From assembly GCF_012272825.1 (NCBI RefSeq), contig NZ_JAAWWS010000145.1, positions 62,001 to 126,000 on the forward strand: a stretch of 64,000 nt of DNA, given 5' to 3'. The notes under the pieces were generated by a model, which searched no databases, had not been told where the DNA came from, and was given only the letters and a program-made list of their open reading frames with translations. Positions 1-64,000 of this stretch are shown piece after piece (the first letter of the stretch is position 1; every line of letters begins with the position of its first letter). This DNA comes from Wenzhouxiangella sp. XN79A (GTDB lineage: Bacteria > Pseudomonadota > Gammaproteobacteria > Xanthomonadales > Wenzhouxiangellaceae). The position numbers were made by a program, and so were the translations under genes.

Positions 1-46
1 CCAACGCCAAACGGACCGCCGATGGCCGCAGCCGGAATGCGCTGGG

Positions 47-52
47 TATACT
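47..52 (+). promoter_or_regulatory. Candidate -10 box upstream of modA
   Basis: TATACT matches the sigma-70 -10 consensus at five of six positions and lies 25 nt before the modA start. No convincing -35 box is seen 16-18 nt upstream, so this is only a candidate. The upstream end of the region is cut by the window edge. Confidence 0.35.
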
Positions 53-77
53 CCCTCCCTGTTTCATCGGACGAAGA

Positions 78-845
78 ATGCTCATGTTGCGAGTGCCTGC
101 GAGTATAGTCCTGGCCGCCGTCGGCCTGTTCGTCGTCGGTTGCAGTGGCGACCAGGAGGAGGCCGGGTCACCGCTGCGGCTCGCAGTGGCTTCGAACTTC
201 GCCGAGCCCGCGCGTCGATTGGCCGAGGCGTTCGAGGCGCAGACCGGCACGACCGTCGAAATCAGCAACGGCTCGACGGGCAAGCTGTACCACCAGATCC
301 GCTCCGGCGCGCCGTTTCACGTCTTTCTCGCCGCAGACCGTGAACGGCCGACCTTGCTGGCCGAGGCCGGGCTCGGTCGGGCCGACACCCTGTTCGAATA
401 CGCCGCCGGCATTCTGATGCTGTGGATTCCCGGCCTGGCGGCGGGTGAGGACTGCCTGGCGGCGCTTCCGGACCTGGAGGGCAGGATCAGCATGGCCAAT
501 GCCGAGATCGCGCCCTACGGACTGGCGGCCGAGCAGGCGTTGATGTCGCTCGGTCTGTGGTCCCGGATCGAGCCGCGCCGCGTGATCGGCGAGAACATCG
601 GCCAGACCTTCCTGTTCGTTTCGACCGGCAACGCCGCTGCGGGTCTGATCGCCGGATCGCAGGCCGTTTCCGTCGATCGGGGCTGCCTGCAGGAGATCGA
701 TGCGGATCTGCACGAGCCGATTTCGCAGTACGCGGTGCAGGTCGCCGAACACCCCCAGGCGCCGGTATTCGTCGAGTTTCTGGCCTCGGAGTCATCACGG
801 GATCTGATTCGCGGCTTCCGCTACCGGACCGGCCCTGCGCGCTGA
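78..845 (+). CDS. modA: Molybdate ABC transporter substrate-binding lipoprotein ModA
   Basis: Periplasmic solute-binding protein (255 aa) that captures molybdate/tungstate for the ModBC importer. The N-terminus is hydrophobic and ends in a lipobox (VVGC, Cys22), so it is probably lipid-anchored. The family signatures RLAVASNFAEPARRLAE, a GSTGKLYHQI ligand-loop motif and FLAADRERP are present. Length fits the family (about 250 aa). An alternative ATG lies two codons downstream. Its stop overlaps the modB start (TGATG), so the three genes are translationally coupled. Specificity for molybdate rather than another oxyanion rests on family resemblance and on the ModB/ModC neighbours. Confidence 0.9.
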   Translation: MLMLRVPASIVLAAVGLFVVGCSGDQEEAGSPLRLAVASNFAEPARRLAEAFEAQTGTTVEISNGSTGKLYHQIRSGAPFHVFLAADRERPTLLAEAGLGRADTLFEYAAGILMLWIPGLAAGEDCLAALPDLEGRISMANAEIAPYGLAAEQALMSLGLWSRIEPRRVIGENIGQTFLFVSTGNAAAGLIAGSQAVSVDRGCLQEIDADLHEPISQYAVQVAEHPQAPVFVEFLASESSRDLIRGFRYRTGPAR

Positions 846-1522
846 TGGACTTTCCCGGCCTGACGCCGCTCCTGGTCACCGCGCAGCTGTCGGCCGTGAC
901 CACGCTGGTGCTGATCCTGATCGGCACGCCGCTGGCGTGGTGGCTGTCGTTTTCCCGCAACCGCTTCCGGCCGGCCGTGGAAGCCGTGGTGGCCATGCCG
1001 CTGGTGCTTCCGCCGACCGTGCTGGGGTTCTACCTGTTGTTGGCCATGGCACCCGATACGGTGCTGGGCCGCGGCTGGTTCGCGCTGACCGGCACGACGC
1101 TGGCCTTCAGCTTCTCCGGGCTGGTCGTGGCTTCGGCGATCTATTCGCTTCCGTTCTACGTGCAGCCGCTGACCGCGGCGTTTTCCCGACTGGGTCGGGA
1201 GACGCTGGAAACCGCAGCCAACCTCGGCGCCTCGCCGACCGCGACCTTCCTGCGCGTCGTCCTGCCGCAGTGTCGACAGGGCTTCGTGGTCGCGAGCATT
1301 CTCGCGTTCGCGCACACCGTCGGCGAGTTCGGGGTGGTGCTGATGGTTGGCGGGAACATTCCGGGCGTGACCCGGGTGGCCTCGATCGCCGTGTACGATC
1401 ACGTCGAGGCGCTGCAGTTGACCGAGGCGCACGTGCTGTCGGCCATCCTGCTGGTGTTCTCGTTCATCGTGCTGTTGATCGTCTACGTCTACCTGGGGCG
1501 CCGCCGGGCGATGCTTGCGTGA
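845..1522 (+). CDS. modB: Molybdate ABC transporter permease ModB
   Basis: Inner-membrane permease (225 aa; E. coli ModB is 229) that forms the molybdate channel as a dimer. About five hydrophobic segments are visible. The conserved EAA-type cytoplasmic loop (ETAANLGASPTATFLRVVLP) contacts the ATPase. The C-terminal stretch EFGVVLMVGGNIPG is characteristic of ModB and close relatives. The ATG was chosen because it overlaps the modA stop and gives the expected length; the frame stays open upstream inside modA, but that part reads as shadow sequence. It overlaps the GTG start of modC by 4 nt. Confidence 0.93.
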   Translation: MDFPGLTPLLVTAQLSAVTTLVLILIGTPLAWWLSFSRNRFRPAVEAVVAMPLVLPPTVLGFYLLLAMAPDTVLGRGWFALTGTTLAFSFSGLVVASAIYSLPFYVQPLTAAFSRLGRETLETAANLGASPTATFLRVVLPQCRQGFVVASILAFAHTVGEFGVVLMVGGNIPGVTRVASIAVYDHVEALQLTEAHVLSAILLVFSFIVLLIVYVYLGRRRAMLA

Positions 1523-2514
1523 TCGACTGGACCGTCGAAGTGGACTTTCCCGGGCTGGCCCTGCGTGCCGAAGGCATCGTGGGCGCCGGCGAGGTGCTCG
1601 GCATCCACGGCCCCTCGGGCAGCGGCAAGTCGACGCTGCTGCGGATCCTGGCCGGACTCGAGCCCGGCGCACGCGGCGAGATCCGGGTGCACGGCACGCC
1701 CTGGATGGGCCGCGACGGGCAGACCGTGCCGGCCTATCGCCGGCGATGCGCGCTGGTTGCCCAGCGGCCGATCTTCTTCGATCACCTCGATGTCCGGGAC
1801 AACCTCGCCTTCGGACGGCGCCGGCGCGGCCTCCCCGACGATGCCCGGCTGTTCGACCTGCTGCTCGACGTGCTGCACCTCGATGATCTGCTGAGGACCG
1901 ACGTGACGCGGCTGTCCGGCGGCGAGATGCAGCGGCTGGCCATTGCCAGGGCCTTGTACAGCGCGCCCGACATCCTGCTGCTCGACGAGCCGCTGACCGG
2001 GCTGGATGACGATCGCAAGCAGCGCATCGTCGACTGCCTGCTGCGTCTTCGCGGTGAACTGCGCACGCCGACCCTGTTCGTCAGCCATCACGTCCAGGAA
2101 CACGCCTGGATGTCGGATCGGATGGTGTTCGTGGACCGGGGACGCTTTTCCGAGTCGTTCGACGTCGGCGCCGCCCTGCGCGAGCGTGGTTTGAACGTGC
2201 TCGACGGCCTGCTGGTCGACGACGACTCGGTGCGGCTGGATGTCGACGAGCGGATCCTGCGCGTGCGCGAGCGGCCGCCGGGCCTCGTACCGGGTGACCG
2301 GGTGCGGATCCTGTTGCCCGCCGAGCAGATTCTGCTTGCCGACCATTCGGTGACCGGACTGGCCGACCAGGCGCTCGAACTGACCTCGTCGCCGACCCGG
2401 TTGGGCGACCACCTCGAAGCGTCCGTCGGTCGGCTGACCCTGGTCCTTCCCGCCGGTTCGCGCGGCAGGACCGCGCACTTCAATCTACATCCGCACAACC
2501 TGCGCCGGCTCTGA
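1519..2514 (+). CDS. modC: Molybdate ABC transporter ATPase ModC
   Basis: Cytoplasmic ATPase (331 aa) that powers molybdate import. It has Walker A GPSGSGKST, signature LSGGEMQRLAIARAL, Walker B ILLLDEPLTGLD and the H-loop SHH, followed by a C-terminal TOBE/Mop-like domain (about residues 265-331) that binds oxyanion and regulates transport in characterised ModC proteins. The start is GTG, overlapping the modB stop by 4 nt. It ends 11 nt from the convergent dgkA; no T-rich terminator is visible in that gap. No ModE-type operator was recognised upstream of the operon. Confidence 0.92.
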   Translation: MIDWTVEVDFPGLALRAEGIVGAGEVLGIHGPSGSGKSTLLRILAGLEPGARGEIRVHGTPWMGRDGQTVPAYRRRCALVAQRPIFFDHLDVRDNLAFGRRRRGLPDDARLFDLLLDVLHLDDLLRTDVTRLSGGEMQRLAIARALYSAPDILLLDEPLTGLDDDRKQRIVDCLLRLRGELRTPTLFVSHHVQEHAWMSDRMVFVDRGRFSESFDVGAALRERGLNVLDGLLVDDDSVRLDVDERILRVRERPPGLVPGDRVRILLPAEQILLADHSVTGLADQALELTSSPTRLGDHLEASVGRLTLVLPAGSRGRTAHFNLHPHNLRRL

Positions 2515-2525
2515 TCCCGGCGCGC

Positions 2526-2903
2526 TCAGCCTGCAACGCGATCGAGCAGCGCGGCCAGCCAGACCGCGCCGGTGAGCATCATCATCGTCATGACCATCGC
2601 CGAACCGGCATCCTTGGCCTTGGCCGACAGATCGTGTTCTTCCTCGCCGATCCGGTCGACCGCGGCCTCGATGGCCGAGTTGCCCAGCTCGGCGGCCAGT
2701 ACCAGCACCCAGGCGCCGACGAGCAGCATGAACTCCAACGCGCTGTCGGCCAGCAGCCCGGCCAGCGGAACCAGCAGCACCAGCACGACGAGCTGGAACC
2801 GGAACGCGGCCTCGTCGCGGAATACCCGCCGATAACCCTTCAGCGAGTTCTGCGTGGCGTAGACCAGACGCTTGAACTCGTTGTTCGGCGTGTGCCGTTT
2901 CAC
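2526..2903 (-). CDS. dgkA: Diacylglycerol kinase DgkA
   Basis: Small integral membrane kinase (125 aa; E. coli 122) that phosphorylates diacylglycerol to phosphatidic acid, recycling lipid from envelope glycan synthesis. The catalytic signature ELGNSAIEAAVDRI is intact, as are three transmembrane segments and the amphipathic N-terminal helix. The start is GTG, overlapping the prlC stop by 4 nt (GTGA), so it is the last gene of the alaA-prlC-dgkA operon. The reading frame is open far upstream, but that extension is antisense-like shadow of prlC. Confidence 0.92.
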   Translation of the reverse strand: MKRHTPNNEFKRLVYATQNSLKGYRRVFRDEAAFRFQLVVLVLLVPLAGLLADSALEFMLLVGAWVLVLAAELGNSAIEAAVDRIGEEEHDLSAKAKDAGSAMVMTMMMLTGAVWLAALLDRVAG

Positions 2904-4939
2904 GCCGCGATCCCGTAGGCGTCGAGCAGCGGCTCGAGCATTGCAGCGCGGCCGCGGAACGCCTGCCACGACTCGGCCATCGGCCGACTGCCGCCCACGG
3001 CCAGGATTTCCTCGCGCAGTCGCCGGCCGACCTCGACGTCGAGCAGGCCGCGTTCGCGGAACAGCTCGAAGGCGTCGCGGGCGAGCTGCTCGGCCCACAG
3101 ATAGCTGTAGTAGCCGGCCGCGTAGCCGCCGTCGAACAGGTGGCTGAAGCTCATCAGGTAGCGGTTGAACTCGGGCAGCGGCGTCACGGCCACCTCGTCG
3201 TGGATCCGCCGCATGACCTCGACGGGCGCTTCGTCGGTATCTCGGTGCAGCGCCATGTCGGTCAGGGCGAACTCCAGCTGCCGGGTCAGTGCGATCGCAC
3301 CGAGGAACTTGCGGTCGTCGTTCAGGGCCTCGACCCACGCGGCCGGCAGGGCCTCGCCGGTCTCGTGGTGACGGGCGAAGGTGTTCAGGAAGGCCGGCTC
3401 CCAGGTCCAGCCCTCGAGCAGCTGGCTCGGCAGCTCGACGGCGTCCCATTCCACGCCGGAGATGCCGGCCACCGGTGGCCAGTCGACCCTGGTCAGCAGG
3501 TGGTGCAGGCAGTGGCCGAACTCGTGGAACAGCGTCACGACGTCGTCGTGGCGCAGCAGGCTCGGATGGCCGCTTCGCGGCGCGGCGAAGTTGCAGGTGA
3601 GAAACGCGACCGGCGCGCGCGGTGTGCCCGACAGCGCGCTGCGCTGCCGGCAGACGTCCATCCACGCGCCCCCCTGCTTGCCGGAGCGGGCGTAGAGGTC
3701 GAGATACAGCCCGGCGTCGGGTTGGGCCCGATCGCCGTCCTGCCCGAGCCGCACGCGGTAGTAGCGGACATCGGCGTGCCAGGTCGGCACGTCGTCGTCG
3801 CGCTCGAAGCGGATGCCGAACAGCCGCTCGGCCAGCCCGAACAGGCCCGTCAGCGTGCGTTCGAGTTCGAAGTAGGGCTTGAGCTTTTCCTGGTTCAGGC
3901 CCAGCGTGGCCTCGCGCATCTTCTCCGAGTAGTACGCGATGTCCCAGGGCTCGAGCCGGTCGGGCCCGCCCTGCTCGACGGCGAACGCGGTCAGCTCTTC
4001 GAGCTGCTCGGCGGCCGTGGCGCGGGCGCGTTTCGCCAGCCCGCGCAGGAAGTTCTCGACGGTCTCGGCGTTCGGTGCCATGCGACGCTCCAGCTTTGCC
4101 GCCGCCGGGTCCGGGTAGCCGAGCAGCGCGGCCTGTTCGCGCCTGAGTGCCAGCATCTCGTCAACGATCGGTTCGTTGTCGTGCTGCCCGGCCTGCGGAC
4201 CCTGGCTGGAGGCGCGGGTGGCGTGCGCGGTATAGAAGCGCTCGCGCAGCTTTCGATCGTCGGCGTAGGTGACGATGGCGTGGTAGCAGGGGTAGGACAG
4301 GTCGGCCAGCCAGCCGTCGCGATCGGCGGCCTCGGCGCGCGCGGCCAGCGTGTGCAGCGCCGAGTCGGGCAGGCCGGCCAGCGCGTCGGTGGTCTCGAAA
4401 TGTTCGGTGTAGCCCTCGGTGGCATCGAGCACGTGGTTGCCGAAGGTGTTGCCGAGCGTCGAGAGCCTGAGGCTGATTTCGGTGAAGCGTTCGCGCGCGT
4501 CGTCGTCGAGATCGACGCCCGACTGGCGGAAATCGATCAGCTCCTCGGCCACCATGCGTCGGAACGCTTCGGGCCGGTCGTTGAAGTCATCGCTCGAGGC
4601 CACGGTGTTCCAGCACCCATACAGTGCGCGATTCTGCCCGCGCGCGGTATAGAACGCGGTGATCTTCTCGAGACAGGCCGTGAACGCCTCACGCCACTCC
4701 GGCGTATTGGTCACGGCGTGCAGGTGGCCGACCGTCGACCAGGCCAGCGCCAGCGCGTCGTCGGCGCGGACCTCGTCGGCCAGCGTCTCCGGCGTGGCAT
4801 CGCGTTCGCCGCGTTCGATGGCGTCGAGCAGCGCCTGGTACTCGGCCAGCCGGCGCTCGACGGCCGGCAGCGCGTGCTCCGGGCGAACCGCGTCGAAGCG
4901 CGGCAGGCCCGGTTCGAGCAGGGGATTGGTCTCGGTCAT
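2900..4939 (-). CDS. prlC: Oligopeptidase A, M3 family zinc metallopeptidase
   Basis: Cytosolic thimet-type endopeptidase (679 aa; E. coli PrlC/OpdA 680) that degrades short peptides, including cleaved signal peptides. The zinc site HEFGH lies at residues 472-476 and the downstream third zinc ligand region (GVEWDAVELPSQLLEGW) is intact. The start ATG overlaps the alaA stop by 4 nt. A 4-nt overlap with dgkA follows. Pairing with alaA and dgkA looks like a housekeeping operon rather than a dedicated pathway. Confidence 0.95.
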   Translation of the reverse strand: MTETNPLLEPGLPRFDAVRPEHALPAVERRLAEYQALLDAIERGERDATPETLADEVRADDALALAWSTVGHLHAVTNTPEWREAFTACLEKITAFYTARGQNRALYGCWNTVASSDDFNDRPEAFRRMVAEELIDFRQSGVDLDDDARERFTEISLRLSTLGNTFGNHVLDATEGYTEHFETTDALAGLPDSALHTLAARAEAADRDGWLADLSYPCYHAIVTYADDRKLRERFYTAHATRASSQGPQAGQHDNEPIVDEMLALRREQAALLGYPDPAAAKLERRMAPNAETVENFLRGLAKRARATAAEQLEELTAFAVEQGGPDRLEPWDIAYYSEKMREATLGLNQEKLKPYFELERTLTGLFGLAERLFGIRFERDDDVPTWHADVRYYRVRLGQDGDRAQPDAGLYLDLYARSGKQGGAWMDVCRQRSALSGTPRAPVAFLTCNFAAPRSGHPSLLRHDDVVTLFHEFGHCLHHLLTRVDWPPVAGISGVEWDAVELPSQLLEGWTWEPAFLNTFARHHETGEALPAAWVEALNDDRKFLGAIALTRQLEFALTDMALHRDTDEAPVEVMRRIHDEVAVTPLPEFNRYLMSFSHLFDGGYAAGYYSYLWAEQLARDAFELFRERGLLDVEVGRRLREEILAVGGSRPMAESWQAFRGRAAMLEPLLDAYGIAA

Positions 4940-6144
4940 AGCAGTTCGTCGAGCTGTGTGTCGATGGCCTCGATCGCCCGGGTCAGGCGATGCGGCTCGG
5001 GCAGCAGGGTGATCCGGAAATGGCGCGGGTCGGCGATGTTGAAGCTGGTGCCGGGCACGACCAGCACGTGGTGATGTTCGAGCAGTTCGGCGGCGAACGC
5101 GTGGTCGTCGAAGTCGCGGCCGGTCTTCACCGACGGAAACGCATACATCGCGCCTCGGGGGGGCACGAGTTCGAGATGGCGCGAGGCGGCCACCGCGTCG
5201 ATGACGGCGCGCCGGGCCTCGTACAGCCGGCCGCCTTCGCCGGTCAGTTCGTGGATCGACTGGTAGCCGCCCAGCGCGGTCTGGACGGCCCACTGGGTCG
5301 GCACGTTCGAGGACAGCCGCAGTGCGGCCAGCTTCTCGACCGCCAGCCGGTAGGCCTCGGCGCGTTCGATGTCGCCGGTGAACACCATCCAGCCGACTCG
5401 CCAGCCGCAGGCGCGATAGACCTTCGACAGGCCGCCGAAGCTGACGCACAGCGTGTCGTCGACCAGCGTGGCCATCGGCGTGAATTCCGCGCCGTCGTAG
5501 GTGATCGCATCGTAGATCTCGTCGGCGAACAGCACCAGGTCGTGGCGTTCTGCAATGGCCGCCAGTTCGTTCAGCAGCGATTCCGGATAGACCGCGCCGG
5601 TCGGGTTGTTCGGGTTGATCACGACCAGCGCACGCGTGCGCTCGGTGATCTGCGCCTCGATCGCGGCCGGATCGGGCAGGAAGCCGTTGCCGGCGGTGCA
5701 CTCGTAGTGCACGGCCCTGCCGCCGTTGAGTACCACCGCGGCCGTCCACAGCGGATAGTCCGGCGCCGGCACCAGCACCTCGTCGCCGGGCTCGAGCAAG
5801 GCACGCAGGGTCAGGTCGACCAGCTCGGAGACGCCGTTGCCGATGAAGACCTGGTGGAAGCGCGTATCGACCAGCCCGCGTTCCTGGAACTGGATCGCCA
5901 CGGCCTCGCGGGCCGGGAAGATGCCGGTCTGCGGGCCGTAGGCGTCGCTGGACTTCAGGTTGCGCACGATCGCCTCGCGCATCGTCTCCGGTGCATGCAG
6001 CCCGAACGCGCCGGGGTTGCCGACGTTGAGGTGCAGGATCTCGTGACCCTGGGCCTCGAGCTCGTGCGCACGGCGGGCCAGCGGGCCGCGGATCTCGTAG
6101 CGCACGTCGGCGACGCGGCTGGCGGTCTGGATCGGTGTCTTCAT
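4936..6144 (-). CDS. alaA: PLP-dependent aminotransferase, AlaA type
   Basis: Class I/II aminotransferase (402 aa; E. coli AlaA 405) expected to interconvert pyruvate/glutamate and alanine/2-oxoglutarate. The Schiff-base lysine is K241 in the context SFGGLSKVYRACGWRVGW. The N-terminus (RYEIRGPLARRAHELEA) and the NPNNPTG motif match the AlaA/AlaC subgroup. The start chosen gives family length; an upstream extension in the same frame reads into the divergent SET gene and is not credible. First gene of a three-gene operon with prlC and dgkA. Confidence 0.9.
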   Translation of the reverse strand: MKTPIQTASRVADVRYEIRGPLARRAHELEAQGHEILHLNVGNPGAFGLHAPETMREAIVRNLKSSDAYGPQTGIFPAREAVAIQFQERGLVDTRFHQVFIGNGVSELVDLTLRALLEPGDEVLVPAPDYPLWTAAVVLNGGRAVHYECTAGNGFLPDPAAIEAQITERTRALVVINPNNPTGAVYPESLLNELAAIAERHDLVLFADEIYDAITYDGAEFTPMATLVDDTLCVSFGGLSKVYRACGWRVGWMVFTGDIERAEAYRLAVEKLAALRLSSNVPTQWAVQTALGGYQSIHELTGEGGRLYEARRAVIDAVAASRHLELVPPRGAMYAFPSVKTGRDFDDHAFAAELLEHHHVLVVPGTSFNIADPRHFRITLLPEPHRLTRAIEAIDTQLDELL

Positions 6145-6225
6145 GGCCGTAATGATAGCGCCGGCCCGACCGGTGCACCGGGACGCGGCGCCGAATCGCA
6201 GGGCCTGCTCGGCGATAATGAGCGG

Positions 6226-6555
6226 ATGGACAAGAACTACGACGACAACCCCCACGCCTACGTGGCCGATTCGCCGATTCACGGCAAGGGCCTGTTCGCT
6301 CGCGTGGACATCGCCGCCGACGACTTCATCGGCACCTACGAAGGCCCCGACACGCTCGAGGACGGCATGCACGTGCTCTGGTTGTGGAACGAAGAGAACG
6401 AGCGCTGGGAAGGCATCGACGGCCGGAACGAAATGCGCTTCCTCAACCACGCCCGTCCGCCGAACGCCGAGTGGTACGACAACGACCTCTACGCGCTCCG
6501 GGATATCGAGGCGGGCGAGGAGATCACCTTCGATTACGGGGAGGATTGGGAATAG
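6226..6555 (+). CDS. Small SET-domain protein (putative lysine methyltransferase)
   Basis: Stand-alone 109-aa SET domain. The N-terminal GKGLFARVDI strand, the pseudoknot motif RFLNHARPPNAEW (cofactor-contacting Asn-His) and the catalytic EEITFDYGEDW are all present, so the minimal fold with S-adenosylmethionine and target-lysine sites looks complete. It lacks pre-SET and post-SET cysteine clusters. Bacterial SET proteins of this size are known but mostly of unknown substrate. It is divergent from alaA with an 81-nt gap and has no obvious partner gene. The substrate cannot be inferred from the sequence. Confidence 0.8.
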   Translation: MDKNYDDNPHAYVADSPIHGKGLFARVDIAADDFIGTYEGPDTLEDGMHVLWLWNEENERWEGIDGRNEMRFLNHARPPNAEWYDNDLYALRDIEAGEEITFDYGEDWE

Positions 6556-6600
6556 GCGGGCGGTTTCCGGTTTCCGGGTTTAGCAAGGACTTCGAAAAGC

Positions 6601-6690
6601 GTTTCTCGCAACGACGCAGAGGCGCAGAGAAAGGCAACAAGAGGTGTTCTTCTTGCTGATCCGCGTCCATCCGCGTCCATCTGCGGTCAA
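6601..6690 (+). repeat. Intergenic repeat: TTTCTC/GAGAAA inverted repeat plus CCGCGTCCAT units
   Basis: Between the SET gene and xthA lie two motifs. At 6602-6632 an interrupted inverted repeat runs from TTTCTCGC to GAGAAA. At 6661-6688 two perfect copies of CCGCGTCCAT are followed by a degenerate third. Both look like widespread intergenic repeats of unknown function that I recall from unrelated bacterial genomes; this was not searched. A degenerate relative of the second motif occurs in opposite orientation near 44862-44905. Confidence 0.55.
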
Positions 6691-6768
6691 CGCCTTCCGA
6701 ATCCCGCTCGATCCAGCTGACGCGCCTGCGCTACCCTTTCGGCCCTTTTCAATGGTGACCGATCGCCG

Positions 6769-7536
6769 ATGAACATCACGTCCTGGAACGTCAATTCGCT
6801 GAAGATCCGGCTCGAGCAGGTGCTGGAGTGGATGGAAGCCAACGGGCCCGATGTGCTGGGCCTGCAGGAAACCAAGCTGAAAGACGAGAACTTCCCGGCC
6901 GACGCGATCCGGGCGGCGGGGTACCAGGCGGCATTCTCGGGGCAGGCGACGTACAACGGCGTGGCCTTGCTGTCGAAGACGCCGGCCGAGGACCTGCGCA
7001 CCGATATTCCCGGCTTCGACGATCCGCACAAGCGCACCATCGCCGGCACCTTCGACGGCGTGCGGGTGATCAACCTGTACGTGGTCAACGGCAAGGCCGT
7101 CGGCGACGAGAAGTACGAATGGAAGCTGAAGTGGCTGGACGCAGTGACCCGCTGGGTCGAGGCCGAACTGCAGCAGCACGACGAGCTGGTCGTGATCGGC
7201 GACTTCAACATCGCGCCCGACGACCGCGACGTCCACGACCCCGAGGAGTGGCACGAGAAGATCCTCTGCTCCACGCCCGAGCGCGAGGCGCTGAAGCGCA
7301 TGCTCGACCTGGGTTTGACCGACAGCTACCGTCTGTTCGAACAGCCCGAGCGGGTCTACTCCTGGTACGACTACCGCCAGCTGGCGTTTCGTCGGAAACG
7401 CGGCCTGCGCATCGACCTGGCGCTGGTGTCCGACGCGCTGAAGGACAAGGTCGTCGCCAGCACCATCGACCTCGAGCCGCGCGCACTCGAGCGGCCGTCG
7501 GACCATGCGCCGGTGACCGTGGAGTTGGAGCGCTAA
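6769..7536 (+). CDS. xthA: Exodeoxyribonuclease III
   Basis: AP endonuclease/3'-5' exonuclease (255 aa; E. coli XthA 268) of base excision repair. Active-site residues are visible: N7 in SWNVNS, E34 in LGLQETKL, D145 and N147 in GDFNIAP, and the C-terminal SDHAP with H246. The start ATG gives the conserved MNITSWNVNS N-terminus. It converges on the ABC permease with a 4-nt overlap. A diverged 39-bp copy of its last codons is found 5.1 kb downstream (12635-12673). Confidence 0.95.
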   Translation: MNITSWNVNSLKIRLEQVLEWMEANGPDVLGLQETKLKDENFPADAIRAAGYQAAFSGQATYNGVALLSKTPAEDLRTDIPGFDDPHKRTIAGTFDGVRVINLYVVNGKAVGDEKYEWKLKWLDAVTRWVEAELQQHDELVVIGDFNIAPDDRDVHDPEEWHEKILCSTPEREALKRMLDLGLTDSYRLFEQPERVYSWYDYRQLAFRRKRGLRIDLALVSDALKDKVVASTIDLEPRALERPSDHAPVTVELER

Positions 7537-9985
7537 TCGTCCTTCAGATGCGCTGCAGGCGGTGCGTGGGCCGATCGCCAGGCCGGCGCGAGGGCTGCGC
7601 TCAGCAGGACGACCAGCAGTGCGATGCTCGCGGTGCCGACCATCGCGAACGGCGACTGATCGCTGGGGAGAAGGCCCGGTTCCAGCAGTTCGACCGCGAT
7701 CCAGGCTGTCGGCGCGGCCAGCACCAGGCCCGGAAGACCCAGTCGCACCGCACGTAGTATCGCCAGCCGGAACAGCGCTGAGGGAGAGGCCCCGATCGAG
7801 GCTCGGATCGCGAACTCCCGCCGGTGCGCATCGGCGAGAAACCGCTGGGTCCCGTAGAAGCCGATGGCGGCCAGCGCAATCGTGAGCAGGGCGGCGACGA
7901 GCGTGACGCGAAAGCGAGCCCGGTCCTCGGCCACGATGCGCAAGAACTGCGCGTCGAGCGCGTAGACGTCCTGGATCTCGAGCTCCAGCGCGCCGCTCTC
8001 GATCCGGTCCTGGATCGCTTCTCGTACACGAGCGGGCGACAAGGAAGTCTTCAGGATAATTCGATCGAGATTGGCGAACGGTGTGGCCTCGACGAACAGC
8101 AGAGGATCCTGATCGTCGTCCGGATGCGCCAGCACGACGTCTTCGATCACGGCCGACACGGTTCGCGCCGGCGGCTCGCCCGGGAACGCCGTGACTTCGA
8201 AGGTTTCTCCAACGACATCGGCACGACCGAACAGAAGCTGGGCCAGCCGCCGTTCGATCACGACGCTCGATGGATCACCGGGCTCGGGCCAGGCGCCGTG
8301 CAGAACGCGGAGTCCGAGAGTGCTGCCATAGCCGATATCCGACGATACCGATTGCACATCCACCGACTCACCGTCCACAGACCAGGCCTGGACACCCATG
8401 GTGATGCGGAACTTCCCGCCCGGCACCGGCAGTCCGAAGCCGATCTCCTCGAAGGCGGTGATCCCGTCCAGCGCGACCCGGACGCGATCGCGGCGGGACT
8501 GGTGCGCCTCCAGGCTGTTCTGGGCGAAATGCATACTCTGTGCAAAGACCGGGACGATCACGACCACCCGCTCACGGTCATAGCCGAGGTCGCGCTGTTC
8601 GAGCTCCCACGCATAGGCGGCAAGCCCCAGCGTGACGGCCGTCACAACGCCGGCGATCACGATCTGGAGTGTCGTGCCGGCGAACTGGAAGCCGCTGATC
8701 GGGTGGCCCAGTTTCCGGGTGCCCGAGTGGATGCCGGAGCGATTCATCACGGCGATCGGGGCCGCCGCCGAAATCGCGGCCATCGACAAGGCCACCACGG
8801 TCAGGATTCCCACGATGCCTGGATCGAGGATGGTGCCGATCCGCCAGTCGGCGTTCTGGAAAAACGGCAGGGTACGCAGCTGGCCATTCAGCGGGGCGGC
8901 CAGGATCAGGGCCAGGATCAGTGCGACCAGCAGGAACACTACCGATTCGACACACAGCTGCTGCGCCAGGCGCAGTTTCGTCGCGCCGAGCGCTTCCCGA
9001 ATGGCCATCTCGCGAGTTCGCGCAGGGGCTCGGGCCAGCAGATAGAGCCCGGTGTTGATCGCCGCGACCAGGGCCACGAGCAGAGTCAGGGTCAACAGCA
9101 ACTGCAGCTGACGGAGCTGCTCGTCTCGGGCCGGGGGGTTGAACGTGAAGCCGGGATCGACGCGCAGCCGGCCTTCGGCAGGCACGATGGCGTCGGCGCC
9201 GTCGCCGACCAGCCCCGCAATCAGTTCGCGTTCGACCGAGTCGAGCGAGCGCTCGCCCGTCGTGCGTCCGATGACTCGATACAAGGCGATTCGGTTGGCG
9301 ATGTCGGGTACGCCCATGGTGGCGAACCTGGTGCTGACCAGCGGATCCGCCGGCAGCCACATGGCCGTCCCCTGGCCGAAGCTGGCTTCGACCTCCGGCG
9401 CCATCACGCCCACGATCCGCACCGCACCGACGCGTTCCCACGAGGACCCCGCCGGGCCGGGCTGCTCGATCTCGAGGCTCAGCGTCTGCCCCACCACATC
9501 GGTTCGACCGCCGAACTGGTGCTCCCAGAAGCGGTGGGAGAGAACAGCCACCGGAGTCGCGTCGACAGCATGATCGGCGGGCTCGAGACCTCGTCCGATC
9601 AGAACCCGGGGGCGAAGGCCGCCGAAGTACTCCGTCGTGACCCATTCCGATGAAACCTCTCCGTTTCGACCGTCCGTCGACCAACGAACGAGGTTCGAGG
9701 TGATTCCGACGGCGGACTCGAGGCCCGTCGATGCTTCCTGCACAAGATCGATCTGGGGTCTTGAGACGCCTTGCGGATGACCATCCAGGATGAACGAGAT
9801 CGTAATCAACTGGTCCGGTTCGGCGAATCCCTTCGGCGGGGCCGGTCGAAGCGTGTCGTACAGTGTTAAGAACGAAGCCAGAAAGGCCAGCGCTGTGGCC
9901 AATGCGAGAATGATCAGCAGGCTCGCAACCGGGCTGGCCCGATGCACGCGCCAGGCCTGAACCAGGTCGTGCTGTAGCGACTGGA

Positions 9986-9989
<4 letters not shown>
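7533..9989 (-). CDS. MacB/FtsX-type ABC transporter permease
   Basis: Large permease (818 aa) with the four-helix FtsX/MacB architecture: one N-terminal transmembrane helix, a long periplasmic (MacB_PCD) domain, three helices, then a second periplasmic domain and three more helices, i.e. a duplicated permease in one chain. Such proteins are mechanotransmission transporters rather than channels. It follows the ATPase gene with an ATGA overlap and completes an adaptor-ATPase-permease operon resembling MacAB. Because the adaptor gene carries a stop codon, the complex may be non-functional. Substrate unknown. Confidence 0.85.
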
Positions 9990-10672
<683 letters not shown>

Positions 10673-10697
10673 GACAGTTCCGAGACTCGTTGACGCG

Positions 10698-11951
10698 TCA
10701 CTGGAGGCGCAGTTCGTCATGGTCCAACCAATCGCTCATATCGGCGAGGATCACCCGGTCGCCTTCGGCCAGTCCGGCGAGAACTTCCACTTCCCGCGCC
10801 GATCGCCGGCCGAGCTGCAGCTGAGTTCTCATGGCCCGGTCTTCATCTTCGGTCAGACGGAACACGGTGAACCGCTCCGAGCCGTCTTCCAGCAGAGCCG
10901 GACGCGGAAGCTTCAGCGCGTTCTCGATCCGGTCGATCTCGATACGGGAGGCTACGCTCAGGTCCGGACGCAATCCCTCCGGCAGCGGCTTCTCAAGTGC
11001 GAGGTCGACATCCACCAGACGATTGCGAACACCCGGATCGATGCGTTCGACCCGCGCCTGAATCACGTTCCGGCCTACCTCGATGCGTGCGGATAGTCCG
11101 ATATCGAGGCGGCCAGCATCCCGTTCGCTGACTCCCACTCTCGCAATCAGGTGGCTCGTGTCGACGATGCGCGCCAGAGCCGAGCCCGCGCCGAGACGCT
11201 CACCTTCTTCCGCGTCGATCTCCAGAACTGTGCCGACAACCCCTGCGCGGACCTCCAGACCCAGCTTCTGCCGCTCCAGTCGTGCGACGCGATCGCGCTG
11301 GGTCGCCAGGCGGGCGGCAGCGGCTTCCCGTTCGGCTTCCTGGACACTTGCATAGCGCTCGAGGCGGGCTTGCTTCGCCTCCAGCCGCTTCTGCAGTTGA
11401 TCGGCCTTCAGGCGGGTCCGTTCGACCTCGAGCGTGGACTAGACCTGTCCTTCACCAAGGCGTTCCTGCGCATCCAGTTCCAGCTGGGTCGAGATGAACT
11501 CGGCGTTGGCGCTGGCGACTTCTGCCTCGAGATCGAGAAGACGATTTTCCGATTCGATGCGCTCGAGAGCGGTTTCCGCTTCGATCTCTTCGAGGCGCCA
11601 TCGAGCCTCGGCCAGTTCCTCTTCCAGCGCCGGTGCCACGAGTGTCACCAGGACCGTATCAGCATCGACCCGGGCACCGGCCAGGACATGGACCTGTTCG
11701 ACGACGCCCTCGGTCCGATTGGTGACCGCACGGATGTCCGGTGCGATCAGACGGCCCGCAGCGGTGACTTCGTCGACTAGGGGGCCGCGGACCACGTCAC
11801 CGAACCAGACAGAGTCCGCTTCGATAGCGGCAGGTCGCTGCGCCAGGGACGCGGCATAGGTCAGCAGCAGTATGGCCAGCGCCAGGATCGCGATGATGCT
11901 CGTGGTTCGACGCGTCCATCGTTTTCGGGGATCGGTTCGCCGTATGTCCAT
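10698..11951 (-). pseudogene. HlyD/MacA-type membrane fusion protein interrupted by an in-frame amber codon
   Basis: The reading frame encodes an inner-membrane anchor (residues about 15-35), a biotinyl-lipoyl-like strand (TEGVVEQVHVLAGARVDADT), a long coiled coil and a C-terminal beta-barrel ending near ADMSDWLDHDELRLQ. One TAG at 11439-11441 (codon 171) splits it. After the stop the same frame continues as uninterrupted coiled coil (STLEVERTRLKADQLQ and on) and second lipoyl half (VRAGVVGTVLEIDAEEGE) with no other defect and no frameshift. It is therefore a recent nonsense mutation, a sequencing error, or a suppressed stop. Intact length would be 417 aa, normal for the family. Confidence 0.85.
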
Positions 11952-12101
11952 GATCGAAGCCTTCGACGTTCGGGTCGGGGCTGACGGGTCAGCCGGTGCA
12001 ATCGCTCTCGCGCGTCCTTGTCAAGGTCGAAGGGATGCACTGGACGGGCGGCTCCGACGCTGCTTGATCCGACTGCGGTGTCGACGCCGAGTTCAACGGA
12101 C

Positions 12102-12476
12102 TCACATTTCGAAGGGGAGGATGTAGGTCGGCGGGGGGGCGGCCGGGTCCAGCGGCTCGTACAGATACTCTCCGATCGCATCGAGGACAGCGCGGTCGTA
12201 CGCTTCCACGCCCGAAGATTCGATCACGCGTCCGGCCACGGTGCCGTCGTTCTTGATCAGCATTTCGAATCGAGTCTTCAGCCGCCGATCGGAATTCTCC
12301 GGGGCCATATCGATGAGTCGCATTGCCCGCATACGCTCGTCGGAGGGTCGGCGAACGACCTTCCAGTGTTGCTCGATCCGATCATGTGATTCGACAACGG
12401 CTGCAGATGCCCAGTCTTCGGGCGTTGCGGCACGGGCAGCGCCAGCAATCAGGATTGCAACCAGAAAGAATCTCAT
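12102..12476 (-). CDS. Small secreted TonB C-terminal-like protein
   Basis: A 124-aa protein with a cleavable signal peptide (MRFFLVAILIAGAARA) followed directly by a TonB-C-like fold: RRLKTRFEMLIKNDGTVAGR, then SSGVEAYDRAVLDAIGEYLYEP. It lacks the membrane anchor and proline-rich spacer of true TonB, so it is probably a periplasmic protein borrowing the fold. The start was chosen for the signal peptide and a purine-rich stretch (GAGGGGGGA) 7 nt upstream. It lies upstream of the MacAB-like operon, 150 nt from the adaptor start, with no clear function. Confidence 0.7.
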   Translation of the reverse strand: MRFFLVAILIAGAARAATPEDWASAAVVESHDRIEQHWKVVRRPSDERMRAMRLIDMAPENSDRRLKTRFEMLIKNDGTVAGRVIESSGVEAYDRAVLDAIGEYLYEPLDPAAPPPTYILPFEM

Positions 12477-12634
12477 ACGCGGATTCCCCCCTCGATCGCC
12501 AGGAAAATTGCGGTGCCGAATTGATTTTCGTTGCGAGGGACGAGCGAGCGACACCGCCAACATGGCCGATTGCCCGCCCCGTCTGCCAAGACTAGCGCAG
12601 GAAACGCAAGGCGGTCAATCGTGCTGCCGGAACG

Positions 12635-12673
12635 GTCGGACCATGCGCCGGTGATGATGGCGTTGGAGCGCTA
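12635..12673 (+). pseudogene. Remnant of an xthA 3' end
   Basis: This 39-bp segment matches the end of xthA at 7497-7535 in the same orientation. The first 20 positions are identical and 15 of the remaining 19 match. Translated, it reads RSDHAPVMMALER-stop against RPSDHAPVTVELER-stop. No further homology extends upstream. It sits in a 262-bp stretch (12477-12738) that otherwise holds no gene, only a GC hairpin at 12687-12703. It is either a duplicated integration site or the stump of a second xthA copy. Confidence 0.75.
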
Positions 12674-12738
12674 GAGAATCGGCCGGTGCGCGCCGGGCGC
12701 GCATCGGGGGAGGGAGCTCAGCCGATCAGCGCCAGGCG

Positions 12739-13641
12739 TCAGCCCATCAGGGCGTTCACGCCGCCGGTCAGGTTGTAGACCTGTTCGAAGCCCTGCTTGC
12801 GGTAGTGCTCGGCGACGTCCATGCTCGACTGGCCGAGGTTGCAGATGAAGACCAGCGGCGTGGTGCGGTCGGCGTCCTTGAGCTCGGCCATCAGGCTGGC
12901 GTCGAGCGGGCGGGCGAAGTCCAGTGGGGTGCGATCTCGATCCGCTTCGCCGCGGACGTCGACGCAGACGATGCGCTCGCCGCCGTTGATCTTCTGCTGC
13001 AGCTCGTCCGGCGACAGCTCACGGACCGGCGGCGGTGCGCCGGGCAGGTCGAGCTTCAGGCCTTCGCCGTGCACACTGGAGACCCAGTCGATCTTCGCGC
13101 CCTTCGCGCGCTGGGCCGAGGCCAGGTCCATCAGCACGGTCAGCTCGCCGGCAGTGGCCTCGATCTCGGTGCCGCTCTTCGGTCCGACGTTGAACTGGGC
13201 ATCCCAGTCCGCGCCGATCGAGAAGTGCAGGAACTGGCCGGGATAGCCGGCCAGGAACTCGCCGATCTTCGCGGCCGCTTCGGGCGTGATCTCGATCTCC
13301 GGCGGGGTGCGGTCGGGCGCTTCGAGGCCGAACAGGTCGTGCAGTTCACCGGCGTTGAACATTTCCATGACGATGTCGCAGCCGCCGACCAGCTCACCAT
13401 CCACGTACAGCTGCGGGATCGTCGGCCAATTGCCGAACGCCTTGATGCCTTCGCGGATTTCCGGGTCCTCGAGCACGTTGAACGAGGCGTAGCCGTCCGG
13501 GAGCAGGCTGTCCAGCGCGCCGACGGTGCGCGCCGAGAAGCCGCACTGGGGCATCTTCGGGGTGCCTTTCATGAACAGCATCACCTTGTTGCCGGTGACC
13601 ATGTCGTGGATGCGATCGCGGGTGGCGGAGTCGAGGCTCAT
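12739..13641 (-). CDS. Monothiol glutaredoxin - A-type carrier-like - rhodanese fusion
   Basis: A 300-aa protein with three domains. Residues 1-105 form a CGFS monothiol glutaredoxin (C33 in MPQCGFS; WPTIPQLYVDGELVGGCDI glutathione site), a family that ligates [2Fe-2S] clusters with glutathione. Residues about 115-200 resemble the A-type carrier/HesB fold (EITPEAAAKIGEFL) but contain no cysteine, so cluster binding there is lost. Residues about 215-300 form a rhodanese with active-site C267 in CNLGQSS. Relatives with this fusion are, from memory, annotated simply as Grx4-family proteins. A role in Fe-S or persulfide trafficking is inferred. Confidence 0.88.
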   Translation of the reverse strand: MSLDSATRDRIHDMVTGNKVMLFMKGTPKMPQCGFSARTVGALDSLLPDGYASFNVLEDPEIREGIKAFGNWPTIPQLYVDGELVGGCDIVMEMFNAGELHDLFGLEAPDRTPPEIEITPEAAAKIGEFLAGYPGQFLHFSIGADWDAQFNVGPKSGTEIEATAGELTVLMDLASAQRAKGAKIDWVSSVHGEGLKLDLPGAPPPVRELSPDELQQKINGGERIVCVDVRGEADRDRTPLDFARPLDASLMAELKDADRTTPLVFICNLGQSSMDVAEHYRKQGFEQVYNLTGGVNALMG

Positions 13642-13696
13642 GGCAATGTCCGTGGGTGCGTGATGCGGAACAGGGTGGGGCCGACGGCCTTCGGAA

Positions 13697-14731
13697 TCAA
13701 GCGTCGGCGGCGGGGTCGAGCGATTGATTCAGCGTCTTCTTCAGTGCCGGAATGGCCTCGGCGACCAGCGGCAGTGCCCGCACACGGCGGCCGTCGACGA
13801 CGGCATCGAAGCCGATCAGTCCGATGTCGGGATGCTGCAGGGTCTCTATGCCGGTCGCGGTTTCTTCGGATACCCCGATCGGACCGCGGTCGATCCGGAT
13901 CCAGCGCTGCTCGGGATCGAGCTCGGCCGCCGGGTCGTCGACCGAGGCCCGCCACGGGACCAGGTGGGTTTCGAGCAAAGCGACGGTCTGACGGAACGCG
14001 CGCAGCCACAGCGCGTCGCCGTCGCTCGGCTCGTCGGCCGGCAGGCGGAACGGCAGCGTCCAGCCGCCGGCCTGGCCGTCCCAGCGCGCTTCGAGCCCGG
14101 CCGGCAGCGCGAGCACCGCGTCCTCGTCGGGCGCGACCAGGGTGTGTTCGATCGGCGGCCAGAACGGGTCCAGCCCGGCCCCGGCCAGCTGCATCTTGAC
14201 CAGCGCGGCGAGGTCGGCCCAGGTCATCAGCTGGCCGTGGACCGGCTCCAGCCCGGTGGCCTGGGCCAGCGCGGCCAGCGACGGCGGGTGCAGCCCACCG
14301 GTGTCGAACAGCGCCTGCTCCAGATCGGCCGAAATGGCCTCGCCGCGATCGGCCGGGGCCAGCAGCAGCAGCGGCAGGACCAGGAACAGGCCGTCCGGCG
14401 GCTCGCGGACCGGGCGCAGGATGTCGTGCGAAAGTCGGCCGCCGGCCGCGCCCAGCGTGGTCAGGCCCGGTTCGTCGGCCGCACCCGCCACGGTCTGCAT
14501 CGCGGTGTAGGGGGCGTGGCCCGGGCTGAGCACCTGGCCCGGTTCGAGCAGGGCCGGGCCGGTGATCAGGCGGGCCCCGGTGACCGACGGCACGCAGCGG
14601 GCCAGGTCGTCGCCGATCGCACCGCCGACCGTTTCGGCGTCGTCGCGTTCGAGCACGTAGCGCGCGCCCGGCGGCGGCGGGCGGAGCTCGATGCCGGCGA
14701 CGAGTCGGATAGGATGCAGGGAATCGGCCAT
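13697..14731 (-). CDS. Conserved-looking hypothetical protein, 344 aa
   Basis: Not recognised. No signal peptide, membrane helix or catalytic motif stands out. It opens MADSLHPIRLVAGIELRPPP and is acidic and Ala/Leu/Pro-rich in the manner of cytosolic proteins; a short hydrophobic patch (DGLFLVLPLLLLAPADRGE) lies near residue 110 and is probably a buried strand. The chosen ATG leaves a 48-nt gap to the divergent elaA. Codon usage matches its neighbours, and the frame persists over 1 kb without a stop, so it is likely a real gene. Confidence 0.65.
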   Translation of the reverse strand: MADSLHPIRLVAGIELRPPPPGARYVLERDDAETVGGAIGDDLARCVPSVTGARLITGPALLEPGQVLSPGHAPYTAMQTVAGAADEPGLTTLGAAGGRLSHDILRPVREPPDGLFLVLPLLLLAPADRGEAISADLEQALFDTGGLHPPSLAALAQATGLEPVHGQLMTWADLAALVKMQLAGAGLDPFWPPIEHTLVAPDEDAVLALPAGLEARWDGQAGGWTLPFRLPADEPSDGDALWLRAFRQTVALLETHLVPWRASVDDPAAELDPEQRWIRIDRGPIGVSEETATGIETLQHPDIGLIGFDAVVDGRRVRALPLVAEAIPALKKTLNQSLDPAADA

Positions 14732-14779
14732 GGGGTTCGTGGTCGTCGAGATCGAATCGCTGAGGATGGCGCCCGCCCG

Positions 14780-15271
14780 ATGAACGACGCAACGCAGGAA
14801 CACGAGATGATAGCGCCGGCGCTGGAATGGCGCGTGCAGCGCTTCGACGAATTCGACCCGGCCACGCTCTACGCGCTGCTTGCCGCGCGCGTGGATGTGT
14901 TCGTTGTCGAGCAGGCCTGTCCGTATCCCGAGCTCGACGGCCGGGACGCCGACGCGCTGCACGTGAGCGCCTGGCAGGGCGATGTGCCGGCCGGCTACGC
15001 GCGGCTTGTGCCGCCCGGCGGACGGTTCGTCGAGCCATCGATCGGGCGCGTCCTGACGACCGCGGCATTCCGCGGGACGGGTCTGGGCCGGGTGCTGATG
15101 CAGCGCGCGATCGAGACGGTCGAGGCCGAGTGGCCGGGGCGGGCCATCCGCGTTTCGGCCCAGCAGCATCTCGAGCGCTTCTATGCCTCGCTGGGCTTCG
15201 TCGCCGACTCGGCGGTCTACGACGAGGACGGCATTCCGCACGTCGACATGCTGCGCGCGGCGCGGGCCTGA
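14780..15271 (+). CDS. elaA: ElaA-family GNAT acetyltransferase
   Basis: A 163-aa GNAT-fold N-acetyltransferase of the ElaA type. Typical features are the opening WRVQRFDEFDPATLYALLAARVDVFVVEQ, the IGRVLTTAAFRGTGLGRVLM acetyl-CoA P-loop (R/Q-x-x-G-x-G/A equivalent FRGTGLG) and the C-terminal AQQHLERFYASLGF with the conserved tyrosine. Its substrate is unknown in the family. The start was picked for family length; a second ATG ten codons later is possible. It is divergent from the 344-aa gene and converges on the ykvA-like gene. Confidence 0.85.
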   Translation: MNDATQEHEMIAPALEWRVQRFDEFDPATLYALLAARVDVFVVEQACPYPELDGRDADALHVSAWQGDVPAGYARLVPPGGRFVEPSIGRVLTTAAFRGTGLGRVLMQRAIETVEAEWPGRAIRVSAQQHLERFYASLGFVADSAVYDEDGIPHVDMLRAARA

Positions 15272-15277
15272 ACGAAG

Positions 15278-15300
15278 CGCGCCCCGACAAGCGGGGCGCG
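15278..15300. terminator. Terminator-like hairpin between convergent elaA and ykvA
   Basis: A perfect 9-bp GC stem, CGCGCCCCG / CGGGGCGCG, with loop ACAAG lies 6 nt after the elaA stop. No T-run follows on either strand, so intrinsic termination would be weak; it may instead protect the mRNA 3' end. Confidence 0.5.
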
Positions 15301-15326
15301 TTCGAGAGCATGCAGCAGGACGGTGT

Positions 15327-15893
15327 TCAGAACAGGCCGAACGGCGATTTCCCGCCGCCGCCGCCCCCGCCGCCGCGACGGCGTCGGCGACGCATCCGCG
15401 ACAGCAGCTCGCGCTCGCGCTGTTTCAGGAAATCGCCCCGGTTGAGTTCTTCGGCCGGTCTGCCCAGGCGCGCGGCTTCTGCATCCCGGTACTTGATGAA
15501 GTCCTGGTAGGCGTCGATCTCCGGCTTCAGCTCGCGGCACATCAGTTCGATCATGATCGCGTCGTCGAGGAAGCCGATGCCCGGCAGGTGATCCGGGATC
15601 AGGTCTTCGGGCTGGTTGAAGTAGGCCAGTGCGGCCAGCACGCGGCGGCGGCCGACCTCGCCCAGGCCCCAGCCCTCGTCGGCCAGCATATTGCTGAGCA
15701 GCTGGATCTGGCCGATCTTTTCGCGAATGAAATCGGAGGTCACTTTCTCGTTGACCTCGTCGAGCAGTTCGTGCGCGCCGGCGATGATCTGCTCCGGCGA
15801 TTTCTTCTGCGAGGTCTCGACCGCCTTCCTGGCAAGGCCCCGGAAATGCTCGAGGTCGTGGTCGGACAGGTCGAGGACGATGCGAATGCTCAT
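15327..15893 (-). CDS. YkvA-like (DUF1232) membrane-associated protein with Arg/Gly tail
   Basis: A 188-aa protein with the DUF1232 core at about residues 80-125 (GRRRVLAALAYFNQPEDLIPDHLPGIGFLDDAIMI), including the hallmark P-x-D-L-I-P-D and the following G-x-x-D-D. An N-terminal helical domain precedes it. The C-terminus is unusual: a run of arginines followed by eight consecutive glycines, then KSPFGLF. The glycine run is encoded by GGC/GGG-type repeats and could be slippage-prone. Function is unknown in the family. Single gene, convergent with elaA. Confidence 0.75.
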   Translation of the reverse strand: MSIRIVLDLSDHDLEHFRGLARKAVETSQKKSPEQIIAGAHELLDEVNEKVTSDFIREKIGQIQLLSNMLADEGWGLGEVGRRRVLAALAYFNQPEDLIPDHLPGIGFLDDAIMIELMCRELKPEIDAYQDFIKYRDAEAARLGRPAEELNRGDFLKQRERELLSRMRRRRRRGGGGGGGGKSPFGLF

Positions 15894-15991
15894 TGGCGAA
15901 TCCTTGTTGAAGGCAAGTCGGTTTCCGCGGCTAGGATAGCCAATTCACCTGCCGGCTGCATCCGCCACAGGTCACGATGTCACGGGGTCCC

Positions 15992-16486
15992 CTAGCGGAA
16001 TCGCCCCGGCCGGCCCGGGACCGGGTGCAGGAACCCGCTGCGCTGGATTCGCCCGTCGCGGCTTCCCTCCGATGTCCAGCGCCCGGACAACTCGTAGGCC
16101 AGCGGTTGCCGTTCGCCGCGCTGCAGCGCCTCGAAGGCCCCGAGCACCGCGTCGCTGGCCGCCAGGCGCAGCTCGACCGCTTCGCGGCTGCGCGGCCCGA
16201 TGACGAGCGCCAGCGGCCACTCCTGCGGTTCGAGCGTCTGGCTGCCGAGGGTCACCTCCAGCGCCGCGCCGGTCAGCGCCAGCGGCACGTCGTTGCGGTT
16301 GACGACGAGCACGCGCAGCACCAGCGTGTCGCCGTCGATCCGGACGCCATCGAGATCCGAGCCCGGCGGCGCGGAGCGCACTTCGACCGGCCCGCAGCCG
16401 GCCAGCGTCAGCAGCAGGCCGACCGCCGCCAGCAGCGTTGCGAGCGCCGATCGTGCGGCGTGTGCCGGGGCGGGGCGGTCAGTCAT
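15992..16486 (-). CDS. LEA14/WHy-domain lipoprotein
   Basis: A 164-aa putative lipoprotein: hydrophobic N-terminus with lipobox LAGC (Cys31), then a single beta-rich domain (VRIDGDTLVLRVLVVNRNDVPLALTGAALEVTLG) of the water-stress/LEA14 type. Such periplasmic proteins are common in gammaproteobacteria and of unclear function. The start overlaps the oppF stop by 8 nt, so it is co-transcribed with the opp genes and may be an accessory envelope factor; that link is inference from position only. Confidence 0.72.
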   Translation of the reverse strand: MTDRPAPAHAARSALATLLAAVGLLLTLAGCGPVEVRSAPPGSDLDGVRIDGDTLVLRVLVVNRNDVPLALTGAALEVTLGSQTLEPQEWPLALVIGPRSREAVELRLAASDAVLGAFEALQRGERQPLAYELSGRWTSEGSRDGRIQRSGFLHPVPGRPGRFR

Positions 16487-17479
16487 CGAAGTGCTCGTCG
16501 ATCTCCGGATCGTGCAGGTGGCAGCGCACGCGGTGCGACTCCCCCGCCGTGCCCAGTTCGATTTCGCGTGGCGCCATGCTACGACAGATCGGCCTTGCGT
16601 GCGGGCACCGGGTGTGGAATCGACAGCCGCTGGGCGGCTCGACCGGTGACGGGACCTCGCCGACCAGCGGCGCGCGGTGGCCGCGATGGCCGGATGCCGG
16701 CCGCGGCACCGCGTCGATCAGCGCCCGGGTGTAGGGATGGGCCGGCTGCGCATAGAGCCGGCGCGACGAGGCCTGCTCGACGATCTCGCCGAGGTACATC
16801 ACCGCGACCCGGTCGCTGATGTGCTGGACCACCGCAAGGTCGTGGGCAATGAACAGGTAGGCCAGGCCCAGTTCCTGCTGCAGATCGGCCAGCAGGTTCA
16901 GGATCTGTGACTGGACCGAGACGTCCAGCGCCGACACGGCCTCGTCGGCAATGATCAGCTGCGGTTCGACGGCCAGCGCCCGAGCGATGCCGATCCGCTG
17001 CCGCTGGCCGCCGGAAAAGGCGTGCGGGTAGCGCGGCAGCGCCGACGGCCCGAGCCCGACCCGGGCCAGCAGCTCGCCGACCCGCCCCGCCCGCGACGCC
17101 GGCGTGCCGATTCGATGCCAGTCCAGCGGCTCGCGCAGGATCTGCTCCACGGTCCGGCGCGGCGGCAGCGATGCGTACGGGTCCTGGAAGATCATCTGCA
17201 CGTGCTTGCGCTGCGCGGTCAGCGCCCGGCCGTCCAGGGCGGTCAGGGATTCACCGTTCAGCCGGACCTCGCCGGCGGTCGGCTCGACCAGCCGCAGCAG
17301 CGCGCGGCCGAGCGTCGACTTGCCGCAGCCGGATTCGCCGACCAGGCCCAGCGTTTCGCCGGCCGCGAGCTCGAACGACACGCCGTCGACCGCGCGCAGC
17401 CAGCGCGCCGGCGACCACGGCCAGCCGCCGCGCAGCCGGTAGTGCTTGACCAGGCCGCGGACCTCGAGCAGCGCTGTGG

Positions 17480-17483
<4 letters not shown>
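16479..17483 (-). CDS. oppF: Oligopeptide ABC transporter ATPase OppF/DppF
   Basis: ATPase (334 aa) with Walker [10 protein letters not shown], signature [16 protein letters not shown], Walker [13 protein letters not shown] and the C-terminal oligopeptide/dipeptide region containing the four-cysteine-like segment [14 protein letters not shown]. This C-terminal region identifies peptide-type importers. It pairs with OppD, overlapping it by 4 nt. The OppF/OppD split follows gene order and the [13 protein letters not shown] variant typical of OppF. Confidence 0.9.
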
Positions 17484-18460
<977 letters not shown>

Positions 18461-18488
18461 CGCTGCGCCCCTCGGTTCCGGTGGTCGG

Positions 18489-18545
18489 GTTCGGCCGCAA
18501 CCGCAACCGCAACTGCAACTGCAAAAGGAGAAGCAAAAGCCAAAG
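18489..18545 (+). repeat. Degenerate hexanucleotide tract
   Basis: About nine degenerate 6-nt units run from TCGGCCGCAACC into CAAAAGCCAAAGCG: two CAACCG-like, two CAACTG-like, then purine-rich AAAAGG, AGAAGC and AAAAGC units. It abuts the left repeat arm directly. I recall similar tracts beside this repeat type in Xanthomonadales-like genomes, from memory only. Confidence 0.5.
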
Positions 18546-18760
18546 CGTTTCGCCCGCCCGCTTCGCGGGCTGATGGCGAGGTACTTTTGGTGCGCCAAAA
18601 GTACCCAAAAGCGCTCATGCCGCAATGGCGCCCGAGCTGCGCTCGGGTTCCCTGCGATGCTCGCGCCGGGCGGGGTCCGTCGAACTCGCTGCGCGCCTGC
18701 GGCGCTCCGCTCAGACATTGCGACGGCCCTCTTTCCGCCCGGCGCTGCGCTTCTCGGCGC
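18543..18760 (+). repeat. Structured repeat, left copy (convergent pair)
   Basis: Reading rightwards, helices are: E 18556-18561/18565-18570 (GCCCGC-TTC-GCGGGC); D 18580-18590/18595-18605 (GGTACTTTTGG paired to its complement, loop TGCG); C 18631-18636/18642-18647 (CCCGAG/CTCGGG, loop CTGCG); A 18664-18673/18735-18744 (CGCCGGGCGG/CCGCCCGGCG); nested inside A, stem B, CCGTCG 18677-18682 with CGACGG 18721-18726; and an inner GCGCC-TGC-GGCGC hairpin at 18693-18705. The right copy keeps the same layout with different stem sequences. Confidence 0.8.
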
Positions 18761-18929
18761 CATCGAGGCAGATTCACCCCGACGCCGCGGAACGGCAGTC
18801 GCCAACTCTGGCCTGATGGAGGCCCCTTACGGGCGAAGGGTGGTCCCTGCAGAAGCCGTTCGCGCGCAAGCGCCCTCCAACAAGCGGGACGGAGTGCGAG
18901 TTGGCATTTGACTTGCCCCGCCGTCAGCG

Positions 18930-19146
18930 CCGCCGAGAAGCGCAGGGGCGAGCGGATGACGCTGAAAAGATGTCTGAGCGGAGCGCCACAGGCGCGCAGC
19001 GAGTTCTTTTCAGCCCGCTCGCACCGAGCATCGCAGGGCACCCGGCCGCAGGCCGGGCGGCGATGTTCGCGCAGCCCTTTTGGGTACTTTTGGGGCCACA
19101 AAAGTACCTCGCCATCAGCCCGCGCAGCGGGCGGGCGAAACGCCTT
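18930..19146 (-). repeat. Structured repeat, right copy (convergent pair)
   Basis: Inverted relative to the left copy. Helices on the plus strand: A 18948-18955/19015-19022 (GCGAGCGG/CCGCTCGC); B 18961-18969/19006-19014 (GCTGAAAAG/CTTTTCAGC); C 19041-19046/19052-19057 (CCCGGC/GCCGGG); D 19083-19092/19099-19108; E 19118-19123/19127-19132. Helices A, B and C have different base pairs from the left copy yet remain fully paired. Loop CTGCG of helix C and the stretch inside B are nearly identical between copies. This strand is the one that would be sense in the opp transcript. Confidence 0.8.
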
Positions 19147-19307
19147 TGATCTAGATGATCGGTAGCCGTTGTGGAAAAGATGCCGAACGGCGGCAAACGA
19201 AACTCGCCACGGCTGCCCCGCGCCGCCCGGCCGCGCGGATCCATGGCCGGCGCCCGGTCGGGAGCACCGAAGAATCCACCCCCGGGCCATCGGAACGAAC
19301 ACGCTGA

Positions 19308-20222
19308 TCATCGTTTTACCGCCCGCTTCGGATCCAGCGCATCCTGCAACCCGTCGGCAAACAGGTTGAAGCCCATCACCAGCACGAACAGGAACCCCGA
19401 GGCGGCGATGAAGTTCATGTAGTGGCCGGCCAGCACTTCCTGGCTCGACTCGGCGATCATCAGGCCCCAGCTGACGCCGTCCTGGATGCCCAGGCCGAGG
19501 AAGCTGAGGATGACTTCGGACTTGATCGCGGCCACGAAGGTGATGGTGGCCTGGACCAGCAGCACCGGCACGGTGTTGGGCAGGATGTGGCGGAACAGGA
19601 CGATCCGGTGGGGCAGGCCCAGCGCTCGGGCGGCTTCGACGAACTCGCGGTTCTTCAGGCGCAGCACTTCGCCGCGGACCAGGCGACCGGTGGTGGTCCA
19701 GAAGGTCGCGGTCATCGCGATGTGCATGGCCCAGGGGTTGCCCTTCAGCGCGAAGGCGACGGCGGCGACGAACAGGTAGAACGGGATGGCGTCCAGCGTG
19801 CCCTTCAGCCACAGGATGATCGAATCGATCCAGCTGCCGGCACTGTAGCCGGCCAGCCCGCCGAGCACGGCGCCGAGGACGGTCGAGGCCACGGCGACGA
19901 GGACGCCGACTTCGAACGCGGTGCGGGTCGAGGCCACGGCGCGCTGGAAGATGTCCTGGCCGAGCAGGTTGGTGCCCAGCCAGTGGTCGGCCGACGGCCC
20001 GGCCCAGCGCTGATCGCCGAGCTCGGACCAGCCGGTGGCCCAGAGCCCCAGCCAGGCGCCGAGCGCCATGATGAAACAGACCAGCACGGTCAACAGGCCG
20101 GTCACGGCCCAGCGGTCGGCCAGGAAGGCCGCGCGCGCGTCCTGCAGCGGCGTGCGGGCGTCGACGTCGGCCGTCAGTGGGGCGTCGGCGCCGGGATTCA
20201 TGTCGGGCCTCGGCGTGCTCAC
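19308..20222 (-). CDS. oppC: Oligopeptide ABC transporter permease OppC/DppC
   Basis: Inner-membrane permease (304 aa) with a cytoplasmic N-terminal extension, an OppC-type N-terminal helix and five further membrane segments. The EAA loop reads EFVEAARALGLPHRIVLFRHILPN, and the family motif HWLGTNLLGQDIFQRA (G-T-D-x-x-G-R-D-x-x-S/A-R class) precedes it. It overlaps oppB by 4 nt. The next opp gene downstream (oppD) is separated by the repeat-bearing interval. Confidence 0.9.
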   Translation of the reverse strand: MSTPRPDMNPGADAPLTADVDARTPLQDARAAFLADRWAVTGLLTVLVCFIMALGAWLGLWATGWSELGDQRWAGPSADHWLGTNLLGQDIFQRAVASTRTAFEVGVLVAVASTVLGAVLGGLAGYSAGSWIDSIILWLKGTLDAIPFYLFVAAVAFALKGNPWAMHIAMTATFWTTTGRLVRGEVLRLKNREFVEAARALGLPHRIVLFRHILPNTVPVLLVQATITFVAAIKSEVILSFLGLGIQDGVSWGLMIAESSQEVLAGHYMNFIAASGFLFVLVMGFNLFADGLQDALDPKRAVKR

Positions 20223-21181
20223 GCGGCCTCCGCTCGGTCCAGCGACACGCGTGGATCGAGCCAGGTGTAGAGCACGTCGGCGGCGATGAGGATGACGACG
20301 AACAGCAGCGCGGTCAGTCCGACGACGGCCTTCAGCACCGGCTGGTCGCCGGAGGTGATCGCCTCGAAGGTGGCCTTGCCGATGCCGGGGATGCCGAAGT
20401 AGCTCTCGATCAGCAGGCTGCCGGAGACCACGACGAGCGGAATCGAGAACAGCACCCGGGTCACGATCGGGATCATCGCGTTCATCAGCACGTTCTTCAT
20501 CATCACCGACAGCGGGCCGGCGCCGAAGGCGCGCGCGGTGCGGACGTGGTCGCGGCCCAGTTCCTCGACCAGCACGGCGCGGAAGAAGCGGGTGTTGTAG
20601 CCCAGTGCGACGAACACCGAGGCCAGCGTCGGTACGGTCACGTAGTAGAGATAACTCGGCAGGTCGTGGACGTTCCAGCCGCGCACCGGAAACCAGCCCA
20701 GGACCACGCCGAACAGGGCCTGGAAGGCCACGATGACGACCAGGAAGCTGATCGACATGCCGACCACCGAGAAGCCCATGATGAGCTTGTCGATCCAGCC
20801 GCCCCGGTGCCAGGCGGCGAGCAGGCCGAACGCGATGCCGAGCAGGTTGCCGAGCACGAAGCCGGGCGCCAGCAGCGCCAGCGACACCGGCAGCGTTCGG
20901 GCCAATAGCGAGGTGACCCGCTCACCGGAGCTGAACGAGTGACCGAAGTCCAGCGTGACGAGTTCGCGCAGGTAGTCGATGTAGCGCCACCAGAACGGCC
21001 GATCGTAGCCCAGCTGAGCGCGAACGCTCGCGATCTCTTCGGCGGTCGGGTTCTTCGACAGCAGCGTGTAGGTCAGGTCCGGGCCGTAGTAGACCATCAG
21101 CACGAAACTGATCAACGTGACGCCGAGCACCAGCGGAATGCCGCCGGCCAGTTTGCGCAGGACGAGCCGGAGGGTGTTCAT
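20219..21181 (-). CDS. oppB: Oligopeptide ABC transporter permease OppB/DppB
   Basis: Inner-membrane permease (320 aa) with six membrane segments. The EAA loop is VRTARAFGAGPLSVMMKNVLMN and the C-terminal ITSGDQPVLKAVVGLTALLFVV stretch is typical of the OppB family. It begins 20 nt after the oppA stop, so it is in the same operon as the binding protein. Confidence 0.9.
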   Translation of the reverse strand: MNTLRLVLRKLAGGIPLVLGVTLISFVLMVYYGPDLTYTLLSKNPTAEEIASVRAQLGYDRPFWWRYIDYLRELVTLDFGHSFSSGERVTSLLARTLPVSLALLAPGFVLGNLLGIAFGLLAAWHRGGWIDKLIMGFSVVGMSISFLVVIVAFQALFGVVLGWFPVRGWNVHDLPSYLYYVTVPTLASVFVALGYNTRFFRAVLVEELGRDHVRTARAFGAGPLSVMMKNVLMNAMIPIVTRVLFSIPLVVVSGSLLIESYFGIPGIGKATFEAITSGDQPVLKAVVGLTALLFVVILIAADVLYTWLDPRVSLDRAEAA

Positions 21182-21201
21182 TCAGGCATCGCCGGGTCGC
21201 G

Positions 21202-23010
21202 TCATCCGTCGGCCTGATCGGGCTCGACGAGGTCGACGAAGCGCATGAAGTAGCCGGCCAGGATCTCGCGGTCCGGCACCATGATGGCATCCTTGTGCCA
21301 CAGGTGGATGCGGGTCCGGGACAGGCCGCTGATCGTGACGCAGTCGTCGATGACCATGCGGTTCATCTCGCGATACAGCGCGGTCCGCTCCGGGCCGGGC
21401 TGCATCGTGCGGCTGCGTTCGTAGAGCGCGTCGAACTCGGGGTTGCGGTAGTTGAAGTTGTTCGATCCCGGGGAGGCGTTCGGCCCGTAGAACAGCTGCA
21501 GGGTGTTCTGGGCATCGGGGTAGTCCAGCGTCCAGGCCAGATAGAACAGGTCGACGCGAAGGGTCTTCACCGCTTCGTAGTAGTCGCCGAAGGTGGCAAA
21601 GGTCTCGGGCACCAGCCGGTCGACCGGGTACCCGATGTCGCCGAGCTGGGCGCGCAGCTGCTCGAACATCTGCCGCTGCTGGACGGCCGACACGAAGCCG
21701 TAGGTCAGGGTCGGCAGCGAGGCCTCGTCCCACCCGTACTCGGCCAGCCGCTGGCGTGCCCCCTCGACATCGCGGGTGATCGAGGCCTCGGACAGCGTCG
21801 GATCGAATTCCGGCACCACCGGCGGAATCACGCCGGGAAACACCTCGGCCAGGCCGTAGTAGAACGTGTCGTTGCGGGCCTGCCAGTCGAAGGCGTCGCG
21901 AACCGCGCAGCGGAACGCTCGATTGGCCGCGTCCTGGTCGGGGTCGGGGTGGTGGCCGAAGCGCGGGTCGTCCATGTTGAACCCGCCGTAGACGAAGCCG
22001 GCCTCGAGACCGGCCATGCCGTGATACTTCGCCTCGATCTCGTCGGTGAACCGGATCGGCGAACGGCGGGCCAGCACCCGGTCGACCTGCTCGTTGGGCA
22101 CCATCACGTTGTGGACCTCGTTGCCGCGGGCAAAGCTGGACCAGCGCGCGGCGTTTTCCTCGATGAAGTGGATTTCCAGACCATCGAGGAACGGATAGCG
22201 GCCGCCGTCCAGCGACTCCAGGCCGAGTCCGGCATGGCGCTCGGGGTCGAAGCCCTCGGCGGCCAGGTCCAGCGGGTCGCGGACGAAGTGGGGGTTGGCC
22301 TCGAAGGTGGCGCGGGCGGAATCGAACGAGGTCAGTCGGAACGGCCCCGACCCGACCGGGCGGATGGCGAACTCGCGGCCGTGGTGCTCGACGGCCTCGC
22401 GCGGCACCAGCGCCGAAAACGCGGTGGCGAAGGTATAGGTCAGCTGCGGGAACGGCTCGAGCAGGTGGACCTCGAGGGTATCGTCGTCGATCGGCTTCAG
22501 GCCCTCGACGGGGCGATCGTAGTCGGCGCCGGCCTCGGCCCACTCGGCCATGCCGACGATCCGGCCCTGCCACAGCCAGGCGCCCCGGGAGCGGGTTGCC
22601 GGGTCGAAATGGCGCTGGAGCGAATAGACCAGGTCGTGGACCGTGACCGCGCGGCCGATGCCGCCGGCAAAGGCCGGATCGTCGGTGAAGCGCGCGTCGT
22701 CGCGGATCCGGAAGGTGTAGACGAGGCCGTCGTCGGAGACCTCGGGCAGGCCGAGCGCCAGGTTCGGCGTCAGTTCGTAGGGCCGGGCCAGGTACTTGTA
22801 GCGGTACAGGGTGTCGAACACGTTGACCACCACCACCGAGCTGTAGATGGTCGCCGACTGGGCCGGATCGAGGCTGGTCGGCGTACCGTCGATCGAATGC
22901 CGGTAGACCTTGCCCTGCGGCGGCGGGCTGCCGCCGCAGGCCGACAGCAGCGCCGCGACGACAAGCGCGAGAACGAAGCCGGGGATCGGGCGAATGAGGG
23001 TCGAACGCAT
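21202..23010 (-). CDS. oppA: Oligopeptide-binding lipoprotein OppA/DppA (SBP family 5)
   Basis: Large periplasmic substrate-binding lipoprotein (602 aa, upper end for family 5). It has a lipobox LLSACGG (Cys25), the family opening DGTPTSLDPAQSATIYSSVVVVNVFDTLYRY and the DLVYSLQRHFDP motif. It delivers peptides to OppBC in the inner membrane. As first gene of the operon it most likely carries the main promoter, in the 76-nt gap to the next upstream gene or further upstream; no strong promoter match was recognised. Confidence 0.9.
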   Translation of the reverse strand: MRSTLIRPIPGFVLALVVAALLSACGGSPPPQGKVYRHSIDGTPTSLDPAQSATIYSSVVVVNVFDTLYRYKYLARPYELTPNLALGLPEVSDDGLVYTFRIRDDARFTDDPAFAGGIGRAVTVHDLVYSLQRHFDPATRSRGAWLWQGRIVGMAEWAEAGADYDRPVEGLKPIDDDTLEVHLLEPFPQLTYTFATAFSALVPREAVEHHGREFAIRPVGSGPFRLTSFDSARATFEANPHFVRDPLDLAAEGFDPERHAGLGLESLDGGRYPFLDGLEIHFIEENAARWSSFARGNEVHNVMVPNEQVDRVLARRSPIRFTDEIEAKYHGMAGLEAGFVYGGFNMDDPRFGHHPDPDQDAANRAFRCAVRDAFDWQARNDTFYYGLAEVFPGVIPPVVPEFDPTLSEASITRDVEGARQRLAEYGWDEASLPTLTYGFVSAVQQRQMFEQLRAQLGDIGYPVDRLVPETFATFGDYYEAVKTLRVDLFYLAWTLDYPDAQNTLQLFYGPNASPGSNNFNYRNPEFDALYERSRTMQPGPERTALYREMNRMVIDDCVTISGLSRTRIHLWHKDAIMVPDREILAGYFMRFVDLVEPDQADG

Positions 23011-23086
23011 GTGCGAAGTTCCTGGGATCCAGGCCAGCCCCGAGGGTAGTCGATTCCGCCCCGTGTCAGGTCATCGCGCCGCGGGT

Positions 23087-23269
23087 TCAGCCCTTGCCCT
23101 TGGGGCCGAGGAACAACCAGAACAGGAAGCCGATCACCGGGAACACCAGCAGGATCAGGATCCACAGCACCCGGACGACCAGCCCGACGCGGGCCTGGGC
23201 GGTCCTGACGATGGCCCAGACGACGATGACCAGCCAGATCAGTCCGAGAAGTCCGATTTCGAGACCCAT
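23087..23269 (-). CDS. Small PLD-nuclease N-terminal-domain membrane protein
   Basis: A 60-aa protein with two hydrophobic helices and the short motif VIGFLFWLFLGPKGKG, matching the PLDc_N domain found at the start of cardiolipin synthases and as free-standing small proteins. It has no catalytic part. Function of free-standing copies is unknown. Same strand as oppA and the Rieske gene, with gaps of 76-79 nt. Confidence 0.7.
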   Translation of the reverse strand: MGLEIGLLGLIWLVIVVWAIVRTAQARVGLVVRVLWILILLVFPVIGFLFWLFLGPKGKG

Positions 23270-23348
23270 GGAACACTCCTTCGTGCGCGACGCCGGCCTG
23301 CATTATCACGTGAACGGTGCCGGCGAGTCGACCGTTCTCCGCTTCGGG

Positions 23349-23702
23349 TCAGCCCTCGGGCTGGAGGTGGATGCCGTCGTCGGCCTCGGCGATCGGTACG
23401 GCGCGCAGCCGGTCGCCCCGGCACGGGCCGCCGACGCACTTGCCGTCCAGCGGTTCGAACACCGCGCCGTGGGCGGCGCAGACCAGCCGGCCTTCGCCGT
23501 CGACGAGGAACCTGTCCGGCGCGTAGTTGAGGCTGCGTCCGGCGTGCGGGCAGACATTCAACCACGCCCGTGGCGTACCCTGTTGCCGGGTCAGGACCAG
23601 CCACAGCGGCTGGCCATCACGTTCGGCCTGCGCTTCCCGGAAGGCGCCCTCGGGCAGGTCTTCGGCATTCAGCAGGAACTGTCCGGTGCGTTCGGAGGTC
23701 AT
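23349..23702 (-). CDS. Rieske [2Fe-2S] ferredoxin-like protein
   Basis: A 117-aa single-domain Rieske protein. The two cluster-binding boxes are C-P-H-A-G (C51/H53 region) and C-A-A-H-G-A, followed by a third conserved C-x-G-G-P-C segment seen in NirD/ferredoxin-type Riskes. No transmembrane helix, so cytosolic. Such proteins often supply electrons to an oxygenase or serve as stand-alone electron carriers; no oxygenase is nearby. Its start codon lies only 7 nt from that of the divergent gene. Confidence 0.85.
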   Translation of the reverse strand: MTSERTGQFLLNAEDLPEGAFREAQAERDGQPLWLVLTRQQGTPRAWLNVCPHAGRSLNYAPDRFLVDGEGRLVCAAHGAVFEPLDGKCVGGPCRGDRLRAVPIAEADDGIHLQPEG

Positions 23703-23709
23703 GGTAGGT

Positions 23710-23973
23710 ATGACAAGGTACCGAGCCTCATTCTATCGCGTGCCCGAAAGCCCGCTGGCCCGGTTCGGGCTGGCGCTGCTGGGCGTGGCCCTGCTTGCGG
23801 TCAGTTTCTTCGTCGGCCTGGTGTTCCTGGCGGTGGCTGCCGGCCTGGCGATTCTCGGCAGCATCGCGCTGTCGATCCGCAGCTGGTGGCTGGGCCGCCG
23901 GGGCGGCACGCGTCCCGACGACGACCTGGTCGAAGTCGAATACCGGATCGTCGATCGCCAGCGCGACGATTGA
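23710..23973 (+). CDS. Small two-helix membrane protein, unknown function
   Basis: An 87-aa protein with a hydrophobic hairpin (FGLALLGVALLAVSFFVGLVFLAVAAG) flanked by charged ends; the C-terminus (DDDLVEVEYRIVDRQRDD) is acidic. Not recognised as a named family. The second ATG (23710) was chosen because GGAGGT at 23694-23699 sits 10 nt upstream, while the first ATG (23701) is too close to it. The gene is divergent from the Rieske gene with nearly abutting starts. Confidence 0.6.
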   Translation: MTRYRASFYRVPESPLARFGLALLGVALLAVSFFVGLVFLAVAAGLAILGSIALSIRSWWLGRRGGTRPDDDLVEVEYRIVDRQRDD

Positions 23974-24003
23974 TTCGACCACCGCCTCGACCGCCGAGCC
24001 GAT

Positions 24004-24024
24004 GTCCGGCCGCCGACGCCGGAC
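24004..24024. terminator. Hairpin between convergent genes
   Basis: A 7-bp stem GTCCGGC/GCCGGAC with a 7-nt loop lies between the convergent 87-aa gene and the last Mrp gene. No T-run follows, so it is only terminator-like. Confidence 0.35.
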
Positions 24025-24028
24025 CGCA

Positions 24029-25708
24029 TCAGGTCATTGCCAGCAGCACCACCACGGCCAGCAGCACCGCCATCCAGATCGCGGTCTGGCCCATCGGGCT
24101 GCGGCTGGAGAAGTAGCGGTACGGCTTCTCGCGCATCAGGTCGTACAGCAGCCGACCGACCGTGCCGGCCAGGCCGGTAGTGAGGTTTCTGAGGCCGGTG
24201 ATCGCTCGGTCGCTGCGCTCCATCACCCACGGCAGGCCCCGCCGCCACAGCCAGTCGACGTCGAGGCTGACGGTGTCGGTCCGCTTCATCAACGGCAGCA
24301 GGACGAAGAAGGCCAGGCCGGCGAACAGCAGCAGCTGCAGCTGGGTGATGACGTGATCGGCGGTGTACGGCACATAGTCGACCGGGTAGGGCAGCAGGCC
24401 GTAGAGCAGGTTCGGGAACACGCCCAGGCCGATGCAGGCGACAGCGAACAGGATCATCGCAAGCCGCATGTTCCACGGCGCTTCCTTCGGCCGCAGGCCG
24501 GAGTCCTTCTGGAAGAACACGAACCACGGGAACTTGATGCCGGCGTGCAGGAAGACCCCGGCCGACGCGGCAACCAGCAGGAACCAGACCAGCGCCAGCT
24601 GTTCGCCGGCCGCGCTCGAGGAAATCATCGACTTGGAGATGAAGCCCGAGGTGAACGGGAACGACGAGATCGCCAGCGCGCCGATGATGCCGCAGGTCGC
24701 GGTCAGCGGCATGGTGCGGAACAGCCCGCCCAGGTTCGAGCACTTGCTTTCGCCGGTCCGGTACAGCACCGCACCGGCGCTCATGAACAGCAGCGCCTTG
24801 TAGATGATGTGGGTGAAGGCGTGGGCGGCCGCGCCGTTCAGCGCCAGCTCGGTGCCGATGCCCACCCCGACGACCATGAAGCCGACCTGGTTGACGATCG
24901 AGTAGCTCAGGATGCGCCGCATGTCGTTTTCCAGCAGCGCGTAGATGATGCCGTAGAACACCATGTACAGGCCGATCCAGATCAGTAGCGGCTGGCCCGG
25001 GAACAGCAGGATCAGCGACAGCACCGCGGTCTTGGTCGTGAACGCCGACAGGAAGACCCCGCCCATCGGGCTGGATTCCGGGTAGGCGTCGGCCAGCCAG
25101 GCGCTGACCGGCGGCGCGGCGGCGTTGATCAGCACGCCGATGAAGATCATCCAGGTGTTGAAGTCGTCCAGGGTCAGCGCCCGGATCTCGATCGAGCCGG
25201 TCTGGATCATCAGGCCCTCGATCCCGATCTTCAGGATCAGCCCGCCGAGCAGGTGGATGATCGCGTAGCGGATGCCGGCCGCGCGGGCTCGCTCGGTGCC
25301 GCCGCACCAGACCACGACGGTCGAGAACAGCGCCATCAGCTCCCAGAACAGGAACATGACGATCAGGTCGCCGGCGAAGCTGACTCCGATCGCGCCGGCG
25401 GCGTACAGCAGGGCCGCGGAAAGCTCCCACCATTTCGATTGGCGGAACGCGAACAGCGCGCCGCCGAAGGCCATCAGCGCGAACACCGTCGCGAACAACC
25501 GCCGCAGGTTGCTGCCCTCGACCAGCTGGACCTCGTAGCCGAGGAAGGTCACCGTCTGCTGGACGCCGTCGCCGACCTGCCAGATGAAGTACAGCGTGAC
25601 AAGCGGCGTGGCCAGGGCGATCAGCGGGCGCAGGGCCGGGCGGCTCAGCGCCAGCAGCACGGCTCCGAACATCATCAGGAACGCCGGCGGCAGGACGAAC
25701 TCAAGCAT
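24029..25708 (-). CDS. Antiporter-like subunit (MrpD/NuoL-M-N family), 559 aa
   Basis: Polytopic proton-antiporter subunit with about 14-16 helices and a long C-terminal extension. The key membrane glutamate (FLFWELMALFST) and lysine (LSAFTTKTAVLSL) of the NuoL/M/N-MrpA/D family are present, as is the HIIYKALLFMSAGAVLYRTGE motif. It is the last gene of the operon, overlapping the 104-aa gene by 8 nt. It is the most diverged of three such subunits here and could play the MrpA-core role or add a third pumping unit. Confidence 0.88.
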   Translation of the reverse strand: MLEFVLPPAFLMMFGAVLLALSRPALRPLIALATPLVTLYFIWQVGDGVQQTVTFLGYEVQLVEGSNLRRLFATVFALMAFGGALFAFRQSKWWELSAALLYAAGAIGVSFAGDLIVMFLFWELMALFSTVVVWCGGTERARAAGIRYAIIHLLGGLILKIGIEGLMIQTGSIEIRALTLDDFNTWMIFIGVLINAAAPPVSAWLADAYPESSPMGGVFLSAFTTKTAVLSLILLFPGQPLLIWIGLYMVFYGIIYALLENDMRRILSYSIVNQVGFMVVGVGIGTELALNGAAAHAFTHIIYKALLFMSAGAVLYRTGESKCSNLGGLFRTMPLTATCGIIGALAISSFPFTSGFISKSMISSSAAGEQLALVWFLLVAASAGVFLHAGIKFPWFVFFQKDSGLRPKEAPWNMRLAMILFAVACIGLGVFPNLLYGLLPYPVDYVPYTADHVITQLQLLLFAGLAFFVLLPLMKRTDTVSLDVDWLWRRGLPWVMERSDRAITGLRNLTTGLAGTVGRLLYDLMREKPYRYFSSRSPMGQTAIWMAVLLAVVVLLAMT

Positions 25709-26015
25709 CGTCGTGCGCCTCGCTCGGGTTCGGCGACAGTCGGGGCTCGACGTCGTAGTAGTCCACCGGCCGCTTCAGCACGAAGCCCAGCAGCTTGGCG
25801 AAGACGACCATGGCCACGCAGGTCAGGAAGCCGTAGATCGCGTTGAAACCGATCCACTCGTCGATTCCGAAGTAGCCGTGCACGTGGACGAAGACCTGGC
25901 CGATGACGGTCAGGGCCAGGATGGCACCGAACACCCACCACAGGATGCGGATCGTCTTCGGCCGTACCAGCCAGTGGTCGGCGTCGGCGGGTCGGCGCTC
26001 GCGCTGCTCGCTCAT
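25701..26015 (-). CDS. Small membrane protein within the Mrp operon
   Basis: A 104-aa protein with two or three hydrophobic segments (TIRILWWVFGAILALTVIGQ; NAIYGFLTCVAMVVFAKLLG) and a charged C-terminus (YYDVEPRLSPNPSEAHDDA). It overlaps both neighbours (ATGA with the upstream MrpD-like gene, 8 nt with the downstream one), so it is very likely a coupled subunit or assembly factor of the antiporter. It is not one of the canonical Mrp subunits A-G. Confidence 0.7.
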   Translation of the reverse strand: MSEQRERRPADADHWLVRPKTIRILWWVFGAILALTVIGQVFVHVHGYFGIDEWIGFNAIYGFLTCVAMVVFAKLLGFVLKRPVDYYDVEPRLSPNPSEAHDDA

Positions 26016-27478
26016 TTCGGCACCTCGAGAATGCGGGACTCGATGTCCACGACCGGGCCGTTGAAGACGAAGAACAGGATGGTCAGCGTCGCCGTCAGGG
26101 CCAGTGCGGCGACCATCGGCCACGGCGCCTCGCCATGGTCGCGCGCCGGCGCGGAGTCCTCGGCCCGGAAGAAGGCGCGGAACACGATCGGCAGGAAATA
26201 CGCCGCGTTCAGCGCCGTCGATGCGCCCATGACCGCCAGCACGAAGAAGCTCTCGACCTGGAAGGCCCCGGCGATGATGTACCACTTCGATACGAAGCCG
26301 GCCGTCGGCGGCACGCCGATCATCGACAGCGCACCGACGGTGAAGGCCGCCATGGTCCACGGCATCCGCCAGCCGATCCCGCGCAGCTGGTCGATCCGGG
26401 TCTTGCTCGATGCGATGTAGATCGCGCCGGCACAGAAGAACAGCGTGATCTTGCCGAAGGCGTGCGCGACGATGTGGACGGCCGCGCCGATTTCGGCAAA
26501 CGGCGCCAGTACCAGCGCGGCCAGCACGATGTAGCTCAGCTGGCTGATCGTCGAGTAGGCCAGCATCTTCTTGATCTCGACCTGCTTCAGCGCAACGATC
26601 GAGGCCGCGACGATGGTGAAGCCGGCCAGGTACATCAGGTACTTCTCCAGCGGCACGGCCGCCAGGAAATCCAGTCCGAAGATGTAGATCACGACCTTGG
26701 TGATCGTGAACACGCCGGCCTTGACCACGGCCACCGCGTGGAGCAGGGCCGAGACCGGCGTCGGTGCGACCATCGCGGCCGGCAGCCAGCGGTGCATCGG
26801 CATCACCGCCGCCTTGCCGGTGCCGAGCACGAACATCGTCAGCAGGACCGCCGCCGCGGTCGGTCCGATGTTGCCGAGCAGGATGCCGCCCTGGGTGAAG
26901 TCGGTGGTCCCGGCGACGACCCAGGTCCAGACGATCGCCGGCAGCAGGAAACCGATCGACGTGGTCAGCAGCACGCCCATGTAGGTGCGGCCGCCGGCCC
27001 GCGCGGCGTCGTTCTGCTTGTGGGTGACCAGCGGCCAGGTCGACAGCGTCAGTACTTCGTAGAAGATGAACAGCGTCAGCAGGTTGCCGGCAGTCGCCAC
27101 GCCCATCGCGCCGGAGATGGCGACGGCGAAGAAGGCGAAGAACGGCGTCTGGCGCGGCTCGTTGGCACCGCGCATGTAGCCGATCGCATAGACCGAGGTC
27201 ACGATCCACAACAGGCTGGCCAGCAGCGCGAAGACCAGGCCCAGCGGCTCGACGTCGAAGGCGATCTTCAGGCCCGGCAGCGGCTCGGCGACGGTCAGCG
27301 AGGCCCCGGCGCCGTTGACGACCGGGTCGATCAACTGGGTCGCGATGGCGAACAGGGTGACCGCGGTGGTCAGGGTGACGGCCTCGCGCAGGTTCGGCCA
27401 GCGGCCGACCAGCGCGATCAGCAGCGCGCCGATCAACGGCACCACGATCAGCAGGACGATGATCGACTCGGGGCTCAC
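26012..27478 (-). CDS. Antiporter-like subunit (MrpD family), 488 aa
   Basis: Fourteen-helix proton channel subunit. Conserved residues: glutamate in LFIFYEVLTLSTWPL and lysine in ALLHAVAVVKAGVFTITKV, plus HAFGKITLFFCAGAIYIASSKTRID. It overlaps the downstream 104-aa gene and the upstream mnhD by 4 nt each. Length and motifs equal a canonical MrpD, making two near-canonical MrpD proteins in tandem. Confidence 0.9.
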   Translation of the reverse strand: MSPESIIVLLIVVPLIGALLIALVGRWPNLREAVTLTTAVTLFAIATQLIDPVVNGAGASLTVAEPLPGLKIAFDVEPLGLVFALLASLLWIVTSVYAIGYMRGANEPRQTPFFAFFAVAISGAMGVATAGNLLTLFIFYEVLTLSTWPLVTHKQNDAARAGGRTYMGVLLTTSIGFLLPAIVWTWVVAGTTDFTQGGILLGNIGPTAAAVLLTMFVLGTGKAAVMPMHRWLPAAMVAPTPVSALLHAVAVVKAGVFTITKVVIYIFGLDFLAAVPLEKYLMYLAGFTIVAASIVALKQVEIKKMLAYSTISQLSYIVLAALVLAPFAEIGAAVHIVAHAFGKITLFFCAGAIYIASSKTRIDQLRGIGWRMPWTMAAFTVGALSMIGVPPTAGFVSKWYIIAGAFQVESFFVLAVMGASTALNAAYFLPIVFRAFFRAEDSAPARDHGEAPWPMVAALALTATLTILFFVFNGPVVDIESRILEVPK

Positions 27479-28947
27479 GGCGCGCCTCCGACCAGGATCT
27501 CGGCGCCGTGAGTGGCGACATCCAGGGTCAATCGGGTGTCGATGCCGAACCAGAAGTTGGCCGCGATCAGTACGTACATCGGGAGCAGCAGTCCGAGCGG
27601 GGCTTCACGGACCGGTTCGGCGCGCTCCGGCGCCGGTTTCAGGTAGGCGGCCTCGGCGACCCGGCCGATGTAGAGCACGGCCAGCAGCGAGCCGACCAGC
27701 ACGACCACCACGGCCAGCCAGTTGCCCTGCAGGATCGCGGCCTGGATCAGTGCCCACTTGCTGATGAAGCCGGCGGTCAGCGGCACGCCGATCATCGACA
27801 GGCCGGCCAGCACGAAGGCCAGCATCGTCCACGGCATGCTGCGGGCGAGACCGGCGATGTCGCTCATCCGGTCCGTGCCGATCCGGTAGATGATCGCGCC
27901 GGCGGCCATGAACAGCGCGCCCTTCATCAGTGCATGGTTGAAGATGTGGACCAGGCCGGCGGCCAGGCCTTCGACGGAAACCAGGCTGATCGCCAGCGCG
28001 ATGTAGCCGATCTGGGCCACGCTCGAGTAGGCCAGCATGCGCTTGAGATTCGGCTGGTCGATGGCCGAGATCGATGCGAACAGGATGCCGATGATGCCGA
28101 GCGTGAAGAACACGGTCTGGTAGGGCATGGTCAGCGCGAACTCGAGTCCGAACACCGTGAACACCATGCGCAGCAGGACGTAGACCGCGACCTTGGTTGC
28201 AGTGGCGGCCAGGAACACGGTCACCGCCGACGGCGCGTTGGTGTAGGCACCCGGCAGCCAGCGGTGCAGCGGGAACAGCGCCAGCTTCAGGCCCAGGCCG
28301 ATGACGATGAAGGCGAACGCAGCGCGGATCGCGTTGGTCTCGGCGACCTCGGGCACGCGCTCGGCCAGGTCGGCCATGTTCAGCGTGCCGGTCATGATGT
28401 AGAGCAGGCCCACGCCGATCAGATAGAAGGTCGCGCCCAGCGTGCCCATGATCAGGTAGCGGAACGACGACAGCAGCGCGGCGCGCTTTCGGCCGTGGGC
28501 GATCAGCGCGTAGGTCGACAGCGAGGAGATCTCGAGGAACACGAACACGTTGAACGCGTCGCCGGTCAGCACGATGCCCATCAGGCCGGCCAGGGCCAGC
28601 AGGAACAGCGCGTAGAACGGGCCCTGGCGCTCCGGCACTTCGCGGTTCACGCTCAGTCGGGCCCACGGCAGGATGATCACGCCCATCCACGCGATCAGCA
28701 GCGCCAGCAAGGCATTGACGCTGTCGACCCGGTATTCGATGCCGATCGGCGGCGGCCAGTTGCCGAACGAGTAGCGCAGCGGCTCGTCCATCGCCGCCGG
28801 CAGCACGAAGGCGGTGATCACGGCCGAGGCAGCCACCGCCAGCAAGGCCAGCGACCACGGCAGGACGCGCCCCGGCAGCAGCGCGCAGACCGGTGCGGCA
28901 ATCAGCGGCACGAGCACGCTGAACGGCAGCCATTCGAGCACGGTCAT
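27475..28947 (-). CDS. mnhD: Na+/H+ antiporter subunit MnhD/MrpD
   Basis: A 490-aa antiporter subunit. The glutamate lies in FVFLEISSLSTYALIAHG and the lysine in FLAATATKVAVYVLLRM; the FNHALMKGALFMAAGAIIYRIGTDRM motif is typical of MrpD. It directly follows mnhC with a 4-nt overlap, the canonical C-D order, so this copy is the best candidate for the orthologous MrpD. Confidence 0.92.
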   Translation of the reverse strand: MTVLEWLPFSVLVPLIAAPVCALLPGRVLPWSLALLAVAASAVITAFVLPAAMDEPLRYSFGNWPPPIGIEYRVDSVNALLALLIAWMGVIILPWARLSVNREVPERQGPFYALFLLALAGLMGIVLTGDAFNVFVFLEISSLSTYALIAHGRKRAALLSSFRYLIMGTLGATFYLIGVGLLYIMTGTLNMADLAERVPEVAETNAIRAAFAFIVIGLGLKLALFPLHRWLPGAYTNAPSAVTVFLAATATKVAVYVLLRMVFTVFGLEFALTMPYQTVFFTLGIIGILFASISAIDQPNLKRMLAYSSVAQIGYIALAISLVSVEGLAAGLVHIFNHALMKGALFMAAGAIIYRIGTDRMSDIAGLARSMPWTMLAFVLAGLSMIGVPLTAGFISKWALIQAAILQGNWLAVVVVLVGSLLAVLYIGRVAEAAYLKPAPERAEPVREAPLGLLLPMYVLIAANFWFGIDTRLTLDVATHGAEILVGGAP

Positions 28948-29318
28948 GCGGTCCCCTCGTCGTCCTCGTCGGCGTCCTCGACCTCGGTCAGCAGGTCGTC
29001 CTCGATGCTTCCGTAGGCTTCGTTGATCCGGACGGCCAGCGCCAGGCCCACCGCCGTGGTGGCGACGCCGACCACGATCGCGGTCAGGATCAGCACGTGC
29101 GGAAGCGGGTTGGAGTAGACCTCGACGCCGTCGCGCAGGATCGGCGTGGCGCCGCCGAGGATCTTGCCGGCCGAGATGAACAGGATGAAGGCCGAGGTCT
29201 GGAACAGGTTCAGCCCCATGATCTTCTTGGCCATGTTGCCGCGCGCGATCACGGCGTAGAAGCCGATCATCATCAGCACGACGACGACGTAGTAGTTGTA
29301 GTGGCCCAGCAGATCCAT
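28944..29318 (-). CDS. mnhC: Na+/H+ antiporter subunit MnhC/MrpC (NuoK-like)
   Basis: A 124-aa, three-helix NuoK homologue. The motif NMAKKIMGLNLFQTSAFILFI and the later PLPHVLILTAIVVGVATTAVGLAL are diagnostic for MrpC. An acidic C-terminal tail (EVEDADEDDEG) is present. It overlaps mnhB by 1 nt and mnhD by 4 nt. Confidence 0.92.
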   Translation of the reverse strand: MDLLGHYNYYVVVVLMMIGFYAVIARGNMAKKIMGLNLFQTSAFILFISAGKILGGATPILRDGVEVYSNPLPHVLILTAIVVGVATTAVGLALAVRINEAYGSIEDDLLTEVEDADEDDEGTA

Positions 29319-29770
29319 CAGTCGAGGCCCTCCCGGTGGTCGTCGCGGTCGAGCTCGGCGCGGCGCTTGACGAACATCGTGAAGATCAGCATGACCACCG
29401 TGGCCACGGTGATCCCGACCCCGAGCTCGACCAGGATGATGCCGGCCTGCTGCGCGCTCTGCGGGTCGTCGAGCAGCACCGAGAAGTCGAGGAAGCGGCC
29501 GCCGAGCGCGACGCCGAGCAGTCCGATGAACGCGTACAGCAGCGCGCCGCAGGCGCTGAGCACGAACATCGTGCGCTCGGGAATCACCGCCAGGCCGGCC
29601 TCGAGGCCGTAGATCAGTACGAACAGGATCCACGCCGAGGCAAAGATCACGCCGGCCTGGAAACCACCGCCCGGCGAGTACTCGCCGTGGAACTGCACAT
29701 ACAGCGCGAACAGCATGATCAGCGGGATCAGGAAGCGCGCGACGATGCGCAGGATGCCGTTGCTCCTCAC
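29318..29770 (-). CDS. mnhB: Na+/H+ antiporter subunit MnhB/MrpB
   Basis: A 150-aa, four-helix MrpB subunit with the family signature YVQFHGEYSPGGGFQAGVI near the N-terminus and GVGITVATVVMLIFTMF at the C-terminus. It overlaps its neighbours by 4 nt and 1 nt. Confidence 0.92.
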   Translation of the reverse strand: MRSNGILRIVARFLIPLIMLFALYVQFHGEYSPGGGFQAGVIFASAWILFVLIYGLEAGLAVIPERTMFVLSACGALLYAFIGLLGVALGGRFLDFSVLLDDPQSAQQAGIILVELGVGITVATVVMLIFTMFVKRRAELDRDDHREGLD

Positions 29771-30324
29771 TGGTCGTCCTCCCGGGAGCGGCGGCGTCGC
29801 CGCTTCGGTGGCACCGACAACAGCGCGAATACGCCCAGGCCCGCGGTGAAGATCACGATGACCTCACCGAAGGTATCGATCGAGCGGTAGCTGGCCAGCA
29901 CCGCGGCGACCATGTTCGGGATGCCCATGTCGTTGTACGTCTCGTTGACGTAGTACGGCGCGACGTGGGTCTGGACCGGGTTGTCGGCGGCGCCGAAGTC
30001 CGGCAGATCGGACACCGCCCAGAACAGGCAGGCGCCGGTGACCGTGACCACGGCCAGGGCCGGCAGGTTCAGGGCCTTGACCGGGTGTTCGTAGCGCTTG
30101 GCCAGGGCCAGTACCGCCAGCACCAGAATGGTCGAGATACCGGCCCCGACCGCGGCCTCGGTCAGCGCGACGTCGCCGGCGTCGAGCACGACGAACAGCG
30201 CGGCCGACAGCAGCGAATAGATCGCGAACAGCATGGCGGCCGAGAACAGGTCGCGGGACGCGACCACCGCCACGGCGACCACGACCAGGAACGACAGCAG
30301 GGCGATGTCGATCAGGACTTCGAT
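29767..30324 (-). CDS. MrpA C-terminal/MbhD-MbhE-like subunit, probable ATC start
   Basis: About 185 aa. The N-terminal half (DLFSAAMLFAIYSLLSAALF, TEAAVGAGISTILVLAVL) is the NuoJ-like MbhD domain (DUF4040) and the C-terminal half (YRSIDTFGEVIVIFTAGLGVFALL) the MbhE domain; both normally form the C-terminus of large MrpA. Here they are a separate gene, as in MBH hydrogenases. No ATG, GTG or TTG exists where family members begin. ATC at 30322-30324 follows an AGGAG ribosome-binding site (30332-30336) at 7 nt and restores the usual N-terminus, so it is the likely start. It overlaps mnhG by 13 nt. Confidence 0.8.
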   Translation of the reverse strand: MEVLIDIALLSFLVVVAVAVVASRDLFSAAMLFAIYSLLSAALFVVLDAGDVALTEAAVGAGISTILVLAVLALAKRYEHPVKALNLPALAVVTVTGACLFWAVSDLPDFGAADNPVQTHVAPYYVNETYNDMGIPNMVAAVLASYRSIDTFGEVIVIFTAGLGVFALLSVPPKRRRRRSREDDQ

Positions 30325-30653
30325 GACGGCTCTCCTGGCACGGGGTCGCCGGTAACCTCGGGCGGTGAACGGTCGACCATCGCGGCCCGCGCCAGGGCGT
30401 GACTCGCGGTGGGCGCGGTGAACAGCAGGAACAGCAGGATCAGCAGCAGCTTGATGCTGATCAGGGCCAGTCCGGCCTGGATCAGCAGGCCGACGATGAT
30501 CAGCAGCGCGCACAGGGTATCGGTGATGCCGGCCGCGTGCAGGCGGCTGTAGAAGTCCGGGAAGCGGATCAGGCCGATCCCGCCGAGCACGCCGAACGCC
30601 CCGCCGGTCAGCAGGCAGGCGGCCGACAGCCAGAACAGCACGGTCTCAACCAT
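30312..30653 (-). CDS. mnhG: Na+/H+ antiporter subunit MnhG/MrpG
   Basis: A 113-aa, three-helix MrpG subunit with the diagnostic GGIGLIRFPDFYSRLHAAGITDTL and the C-terminal LFTAPTASHALARAA. Start at the ATG giving MVETVLFW. It overlaps mnhF by 8 nt and the MrpA-C-like gene by 13 nt. Confidence 0.92.
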   Translation of the reverse strand: MVETVLFWLSAACLLTGGAFGVLGGIGLIRFPDFYSRLHAAGITDTLCALLIIVGLLIQAGLALISIKLLLILLFLLFTAPTASHALARAAMVDRSPPEVTGDPVPGEPSSKS

Positions 30654-30939
30654 CGGTGATGTCTCCTTCGCCGGCGGCACCGAGGTCGCGCATCCGGACC
30701 AGCTTGAGCACCGCGACCACGGCAATGAAGTTGATCAGGGCGTAGACCAGGGCGACGTCGATCAGGTCGTCATTGCCGCTGATCGCCGTGATCAGCGCGA
30801 CGATCAGCACGGTCTTGGTGCCGAACACGTTGACCGCGACGATCCGGTCGTAGACGGTCGGGCCCTTGAGGGCGCGGACCAGCGCCAGCGCCATCGTGGC
30901 GAAGATCGCCAGCGCGGTCACCACCAGCACGGTGTTCAA
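30646..30939 (-). CDS. mnhF: Na+/H+ antiporter subunit MnhF/MrpF (TTG start)
   Basis: A 97-aa, three-helix MrpF subunit with the conserved ALKGPTVYDRIVAVNVFGTKTV and DVALVYALINFIAVVAVLK. No ATG lies near the expected start. TTG at 30937-30939, preceded by GGAG at 8 nt and overlapping the mnhE stop (TTGA), gives the normal N-terminus. Confidence 0.9.
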   Translation of the reverse strand: MNTVLVVTALAIFATMALALVRALKGPTVYDRIVAVNVFGTKTVLIVALITAISGNDDLIDVALVYALINFIAVVAVLKLVRMRDLGAAGEGDITDG

Positions 30940-31412
30940 GGCCGGTTCTCCAGCCACGCGATGCGCCGCTCCATTTCGCCGGATTCCAGGTCGCGGGCGG
31001 TGGACTCGAGCAGCGCATGGGCCTCGATGAAATCGGGCTCCAGCAGCAGTGTGACGGTGCCGGGCGTCAGGGTGATGGAGTTGGCGTAGGTCACCTTGGC
31101 CACCGGGGTGGCCAGTCGAACCGGCACCCGGACCACCTGCGGCCTGAGGTGACGGTCCGGCCACAGCGCGGCCCGGGCGACGGCGACATTGGCCTTGACG
31201 ATCTCCCAGACCAGCCAGCCCCAGTAGATCGGCAGGCGCCAGGAATACAGCACGGGGTTGTGTTCGACGCCGACCACGTCCATCCTGCGCGACATCCAGA
31301 CGACGAACAGCACCGAGGTCCCGCCGAGCAGGAACAGCAGCGGCTTGTACACGCCGGAAATGCCCAGCCAGAGCAGGGCCAGCAACAGGGCCAGGGAGAC
31401 GAGGTATCGCAT
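30936..31412 (-). CDS. mnhE: Na+/H+ antiporter subunit MnhE/MrpE
   Basis: A 158-aa MrpE: two N-terminal helices, then a cytoplasmic domain with the family motifs YWGWLVWEIVKANVAVAR and TYANSITLTPGTVTLLLE. It is the first gene of the ten-gene antiporter operon, whose order (E, F, G, A-C-term, B, C, D, D, small, D) resembles the MrpEFG-MbhDE-BCD module of MBH-type complexes. The operon promoter should be in the 126-nt gap shared with the divergent BLUF gene. Confidence 0.9.
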   Translation of the reverse strand: MRYLVSLALLLALLWLGISGVYKPLLFLLGGTSVLFVVWMSRRMDVVGVEHNPVLYSWRLPIYWGWLVWEIVKANVAVARAALWPDRHLRPQVVRVPVRLATPVAKVTYANSITLTPGTVTLLLEPDFIEAHALLESTARDLESGEMERRIAWLENRP

Positions 31413-31538
31413 AACGGCGGAATACTACCAAACCGGGTGCGTAGACGGGTGGGATCGGACCGACGTGCACAGCTGTTGACACCGTGTGCAGGCCGGCAGG
31501 CTAGCATTCGGCCCGGAGCTGTTTTATATGTATGCGTG

Positions 31539-32054
31539 ATGCACAACGGAAGTGACCTGATCGGCCTGAGCTATTGTTCGACCGCGGCGTTCAAGTGCGC
31601 CGAGCGGTCGCTGGGCGTGCACGCCGAGGTGCAGCGCATCCTGGTCGATTCGCGCCGGAACAATTGCCGCCACGGCATCAGCGGCGTTCTGCATTTCGCC
31701 GACGGACGCTTCTTCCAGTACCTGGAGGGGCCGGCCGACCGGGTCGACGCGCTGTATGCCCGGATCTGTCGCGACGCCCGCCACAGCGACGTTCGCCGTC
31801 TCACCCGCCGCCCGCTGCCGCGCCGTCGCTTCGACGGGCTGGCGATGAAGTTCGTGTCGCTGGAACGGCCGATCGAGCGGGTGCTCGAGCGCCACGGTCT
31901 GCAGCGCTTCGACCCCGACCGCTTCACGCCGGCGCTGATCGAGGACCTGGTCATGAGCTCGATCCCCGAACGCGAGTGCGCGCCCGAGGCTCGCCCCGAG
32001 ACCCCACCCGGTCGGCCGGGCGGGTCGTTCTGGCAGCGGCTGCTGCGCCGCTGA
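31539..32054 (+). CDS. BLUF-domain blue-light photoreceptor
   Basis: A 171-aa protein with an N-terminal BLUF domain (residues 6-100) that binds FAD. The photocycle residues are in place by comparison with cyanobacterial PixD: Y12 in GLSYCS, N42 in SRRNN, and Q60 in GRFFQYLEG; the GISGVLHFADG core is typical. The rest is a short helical cap and a proline-rich tail with no output domain, so it would act through protein contacts. A TTGACA hexamer at 31476-31481 could be a -35 element, without a good -10 at standard spacing. It is divergent from the Mrp operon. Confidence 0.9.
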   Translation: MHNGSDLIGLSYCSTAAFKCAERSLGVHAEVQRILVDSRRNNCRHGISGVLHFADGRFFQYLEGPADRVDALYARICRDARHSDVRRLTRRPLPRRRFDGLAMKFVSLERPIERVLERHGLQRFDPDRFTPALIEDLVMSSIPERECAPEARPETPPGRPGGSFWQRLLRR

Positions 32055-32060
32055 CCCGGC

Positions 32061-32639
32061 TCAGCCGCCCATCACCGGCACGCCGATCCAGGCCGGGTGC
32101 AGCCAGAACGCGAACGCCAGGTACAGCGCCAGTCCGCCGACCACCACGATCGCATCGTTGAATTTCGTCCGGGGCAGTGCCAGCGCACTGCCGCCGGCCG
32201 GGCGGTGGTTCATCGAGATGCGGTCGGCCACGGCCCAGGCCAGGAAGCCGCCGAACAGCAATACGTCGGCCAGGGTTCCGTTGACCAGCAGGTGCGACAG
32301 CGCCCAGGCCTTGACCGCGATCAGCATCGGATGCTTCAGCGCATCGCCGATCCGGCCCGGCAGGTAGGCCGCCAGCAGGCCCGGGAAGACGATCAGCATC
32401 AGCAGCATGTTCAGGTGGCGCAGCCACTCCGGCGGACTGTAGAGCACGGTCGGGGTCAGCCGCGCCTGGCCGTATCCGATCACGATCAGGACCAGTCCGA
32501 TCGCGGCGACGATCGAATACAGCCCCTTGTACGGCCACTCGCCGAGGCGGGCGGCGAGGCGATCGCGGGTCGGGCGCGCGACGATCGAGATCGAGTGGAT
32601 GCCGAGAAACAGGATCAGGCCGAGTACCAGCAGGGTCAT
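32061..32639 (-). CDS. NnrU family membrane protein
   Basis: A 192-aa protein with about six hydrophobic segments. The pattern LGIHSISIVARPTRDRLAARLGEWPYKGLYSIVA and the later LKHPMLIAVKAWALSHLLVNGTLADVLLFGGFLAWAV are typical of NnrU (related to isoprenoid-desaturase-like and methyltransferase membrane folds). NnrU was named for a link to nitrite/nitric oxide metabolism, but no denitrification gene is nearby, so the role here is unclear. It lies 60 nt upstream of nothing else on its strand and converges on the BLUF gene. Confidence 0.82.
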   Translation of the reverse strand: MTLLVLGLILFLGIHSISIVARPTRDRLAARLGEWPYKGLYSIVAAIGLVLIVIGYGQARLTPTVLYSPPEWLRHLNMLLMLIVFPGLLAAYLPGRIGDALKHPMLIAVKAWALSHLLVNGTLADVLLFGGFLAWAVADRISMNHRPAGGSALALPRTKFNDAIVVVGGLALYLAFAFWLHPAWIGVPVMGG

Positions 32640-32699
32640 GGGATGGTCCTTGTCGAAGGGAAGATGGCCATTACAGCACAGCGCGTTCGGCCGCGCGCG

Positions 32700-34142
32700 T
32701 CACAGGTAGGGCGAGAACAGCCAGCAGCAGGCGTCGCGCAGGCGGACCGGCAGGCTGCGACCGTCGACTTCCTCCAGCGTCACCGGCCGGCCGGCACGGC
32801 GGGCGGTTTCGAAATGCTCGCGCAGGCGACCGGCGAGTCGCTCGTCGAACAGCTCGACCTGCAGCTCGAAGTTCAGCCGCAGCGAGCGGCAATCCCAGTT
32901 GGTCGAGCCGATCTGGACGTAGGCATCGTCGATCAGCAGCAGCTTGGTGTGGGCGAACGGCGGGGCCTGGTAGACCACTTCGATGTTGTGGAACAGCAGC
33001 TCCCAGAGCATGTTGCGGTTCGCCCAGTGCACGAACGGCAGGTTGTTCTCCGCCGGCAGCACCAGCCGGACCTCGATGCCGCGCAGCGCGGCGGCCTGCA
33101 GCGCGGCGATCAGCTCGCGCGGCGGCAGGAAGTACGGCGTCATGATGTCGATCCGTCGACGCGCCGCGGCGATCGCCGAGGACAGCAGCAGGGTCAGCTG
33201 GTCGAGGTCCTCGTCGGGGCCGTCGGTAATGACCCGCGCGGCCCCGCTGCCCTGCTCCAGCGGACACAGCGCCGGGGGCCGGGACTCGTCGCGAGTGCAG
33301 AAGGTCCAGGTCCGCAGGAATTCGGCCTCGAGCTGCGCGGCCACCGGTCCGGCGATCCGGAACTGCAGGTCGGCCGCGCGCGCGAGCCGTCCGGCGTCGC
33401 TTACCCGGTGGCGCGCGCCGATGTTCATGCCGCCGGTGTAGGCCGTGTGCCCGTCGACGGCGAGGATCTTGTGGTGGTTGCGCAGATTCAGCGACAGCTG
33501 CGGCGGGATCAGCCGCGGCGGCAGGAAGCGAGCGAACGGAATGCCGGCCCGCTGGAGCGCCCGGCCGATCCGCGGCCGGCCGTAGAACTCGCCGACCCCG
33601 TCGACGATGACCCGGACGTCGACGCCGCGCTCGCGGGCCGCCGCCAGCCGGTCGACGAACGCCGCGCCGACCCCGTCGCCGTCGAAGATGTAGCTCGACA
33701 GGAACACCGAGCGCACCGCGCCATCGATGTCGTCGAGCATCCGCGGGTAGGCCTCGTCGCCGTTGACCAGGGGCTCGACGCGGTGTCCGAACACCAGGGG
33801 ATGGCGACTGAGCTTCTCGCCGATCGTGGCCAGCTCGCGCAGCGGCTGGAGCAGCCGGTCGGAGGTGACCGCGTCGTGCCGGCTCGGCCGTCCGCGCTCG
33901 TGGCCGACCTTCAGCGCCGGCCATTCGAGCTTCGCTGCGCGCCGCCGGATCCGGTTGACGCCCAGCAGCAGGTACACGATCGGCCCGGCGATCGGCAGCA
34001 GCACGCACAGCGCGATCCAGCCGAAGGCGGCGCGCGCGTCGCGCTTGAACAGCAGCGCGTGCACGCCGGTGGCCGGCGCAAGAACGAGATGGAACAGGGC
34101 CGCCACCAGACCCGGGTCCAGCAATCGCTCGGGCTCGACCAT
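32700..34142 (-). CDS. cls: Cardiolipin synthase, ClsA-type phospholipase D
   Basis: A 480-aa membrane enzyme that condenses phosphatidylglycerol to cardiolipin. Two N-terminal helices with a PLDc_N domain are followed by two HKD motifs: HHKILAVDGHTAYTGG and HTKLLLIDDAYVQIGSTN. Start MVEPERLLDPG was chosen; the frame stays open upstream into the metK promoter region but carries no family similarity there. Divergent from metK, 121 nt apart. It could instead be a broader phosphatidyltransferase, but domain order and length favour ClsA. Confidence 0.88.
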   Translation of the reverse strand: MVEPERLLDPGLVAALFHLVLAPATGVHALLFKRDARAAFGWIALCVLLPIAGPIVYLLLGVNRIRRRAAKLEWPALKVGHERGRPSRHDAVTSDRLLQPLRELATIGEKLSRHPLVFGHRVEPLVNGDEAYPRMLDDIDGAVRSVFLSSYIFDGDGVGAAFVDRLAAARERGVDVRVIVDGVGEFYGRPRIGRALQRAGIPFARFLPPRLIPPQLSLNLRNHHKILAVDGHTAYTGGMNIGARHRVSDAGRLARAADLQFRIAGPVAAQLEAEFLRTWTFCTRDESRPPALCPLEQGSGAARVITDGPDEDLDQLTLLLSSAIAAARRRIDIMTPYFLPPRELIAALQAAALRGIEVRLVLPAENNLPFVHWANRNMLWELLFHNIEVVYQAPPFAHTKLLLIDDAYVQIGSTNWDCRSLRLNFELQVELFDERLAGRLREHFETARRAGRPVTLEEVDGRSLPVRLRDACCWLFSPYL

Positions 34143-34228
34143 GCAGGCTCCGCTCGGAATCCGGCACCCAGCATAGCGCCCCGGCAGCGCGCCCGGGATG
34201 CAATCACGTGCCGGATGCGGTAGACTAC

Positions 34229-34256
34229 TTATCTTTCTATCCCGATCAAGAGATAA
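34229..34256. promoter_or_regulatory. 28-bp imperfect palindrome just before metK
   Basis: The halves TTATCTTTCTATCC and CGATCAAGAGATAA are complementary at 10 of 14 positions, with outer TTATCT/AGATAA perfect. It ends 7 nt before the metK ATG, where no clear Shine-Dalgarno is seen. It could be a repressor operator (SahR-type ArsR regulators control this cycle in many Proteobacteria) or an mRNA hairpin controlling initiation. Which one cannot be told from sequence. Confidence 0.55.
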
Positions 34257-34263
34257 CCACCCG

Positions 34264-35481
34264 ATGAGCGAGTACCTCTTCACTTCCGAGTCCGTGTCCG
34301 AAGGGCATCCGGACAAGATGGCCGACCAGATTTCCGATGCCGTGCTCGACGCGATCCTGAGCGAGGACCCGAATGCGCGGGTGGCTTGTGAAACCTTCAT
34401 CAAGACCGGTGCGGTGATCGTCGGCGGCGAAATCTCGACGACCGCATGGATCGATCTCGAGGACCTGATCCGGCAGGTGGTCGTCGATGTCGGCTACGAC
34501 TCGTCCGAGGTCGGCTTCGACGGTGCGACCTGCTCGGTCATCAACATGATCGGCAAGCAGTCGCCGGACATCGCCCAGGGCGTCGACCGCGAAGCCCCGG
34601 AAGAACAGGGTGCCGGCGACCAGGGCCTGATGTTCGGCTACGCCTCCGACGAGACCGACGCGCTGATGCCGGCCCCGATCTACTACGCGCACCGGCTGGT
34701 CGAGCGCCAGACCGAACTGCGCAAGAGCGGCGACAACCCGCTGCCGTGGCTGCGTCCGGACGCCAAGAGCCAGGTCTCCCTGCGCTACCGCGACGGCAAG
34801 CCGGTCTCGATCGACGCGGTCGTGCTGTCGACCCAGCACGATGACGGCGTGTCGCTGGAGGAGATCCGCGCCGGTGTTCGCAAGCACATCATCGAGCCGG
34901 TGCTGCCCGCCGAGTGGCTGCACGACGGCACCCTGTTCCACATCAATCCGACCGGCAAGTTCGTCATCGGCGGACCGGTCGGCGACGCCGGCCTGACCGG
35001 GCGCAAGATCATCGTCGACACCTATGGCGGCATGGCCCGTCACGGCGGCGGGGCCTTCTCCGGCAAGGATCCGTCGAAGGTCGACCGCTCGGCGGCCTAC
35101 GCCGCGCGCTACGTGGCCAAGAACATCGTGGCCGCCGGGCTGGCCGGCAAGTGCGAGATCCAGGTCAGTTACGCGATCGGGGTGGCCGAACCGACCTCGA
35201 TCTCGGTGACCACCTTCGGCACCAGCGCGATTCCGGAAGAGAAGATCGAGGCGCTGGTGCGCGAACATTTCGACCTGCGCCCGTACGGCATCCTGCAGAT
35301 GCTCGACCTGCTGCATCCGATGTATCGCCGGACCGCTACGCACGGTCACTTCGGTCGCCCGCCGGAGCAGGTCACGGCCAGCGTGAAGCGCAACGGCCAG
35401 CCGACCGAGGAAACGTTCACCGCCTTCAGCTGGGAGAAGACCGACCGGGCCGAAGCGCTGCGCGAAGCGGCCGGCCTGTAA
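34264..35481 (+). CDS. metK: S-adenosylmethionine synthetase
   Basis: A 405-aa enzyme making S-adenosylmethionine from methionine and ATP. The N-terminal [22 protein letters not shown], the flexible-loop region [13 protein letters not shown] and the P-loop-like [18 protein letters not shown] are all intact. The ATG was chosen over longer in-frame options because it gives the conserved [12 protein letters not shown]-terminus. First gene of metK-ahcY-metF. Confidence 0.96.
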
Positions 35482-35584
35482 CGCGCCTGCCGAGTCACGG
35501 GAAGGAGTCGAGCGGCCGGCCGGGCCGGCCCGAACGCAGGATCCATCGAAAACTCACGACAGATCACATCAGAGGTTGTACCCA

Positions 35585-37045
<1,461 letters not shown>

Positions 37046-37060
37046 TCGCGGATCGTTCGT

Positions 37061-37109
37061 CCCGGGGCCGGCCGCCGGCCCCGGGCATCCCTCGCACCGG
37101 TCCCGGTGC
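37061..37109 (+). promoter_or_regulatory. Tandem hairpins between ahcY and metF
   Basis: Two GC-rich hairpins follow the ahcY stop. The first has a perfect 11-bp stem (CCCGGGGCCGG, 37061-37071, with 37075-37085) and a 3-nt loop. The second has a GCACCGG/CCGGTGC stem (37094-37109). No T-run follows. They may attenuate metF or stabilise the upstream message. Confidence 0.5.
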
Positions 37110-37139
37110 ACGATGCAACGCTCGAGCAGGGAGCCCCCG

Positions 37140-38021
37140 ATGACCCACGCAGCGCAGCTCAGCTTCGAATTCTTTCCGCCGAAGAACGACGACCAGCTCG
37201 CCACCTTCTGCCGCACGCGCGACCGACTGGCCGCGCTGAAGCCGGCCTACATGTCGGTGACCTTCGGTGCCGGCGGATCGACCCGGGCCCGGACCCGGGA
37301 CACGGTGCTGAACATCCAGCGCGAGACGGCCATTCCGGCCGCGCCGCACATTTCCTGCATGTCGGAAGACACCGACGGGATTCGCGAACTGCTCGACGCC
37401 TACCGCGAGGCCGGCGTCGATCGGCTGGTGGTGCTGCGCGGCGATCGCCCGTCGGGCGGTGGCAGCGGCGTGTTCGAGCACGCCGTCGACCTGGTCCGGT
37501 TCGTTCGTGAGCACTACGGCCGCGCCTTCCACATCGAGGTGGCCTGCTATCCGGAAGCCCACCCGGAGTCGAAGACGCCGGCGACCGACCTGGCCCATTT
37601 CCGGGACAAGGTCGAGGCCGGCGCGGACGGCGCGATCACTCAGTATTTCTTCAGTTTCGGGGCCTGGGAGCGATTCATGGACGACTGCGCCCGACTCGGC
37701 ATCGACGTGCCGATCACCCCGGGCATCATGCCGATCACCAACCATGCCCGGCTCAAGCGCTTCTCGAAGATGTGCGGCGCCGATCTCCCGAAGTGGATCG
37801 GCAAGCGGATCAAGGCCTGGGAAGAGGCCGACGACCTCGCCTCGCTGCGCGCCTTCGGCGAGGACGTGATCACCGACCTGTGCCGACGTCTGCTCGATGC
37901 CGGCGCGCCGGGCATCCACTTCTACACCCTCAACCGGGCCGCGCCGACCGAGCGCCTGTGCCGCAACCTGGGCTTCGAGGCGCCGACCGCCGAGGCGTCG
38001 ATCGAGCGCGCGGTCTCCTGA
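37140..38021 (+). CDS. metF: 5,10-methylenetetrahydrofolate reductase
   Basis: A 293-aa FAD enzyme (E. coli MetF 296) that makes methyl-THF for homocysteine remethylation. Motifs: LSFEFFPPKND (catalytic Glu), YMSVTFGAGGSTR, LVVLRGDRPSG, CYPEAHPES and QYFF. The ATG follows a CAGGGAG ribosome-binding site 6 nt upstream. With metK and ahcY it forms most of the methyl cycle; methionine synthase itself is not in the window. Confidence 0.95.
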   Translation: MTHAAQLSFEFFPPKNDDQLATFCRTRDRLAALKPAYMSVTFGAGGSTRARTRDTVLNIQRETAIPAAPHISCMSEDTDGIRELLDAYREAGVDRLVVLRGDRPSGGGSGVFEHAVDLVRFVREHYGRAFHIEVACYPEAHPESKTPATDLAHFRDKVEAGADGAITQYFFSFGAWERFMDDCARLGIDVPITPGIMPITNHARLKRFSKMCGADLPKWIGKRIKAWEEADDLASLRAFGEDVITDLCRRLLDAGAPGIHFYTLNRAAPTERLCRNLGFEAPTAEASIERAVS

Positions 38022-38028
38022 TTCCCGA

Positions 38029-38046
38029 CGGCGCCCGAAGGCGCCG
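38029..38046. terminator. Hairpin between convergent metF and the GGDEF gene
   Basis: A 7-bp stem CGGCGCC/GGCGCCG with a stable CGAA tetraloop begins 8 nt after the metF stop. It is followed by a C-run rather than T, so it is terminator-like only. Confidence 0.45.
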
Positions 38047-38057
38047 CCCCCCCCGCC

Positions 38058-39914
38058 TCAGTCGGCCGAGTCCGACCCTTCCAGCAGCCGGCACTGGCCG
38101 CTGCGGACCGCGGCGCCGAGCTCGTGGACCTGGATCGGCGCGCGGCCCTCGACCGGCCAGATGCCGTAGCTGCGATTGCGGCCGGCCTGCTTGGCCCGGT
38201 ACAGCAGCTGGTCGGCGACCTGCAGGGCCGGCTCCCAGCGACTCTGGCCGGAGTGGCGGTTGAGGCCGGCCAGCGGCGCGTAGCCGATGCTCGCGGTCAA
38301 CTCGACGATGCGCCCGGTGCGGTCGCGCAGGTCCAGTTTCGCGACCGCCCGGCGCAGCGTTTCGGCGATCCGGCGCGCCGATCCGGCATGGTCGACGGGA
38401 CCGGCCAGGACGAACTCCTCGCCGCCCCAGCGCGCGGTGCGCACGCCGTGGTTGTCGCCGAAGCGCTGCAGCATCATGGCCAGTTCGACCAGCGCCTGGT
38501 CGCCGACATCGTGACCGTGGTTATCGTTGATCCGTTTGAAGTGATCGAGGTCGAGCAGCCAGATCACCGACCAGCCGGACTCGGTGCTCTCGGGCATCGT
38601 GTCCAGCCACTCGGTCGCCTGGCGCCGGTTGGCCAGGTCGGTCAGCGGGTCCGTGCGGCTGAGCCGGCGCAGCCGATGGGTGTGTCGGCGTTGACCGAAG
38701 AACGCGCCGAGCCCGACCAGCACGATCGCTGCGGCCACGCCGTAGAGCACCCACTGGCGAAGCTGCTGGCGGCGCAGCGCGAAATCCTGTTCCTGGCGCG
38801 CCTGCCGGAGTTCGGCCAGTTCGCGCGCCTGGCGTTCATTGCCGAAGCGGGCTTCCGCTTCCTCCAGCCGCGTCTCCAGGCGGTCGCGCCAGTAGTCGTC
38901 GCTGACTTCGCTATAGCGCTGCTGGATCCCGTAGGCCTGCGGATAGGCGCCCCGGGCGGCCAGCACGCGGGCCAGGATGGCCAGCGCTCCGCGGATGCTG
39001 GAGACGAATTCGGCCCGCTCGGCTTCGGCCAGCGCTGCGCGGGCGTGGGTCAGTGCCTGGTCGAGTTGGCCGCGCTCCAGCGCGATGCTGGCGCGCTCGG
39101 TCAGCATCGCGCTGTGTTCGGCCGGATTGTCGAGATCGGCGTGCAGGGCGGCCGAGCGCGCGATGTGGTCTTCGGCTGCGGCGAGCTCGCCGCGCGCGCG
39201 TTCGATCGAGCCGAGCGCCGAGTACAGCGAGGCCAGACGGATCTCCAGGCCCGGTGCCGAAAGCGGCTCGATCAATTCCAGCAGGGTCGCCCGGGCCTCG
39301 TCGAGGCGGTCGGCGCCGCGCAGGGTCAGGCCGAGGTTGTAGAGCACCGGCATCCTGCGCGGGTCGCCGGGGCGGGCGTCGAGTGCGCTCAGGGCGCGCT
39401 GGTAGTGTCCGATCGCGGTGTCGTGGTTGCGCGACTCCGAGTGGGCGATCGCGAGGTTGATCTGCAGGCTGATCCGTTCGTCGTCCAGGCCCGGCCCCTG
39501 GGCCAGCGCCAGGGCCTCGGACAGCACCTCGATCGAGGCCTGTGTGCGGTCGGCGCGCTGCAGCAATCCGGCCACCCGGCGCAGCAGCGGCACGCGGTCT
39601 TCCACCGCCTCGATCTGCTCGAGCTGGCTGCGCAGGGCGTCGGTGGTGGCCAGGGCCGCAGCGGTGTCGCCGGCCTGGGCTTCGGCCCAGCCGCGACAGC
39701 CCAGCGCGCGAGCACGCCGGACCGGGTCGTCGGCCAGCTCGTCGCGCGCCAGCAGCGAGCGGGCCAACGCCAGCGCTTCGTCCGGCTGGCCGTGTTCGAT
39801 CCGCTGGCAGCGCTCCAGCGCCTCGTCGATGGTTTCGTCGGGCGCCTGTGCCCAGCTCGCGGACCCGGCCACGAGGACCGCGGCCATGGTCAGCGAACGG
39901 AAGGCCGGCTTCAC
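38058..39914 (-). CDS. TPR-GGDEF diguanylate cyclase
   Basis: A 618-aa membrane protein: signal sequence, periplasmic TPR-like helical repeats (about residues 25-380), a coiled segment, one transmembrane helix (WVLYGVAAAIVLVGLGAFFG) and a C-terminal GGDEF domain with active-site GGEEF at 497-501. It should make cyclic di-GMP. The RxxD inhibitory site normally five residues before GGEEF is absent. Start GTG overlaps the stop of the Cys-rich gene by 4 nt (GTGA). The TPR part probably senses a periplasmic ligand or partner. Confidence 0.88.
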   Translation of the reverse strand: MKPAFRSLTMAAVLVAGSASWAQAPDETIDEALERCQRIEHGQPDEALALARSLLARDELADDPVRRARALGCRGWAEAQAGDTAAALATTDALRSQLEQIEAVEDRVPLLRRVAGLLQRADRTQASIEVLSEALALAQGPGLDDERISLQINLAIAHSESRNHDTAIGHYQRALSALDARPGDPRRMPVLYNLGLTLRGADRLDEARATLLELIEPLSAPGLEIRLASLYSALGSIERARGELAAAEDHIARSAALHADLDNPAEHSAMLTERASIALERGQLDQALTHARAALAEAERAEFVSSIRGALAILARVLAARGAYPQAYGIQQRYSEVSDDYWRDRLETRLEEAEARFGNERQARELAELRQARQEQDFALRRQQLRQWVLYGVAAAIVLVGLGAFFGQRRHTHRLRRLSRTDPLTDLANRRQATEWLDTMPESTESGWSVIWLLDLDHFKRINDNHGHDVGDQALVELAMMLQRFGDNHGVRTARWGGEEFVLAGPVDHAGSARRIAETLRRAVAKLDLRDRTGRIVELTASIGYAPLAGLNRHSGQSRWEPALQVADQLLYRAKQAGRNRSYGIWPVEGRAPIQVHELGAAVRSGQCRLLEGSDSAD

Positions 39915-40096
39915 CCGCCGCCTTCCTGCTGGACCCGCAGTTCCGGGTCCAGCTCCGAGGGCAGCTTCAGTTCGATCGGCCGGCAGCACACCGCGCAATC
40001 CTGCACCAGCCACTGGGCGGCGTCGCCGGGCTCCTGTTCCACGTGATTGGCCTCGCCGCACCACGGACAGTCGAAGCACAGCGAGTCGGTCAGCAT
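39911..40096 (-). CDS. CPXCG-motif cysteine-rich small protein
   Basis: A 61-aa protein with two cysteine pairs, CPWCGE and CAVCC, forming a probable zinc knuckle, matching the CPXCG-motif family of uncharacterised proteobacterial proteins. It overlaps the GGDEF gene by 4 nt and starts 7 nt after the isoaspartyl peptidase stop, so the three form one operon. Confidence 0.8.
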   Translation of the reverse strand: MLTDSLCFDCPWCGEANHVEQEPGDAAQWLVQDCAVCCRPIELKLPSELDPELRVQQEGGG

Positions 40097-40103
40097 GCTG
40101 CGC

Positions 40104-41180
40104 TCACTCGTCGCCGTAGATCGCGACGTCGAGCCTGCCGTCGACGCCGATCCGGGCCCGGTACATGCCCGGCGTGTTGAACGGCATCGCGATCCGGCCC
40201 CGCGCATCGAGTGCGATCACTCCACCGTCGCCACCGACCTCGGTCAGCAGCCCGTTGACGACGGCGTCTGCACTCTCGGCCAGGCCCTGGCCGGCCAGCG
40301 TCATGCCGGCGCAGATCCGGTAGGCAACGACATGGCGAATGAAGAACTCGCCGTGGCCGGTGGCCGATACCGCGCAGCTGGCGTTGTCGGCGTAGGTCCC
40401 GGCACCGATGATCGGTGAGTCGCCGACCCGGCCGAACCGCTTGTTGCTCATGCCGCCGGTCGACGTTCCGGCCGCCAGGTTGCCGTGCGCATCGAGGGCG
40501 ACCGCGCCGACCGTCGAGTACCACGGCGCTTCGTCCTGCCGCGCGGCGCCGGCCTCGGCCGATCGCAGCCGCTCGAGCTGCTCGCTGCGGAACGGGGTGA
40601 TGAACCAGTCGTCGTCCTTGAACTCCAGCCCGGCGCGCCGGGCCCAGTCTTCCGCCCCGCGACCGACCAGCATCACGTGCGGCGAGTCTTCGAGCACGGC
40701 CCGCGCGGCCAGGATCGGATGGCGGATGCCGCGCACGCCGGCCACCGCACCGGCCTCGAGGTCGTGGCCGGTCATCAGCGAGGCGTCCATCTCGACCCGC
40801 CCCTCGCTGGTCAGGACGGCGCCGCGTCCGGCGTTGAACTCCGGCGCATCCTCCAGCAGGGTGATCGCGGCGGTGACCGCGTCCAGCGCCGTGCCGCCTT
40901 CGCGCAGTACCGCATGACCGGCCCGGGCGGCCTCGGTCAGCGCGGCGCGGATCCGCGCTTCTCGCTCGGGCGTCATCGCTTCGCGCGAGATCGTTCCGGC
41001 GCCGCCGTGGATGGCAATGGCCACAGGACTCGCTGCGGGTGCATCGCCGGCCGGCGCCGCGTCGGCCGCTGCGCCGGATCCGGGGACCAGCATCGACATC
41101 AGCAGCGCAAGGGCCGGGGCGAGCAACGGCGCACACGGTCGGCGCGGCGGTCGGGGGGTGGTCAAGAATGCAGCGGGCAT
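40104..41180 (-). CDS. Isoaspartyl peptidase/L-asparaginase, periplasmic
   Basis: A 358-aa Ntn-hydrolase precursor. A signal peptide (residues about 1-38) implies export. The mature enzyme starts with AIHGGAGTI. The autocleavage/nucleophile site is the threonine in YSTVGAVALD, and the C-terminal subunit holds GTSTGGMSNKRFGRVGDSPIIGAGTYAD, the substrate-binding signature. Such enzymes cleave isoaspartyl dipeptides and asparagine. First gene of an operon with the Cys-rich protein and the diguanylate cyclase. Confidence 0.92.
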   Translation of the reverse strand: MPAAFLTTPRPPRRPCAPLLAPALALLMSMLVPGSGAAADAAPAGDAPAASPVAIAIHGGAGTISREAMTPEREARIRAALTEAARAGHAVLREGGTALDAVTAAITLLEDAPEFNAGRGAVLTSEGRVEMDASLMTGHDLEAGAVAGVRGIRHPILAARAVLEDSPHVMLVGRGAEDWARRAGLEFKDDDWFITPFRSEQLERLRSAEAGAARQDEAPWYSTVGAVALDAHGNLAAGTSTGGMSNKRFGRVGDSPIIGAGTYADNASCAVSATGHGEFFIRHVVAYRICAGMTLAGQGLAESADAVVNGLLTEVGGDGGVIALDARGRIAMPFNTPGMYRARIGVDGRLDVAIYGDE

Positions 41181-41373
41181 GGGCAGTCTCCTGAGCGCAA
41201 CGAATTCGCGTGACGCAAGTGTAGAACACGGCCATCGCGGTCGTCCGGACTCCTCCGGGCCTGGCTCGACGACCAGCGGTCCGGGTCGTCAAGCGCTGCG
41301 CCGACACGATCGACAACGTTTCGTTCCGGCAACCGGCGTACACTTGCGCGCACATCGAAACAGGCGGATGCCC

Positions 41374-41775
41374 ATGACGCCGACCATCACACTGTTCTAC
41401 GCCGGGCTTTCGGCCCTGATTCTTCTCGGCCTGTCGGCGCGCGTTGTCGCGCTGCGCCGCAAGCACCAGGTCGGCATCGGGACCGGGGCGATCAACACCC
41501 TGGAGCGGGCGGTCCGCGCCCAGGCCAATTTCACCGAATACGTCCCGCTGGCGCTGCTGCTGATCGCGCTGCTCGAGCTCCAGGGCGTTGCCGGTGCGGT
41601 CGTGCACGCGCTCGGCGCGCTGCTGGTCATCGGGCGCGTGCTGCACGCGCTGGGACTGAACCGCTCGGCGGGCACCTCGATGGGCCGGCTGGTCGGCACG
41701 GTGCTGACCTGGCTGGTCCTGCTTGCCGGCGGGGCGGCCGCACTCGGCGTCGCGCTGATTCAGGGGCTGGGCTGA
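41374..41775 (+). CDS. MAPEG-family membrane protein
   Basis: A 133-aa, four-helix MAPEG protein (microsomal glutathione S-transferase-like). The diagnostic motif is RAVRAQANFTEYVPLALLLIALLE, and ALLVIGRVLHALGL follows. ATG 41374 was preferred to the in-frame ATG two codons upstream because AGGCGG is then spaced 6 nt. It overlaps the convergent Nudix gene by 16 nt at their 3' ends. Confidence 0.88.
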   Translation: MTPTITLFYAGLSALILLGLSARVVALRRKHQVGIGTGAINTLERAVRAQANFTEYVPLALLLIALLELQGVAGAVVHALGALLVIGRVLHALGLNRSAGTSMGRLVGTVLTWLVLLAGGAAALGVALIQGLG

Positions 41776-42293
41776 GCCAGGCCGGACCAGTACAGCGCGA
41801 ACCAGATCTTGGGGTCGACCGCCGCGCCGGCCTCGACCCGATCGAGCAGCCAGTCGTGCACTTCAGCGCGCGGGATCCGGTGCACCGTGATGTCCTCGCT
41901 GGCGTCGCCGCCACCGTCGGAAACCCGCTCGAGCCCGGAGGCGCGGAAGAACACCGCGCACTCGTCGGTCATTCCTGCCGAGGTCGGGCAGCGCATCAGC
42001 AGTTCCAGCCGCCCGGCCCGGTAGCCGGTTTCTTCCTCGAGTTCGCGGGCCGCGGCCTCGCGTTCGGGCTCGTCGGCCTCGCCGGGCCGGTCGCCGACCA
42101 GCCCGGCCGGCAGTTCGAGACAGCGCTGGCGAACCGGTTCACGGTACTGCTCGACCAGCAGCAGTTCGTCGGCCTCGGTCCAGGCGATCAGGACCACGAC
42201 CGTGGGGTGGACGCGCGTGGCAAACTCCCACCCTGAGCGCTCGCACAGGCGCAGGTAGCGGCCGGAATGAAGGGTTTCGGCGGTGTCGACCAT
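41760..42293 (-). CDS. Nudix hydrolase, probable ADP-ribose pyrophosphatase type
   Basis: A 177-aa Nudix protein. The catalytic core EREAAARELEEETGY holds the REL-x-EE-x-G residues; the run between the conserved Gly and this core is two to three residues longer than the standard box. The upstream LLLVEQYREPVRQRCLELPAGLV is typical of ADP-ribose/NDP-sugar pyrophosphatases (NudF type). Start MVDTAETLH is most plausible; an ATG eleven codons upstream is possible. Substrate not determinable. Confidence 0.85.
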   Translation of the reverse strand: MVDTAETLHSGRYLRLCERSGWEFATRVHPTVVVLIAWTEADELLLVEQYREPVRQRCLELPAGLVGDRPGEADEPEREAAARELEEETGYRAGRLELLMRCPTSAGMTDECAVFFRASGLERVSDGGGDASEDITVHRIPRAEVHDWLLDRVEAGAAVDPKIWFALYWSGLAQPSP

Positions 42294-42404
42294 CGGCGGG
42301 TTCTCGATCCATCGAGGGAACATTGTCGCACGCGCATGGTCGCAGCACCGTCCGCGCCGTGCATCGAGGCGGCGCATTCGAATTCATCGCAACGAGGACG
42401 ACCG

Positions 42405-43871
42405 TTGAACCCACGAATCGCAATCCGCACCCCGCTGGCGCTGCTGGTGCTGGCCGCGCTGCTGCTGAACGCCGGCCCGGTTCCGGCCCAGCTGGCCCCG
42501 ACCGCCACCCCGCCGACCGAGCTCAAGGACATGGGGCCGGGCGGCTCCCAGGTCGAGCTCGGCCGCTGGCTGACCCAGGCCGCTTCGGCCTACCAGGAAA
42601 ACGACTACGATGCCTGGGTCCGGGCGCTGGAGCGGCTGCATTCGCTGCGTCCCTACAACGCCGACTTCATGCGCCAGCTCGTCGAGGGCTACGCCCGGAT
42701 CGGTGATCGGTCCAAGGCCTTCAACATGATGCTCAGGATGCAGCAGCAGGGCCTGAGCGAGGACTGGAGCGCGGTCGACGGGCTGGATTCGATCCGGCCC
42801 TACCCGCTGTACGGACACCTGAGCCAGTTGATGGGCGAGGCCGGCCAGCCCTTCGGCAACGCCCGACTGGCCGTGGAGATTCCCGGCGAAATCGCGATGC
42901 CCGAAGCGCTGGCCTTCGATCCGGCCTCCGAACGGCTGTTCGTCGGCACGGTGCGCGATGGCGCGATCATGGTCCGCGGTCCGGACGACGAGGGGTTCGA
43001 GACCTTCGCCTCGCCGGACACCGTCGACGGACTGATGGCGGTGTTCGACCTGGTTGCCGACCCGGCACGCGGGCACCTGTGGGTGGCCACCGGCAGCACC
43101 AGCCAGTACCGCGGCGCGACCTCGGCCAATTTCGGCCGGACCTCGCTGATCCGGCTCGACCTGGCCAGCGGCGAGAAGCAGGCCGAGTTCCGGGTGCTGT
43201 CCGACGGCAAGCCGCACCTGCTCGGTGCCATGGCGCTGGCCGACGACGGCACGATCTACGCCGCCGACAACCTGACGCCGTTCGTCTATCGGCTGGCACC
43301 GGGCGAGACCCGGCCTTCGGTGTTTCTCGGCAATCCGGTGTTCACCGGCTTCCGCGGCATCGCGCTGTCGCCGGATGCCGCCAAGCTCTACGTCGCCGAC
43401 TACGAGCTCGGCCTGTTCGTGTTCCAGACCGACGGCGAGCGCCGCGGCCTGCCGCTGCCGGCGCCGGACACCCTGAATCTCGGCGGCATCGACGGCCTGT
43501 ACCGCTGGGACAACAGCCTGGTCGCGATCCAGAACGGGATTTCGCCGGAGCGGGTGCTGCGGCTGGACCTGGACGCCAGCGGCACGCGGGTCGAGAGCGT
43601 CGCACCGCTGGTCGTTGCCGATCCGCGTTTCGATATTCCGACCTTCGGAACGCTGGTCGGCGACGACCTGCTGATGCTGGCTTCCAGCCATTGGGACAAG
43701 GTCAGCGCCCAGGGTCAGCCGGTCGGTGGACCGCTGCCACCGGTCGCGGTGCTGCGCTCGGCGGTCAACGAGGCGCAGAACCTGGTCGTCGGCCAGGAGA
43801 TGCTCGAGCAGATGAAACGGCAGTACGAAGCCCAACGGGCCCGCGAAGACGCCGCTGACGGCGAGGGCTGA
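42405..43871 (+). CDS. Secreted SMP-30/NHL-like beta-propeller protein (TTG start)
   Basis: A 488-aa protein with a clear signal peptide (LALLVLAALLLNAGPVPAQ). An N-terminal helical tetratrico-like segment (residues about 45-110) is followed by a six-bladed propeller of the SMP-30/gluconolactonase type, with repeats such as MPEALAFDPASERLFVGTV and LGAMALADDGTIYAADN. The C-terminus is a charged helix. Start TTG (42405-42407) follows GAGGA; no ATG precedes the signal peptide in frame closely. Whether it is an enzyme or a sensor is unclear. Confidence 0.78.
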   Translation: MNPRIAIRTPLALLVLAALLLNAGPVPAQLAPTATPPTELKDMGPGGSQVELGRWLTQAASAYQENDYDAWVRALERLHSLRPYNADFMRQLVEGYARIGDRSKAFNMMLRMQQQGLSEDWSAVDGLDSIRPYPLYGHLSQLMGEAGQPFGNARLAVEIPGEIAMPEALAFDPASERLFVGTVRDGAIMVRGPDDEGFETFASPDTVDGLMAVFDLVADPARGHLWVATGSTSQYRGATSANFGRTSLIRLDLASGEKQAEFRVLSDGKPHLLGAMALADDGTIYAADNLTPFVYRLAPGETRPSVFLGNPVFTGFRGIALSPDAAKLYVADYELGLFVFQTDGERRGLPLPAPDTLNLGGIDGLYRWDNSLVAIQNGISPERVLRLDLDASGTRVESVAPLVVADPRFDIPTFGTLVGDDLLMLASSHWDKVSAQGQPVGGPLPPVAVLRSAVNEAQNLVVGQEMLEQMKRQYEAQRAREDAADGEG

Positions 43872-43877
43872 GCGTCG

Positions 43878-44783
43878 TCAGCCGCCGCGCGAAAGGCGGT
43901 GCAGGCGCTGCCTGAGCGTCTGTCCGAAGCCGAGCCCGTCGAGCAGCGCGTCCAGCGCGTCGGGGTCGGGCCGAGTCCGCTCGACCGCCGGGTCGGCCTC
44001 GACCCGCTCGATGACCGCATCCAGGCCGGTCAGCTGCCGGGCCAGCCGAACCGTGTCCTGGTGCGTGCGCAGCCGCGGGATCAGCGACTTCGCACCGCGC
44101 AGGGTCAGGAACTGTAGCTCGTCGAGCCGTGCATACAGCGCCTCGAGGGTGCCGAAATGGCCGAGCAGGGCCGCGGCGGTCTTCGGGCCGATGCCCGGCA
44201 CGCCGGGAATGTTGTCGACCGCATCACCGGTCAGGGCCAGGTAGTCGGCGATCTGATCGGGCCGGACGCCGAAGCGCTCGTGGACCCCGCCGGCATCCAG
44301 CCGGTTGCGCCTCGCGAAATCCCACCACGCGTCGTGCGGGCCGAGCACCAGCTGGGCCAGGTCCTTGTCGCCGGTGACCACGCAGATCGGGTGGCCGCGT
44401 TCGCGCCAGCAGCCGGCCAGCGTGGCGATCAGGTCATCGGCCTCGAAGCGATCGTCGACGTAGACCGGCAGACCCAGGCTGCGGGCCAGGTCCTTGCACC
44501 AGGCGAACTGCTGTTCCAGCTCCGGCGGCGCCGGATCGCGGTTGGCCTTGTAGTCCGGGTAGAGTTCGTTGCGGAACGACGAGGCCAGCGACTCGTCGAA
44601 GGCGACCGCGACGTGGCGCGAGCCGGTTTCCTCGAGAAACTCGCACAAGAAGCGGGCGAAGCCGTACACGGCATTGGTGGGCCGGCCCGACGGATCGCTG
44701 AACGCGTCGGGCATCGAGTACCAGGCGCGGAACACGTAGATGCTCGCGTCGACCAGGTGAACGGGGGGATTCGAAGCCGGCAT
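43878..44783 (-). CDS. 5'-3' exonuclease/flap endonuclease (ExoIX or Pol I N-domain type)
   Basis: A 301-aa stand-alone FEN-family nuclease. Metal-ligand motifs are visible: LVDASIYVFRAW, VAFDESLASSFRNELYPDYKANR, DDRFEADDLIATLA, VVTGDKDLAQLV and the helix-hairpin-helix DAVDNIPGVPGIGPKTAAALL. It is longer than E. coli Xni (251 aa) and retains more of the acidic set, so it may have true exonuclease activity. It may act in primer removal or replication repair alongside DNA polymerase I. Confidence 0.88.
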   Translation of the reverse strand: MPASNPPVHLVDASIYVFRAWYSMPDAFSDPSGRPTNAVYGFARFLCEFLEETGSRHVAVAFDESLASSFRNELYPDYKANRDPAPPELEQQFAWCKDLARSLGLPVYVDDRFEADDLIATLAGCWRERGHPICVVTGDKDLAQLVLGPHDAWWDFARRNRLDAGGVHERFGVRPDQIADYLALTGDAVDNIPGVPGIGPKTAAALLGHFGTLEALYARLDELQFLTLRGAKSLIPRLRTHQDTVRLARQLTGLDAVIERVEADPAVERTRPDPDALDALLDGLGFGQTLRQRLHRLSRGG

Positions 44784-45107
44784 GAGCGCATTATGCCCGC
44801 CCGGCCCCCGTTGCCGGCCGCTTCGCGCAGTCCCGGGTAGCCTGCCGACCGTGAACCGAAACCACGGATGAATGCAAACGGATGCCGATGAACTCGGATA
44901 AGCGCACATGCACAGGCGGGCCTGGAGCGGCCGCGCCCCGGCGAACCGATACCGGCCAGCCTTCGCCAGGCAGAGCCGGTCTTCCACGGTCGGGATTCCA
45001 TCCTCGCGATCGGCTCGACTGCGGGCGGGCGGATTCCGCGCGAACGGGTCCGGCGAGTTCACTCGGCGCCACGCAGATGCAGACGATCCTGAAGCGGAGC
45101 AAGACAG
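44784..45107. other. 324-bp intergenic stretch with a repeat motif
   Basis: Lies between the nuclease and the SDR gene, which diverge. No gene is supported. At 44862-44905 it carries degenerate units around CCACGGATGAAT and CGGATGCCGATGAA, whose reverse complement resembles the ATCCGCGTCCAT units at 6659-6688. The SDR ribosome-binding site AGCGGAGC sits 9-10 nt before its ATG. Otherwise nothing stands out. Confidence 0.6.
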
Positions 45108-45878
45108 ATGAGCGATGAACCGACGAGCTCGTTTCCCGGCGACGGCGCCGCGCTGGTGCAGGGGGCCAGCCGCGGCATCGGCTCGGGATTCGTTCAGGCG
45201 CTGCTCGACGGCGGACGGTTCGAGCGGGTGATCGCGACCTGCCGGAACCCGGACGCGGCCGATGCGCTGAACGCGATCGACGATCCGCGCCTGAGCGTGA
45301 TCGCGCTGGACGTTGCCGACGAGGCATCGATCCGGGCGGCTGCCGAGCGGGTCCGGGCGCTGGATCTGCCGCTGCGCCTGCTGCTGAACGTCGCCGGCGT
45401 GCTGCACGATTCGGTCGCTTCGCCGGAGAAGAAGCTCGAGGACCTGGACGCCGAGGCGCTGCACCACGTATTCGCCGTCAACGCGATCGGCCCGGCCCTG
45501 ATGCTGAAGGTCTTCCGCCCGCTGCTGGCGCGGCGGGGACGGGTGGTGGTCGCGGCGCTGTCGGCACGGGTCGGTTCGATCGGCGACAACCGGCTCGGCG
45601 GCTGGTATGCCTATCGCGCCTCGAAGGCGGCGCTGAACCAGCTGCTGCGCACCGCGGCGATCGAGCTGGGCCGGCGCAACCGAAACGCGATCGTCGTGGC
45701 GCTGCATCCGGGCACCACCGATACCGGCCTGTCGAAGCCGTTCCAGGCCAGGGTGCCCGACGAGCAGCTGTTCCCGGTCGACCGGACCTGCCGCCAGTTG
45801 CTTGCGGTCATCGACCGGCTCGACGAGGGCGACAGCGGCGGGTTCAGGGCCTGGGACGGCTCGCGGATCGACTGGTAG
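45108..45878 (+). CDS. SDR-family oxidoreductase, C-factor (CsgA)-like
   Basis: A 256-aa short-chain dehydrogenase. NAD(P) site GASRGIGSG, structural NVAG, catalytic Ser (AALSARVGS) and Tyr/Lys in WYAYRASKAALNQ. The pattern with RVGSIGDNRLGGWYAYRASKAALN matches the C-factor/CsgA-like subgroup that is widespread in Proteobacteria. Substrate unknown. Single gene; convergent with a lipoprotein gene 8 nt away. Confidence 0.9.
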   Translation: MSDEPTSSFPGDGAALVQGASRGIGSGFVQALLDGGRFERVIATCRNPDAADALNAIDDPRLSVIALDVADEASIRAAAERVRALDLPLRLLLNVAGVLHDSVASPEKKLEDLDAEALHHVFAVNAIGPALMLKVFRPLLARRGRVVVAALSARVGSIGDNRLGGWYAYRASKAALNQLLRTAAIELGRRNRNAIVVALHPGTTDTGLSKPFQARVPDEQLFPVDRTCRQLLAVIDRLDEGDSGGFRAWDGSRIDW

Positions 45879-45886
45879 GCCGTCGC

Positions 45887-46324
45887 TCAGCTCAGCGGAT
45901 CGATCTCCGGCGGCGGCGCGGCGCGTTCGGCCGGGCAGAGGAACGGCTCGCCGTCGCGGCGGCCATGATAGAGATGGTCCTCACCGTCCACCGACAACCG
46001 GATCCAGACGCCGGGGACCAGCGCCTGGGTGTACATCATGCCCGGCTCCGGGCAGCCCATCGCCCCGTTGGGCCAGGTGACCGCGCGCCGCTCGAGCACC
46101 TCGACGCGGGCCTCGGCCACGCCGAGTCGCCGGGCCAGGTCGGCCCGCGCCAGGGCGGCGGCGCGTTCGATCGGGTTCGCCGGCGGCGTCGGGTCGGACG
46201 GCGTCTCGGTCATCGCCGGTTCGCGGCCGCCGCAGGCGGCAAGCACGGCGGCGGCCAACAGGACCGCGATGAGCGCGGCCCGAGCCGGCAGGCCGGGGCA
46301 GGGTCGGGGTCGGGGTCGGTCCAT
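45887..46324 (-). CDS. Uncharacterised lipoprotein
   Basis: A 145-aa putative lipoprotein: hydrophobic leader with lipobox LAACGG, a linker rich in proline/threonine, then a compact domain WPNGAMGCPEPGMMYTQALV followed by VDGEDHLYHGRRDGEPFLC. I recall this C-terminal domain, with its Trp-Pro and two cysteines, from uncharacterised proteins in several bacterial groups. It starts 22 nt after the SirB2-like gene and is probably co-transcribed. Confidence 0.7.
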   Translation of the reverse strand: MDRPRPRPCPGLPARAALIAVLLAAAVLAACGGREPAMTETPSDPTPPANPIERAAALARADLARRLGVAEARVEVLERRAVTWPNGAMGCPEPGMMYTQALVPGVWIRLSVDGEDHLYHGRRDGEPFLCPAERAAPPPEIDPLS

Positions 46325-46346
46325 GGGCGTCTCCGGATCGGCGGCA

Positions 46347-46715
46347 TCAGAACGGTTTGTACACGGCCAGTGCCACGATCGTAACGTAGACGCCGAGCGC
46401 AAGCAGGTAGACCAGCACCGCGCGTTCGCGTCGTTCGATCCGGAAGGCCGCGATCCCCAGCCCGATGTAGACCACCAGCAGGATCAGCTTCAGGCCCAGC
46501 CAGCCGGCCTCGGGCAGCGAATGGCGGAAGTGCAGCCAGAGCCCCACACCGGAGGCCAGCAGCAGCGTGTCGACCAGGTGCGGCCCGACCCGGACCGCCG
46601 GATGATTCAGCGGCCGGTCCAGCACGCGGCGGACGAAGCCGCGCAGCGCGAAGCCCAGCCCGCTGAACGCGGCCAGCAGGACATGGAGGGACTGGAGCAG
46701 CTCGATGGGGCGCAC
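46347..46715 (-). CDS. SirB2-family four-helix membrane protein
   Basis: A 122-aa protein with four hydrophobic helices, matching SirB family members: SLHVLLAAFSGLGFALRGFVR, PHLVDTLLLASGVGLWLHF and WLGLKLILLVVYIGLGIAAF. The His in LHVL and in PHLVDT are conserved as in CopD/SirB-like proteins, which may bind haem or metal. Function unestablished. Divergent from the acetyl-CoA hydrolase gene. Confidence 0.8.
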   Translation of the reverse strand: MRPIELLQSLHVLLAAFSGLGFALRGFVRRVLDRPLNHPAVRVGPHLVDTLLLASGVGLWLHFRHSLPEAGWLGLKLILLVVYIGLGIAAFRIERRERAVLVYLLALGVYVTIVALAVYKPF

Positions 46716-46862
46716 GGGATCGATCCGGACGGCGGGGCGTCGATTCTACCCCGACGATTCCAGCTCAAGGACTCCGGCCGCATGCACCGGGTACGCTGCG
46801 CAGCCCCGCGCGGTACGACAGTCTGGGACAATCGGAGCCCGGCCCCCCGTCTCCGTTCCGTC

Positions 46863-48791
46863 ATGGCGAGTCAAGCACAGGTCCCCGAACCGTCGATCGA
46901 TCCGCTGCTCGACGCGCAGGTCGAGGAGATTCTCGAACGCGTCGGCCGGCGCCTGGTGGTCGGTCTGCCGCTCGGCCTCGGCAAGCCGAACCGGCTGGTC
47001 AACGCGATCTATCGCCGGGCCTGTGCCGATGCCTCGATCGACCTCGAGTTCGTCACGGCCCTGTCGCTGGACCCGCCGCGGCCCGGGCACTGGCTCGAGG
47101 CGCGCTTGATGGCGCCGATCCTCGAGCGGCTGTTCGGCACCGACTACCCGCGGCTGGCCTATCTGGCCGACGCGCGCGCCGACCGCCTGCCGGGCAATGT
47201 CCGGGTCACCGAGTTCTACTTCCAGTCGGGCGCGGCGCTGGCCAGGCCGGCCCTGCAGCGCCACTACATTTCGTCGAACTACACCCACGTGGCGCGCGAT
47301 CTGGTCGACCGCGGCGTGAACGTCGTGCTGCAGCTGGTCGCCCGGGCCCCCGACGGACGATTGAGCCTGGCCTGCAACCCGGACGTGACGCTGGACCTGA
47401 TGACGCGACTGGCCAACCGCCCCGACCACCGGGTGTTCGCGATCGGCCAGGTCCACCCCGAGCTGCCGTTCCTGCCCGGCGATGCGGTGGTCGATGCCGA
47501 CTTCTTCGACCGCCTGATCGAGCACGATCCCGATCAGCGCCTGTTCGCGCTGCCGCGCGGCCCGGTCTCGATCCAGGACCACGCGGTCGGCTTCCACGCC
47601 TCGCGGCTGATCGCCGACGGCGGCACGCTGCAGATCGGCATCGGCAGCCTGTCCGATGCCCTGGTTCACTGGTTGATCCTGCGCCACCGGCGCAATGCCG
47701 ACTACCGGTCGCTGGTCGATGCCGCGCCGAAGTCGGGCTCGGCCGCGCTGGGCGACGACGCTCCGTTCGAGGCCGGGCTGTACGGCGCCAGCGAGATGTT
47801 CATGGACGGGTTCATGCACCTCTATCGCGCCGGAATCCTGAAGCGCGAGGTGTTCGACGACCTGACCGTGATGCGCCGTGCGAATGCCGGCATGGCCGTC
47901 GAGGGCGCGGGCCGCGGCGCGTTGATGGACGGCGGCTTCTACCTGGGCAGCCGCGCGTTCTACGATTTCCTGGCCGGTCTCGACGATGCCGAACGCGAGC
48001 GCTTCCGGATGCATGGTGTGAGCCGCATCAACCAGCTCTACGGCGGCCGCGAGGCCCTGGAGCTCGAGCAGCGCCGGCACGCCCGGTTCGTCAACACCTG
48101 CATGATGATGACCGCGACCGGCGCTGCGGTCTCCGACGGGCTGGCCGACTACCAGGTGGTGTCGGGCGTGGGCGGTCAGTACAACTTCGTCGCCATGGCC
48201 CATGCGATGGACGACGGCCGCTCGGCGCTGATGCTGCGCGCGACCCGCGAGCGCAAGGGGCAGACCACCTCGAACATCGTCTGGCAGTACCCTCACCAGA
48301 CCATTCCGCGCCATCTGCGCGATCTGGTCGTCACCGAATACGGGATCGCCGACCTGCGCGGCCGCACGGACGAGGAGTGCATCCAGGCGATGCTCTCGAT
48401 CACCGATGCCCGCTTCCAGGACGAACTGGCCGACCAGGCGCGGCGGGCCGGCAAGCTCGATCCCGCCTGGCGGATTCCGGAGGCCTGGCGCGCCAACCTG
48501 CCGGAGGCCCTGGAACGCCGGTTCGGCACCGCCCGGGGGGCGGTGCCCAGCTACCCGTTCGGCAGCGATTTCACCGAGGTCGAACAACGCCTGATCCCCG
48601 CGCTGCAGTGGGTCAAGGCCCGGTCGCGTTCGAAGTGGCGGGTGCTGGTCGAGGCTCTGCGCGGTGGCCGGGGCGACCACTCGGCCGAGCTGGCCCGGCT
48701 CGGCCTGGACACGCCCGAGTCGATCGGCGAGCGGGTGACGGCGCGAGTGGTGGCGCGCGCGCTGGACGAAACCGCCGACGCGGTGCGCTGA
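46863..48791 (+). CDS. Acetyl-CoA hydrolase/CoA-transferase family protein
   Basis: A 642-aa class I CoA-transferase-like enzyme. C-terminal hallmarks are GVGGQYNFVAMAHA and SNIVWQYPHQTIPRHLRDLVVTEYGIADLRGRTDEE; the catalytic glutamate is expected in the FRASMEM-equivalent stretch (LYGASEMFMDGF). It is longer than acetate CoA-transferases (about 500 aa) but typical for the large proteobacterial subgroup with an N-terminal extension. Exact acyl-CoA substrate unknown. The start is the only ATG consistent with the fold; the upstream frame lies inside the divergent genes. Confidence 0.85.
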   Translation: MASQAQVPEPSIDPLLDAQVEEILERVGRRLVVGLPLGLGKPNRLVNAIYRRACADASIDLEFVTALSLDPPRPGHWLEARLMAPILERLFGTDYPRLAYLADARADRLPGNVRVTEFYFQSGAALARPALQRHYISSNYTHVARDLVDRGVNVVLQLVARAPDGRLSLACNPDVTLDLMTRLANRPDHRVFAIGQVHPELPFLPGDAVVDADFFDRLIEHDPDQRLFALPRGPVSIQDHAVGFHASRLIADGGTLQIGIGSLSDALVHWLILRHRRNADYRSLVDAAPKSGSAALGDDAPFEAGLYGASEMFMDGFMHLYRAGILKREVFDDLTVMRRANAGMAVEGAGRGALMDGGFYLGSRAFYDFLAGLDDAERERFRMHGVSRINQLYGGREALELEQRRHARFVNTCMMMTATGAAVSDGLADYQVVSGVGGQYNFVAMAHAMDDGRSALMLRATRERKGQTTSNIVWQYPHQTIPRHLRDLVVTEYGIADLRGRTDEECIQAMLSITDARFQDELADQARRAGKLDPAWRIPEAWRANLPEALERRFGTARGAVPSYPFGSDFTEVEQRLIPALQWVKARSRSKWRVLVEALRGGRGDHSAELARLGLDTPESIGERVTARVVARALDETADAVR

Positions 48792-48797
48792 TCCGGG

Positions 48798-50639
48798 TCA
48801 GTCGTCCCCGGCCGGCCCGTCCTCTTCCGGGTTGCTGTCGGCGGCGCGTGCAGCGTCATCGTCGGGCGCGAAATACAGCACGGTCCAGCCGGCCGAAGGC
48901 TCGAAGGCCTGTTCGTCGGAATACAGCCGGAGCTGACCGTCGGGCCCCAGCGCGCCGAGCAGCAGCCAGTCGTCGACCGGTTCGCCCATCCGGTCGACGA
49001 AATCATCGAGACCGTACTCATCGGTCAGTCGGGTGGTCTGGATCGTCCAGCCGGCGTCCAGGCGATCGACCAGCGTCTCGAAGCGCGCCTCGCCGTCGAA
49101 CGCGATCTGGCCGCGCTGCTCGACGTTGAGCTGGCGCGATTCGTGGTCACCGTCTTCATGGGTCGCCAGCTGGAAGGTGCGGTGGCGGCCGAACTCGTGG
49201 CCCAGCGCCTTGCAGACCAGCGCGTTGTAGAAGTCGTTGTCGGTCGCGCACAACAGGTGGCCGAGGTGCTGGTCCTCGAGCTCCAGTTCGGCGTGTTCGG
49301 ACAGGATCTCGCCGTAGTAGGTCTCGATGCCTTCCATCCGCGCTTCGCGCAGTCGACGGAACGACCCGTCGACGATCATTGCCTCGTACTCGTGCTGTTT
49401 CAGCGTCGATGCCAGCGCCACCGACCAGCGCGATGCGCCGACGATCAGCAGGCCGTTGGCGTGCTTCGCGGCCAGGTCGAGCTTCTGCCCCAGCCAGCCG
49501 AGGGTCAGCCCATGGGCCAGCACGGTGATGAGGATCACCGCGAACACCACCGGCAGCAGCAGTTCGGCGTCGGCGTGGCCGGCGGCGACCAGGTCGGGCC
49601 CGAAGATGCCCGCGGTGGCCGCCGCGACGATCCCGCGCGGCGCAATCCATGCCAGCAGCCAGCGATCGTTGCGCTGGATCGGCGCCCCGATCGTGCTCAG
49701 CAGGATGGTCACGGGTCGCAGCACGAACAGCACCACCAGCAGCAACAGCACGATGCGGAGATCGATCATCGCCAGCGAGTCCAGGGTCAGCTGGCTGGGA
49801 ATGACGATGAACAGCACCGACAGCAGGATGATCGTGAGGTTTTCCTTGAACCGCTGAAGCTCGGCCCGCTCGCCCAGCGGCAGGTTGCCGAGCACCACCC
49901 CCATCACCGTGACCGACAGCAGGCCGGCCTCGTACTGGTAGGCGTTGCCGGCCTCGAACACCACCAGCACCAGGACCATCAGCAGCGGCGGCTTGAGGTG
50001 CTCGGGGACCCAGCCGCGCTGGAACGCCAGGCCGGTGATCCAGCCGGCGGCTGCGCCGAGACCGCCGGCGACAACCAGCGCCGAGCCCAGCGCGAAGGCG
50101 GTTTCGGCCAGCGTTTCGCCTTCGACCGTGAAGTACTGGAACGCCAGCACCGCCAGCAGCACGCCGACCGGGTCGTTGACGATGCCTTCCCACTTGAGCA
50201 GCGATGCGCTGCGGTTGTTCAGCCGAGCCTGGCGCAGCAGCGGCGCGATCACGGTCGGGCCGGTCACGACCAGGATCGCGCCCAGCACCCAGGCCACCGG
50301 CCAGCTGATGCCGCCGACGTAGTGCGCGGCGAGCGCCCCGAGAATCATCGCGATCGGCGGTGCGATCAGGGTCAGCCGGCCGATGCCGTGGCCGACCCGG
50401 CGGAACTCGCCGAGCTTCAGGTCCATGCCGCCTTCGAACAGGATGATCGCCACGCCCAGGCCGATCATGCTGGTCAATTCGTCGCCCGTCATCGAGAACT
50501 CGACGATCCCCAGCGCCGGGCCGAGTACCAGGCCGGCGGCGATCAGGACCACGATCGCCGGCAGCCGCAGCCGCCAGGCCAGCCATTGGCTGGCCAGTCC
50601 GGCCGCCAGGATCACGAGCGTCAGCGTGGCAGTCTCCAT
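48798..50639 (-). CDS. CPA1-type cation/proton antiporter with C-terminal nucleotide-binding-like domain
   Basis: A 613-aa protein: about 12 membrane helices (residues 1-390) with the ion-binding Asn-Asp pair in WEGIVNDPVGVLLAVLAFQ and FEGGMDLKLGEFRR, typical of CPA1 transporters. A cytoplasmic part follows with a Rossmann-like TrkA-N stretch (NGLLIVGASRWSVALASTLK); its glycine motif is degenerate, so nucleotide binding is uncertain. It would exchange Na+ or K+ for H+, complementing the Mrp system at 24-31 kb. Confidence 0.88.
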   Translation of the reverse strand: METATLTLVILAAGLASQWLAWRLRLPAIVVLIAAGLVLGPALGIVEFSMTGDELTSMIGLGVAIILFEGGMDLKLGEFRRVGHGIGRLTLIAPPIAMILGALAAHYVGGISWPVAWVLGAILVVTGPTVIAPLLRQARLNNRSASLLKWEGIVNDPVGVLLAVLAFQYFTVEGETLAETAFALGSALVVAGGLGAAAGWITGLAFQRGWVPEHLKPPLLMVLVLVVFEAGNAYQYEAGLLSVTVMGVVLGNLPLGERAELQRFKENLTIILLSVLFIVIPSQLTLDSLAMIDLRIVLLLLVVLFVLRPVTILLSTIGAPIQRNDRWLLAWIAPRGIVAAATAGIFGPDLVAAGHADAELLLPVVFAVILITVLAHGLTLGWLGQKLDLAAKHANGLLIVGASRWSVALASTLKQHEYEAMIVDGSFRRLREARMEGIETYYGEILSEHAELELEDQHLGHLLCATDNDFYNALVCKALGHEFGRHRTFQLATHEDGDHESRQLNVEQRGQIAFDGEARFETLVDRLDAGWTIQTTRLTDEYGLDDFVDRMGEPVDDWLLLGALGPDGQLRLYSDEQAFEPSAGWTVLYFAPDDDAARAADSNPEEDGPAGDD

Positions 50640-50704
50640 CGTGCGGCTCGGGGCGCTCGATTGGCGCGTGCGGGGGGATGACTTAGAATCGCACGATCGC
50701 CGCG

Positions 50705-52435
50705 ATGGATGCAAAACCGATGACGTTCCTGCGCACGCTGCCTGTTTCGCTGCTCGCCCTGGGCCTGGTCGCCTGTTCCGAGCCTGCCGAGCCGCCGGTT
50801 CCGCCGGCCGCCGAGCCGACCACCGAGTCGACCACCGATGCATCGACCCGCCCGCCGGATGCACTGGCCGGCAACGGTCCCGAGCTGCTCGTCGACCGCG
50901 ACCGCCTGGGCATCTATCACCCGGTCGAACTGACCGCCGACCTGTCCGGTCTGAGCGACGATCAGCGCGAGATGCTCCGACGTCTGATCGAGGCCGGTTT
51001 GCTGATGGAGCGCCTGTTCTGGCGCCAGGCCTTCGGTGACCCGACGCCGCTGCGCGAGGCCATCGACGATCCGGAGCTGCTTCGCTTCGTCGATCTGAAC
51101 TTCGGCCCCTGGGATCGGCTGAACGGCAACGCGCCGTTCCTGGCCGGGTACGGCCCGAAACCACCGGGCGCGCGGTTCTATCCCGACGACATGACGCGCG
51201 AGGAATACGCGGCGTGGAACGAGCCGAACAAGGACGATCCGTACAGCCTGGTTCGCCGCGACGAAGCCGGCGAGCTGGTGCTCGTGCCCTACCATCAGGC
51301 GTTTCCGGTCGAACTCGGCCGGGCCGCGGTATTGCTGCGGCAGGCCGCCGCGCTGGCCGAGTCCGAGGCCTTCGCGACCTACCTGGCGCTGCGCGCCGAT
51401 GCGCTGCTGACCGGGGACTACCGGCCGAGCGACATGGCCTGGATGGACGTGCGCGACAACGACATCGAGCTGGTCTTCGGTCCGATCGAGAACTACGAGG
51501 ACCAGTTGTTCGGCATTCGCACGGCCTTCGAGGCCTTCGTGCTGATCAAGGACCGCGCCTGGTCGGAGCGCCTGTCGCGCTATGCCGAACTGCTGCCTGC
51601 GCTGCAGCGCGGCCTGCCGGTCGACGAGGCCTACAAGGCCGAGCAGCCGGGCACCGATGCCGACCTGAACGCCTACGACGCGATCTTCTACGCCGGCGAC
51701 GCCAACGCCGGTGCCAAGACCATCGCGATCAACCTGCCGAACGACGAAGCCGTCCAGCTGGAGAAGGGCACCCGTCGGCTGCAGCTGAAGAACACCATGC
51801 GGGCCAAGTTCGATCACATCCTGGTGCCGATCGCCGAGCTGCTGATCGACGAGCGGCAACTGCCCAACATCACCTTCGACGCGTTCTTCGCCAACGTGAT
51901 GTTCCACGAGGTCGCGCACGGGCTCGGCATCAAGTTCACCATCGACGACGGTCGCCCCGTGCGCGCGGCGCTGGCCGAGCATCAGTCGGCGATCGAGGAA
52001 GGCAAGGCCGACATCCTCGGCCTCGACATGATCGAGCAGCTGGTCGCGATGGAGGAATGGGACGGCGAGCTGATGGACCACTACGTGACCTTCCTGGCCG
52101 GGATCTTCCGTTCGGTCCGGTTCGGGGCCTCGTCGGCGCACGGCCGGGCGAACATGGTGGCGTTCAACTGGTTCCGCGAAGCCGGCGCGTTCCGCCGCGA
52201 TGCCGACACCGGCCGCTACACGGTCGACCGCGCGGCCTTCGAACAGGCGGTCAACGGCCTGTCGAACCGCATCCTGACCCTGCAGGGCGACGGCGATTAC
52301 GAGGCGACCGGTGCATTTCTCGAACGCTACGCGGTGATGCCGGAGCAGCTTGCCGCCGACCTGGCCCGGGCCGAAGCCTCGGGCATCCCGGTCGATATCC
52401 GGTTGATCCAGGGACCGGACCTTGTCGGTCTCTGA
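50705..52435 (+). CDS. M49-like (dipeptidyl-peptidase III type) zinc peptidase lipoprotein
   Basis: A 576-aa lipoprotein (lipobox LVACSE) with a metallopeptidase domain. The zinc site is HEVAHG (H401, E402, H405) and the third ligand region IEEGKADILGLDM (E431/E432), the arrangement of peptidase family M49. Canonical M49 has a six-residue HExxxH motif; here it is the common five-residue HExxH. Envelope anchoring implies a role outside the cytosol. It is followed 30 nt later by the large sensory cyclase. Confidence 0.8.
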   Translation: MDAKPMTFLRTLPVSLLALGLVACSEPAEPPVPPAAEPTTESTTDASTRPPDALAGNGPELLVDRDRLGIYHPVELTADLSGLSDDQREMLRRLIEAGLLMERLFWRQAFGDPTPLREAIDDPELLRFVDLNFGPWDRLNGNAPFLAGYGPKPPGARFYPDDMTREEYAAWNEPNKDDPYSLVRRDEAGELVLVPYHQAFPVELGRAAVLLRQAAALAESEAFATYLALRADALLTGDYRPSDMAWMDVRDNDIELVFGPIENYEDQLFGIRTAFEAFVLIKDRAWSERLSRYAELLPALQRGLPVDEAYKAEQPGTDADLNAYDAIFYAGDANAGAKTIAINLPNDEAVQLEKGTRRLQLKNTMRAKFDHILVPIAELLIDERQLPNITFDAFFANVMFHEVAHGLGIKFTIDDGRPVRAALAEHQSAIEEGKADILGLDMIEQLVAMEEWDGELMDHYVTFLAGIFRSVRFGASSAHGRANMVAFNWFREAGAFRRDADTGRYTVDRAAFEQAVNGLSNRILTLQGDGDYEATGAFLERYAVMPEQLAADLARAEASGIPVDIRLIQGPDLVGL

Positions 52436-52465
52436 GTCGATGTCGCAGGTCGCCCGTCGTTCGCC

Positions 52466-55342
52466 GTGGTCGTCGCGCCGTTGATCCGCGGCCTGCTTCT
52501 CGCCGCGGCGCTCTGGACCGGCGCCGCGCCGGCCTCGACGCTGACCGGACAGCCGGTCATCCAGCGCTTCACGCCGGATCTCGACGTCTATCCGTCGTCG
52601 TTCGCGGTCGCCCAGGACGAAGCCGGCATCGTCTACGTCGGGGGCGTGGACGGCCTGCTGTCGTTCGACGGCAGTCACTGGTATGCGCACACCCGGCAGT
52701 ACGACGATTTCGTCCGCTCGCTGGCCCTGGACCCGGCGGCACGGCGTCTCTACGTGGGCGGCTACGATGCCTTCGGCTATTTCGAAACGCCAGTGGCGCC
52801 GAACGCCGAGTTCGTCGACCTGACCGAACGGGTGGCCCCGGAGGATGCCGAGTTCGCCGATGTCTGGGCCGTGCTGGTCGCGCCGGAAGGCATCTTCTTC
52901 CAGGCGCTCAACCACCTGTTCCGCTACGATCCGGTCGCCGACACGCTGGAGACGTTTCGCCATCCCGGACGATTCGGCGCGATCGCCCGCTTCGACGGCG
53001 AGGTGGTCGTGCAATACCGCGGCGAAGGCCTGCGGCGCTGGACCGGGGCCGGCTTCGAGCCGATCCCGGGAACCGGATCGCTGAGCGAGCAGATCTTTCA
53101 GCTGGTACCGCTGGACGACGGCGGGGCCCTGACCTTTTCGCGCGACGGGCGTTGGCTGCGGGTCGGTGCCGACGGTGTGACGCCGTTTCCGGTGCCGCCC
53201 GGCCTGCCGGCATCGAGCGAGTTCAGCACCGCGATGCCGACGCCCGAGGGGCGGATCGCGATGGGCAACCGCTTCGGCGAGGTCTGGTTCCTCGATCCGG
53301 GCACCGGCGCAAGCGAGGCGGTGCGGGTGTCGACCGACTGGATCTCGGGCCTGGCGGCGTCGCCGGAAGGCGGCCTGGTCATCCAGACCGATCACGAGAC
53401 GCTGCACCTTCGCTGGCCGTCGCGCTGGACCCGGCTGGGACCGGCCGATGGGCTGAGCGGCATGATCCACGAGGTGCTGGAATGGAACGGTCGCTGGATC
53501 GCGATCACCAACGCCGGCGCGCTTGCCCGTTCCGCCGACGGCGCGGGCTTCGAACCGCTGGGCTGGACCGATTTCGAGGCCTGGGACCTGCTTCCGCTGG
53601 GCGACGGCACGGCGCTGTTCGCCGAATCCTACGTGCTCAAGCACGTCGACGCCGACGGCGTGCTGCGTGCTTTCGACACGATCCAGTATCCGCGCATCGT
53701 GCTGGCCAGCCGGGCCGAACCGGGCCTGTACTACGTCGGCACCGAGTTCGGGCTGGCGGTGCTGCGTCGCGACGGCGAAGCGTGGTCGGTGCTGAAGGGC
53801 AACGACGACGAGGCCGAACTGGTGGTCTCGTTGTACGAGCTCGGGCCGGGCGAGGTGCTGGCCGGTACCGATACCGACGGCCTGCAGCGGCTCCGGCTCG
53901 ATGCCACCCGAACGGCCTATGCCGAACGGGCGGTGTACGCTGAGGACCGCATCGACTACGGCCCGTATTCGAGCGCCGAACTGGTCACGATCGACGACGA
54001 GCCGCACGTCGTCACGATGGGGGGAGTCTGGCGCTACCGGGATGGCGACCTGGTTGCGCGCGATCTCCCGGGCTTCAATGAACTGCGGCGCGACTCGTTC
54101 CTGTCGCTGAACCAGTCGCCGGACGGCACCCTGTACGCGTGGGACGAGCGTCGACTGTTCCGGTTGCGGCCGCCGAACGTCTGGCAGGAGTTCGATATCG
54201 CCCCGGTGATGCGGGGCGCGCTGGGCTCGCTGACGCACGATTCGGAGGGTCGGTTGCTGATCGGGATGCTGGGCAGCCTGGTGCTGCACGACCCCAGCGC
54301 TCCGGTTTCGCCCCACCCCGGGCTGGCCTCGATGCTGCGCAGCGTGACCTATCGCGACGGCGAGACGCCGGAGCGTTTCCTGGATCTGGAGCAACATCAC
54401 GCACTGGAGCCGGCGGGTCGGTTCGCGCTTCGGTTCGAGTTCACGCTGCCGGGCCTGGACGGTCGCGACGATATTGCCTACCAGGCGCGATTGACCGGCT
54501 TCGAAACCGGCTATTCCGGCTGGTCCAGCACCGACCACTGGACGTATTACGACCTCGAGCCCGGGGTCTACGCGTTCGAAGCCCGCGCCCGCGACGCACT
54601 CGGACGGATCACCGTGATCGACCCGTTCGAGTTCGAGATCGTCCCGCCCTGGACCCGCAGTGCCTGGGCCGAGGGTCTGAAGGTGGCCGGCCTGGGCGTG
54701 GTGCTGGCGCTGCTGGTCTGGCTGCTGATGCGGGCCCGGCTGTGGCGACTGGAGGCCGAGCGCCAGCGCCTGAGCGCGATGGTCGATGAGCGCACCCGGG
54801 CGCTGGAGGCGGCGAATCGGCAGCTGAAGGTGCTGGCCGAAGTGGACGACCTGACCGGCGTGGCCAACCGCCGCCGGCTCGACGCCTTCCTGCGACAGGC
54901 GCTGGATCGCTGCCGCCGCCGGCACCGGCCGCTGGCCGTCGCGCTGGTCGACCTCGACCGCTTCAAGCCGTTCAACGATCGGCACGGCCACCTGGCCGGC
55001 GATCGCGCGCTGCGCAGCGTCGCCGAATCCCTGGATCGCGTGTTCGGCGACGACGAGCGACTGGTCGCGCGCTTCGGCGGCGACGAGTTCGTGATCGTGA
55101 TGCCCGGGGTCGATCGCGACGAGGCCGTGGCGCTGGCCGAGCAGGCGCGTTCGGCGCTGAAATCGCTCGGGGTGGACCTGAAGTTCTCGATCGGCATCGC
55201 GGTGGCCGGCATCGGCAGCCGGCCGGAGCCGGCCGAACTGGTCGAGGCGGCCGACCGGCAGATGTACGTGGCCAAGAAGGCCGGGCGCGACGGGGTGTCG
55301 GTGACCACGCTCGAGCGAGCGCCGGGCGATTCGGCCGACTGA
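52466..55342 (+). CDS. Periplasmic beta-propeller / Y_Y_Y / GGDEF diguanylate cyclase (GTG start)
   Basis: A 958-aa sensor. After a signal-like N-terminus comes a seven- or eight-bladed periplasmic propeller (residues about 35-600), then a Y_Y_Y Ig-like domain (YQARLTGFETGYSGWSS), a single transmembrane helix (GLGVVLALLVWLLMRARLW), a short coiled coil and a GGDEF domain with GGDEF at 871-875. The cytosolic domain should synthesise c-di-GMP; no RxxD I-site is seen. This layout parallels hybrid two-component sensors with Reg_prop/Y_Y_Y parts, usually sensing glycans, but with cyclase output. GTG start; no ATG is nearby in frame. Confidence 0.87.
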   Translation: MVVAPLIRGLLLAAALWTGAAPASTLTGQPVIQRFTPDLDVYPSSFAVAQDEAGIVYVGGVDGLLSFDGSHWYAHTRQYDDFVRSLALDPAARRLYVGGYDAFGYFETPVAPNAEFVDLTERVAPEDAEFADVWAVLVAPEGIFFQALNHLFRYDPVADTLETFRHPGRFGAIARFDGEVVVQYRGEGLRRWTGAGFEPIPGTGSLSEQIFQLVPLDDGGALTFSRDGRWLRVGADGVTPFPVPPGLPASSEFSTAMPTPEGRIAMGNRFGEVWFLDPGTGASEAVRVSTDWISGLAASPEGGLVIQTDHETLHLRWPSRWTRLGPADGLSGMIHEVLEWNGRWIAITNAGALARSADGAGFEPLGWTDFEAWDLLPLGDGTALFAESYVLKHVDADGVLRAFDTIQYPRIVLASRAEPGLYYVGTEFGLAVLRRDGEAWSVLKGNDDEAELVVSLYELGPGEVLAGTDTDGLQRLRLDATRTAYAERAVYAEDRIDYGPYSSAELVTIDDEPHVVTMGGVWRYRDGDLVARDLPGFNELRRDSFLSLNQSPDGTLYAWDERRLFRLRPPNVWQEFDIAPVMRGALGSLTHDSEGRLLIGMLGSLVLHDPSAPVSPHPGLASMLRSVTYRDGETPERFLDLEQHHALEPAGRFALRFEFTLPGLDGRDDIAYQARLTGFETGYSGWSSTDHWTYYDLEPGVYAFEARARDALGRITVIDPFEFEIVPPWTRSAWAEGLKVAGLGVVLALLVWLLMRARLWRLEAERQRLSAMVDERTRALEAANRQLKVLAEVDDLTGVANRRRLDAFLRQALDRCRRRHRPLAVALVDLDRFKPFNDRHGHLAGDRALRSVAESLDRVFGDDERLVARFGGDEFVIVMPGVDRDEAVALAEQARSALKSLGVDLKFSIGIAVAGIGSRPEPAELVEAADRQMYVAKKAGRDGVSVTTLERAPGDSAD

Positions 55343-55358
55343 CCGGGTCGGGTCGGCC

Positions 55359-56216
55359 TCACCGATCGAGCGGAGCGACCACCCGGCGGGCGATGGCCCG
55401 CGCCGTGGCGTCGGGGTGCTGCATCCAGGTGAAGTGGTCGATCCGCTGGTGCTTGTCGCCGGCGGTGATCGTCTGGCGAGTGACGGTGCAGCGCGGCAGC
55501 TTGGCCAGCAGCCAGTCGGTCGATGCGGCCGGGACGAAGCCGTCGTGTTCCATGGCGATGACATGCACCGGCTTTTCGAGCGCGGCCAGCGTCGGGTCCT
55601 CGTTGCGTTCGGGGCGGCCCCAGGCGTAGCGCCCGCTGCGGCCGGTCCGGGCCCAGTCGATCATCAGCTGCCGGGCTTCGGTGCCGGCGAAGCCGAGCCG
55701 GCGCCCCGGGTAGTAACCGAACACCCGCGCGATGGCCGGCAGCAGGTGCAGCATGCCGAGCAGGCCAAGACCGGTGAACCGCGGGAAGCAGCGCCAGTAC
55801 GGTGATCCGCCGGCAATGACCAGCAACCCGGCGATGCCCTCGGGGTGCCGGGCAGCCGCCAGGCAGGCCAGTTGCGAGCCGAGGCTGTGGCCGGCCAGCC
55901 ACAGCGGTGCGCCGGCCGCCGCGCTGCGCGCGGTGGCCAGCGCGGCGGCCAGGTCGAGGTCGAGCAGTTCGTCGTAGCCCCAGTCCACGCCGCGTCGGGC
56001 ACGCCACGACGAGGCCCCGTTGCCGCGCCACTCGTGGATCAGCAGCCTGAGGCCGCGGCGCTCGAGCGCGTGACCGAGCGGGATCAGGTTGCGTGCACTG
56101 ATGCCCATGCCGGGCAACAGCAGCACGGTCGGCCGGCCGGCCGGGCCGATCTCGATGACTTCGAACCGGTGACCGTCCGCGGCTTCGACGGGTAGGGCGC
56201 GCTGATCGTGGGCCAT
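55359..56216 (-). CDS. Alpha/beta hydrolase
   Basis: A 285-aa alpha/beta-hydrolase. Oxyanion-hole LLLPGMGISARN, nucleophile elbow GHSLGSQ (Ser), a late acid in VIAMEHDGFVPA and the C-terminal His in RIDHFTWMQHPD form the triad. No signal peptide. It lies 17 nt after pldA, so possibly a lipid- or lysolipid-related esterase; that is inference from position. Confidence 0.85.
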   Translation of the reverse strand: MAHDQRALPVEAADGHRFEVIEIGPAGRPTVLLLPGMGISARNLIPLGHALERRGLRLLIHEWRGNGASSWRARRGVDWGYDELLDLDLAAALATARSAAAGAPLWLAGHSLGSQLACLAAARHPEGIAGLLVIAGGSPYWRCFPRFTGLGLLGMLHLLPAIARVFGYYPGRRLGFAGTEARQLMIDWARTGRSGRYAWGRPERNEDPTLAALEKPVHVIAMEHDGFVPAASTDWLLAKLPRCTVTRQTITAGDKHQRIDHFTWMQHPDATARAIARRVVAPLDR

Positions 56217-56233
56217 GCGACTCCCCGTGCGAG

Positions 56234-57322
56234 CTACTGGACCAGCGAGATGCCGAGGCCCACCGTGGTCTGTCGGTGGTTGTAGTCGATCAGGGTTTCG
56301 CCGTAGCCGCTGAACACCTGCAGGTAGGCCTTGAGATCGCCGTACAGCGGGTAGTGCCAGTCGAACTGCATCGCGCCGCGGCGCTCGCCGGGCGCCCAGC
56401 GGCCCATGATGCCGAAGTCGTGCCGGCCGCGCGACCAGTCCAGCCGGATGTCGCCCCAGCCCATGTAGTCCTCGATGTCGGGATTGTCTTCGCTGCTCTT
56501 TCGGATCTCCCACCACGGCCGGACCACCAGTCGCAGGTCATCGCGCTCGAAGCCGAACGCGGCATAGACCCGGTTCCAGCTGCGCGACAGCGGGTCGGCG
56601 CGGCCGTTGGACTGGTGGACGAAGCCGAGGTTGACCATCTGCCAGCGCCAGCCCAGCAGGTCCAGTCCGGTCCGGACGCTGGCAAACAGTTCCGGTGCGT
56701 AGTTGGTCTCGCGGAACGGTTCGGACTCGATCGAGTTGTAGGCCTGCCAGTTGGATTGCTGGGTGTAGGCGGCCCACAGGTCGACGTTGTCGCCGATCAG
56801 GTTGTCGGCAAGCTTGGTCTTCAGGCTGAGCTGGAACTTGATCTCGACCGGGTCGAGGTTGCGTCGCTCCGGCGGGAGCGCGCCGGGCAGATCGACGAAC
56901 GGTCGCTCGTTCGGGCGGGACGACCAGCGGCCCGGCAGCAGATAGACCGGCTCGTGCCGCCGGACGTGGAGCAGGCCGCCGTGCGTTGCATCGTCGAGTT
57001 CGTGTTGGCGGACCATCCGGCTGCGCGATAGCGGCGTGTCCTCGATCGCCGCGAACGACCGGGCGTTCGCGGAGACAATTTCACGGCGGTCCGACTCGGA
57101 GGGCTCGGACTGCGACGTGGCCCGCTGCGGCGTCCGGGTCACGCTGGCGCCGGGCAGGGCGTCGTAGCATGCCAGGCGTCGCTCGGGGTCGTCCAGCGCG
57201 CGGCAGGCGTCGACGGCTTCGTGCAACGAGGGCCGGGTCGAGGCCTCCCCGGTGACGGTGCACAGCGCGAGGAAAACGACCAGCGCCGGGATGACAGGCC
57301 TGTTGCAAAACGGGCGGTGCAT
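56234..57322 (-). CDS. pldA: Outer-membrane phospholipase A (OMPLA)
   Basis: A 362-aa precursor. After the signal peptide, residues about 30-110 form an extra periplasmic segment with ACRALDDPERRLACYD, common in bacterial PldA-like proteins. The beta-barrel holds the catalytic motif VHQSNGRADPLSRSWNRVY with H236, S238 and N250, equivalent to His142/Ser144/Asn156 of E. coli. The barrel ends in a C-terminal aromatic-poor strand (LGISLVQ). It hydrolyses phospholipids in the outer membrane upon asymmetry loss. It is divergent from the IPTL-type gene. Confidence 0.92.
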   Translation of the reverse strand: MHRPFCNRPVIPALVVFLALCTVTGEASTRPSLHEAVDACRALDDPERRLACYDALPGASVTRTPQRATSQSEPSESDRREIVSANARSFAAIEDTPLSRSRMVRQHELDDATHGGLLHVRRHEPVYLLPGRWSSRPNERPFVDLPGALPPERRNLDPVEIKFQLSLKTKLADNLIGDNVDLWAAYTQQSNWQAYNSIESEPFRETNYAPELFASVRTGLDLLGWRWQMVNLGFVHQSNGRADPLSRSWNRVYAAFGFERDDLRLVVRPWWEIRKSSEDNPDIEDYMGWGDIRLDWSRGRHDFGIMGRWAPGERRGAMQFDWHYPLYGDLKAYLQVFSGYGETLIDYNHRQTTVGLGISLVQ

Positions 57323-57418
57323 GGAATACCCTCGAAGAGCAAGCCCCATATTCTGCATGATCACTGGGAACCATTCGCCAAAAACCATTCGAGTGCGAAC
57401 CACCCGAGGGAGAACACC

Positions 57419-58291
57419 ATGATTCGCAAGGGACTTATCGTTGCCGCAGTGGCCGCTGCCGCTACCGTGGCCTGGGCACAGGAAGCCAAGGAACCGCCGC
57501 CGTCCGGCAACAGCGTCGGCCCTGACCGTGGCGTGATTTCGGACAACTTCGGCTACACGTTCACCGATTCCGCGTCGGGCGACTGCGCATTCGATTTCAT
57601 CGACATCGCCTCGACCGGGGCCAGCGTCGTTGCACCGGGGGTCGACGACGGTGCGTCCGCGCCGGTCCCGATCCCGACCGATTTCGATTTCTATGGCACC
57701 CAGGTCACCGACCTGGTGATGGCGTCGAACGGCTACCTGTCGACCGACCCGACCGATACCGGACCGGACCTGTCCAATGACTGCCCGCTGCCGGCAGCGC
57801 CCAGTTCGGGAGGCGGCGCCCGCATCTACCCCCTGAACGACGACCTGGTCGCTACGGGCGGGGGCTTCTACGAGTATTTCGCCTCCTGCCCGCGCGCTTC
57901 GGACCAGTTTCCGCTCAACGGCCTGGGCTGCCACGTGTTCCAGTGGGAAGGCGCGACGCACTTCGGCGGCGGCGGTCCGTTCACCTTCCAGGTCGTGCTG
58001 TACGACGAAAGCTACGAGATCGTCTTCCAGCACCTGGGGGGCAACTCCGAGGAAGGCAGCGGATCGACGACCGGCATCCAGAACGCCGCAGCCGACGATG
58101 GCCTGACCTACGCCTGCGACACGGCGGCGACGATCGTGGCCGATTCGGCCCAGTGCTTCATCCACCCGGCCCCGTCCGCCGTCGGCATCGGCGAGCAGGC
58201 CATTCCGACGATGAGCCGGACCGGCCTGATCGCCATGGTCCTGGTGCTGATGGCGCTGGGCGGGATCGTGCTGGTGCGCCGCGCCGGCTGA
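57419..58291 (+). CDS. IPTL-CTERM-like exported protein
   Basis: A 290-aa secreted protein: signal peptide (MIRKGLIVAAVAAAATVAWA), a beta-rich body with six cysteines (CAFDFIDIASTG; FYGTQVTDLVMASNGYLST), and a C-terminal sorting-like tail: IPTMSRTGLIAMVLVLMALG then VLVRRAG. This resembles the IPTL-CTERM signal (IPTL-x-x-W-G, hydrophobic helix, Arg-rich end) recognised by exosortase-type enzymes, with Met-Ser-Arg-Thr replacing the usual residues. No exosortase gene is in the window. The ribosome-binding site GAGGGAG is well placed. Confidence 0.75.
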   Translation: MIRKGLIVAAVAAAATVAWAQEAKEPPPSGNSVGPDRGVISDNFGYTFTDSASGDCAFDFIDIASTGASVVAPGVDDGASAPVPIPTDFDFYGTQVTDLVMASNGYLSTDPTDTGPDLSNDCPLPAAPSSGGGARIYPLNDDLVATGGGFYEYFASCPRASDQFPLNGLGCHVFQWEGATHFGGGGPFTFQVVLYDESYEIVFQHLGGNSEEGSGSTTGIQNAAADDGLTYACDTAATIVADSAQCFIHPAPSAVGIGEQAIPTMSRTGLIAMVLVLMALGGIVLVRRAG

Positions 58292-58330
58292 TCCGCCGGG
58301 CCGCATCGCCGCTCGATCCGATCGAGCACG

Positions 58331-58365
58331 AAAAAAGCCCCGACCGCCGCGGTCGGGGCTTTTTC
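58331..58365. terminator. Bidirectional intrinsic terminator
   Basis: A 10-bp stem AGCCCCGACC/GGTCGGGGCT with a 5-nt loop is flanked by an A-run on the left and a T-run on the right, so it has a T-tract on both strands. It can end the plus-strand IPTL gene and the minus-strand tRNA that converge here. Confidence 0.9.
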
Positions 58366-58371
58366 GTTGTC

Positions 58372-58446
58372 TGGTGGGCGATGCTGGGTTCGAACCAGCG
58401 ACCCCTGCCGTGTGAAGACAGTGCTCTCCCGCTGAGCTAATCGCCC
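58372..58446 (-). tRNA. tRNA-Val(CAC)
   Basis: A complete cloverleaf on the minus strand: acceptor GGGCGAT/ATCGCCC, D-arm GCTC-AGCGGGA-GAGC, anticodon stem CTGTC/GGCAG with loop TTCACAC (anticodon CAC, reading GTG), T-arm with GTTCGAA, and encoded CCA (58372-58374). GTG is a preferred valine codon in this GC-rich genome. Its 3' end faces the shared terminator. Confidence 0.95.
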
Positions 58447-58455
58447 GAGCCGCGT

Positions 58456-58461
58456 AGTGTA
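58456..58461 (-). promoter_or_regulatory. Candidate -10 box of tRNA-Val
   Basis: TACACT (minus strand) lies 9 nt before the mature tRNA 5' end, giving a plausible short leader. A weak TTTCCC -35 is about 17 nt further upstream. Confidence 0.4.
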
Positions 58462-58509
58462 CCCGAACCCGCCGCGCCGGGAAACACCCTCGATCGCCGG
58501 GCGCGCCGG

Positions 58510-58622
58510 TCAGCCGGCCCGCATCACGGCCCGGTAGGCGGCCGGAATCACCAGCAGGGTCAGCGCCGTCGAGGCGATCAGGCCGGAGATGATCGCCCAG
58601 GCCATCGGTGGCCAGAGGGTGG
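58510..58622 (-). pseudogene. C-terminal stump of an RND efflux permease gene
   Basis: This encodes only TLWPPMAWAIISGLIAST-ALTLLVIPAAYRAVMRAG-stop, the last transmembrane helix of an AcrB-type permease. Positions 58542-58620 match 60063-60141 of the intact RND gene at 74 of 79 bases, while the tails after the helix differ. Upstream of 58622 the homology stops abruptly at the edge of lower-GC DNA. It is the remnant of a second, tandem RND gene, or a partial duplication, truncated by the accessory segment. Confidence 0.85.
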
Positions 58623-58742
58623 GACCGTACCTGGTCCAAGAAAGCCAGCTATTCGCCTCGCTGGGGGCTATTGAAGGAGCCGCGTGGACTTTATTGATCG
58701 ACTCCCATATGAAAGTGTAGCGTCCATTTGGGGTGTTGATTA

Positions 58743-59357
58743 GTGTTGCCATTTGGAGTAGGAGGATCAAAACTGACGGTTAGTGCCTATAACGATTTGG
58801 ACTCAGTCAGTGTTTTCGCGGGTGCTGAATGGTTCGCCATGCAGTGCTCGGTCGCGATGTGCTTGATTGTCGCGCTTCCAACAATTTCGCTTGGTCAGTG
58901 CATTCCAGCTACCCACCCGACGGAACCGACTGGGAACTCTACAGCCAGTACTGCAGTTTGGACGGAAACGAACTGGGAGTCCTGGTATCAGTCGATGGCC
59001 ACCCTCGTGAATTCAGGTGTCGATCCGGAAGGGGTCTATTGGCTTCTGCGGCACGACGTCGATCTGCTCTCTACCGCGGAGCCGCTGCTTGCCACCATTG
59101 ACTTTCCGCCCCCGCCCGGTGGCGTAAACCCCGGGCCCGGCGGGGGCGGTCTTATCGTCAACGGGGAATTGGACGCTCCAGGAGCGAATCAGCTTCGCTT
59201 CACCTCGGGGGGACCAGACGATCGAAAGCTGTTACATGCCCGCTCAACGAGAAAGCTTGATCCGTCTACACGGAATCGATCCAGCCACCTTTCCTCAGGG
59301 CATATCAGTTGGTGTCCCACCTGGATGGCTTGGCCCCGGCTTGGTCGCATTGGGTAG
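58743..59357 (+). CDS. Possible secreted hypothetical protein in accessory segment
   Basis: A 204-codon frame (GTG start; ATG at 58839 also possible) in lower-GC DNA. It contains a hydrophobic stretch MCLIVALPTISLGQC, a Thr/Ser-rich part and a proline/glycine linker PPPPGGVNPGPGGGG. Codon usage differs from flanking genes, and the C-terminus (HARSTRKLDPSTRNRSSHLS) reads like an out-of-frame tail. It may be degenerate or frameshifted into the next frame. Not recognised. Confidence 0.3.
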   Translation: MLPFGVGGSKLTVSAYNDLDSVSVFAGAEWFAMQCSVAMCLIVALPTISLGQCIPATHPTEPTGNSTASTAVWTETNWESWYQSMATLVNSGVDPEGVYWLLRHDVDLLSTAEPLLATIDFPPPPGGVNPGPGGGGLIVNGELDAPGANQLRFTSGGPDDRKLLHARSTRKLDPSTRNRSSHLSSGHISWCPTWMAWPRLGRIG

Positions 59358-59487
59358 AAGCCTTCGACGTGTTCCTCATCCGTATGCTCGAGCAGCTGCC
59401 GGCGCACTTGAAGATGCTGGAGCAGTGCTGTCTCTCTGGTGGGCGATCTTTCACGGAGAGGATGACGAGGAACAAGACGATGAGTAA
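59236..59487 (+). CDS. Possible small hypothetical protein in accessory segment
   Basis: An 83-codon frame, MPAQRESLIRLHGIDPATFP..., with an acidic end GEDDEEQDDE and overlapping the previous frame by 122 nt. It has a more natural composition than the tail of the overlapping frame, so it could be the true continuation after a frameshift or a separate small gene. No clear ribosome-binding site. Not recognised. Confidence 0.35.
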   Translation: MPAQRESLIRLHGIDPATFPQGISVGVPPGWLGPGLVALGRSLRRVPHPYARAAAGALEDAGAVLSLWWAIFHGEDDEEQDDE

Positions 59488-59570
59488 ACCCGCGTGCTGC
59501 TTGATGCGAAGCCTGGGGCGTGAGGGCAGCATTTGACCACTGGCGGCTTACGAGGCGGAGGTCGACTTCG

Positions 59571-59849
59571 ATGAACCTGAGAAAACTCGCGAAGCAGTGG
59601 GCTCTTTTACAAGTGAAAGGAGGCGCACGGAGTCCGGGTCGGGCCGTCAGCTCGATCGTCAAGGGTCTGATTTTCGTGGGGCTTCAGTTCGTGATCGACG
59701 CGCCAGGGTTTTTGCTGGGCTTCATCGGATTGCTTTTCCTGGTTGATGGCGTGTGCGAATTCGAACGAGCGGGCTTTCTTCTTCTTCTGGACGAAGTCGA
59801 CGACGATTCAAACGGTCGATCGGCGTCGGACGAGGTTCGAGAACAATGA
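59571..59849 (+). CDS. Small membrane protein in accessory segment
   Basis: A 92-aa protein with a good ribosome-binding site (GGAGG, 9 nt upstream). A basic N-terminus (MNLRKLAKQWALLQVKGGAR) precedes two hydrophobic stretches (VKGLIFVGLQFVIDAPGFLL; GFIGLLFLVDGVCEF) and an acidic tail. Not recognised. In a short accessory segment, a small membrane protein like this could be an immunity-type or orphan cargo gene; that is speculation. Confidence 0.5.
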   Translation: MNLRKLAKQWALLQVKGGARSPGRAVSSIVKGLIFVGLQFVIDAPGFLLGFIGLLFLVDGVCEFERAGFLLLLDEVDDDSNGRSASDEVREQ

Positions 59850-59872
59850 TGAACGCCGCCGAATGGATCGGA

Positions 59873-59890
59873 GCGGCCTCTGCAGGCCGC
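59873..59890. terminator. Hairpin downstream of the small membrane gene
   Basis: A perfect 7-bp stem GCGGCCT/AGGCCGC with loop CTGC begins 24 nt after the stop. No T-run follows. The remaining stretch to 60021 holds no supported gene. Confidence 0.4.
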
Positions 59891-60021
59891 AGAATCGACT
59901 GCGGCCAGCCCCATCTCCCGCATCGCGGCCAGTCGCGCAATGCGGGCGGATTCTTCGGTTGGGCGGCGTGATGTGCTTGTTCGCGGGCCGGTAGAGACTG
60001 CGGATCGGAAGCCGGTCGAGA

Positions 60022-63000
60022 TCATTCCTGCCCAGGGATTCGGTACACCAGCCGATACAGCGCCGGAATCACCAGCAGGGTCAGCGCCGTCGAGGCGATC
60101 AGTCCCGAGATGATCGCCCAGGCCATCGGCGGCCACAGCGTCGATTCGGTCAGGGTCAGCGGCAAGAGGCCGAGCACGGTGGTGGTCGTGGTCATGACGA
60201 TCGGCCGGGTCCGGCGCTCGATGGCCGCGCGGATCGCTTCGTCGATCGTCCGTCGATGCTCGGTCCGTTCCTGCTGGGCGCGGTCGAGCAGAACGATCGC
60301 ATTGTTGACCACGATGCCGACCAGCGCGACCACGCCGAGCATCGCGGTAAATCCGAACGGCTGGCCGGCCAGCAGCAGCCCCGGCACCACGCCGACGGCG
60401 GCCAGCGGCACCGAGACCAGCACCAGTGCGGTCAGGCGGAAGGAATTGAACTGCCAGAGCAGGAAGGCCAGCAGCAGCACGATACCGACCGGCAGGGCCG
60501 AGAACAGCGCGGTGTTCGCGTCGCCGGCTTCGGCCGCTGCGCCGCCGATCACCAGTTCGACCGTGTCCGGCAGCGACGCCTCGCGCATCCGCGCCTCGAA
60601 GGCCTCGAGCACGGTGTAGACGGTTGCGCCCTCGGCGGTCTCGGCCAGCACCGCGGTCAGCCGGCGCAGGTTGCGGTGTTCGATGACGGCCGGCTGGAAG
60701 GCCAGCGTCGGGCGTACGAACTGGGCCAGCGGAATGCGCCGGCCGTCGGCGGCCTGAACTTCCAGGCCGGCCAACGCCTCGGCCGCGAAGCGCTCGCCCT
60801 CCGGGGCGCGGATGCGCATGTCGATCGGTTCGCGGCCGTCGCGCCAGACCGAGAACGAGCGGCCCAGCGTGGCGTCGGCCAGCAGTCGCGAAATCTCGGC
60901 GCGCGAGACGCCGAAACGGGCCGTCTCGGCGGTGTCGATCGCGAAATCCAGCGTCGGCATGCCGGTGCCGAGCCGATGGCGGACGTCCTCGGCGCCGGGC
61001 ACCGAGCGCAGCACCCGCATGACGGTCAGGGCGGCCTCGTAGAGTGCATCGGGGTCGTTGCCGAACAGCCGGATCTCGATCGGCGCCTCGATCGGTGGGC
61101 CCTGGCCCAGTCGATGGGCGATGACCTGCGCTTCGGGGATCGCCAGCGGCGCATCGCGGCGCAGCTCGTCCATCAGCGCGGGCAGGTCGCGCTGGTCGCG
61201 CGAGATCACCACGAGCCGGGCCCGGTGGGGCACCGCCGGGACCTCCATCAGGTTGTAGAAGAAGCGCGGGCCGCTGGCGCCGGCGAACACGTGGACCGCC
61301 TCGACGTCGTCGCGCGCGCGCAGCGTCGCGGCCAGGCCGGCGGCCTGCAGCGCCGAGTGTTCGGTCCGCGTGCCCTCCGGGAAGTGCAGGTCGACGATCA
61401 GCTGGTTGCGGTCGGTCGACGGAAAGAAATCACGCGGCAGCAACTGGGTCAGCAGCCCCGAGCCGATGACCAGTGCCAGCGCCACGGCCAGGATCGTGCC
61501 CGGCCGCCGGGTGGCCAGGTCGCCGAGCCGCCGGCCCAGCGCGGCGAACGCGTGCGAGCGCCGATCGGCGTCGGTCCTGGCCTTCAGGACCATCGAGCCG
61601 GACAGCGGCGTGACGATCAACGCGTAGACCAGGCTGACCGTGAGCACCAGCATGACCATGATCGGAATGCCGCGGGTGAAATCGGCGGTGTCGCCGCGCG
61701 ACAGCAGCAGCGGGGTGAAGGCCGCCAGCGTAGTGCCGGTCGCGGCGGTCAGTGGCCCGGCCAGCTCGCGCACCGCGGCGGCCGAGGCCGCGGCCCGGCG
61801 CAGCCCGCGGTCGAGGTGGTACTGCAGGTTCTCGGCCATCACGATGGCGTTGTCGACCAGCATGCCCAGCGCGATGACCATGCCGGCGATCGCCATCTGG
61901 TGCAGTACCCCGCCGCCCATGGCGAACAGCGCCAGTGCGCTGAACGTGACCAGCGGCAGCAGGCTGGCGACCAGCAGGCCCAGCCGAAATCCCATGAACA
62001 GCAGCAGCACCAGGGCGACGGTGGCCACACCGATGCCCAGCGAACGGCCCAGTTCGGACAGCCGCTGCTCGACCCAGCGCGGTTGGTAGAACATTTCCTC
62101 GATCGCCAGCGGCGCATAGCTCGGCCGGAGTTCGTCGACGAGCGCGCGGACCTGGCGACCGAAGTGGACCGCGTTGACCGTGTCGTCCGGGATCACGATG
62201 CCGAGGCCGACCGCGGCGCGGCCGTCCATCCACATCCGCTCGGTGGCCGGTTCGCTCGGCACGACCCGGACCGAGGCCAGCTCCGACAGCGGCACCAGGC
62301 TGCCGTCGGCAAGCCGGATCGGCGTGCCGGTCAGCTCGCTCAGCGATTCGAAGTCGCTGGCCGGATTGATCAGCAGCGAGCGGCCATCGACATCGAGACT
62401 GCCGCCGGCGACGGTCTCGTTGCGCTCGGCCAGTTGCTCGATCAGTGCGCCGGGCGACAGCTCGGCGGCGCTGGCCCGGGCCGGGTCGATGCGGACCAGC
62501 AGCTGTTCGCCGGGGTCGGCCAGCAGCTCGATGCGAGCGATGTCGGTGATCCGGAACAGGTCGCGCCGGAGCTGGCGCGCGGCCTCGAGCAGCTCGAGCA
62601 GGTCATCGGAACCGGTGATCGCCAGCACGATGCCGTGGGCGTCCATCGAGCGGTCGTCGAGCCGGGTCTCGCCGGCGTCGGGCGGAAAGCGCGCCTCGGC
62701 GCGGTCCAGCGCCACCCGGACCCGGTCCCATGCTGTATCGGTGTCGTAGACCGACTGGTCGAGCCCGACGGTGAGGACCGCCACGCCGAGCCGCGCGGCA
62801 CCGATGATCTCGACCACGTGCTCGACCTGGGCCAGCTCTTCCTCGAGCGGATCGAGGATCAGGCGCTCGACCTCGGCCGGCTCGGCGCCCGGCCACTGGA
62901 CGACGACCTGGGCATAGCGGTACGGGAAGAACGGGTCCTCCTGGCGGTCCATCGTGAACCAGGCCAGCGCGCCGAGCAGGGACAGCAACAGCACGGTGGC

Positions 63001-63045
63001 CAGGACCAGCCGGCGCCGATCCAGCGCAGCGCGGATCCAGCTCAC
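60022..63045 (-). CDS. RND-family efflux permease (AcrB/MexB-like)
   Basis: A 1007-aa inner-membrane proton-driven pump with twelve helices and two large periplasmic loops. The proton-relay motif in TM4 reads GMLVDNAIVMAENL (the second Asp of AcrB is Asn here), and the TM10-12 region shows GIVVNNAIVLLDRAQQER and TLWPPMAWAIISGLIAS. The relatively short length and the VDN variant suggest the broad HAE/heavy-metal-independent group common in environmental bacteria. It overlaps the adaptor gene by 4 nt. Substrate unknown; no outer-membrane channel gene is visible in the window. Confidence 0.9.
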   Translation of the reverse strand: MSWIRAALDRRRLVLATVLLLSLLGALAWFTMDRQEDPFFPYRYAQVVVQWPGAEPAEVERLILDPLEEELAQVEHVVEIIGAARLGVAVLTVGLDQSVYDTDTAWDRVRVALDRAEARFPPDAGETRLDDRSMDAHGIVLAITGSDDLLELLEAARQLRRDLFRITDIARIELLADPGEQLLVRIDPARASAAELSPGALIEQLAERNETVAGGSLDVDGRSLLINPASDFESLSELTGTPIRLADGSLVPLSELASVRVVPSEPATERMWMDGRAAVGLGIVIPDDTVNAVHFGRQVRALVDELRPSYAPLAIEEMFYQPRWVEQRLSELGRSLGIGVATVALVLLLFMGFRLGLLVASLLPLVTFSALALFAMGGGVLHQMAIAGMVIALGMLVDNAIVMAENLQYHLDRGLRRAAASAAAVRELAGPLTAATGTTLAAFTPLLLSRGDTADFTRGIPIMVMLVLTVSLVYALIVTPLSGSMVLKARTDADRRSHAFAALGRRLGDLATRRPGTILAVALALVIGSGLLTQLLPRDFFPSTDRNQLIVDLHFPEGTRTEHSALQAAGLAATLRARDDVEAVHVFAGASGPRFFYNLMEVPAVPHRARLVVISRDQRDLPALMDELRRDAPLAIPEAQVIAHRLGQGPPIEAPIEIRLFGNDPDALYEAALTVMRVLRSVPGAEDVRHRLGTGMPTLDFAIDTAETARFGVSRAEISRLLADATLGRSFSVWRDGREPIDMRIRAPEGERFAAEALAGLEVQAADGRRIPLAQFVRPTLAFQPAVIEHRNLRRLTAVLAETAEGATVYTVLEAFEARMREASLPDTVELVIGGAAAEAGDANTALFSALPVGIVLLLAFLLWQFNSFRLTALVLVSVPLAAVGVVPGLLLAGQPFGFTAMLGVVALVGIVVNNAIVLLDRAQQERTEHRRTIDEAIRAAIERRTRPIVMTTTTTVLGLLPLTLTESTLWPPMAWAIISGLIASTALTLLVIPALYRLVYRIPGQE

Positions 63046-64000
63046 TCGGTGCGCCCGGCGTCGAGCAGCCGCACCGGCTCGCCGTCGAGCAGCTGGGCGT
63101 GGCCGCTGACGATGACCGGATCGTCGACGGCCAGGTCGCCGAACACCGTCGCGTACCGGCCCTGCAGACGGCCGACGTCGACGGCGACGTGCTCGGCCCG
63201 GCCGTCCCGCACACGGACCACCCGACTGACCCGGGTGCCGGGGTTGAGGACGGCCGCCAGCGGCACGCCAACGCCGGCCGGCGCAGCGAAGGCCAGCTCG
63301 ACGTCGACCGCATCACCGGGAACGAGCTCGGCATCGGCGTCCAGCGCCAGCACCGCCGGCGCGGTCCGGCCCGGCGCGGCCTGGCCCAGGCCGGTCAGCC
63401 GCGCGCCGAAACGGCGGCCATCGTCGATCCGACGCACCGGGCGGTCGAGTGGATCGCGCAGGGTCGCTGCGCGGTGCGCGGGTAGCCGGATCTCGACTTC
63501 CAGGGCATCGGCATCGGCCAGGTCCAGCACCGGCTGGCCGGCCGCGGCGAAGTCGCCGGGCTCGAGGTGCAGCTCGCTGACCCGGCCGGCGAACGGCGCG
63601 CGCAGGCCGGCCTCCTCCAGCTGGGCCACCGCTTCGTCGAGCCGCGCGCGGGCCTGGTCCAGCGCCGCGGCGGCGGCGTCACGCTGGGCCCGGACCTGCT
63701 CCAGTTCGTCCGGTGCGATCAGCTCGCGTTCGACCAGTCGCCCGAGTCGTTCGGTATCGCGCTCCAGCTGATCACGTCGCGTCTCGGCTTCGGCCACCGC
63801 GGCGCTCGCAGCGGCCACGCCCGGCTGCAGCGCGGGATTGTGCAGCACCGCCAGCAGCTGGCCGGCGGCAACCCGTTCGCCGCGCTCGACGCGGCGTTCG
63901 GCCAGGTAGCCGGACTGCAGGAAGGCCAGCGAGGCACGCTCGGTGGCCCGGACCACGCCGGGAAAGCGAACGATGTCCACGGCCGGCAGTTCGATCGCCG
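63042..64000 (-). CDS. RND efflux membrane fusion protein (partial, runs off window)
   Basis: At least 319 codons of an HlyD/AcrA-type periplasmic adaptor; its N-terminus lies beyond 64000 (the frame continues through ELPAVDIVRFPG to the edge). Visible parts: lipoyl half RVERGERVAAGQLLAVLHNP, a coiled coil with QLERDTERLGRLVERELIAPDELEQ, second lipoyl half LRAPFAGRVSELHLEPGDFAAAGQPV, beta-barrel and membrane-proximal domain. Operon with the RND permease. Confidence 0.9.
   Translation of the reverse strand, partial: AIELPAVDIVRFPGVVRATERASLAFLQSGYLAERRVERGERVAAGQLLAVLHNPALQPGVAAASAAVAEAETRRDQLERDTERLGRLVERELIAPDELEQVRAQRDAAAAALDQARARLDEAVAQLEEAGLRAPFAGRVSELHLEPGDFAAAGQPVLDLADADALEVEIRLPAHRAATLRDPLDRPVRRIDDGRRFGARLTGLGQAAPGRTAPAVLALDADAELVPGDAVDVELAFAAPAGVGVPLAAVLNPGTRVSRVVRVRDGRAEHVAVDVGRLQGRYATVFGDLAVDDPVIVSGHAQLLDGEPVRLLDAGRTE

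Follow-up and report, generated by a model that had tools for sequence, protein, structure and literature searches.

A conserved AUC codon as the probable translation start of an Mrp antiporter subunit gene in Wenzhouxiangella and its relatives

The locus

The window analysed here is a stretch of 64,000 nucleotides from Wenzhouxiangella sp. XN79A. Its minus strand carries an Mrp antiporter operon in the order mnhE, mnhF, mnhG, a gene that appears to start with ATC, mnhB, mnhC, mnhD and a second MnhD/MrpA-type gene (Table 1). Of these, mnhF was recognised from its translation; its apparent start is TTG, at 30937-30939 on the minus strand, overlapping the end of mnhE. The original prediction had labelled the ATC-started gene a split MrpA subunit. 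This label is right: read from the ATC, the product holds both MbhD (Pfam, 1.5e-15, residues 12-74) and MbhE (7.1e-10, residues 114-170) in a single protein whose gene adjoins mnhG and mnhB, the arrangement of a detached C-terminal part of MrpA. The NCBIfam family NF009159 matches above its own cut-off, with residues 3-170 facing positions 4-173 of the profile, and residues 3-79 align with residues 5-81 of a solved MbhD-type chain (PDB 6u8y_D).

Table 1. Features of the operon and of the start region (window coordinates).
Feature	Position	Strand	Remarks
Second MnhD/MrpA-type antiporter subunit	26012..27478	-	Pfam Proton_antipo_M 2.2e-54
mnhD	27475..28947	-	Pfam Proton_antipo_M 8.6e-65
mnhC	28944..29318	-	Pfam Oxidored_q2 2.4e-22
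mnhB	29318..29770	-	GTG start overlapping stop of ATC-started gene; Pfam MnhB 4.6e-27
Mrp antiporter subunit, MbhD + MbhE (detached C-terminal part of MrpA)	29767..30324	-	185 codons from ATC
GTG at +42, rejected start	30280..30282	-	First canonical codon downstream
13-nt overlap of mnhG and ATC-started gene	30312..30324	-	mnhG stop TGA 30314-30312 at +10 of ATC frame
CTG at +9, rejected start	30315..30317	-	Overlaps mnhG stop as CTGA; 16 nt from Shine-Dalgarno
Proposed AUC initiation codon	30322..30324	-	ATC; same codon in 33/35 family genomes
Shine-Dalgarno AGGAG	30332..30336	-	7 nt 5' of ATC
mnhG	30312..30653	-	ATG start at 30653; Pfam PhaG_MnhG_YufB 4.5e-26
mnhE	30936..31412	-	Pfam MNHE 5.6e-27

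Offsets are given below in nucleotides relative to the ATC, which is taken as codon 0. The frame of 29767-30324 contains no ATG, GTG or TTG between a GTG at 30513 (-189) and the GTG at +42. The predicted lack of any such codon at the conserved N-terminus is borne out, and so is the position of the ATC 7 nt after a strong AGGAG. The upstream GTG at 30513 was considered as a start and rejected. The window's own 90 nt around the start fold at -26.1 kcal/mol, with the Shine-Dalgarno (SD) region paired with downstream bases, a pairing that the consensus of 41 family-level rows does not keep (RNAalifold). In the same rows, conserved RNA structure around the start amounts to just a 4-bp hairpin inside the gene, at -1.9 kcal/mol; a column-shuffle control gave exactly zero in 50 shuffles and is uninformative.

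The start codon among relatives

Looking up the start codon in relatives had been proposed as a check, and its outcome supports initiation at the ATC as the restored family start. ATC occupies the equivalent place in all six genomes of the genus, our own included, and in 33 of 35 genomes of the family, W. sediminis and W. limi (L057, L071) among its carriers; in the other two (L033, L036) an ATG stands one codon upstream and is followed by ATC. The 35 derive from a search with a match in 36 of 43 genomes, after one genome with distant homologs only (G028) was left out. L049, a MAG from Wenzhouxiangellaceae, has the same start context as L007, which comes from a genome of the same genus. The presence of ATC at the same place throughout genus and family rules out a sequencing error, and neither of the other two alternatives named beforehand, the CTG at 30315 and the GTG near 30280, holds in relatives.

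Searches at wider rank, which were samples with differing E-value limits, returned a match in 65 of 299 genomes of the order, 67 of 369 of the class and 19 of 398 of the phylum at their thresholds. Second fragments of two genomes (G023, G082) were left out, as were the eight weakest rows of one search (60 of its 68 rows besides our own were taken), and L081-L083 repeat ATC rows already in the family count. In all, 183 loci were reduced to 155 non-redundant ones by dropping two that lie too near a contig end (L093, L113) and 26 duplicates; the 155 are loci and not species, as three genomes (G638, G560, G732) are represented twice, and one locus, L079, is a paralog with 47% identity. Plasmid records yielded 13 distant relatives, 12 haloarchaeal and one clostridial, uninformative on the start.

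We define an ATC type as a locus with ATC at codon 0 and no canonical codon at -15 to +6. There are 75 of these among the 155. A further 70 have a canonical codon within -15 to +6 (38 at codon 0, 25 at -3 and 7 elsewhere in this interval), and seven have neither such a codon nor AUH at codon 0 (L101, L159, L180, L186, L189, L190, L191), with an ATG further upstream in L180, L186 and L189-L191. These 77 loci, 70 canonical and 7 unclear, lie outside the AUH class. Two loci have ATA at codon 0 (L136, L154), which shares bases with the mnhG stop (ATAG or ATAA); one has ATT (L074). Since ATC types were selected for their ATC, a constant codon 0 within this class follows from the selection, and the fair figure is 75 ATC, 2 ATA and 1 ATT in 78 AUH rows. 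A near-cognate AUH codon at this place is conserved across species, within the family as in the wider set. ATC is also found in two genomes of another class of the same phylum (L178, L192), and the conserved AUC start extends over about two dozen genera, genus codes being counted by hand. This recurrence of an odd start across species suggests that there is a reason for retaining weak or special initiation.

Initiation at the AUC and its rivals

From these comparisons of sequence, we put the probability that the AUC is the initiation codon of the MbhD/MbhE subunit gene at about 0.85. In 57 of the 75 ATC types there is not a single canonical codon from the upstream in-frame stop to codon 0, and that stop lies within 15 nt of the ATC in 12 cases and within 30 nt in 27. 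Conservation of residues in the ATC frame begins at the very next codon, which encodes an acidic residue (E or D) in 69 of the 75 types, followed by L (68), I (72) and D (61). The frame upstream is poorly conserved and often closed, the exceptions being Gly/Arg at residues -4 and -3, whose codons the SD spans, and V/I/A at residue -1. An SD match of at least 4 bases is found in 72 ATC types, three having none, and its spacing to the ATC is 7-8 nt, as for a start, in 61 of the 72. Moreover, ATG sits precisely at the position of ATC in five relatives (L059, L073, L086, L087, L090), and both 6u8y_D and the NF009159 profile have their beginnings just a few residues from this codon.

The same start test, applied to the neighbouring genes of ATC-type loci with testable flanks, served as a control. 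It found a canonical codon for mnhC in 39/39, mnhD in 34/34, mnhG in 56/57, mnhE in 38/40 and mnhB in 64/71 loci; over all testable loci the figures are 61/61, 46/52, 97/104, 55/57 and 124/150, respectively. The weak one is mnhB, for which 7 of the 71 ATC-type loci lack a canonical codon nearby: either the test errs at such a rate, or mnhB also has odd starts. Poor N-terminal alignment may account for part of the shortfall and odd starts for another part. L125 and L135 lack a canonical codon around the N-terminus of mnhB (contexts AATCTCAATGAC-CTCAGT and AATCTGAATGAC-CTCAGT); some species may initiate mnhB, too, at a non-canonical codon.

A start at the CTG at +9 is the first rival. This codon overlaps the mnhG stop in what looks like a common 4-nt overlap, and CTG stands there in 48 of the 75 ATC types. 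Yet in 18 others the codon is TTA, CTA, ATA, CTC or GTT, with no usual start among them; the SD of the window would be 16 nt away, and the codon at +3 encodes E or D in nearly all ATC types. We regard it as very improbable as a general solution; nine ATC types have ATG, GTG or TTG at +9, and for those rows a start there is possible. Slightly less credible still is initiation one codon upstream, at -3, where the window has GTC. A GTC start is known for sigR of Streptomyces (PMC5472188), and -3 is GTC or ATC in 50 of 71 ATC types. Nevertheless, the codon takes thirteen different forms in those 71 rows, and the SD of the window would be just 4 nt away. Loci with a canonical codon 0 also argue against this rival: their SD spacing, which peaks at 8 nt (16 of the 35 having an SD), resembles that of ATC types, and loci with a start one codon upstream have their SD on the whole further upstream.

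Two more rivals are least probable of all. Going downstream in the open frame, the GTG at +42 is the first canonical codon met, and automatic annotation could place the start there. Such a start would, however, cut off 14 conserved codons at the N-terminus, leading into the MbhD domain, and across the 75 ATC types the position of the first downstream canonical codon varies between +9 and +57. Alternatively, there would be no initiation whatsoever, ribosomes translating mnhG shifting by -1 within the overlap to make an MnhG-MbhDE fusion, and most ATC-type loci do show a 13-nt overlap of the two frames. A programmed fusion of this kind implies frame overlap at the shift site in all relatives. 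In L182, the end of mnhG lies 53 nt upstream of the ATC, and a stop at -33 interrupts the ATC frame; for L183 the distance is 45 nt and the stop is at -6. A frameshift in an overlap is therefore impossible in both, and this candidate was rejected. Inspection of the overlap by eye found no slippery heptamer, and the ATG in the exact place of ATC in L059 and L073 also goes against it.

infC as a yardstick

The gene for initiation factor IF3, infC, is autoregulated via its near-cognate start, which is AUU in E. coli. In the present genome (L193, C36:95350-95550, minus strand) infC reads ...AAAGGAGACATTCAC ATC GCA ACC GAC AAG, and its apparent start is ATC. Read by eye from printed contexts, the apparent infC start is ATC in 29 and ATA in 2 of 31 loci of the order, which come from 31 of the 60 genomes with an infC match. 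Of 30 genomes picked by hand, two had no match, and the other 28 loci show 19 ATC, 5 ATA and 4 ATT. Taken together, the 59 loci give 48 ATC, 7 ATA and 4 ATT. Two of these genes (L194, L195) have ATG or GTG three codons after the apparent start. With AUC at the apparent infC start of this genome and of most loci read in its order, AUC appears to be usable as a start here. The two genes did not match in start codon within a genome: infC and the mrp gene have, respectively, ATA and ATC in G486, ATT and ATC in G988, and ATC and ATA in G423; in G980 they have AUU and AUC. Codon identity therefore gives no support to a common regulation.

The mnhG overlap and the history of the codon

With mnhG assigned by a script to the long open frame that terminates close to the start, its stop falls at +10 in 70 of the 75 ATC types, as compared with 2 of the 38 loci with a canonical codon 0 and none of the 25 with a canonical codon at -3. 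In canonical loci the mnhG stop is mostly at +1 or -2: this holds for 23 of the 38, and among the 25 that start at -3 it is at -2 in 18. Three ATC types apparently have no mnhG overlap, which indicates that coupling to mnhG is not needed everywhere.

Placing the ATC label on a quickly built tree of 154 rows takes 18 changes, of which starred branches force 8 or more; for AUH versus canonical the number is 17. Many forks of the tree are weak and it has long branches, so these counts are rough. The ATC-type genes have three other Ile codons that are well conserved; with ATC:ATT:ATA ratios of 59:12:1, 41:25:3 and 43:16:5, they need 7, 22 and 17 changes. Codon 0 is ATC in nearly every AUH row, whereas these other codons vary. 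The base that precedes it is far more constrained than its own neighbours upstream. Base -1 (30325 in the window) is C in 74 of the 75 ATC types, against 18 of the 38 loci with a canonical codon 0, and it needs a single change on the tree, against 18 for base -2 and 12 for base -3. In the infC contexts, position -1 shows mixed bases. Base -2 is T in 54 of the ATC types, where another base at -1 could create TGA or TAA in the mnhG frame. However, C is also found at -1 in 20 of the 21 rows without T at -2, and avoidance of these stops is thus an insufficient explanation; L182 and L183, apparently without mnhG overlap, have the C as well. A constraint from the tail of mnhG and a context rule for AUC starts are both candidates. 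We found no description in the literature of a context rule with C before AUC starts.

A single G-to-C change in NTGATC would erase a start and a stop together, leaving NTC-ATC, and GTC-ATC, which fits this change, is present in 40 of 71 ATC types. The AUC could then be the start without any regulatory meaning: one base change in an ancestral NTGATC removed the NTG start and the mnhG stop, and the next codon, AUC, took over under a strong SD and coupling to mnhG, with weak counter-selection. Many canonical relatives do have NTGA at the site with the mnhG stop at -2, as in most of those starting at -3, and the prevalence of T at -2 and C at -1 in ATC types agrees with this history. L033 and L036, with ATG ATC, are nested among ATC types on the tree, so that the switch can run back too. 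A start devoid of regulatory meaning sits badly with the fact that ATC is kept in nearly the whole family though a single C to G change would make ATG; the near-fixity of base -1 on the tree is a second objection. On balance we give this account somewhat less than an even chance, and its probability overlaps with that of our main reading, the AUC start being common to both.

Possible mechanism and meaning

If the AUC is the start, the fMet initiator tRNA would begin translation at 30324-30322, the strong SD at good spacing probably compensating for the mispaired third codon base and holding the 30S over the AUC. Ribosomes that finish mnhG at the UGA in the overlap, 10 nt further on, would probably feed the AUC by termination-reinitiation. 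IF3 is expected to reject such starts, owing to the C-C mismatch, and this probably keeps the yield low or responsive. IF3 is reported to prefer stronger pairs at the third codon base (PMC10158994) and to repress the GTC start of sigR (PMC5472188). A lacZ fusion whose start was mutated to AUC reportedly gave much lower expression in B. subtilis (PMC10303841), which fits AUC being weak.

The original prediction held that IF3 proofreading might limit the rate at which this subunit is made and that its translation might be coupled to mnhG. Both proposals are plausible, given the apparent AUC start of infC in this genome and the conserved overlap with mnhG. For the two to operate together we see about even odds, coupling being suggested by the conserved overlap and sensitivity to IF3 by the infC and sigR precedents. 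It is a matter of speculation that the AUC start tunes one subunit relative to the others in the assembly of the Mrp complex. A more ambitious view seems doubtful to us: a dedicated AUC module (SD, about 6 variable bases, C-AUC-G) would have been kept or regained many times, antiporter assembly would be set by initiation fidelity, through the level of IF3 and coupling to mnhG, and the near-invariant C would be part of the recognition.

Whatever its control, a conserved AUC start in a transport subunit offers a natural series of loci that differ jointly in start codon, SD spacing and upstream overlap. This makes it possible to test why evolution keeps a weak start that is one base change away from AUG. 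There is also a practical side: annotation restricted to ATG, GTG and TTG would be expected to truncate or drop the subunit in many genomes.

Comparison with known systems

To our knowledge, few bacterial genes besides infC use AUH starts. E. coli pcnB is one, with AUU: it is likewise an ordinary gene with a near-cognate AUH codon, and it differs in having AUU and in lying outside a multi-subunit transporter operon. In the open-licence literature we found no report of an AUC start in any mrp or mnh gene, and what concerns ATC or AUC start codons there is mostly mitochondrial genome notes. A disrupted Neisseria gene copy is reported to have ATG changed to ATC (PMC10210955).

Three further cases are comparable. 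The pncA gene of Borrelia burgdorferi encodes an ordinary protein from a near-cognate AUH codon, and databases annotate it shorter; its codon is AUU, and the proposal is based on protein function and structure (PMC13398362). For ribosomal protein L12ae of Staphylothermus marinus, a gene without a valid start codon, ATC was proposed as the start from alignment with relatives, as here; the case described is a single archaeal gene in a single genome (PMC2678158). With sigR of Streptomyces the present gene has in common a non-canonical start, a strong SD and a co-transcribed pair. The sigR start is conserved across its genus, had been misannotated, was proven experimentally and is repressed by IF3 (PMC5472188). 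It differs in being GTC and not AUC, and the mrp start is proposed from sequence comparison; the authors of the sigR study see no evidence for the GTC start outside Streptomyces, while the mrp AUC spans many families.

Another close system is infC itself, with its AUU, AUC or AUA starts, a conserved non-canonical AUH start after an SD. There, however, the gene encodes the discriminating factor itself; here it encodes a membrane antiporter subunit inside an operon. The mrp gene also differs from infC in using AUC nearly exclusively and, mostly, in a 13-nt overlap with the gene that precedes it.
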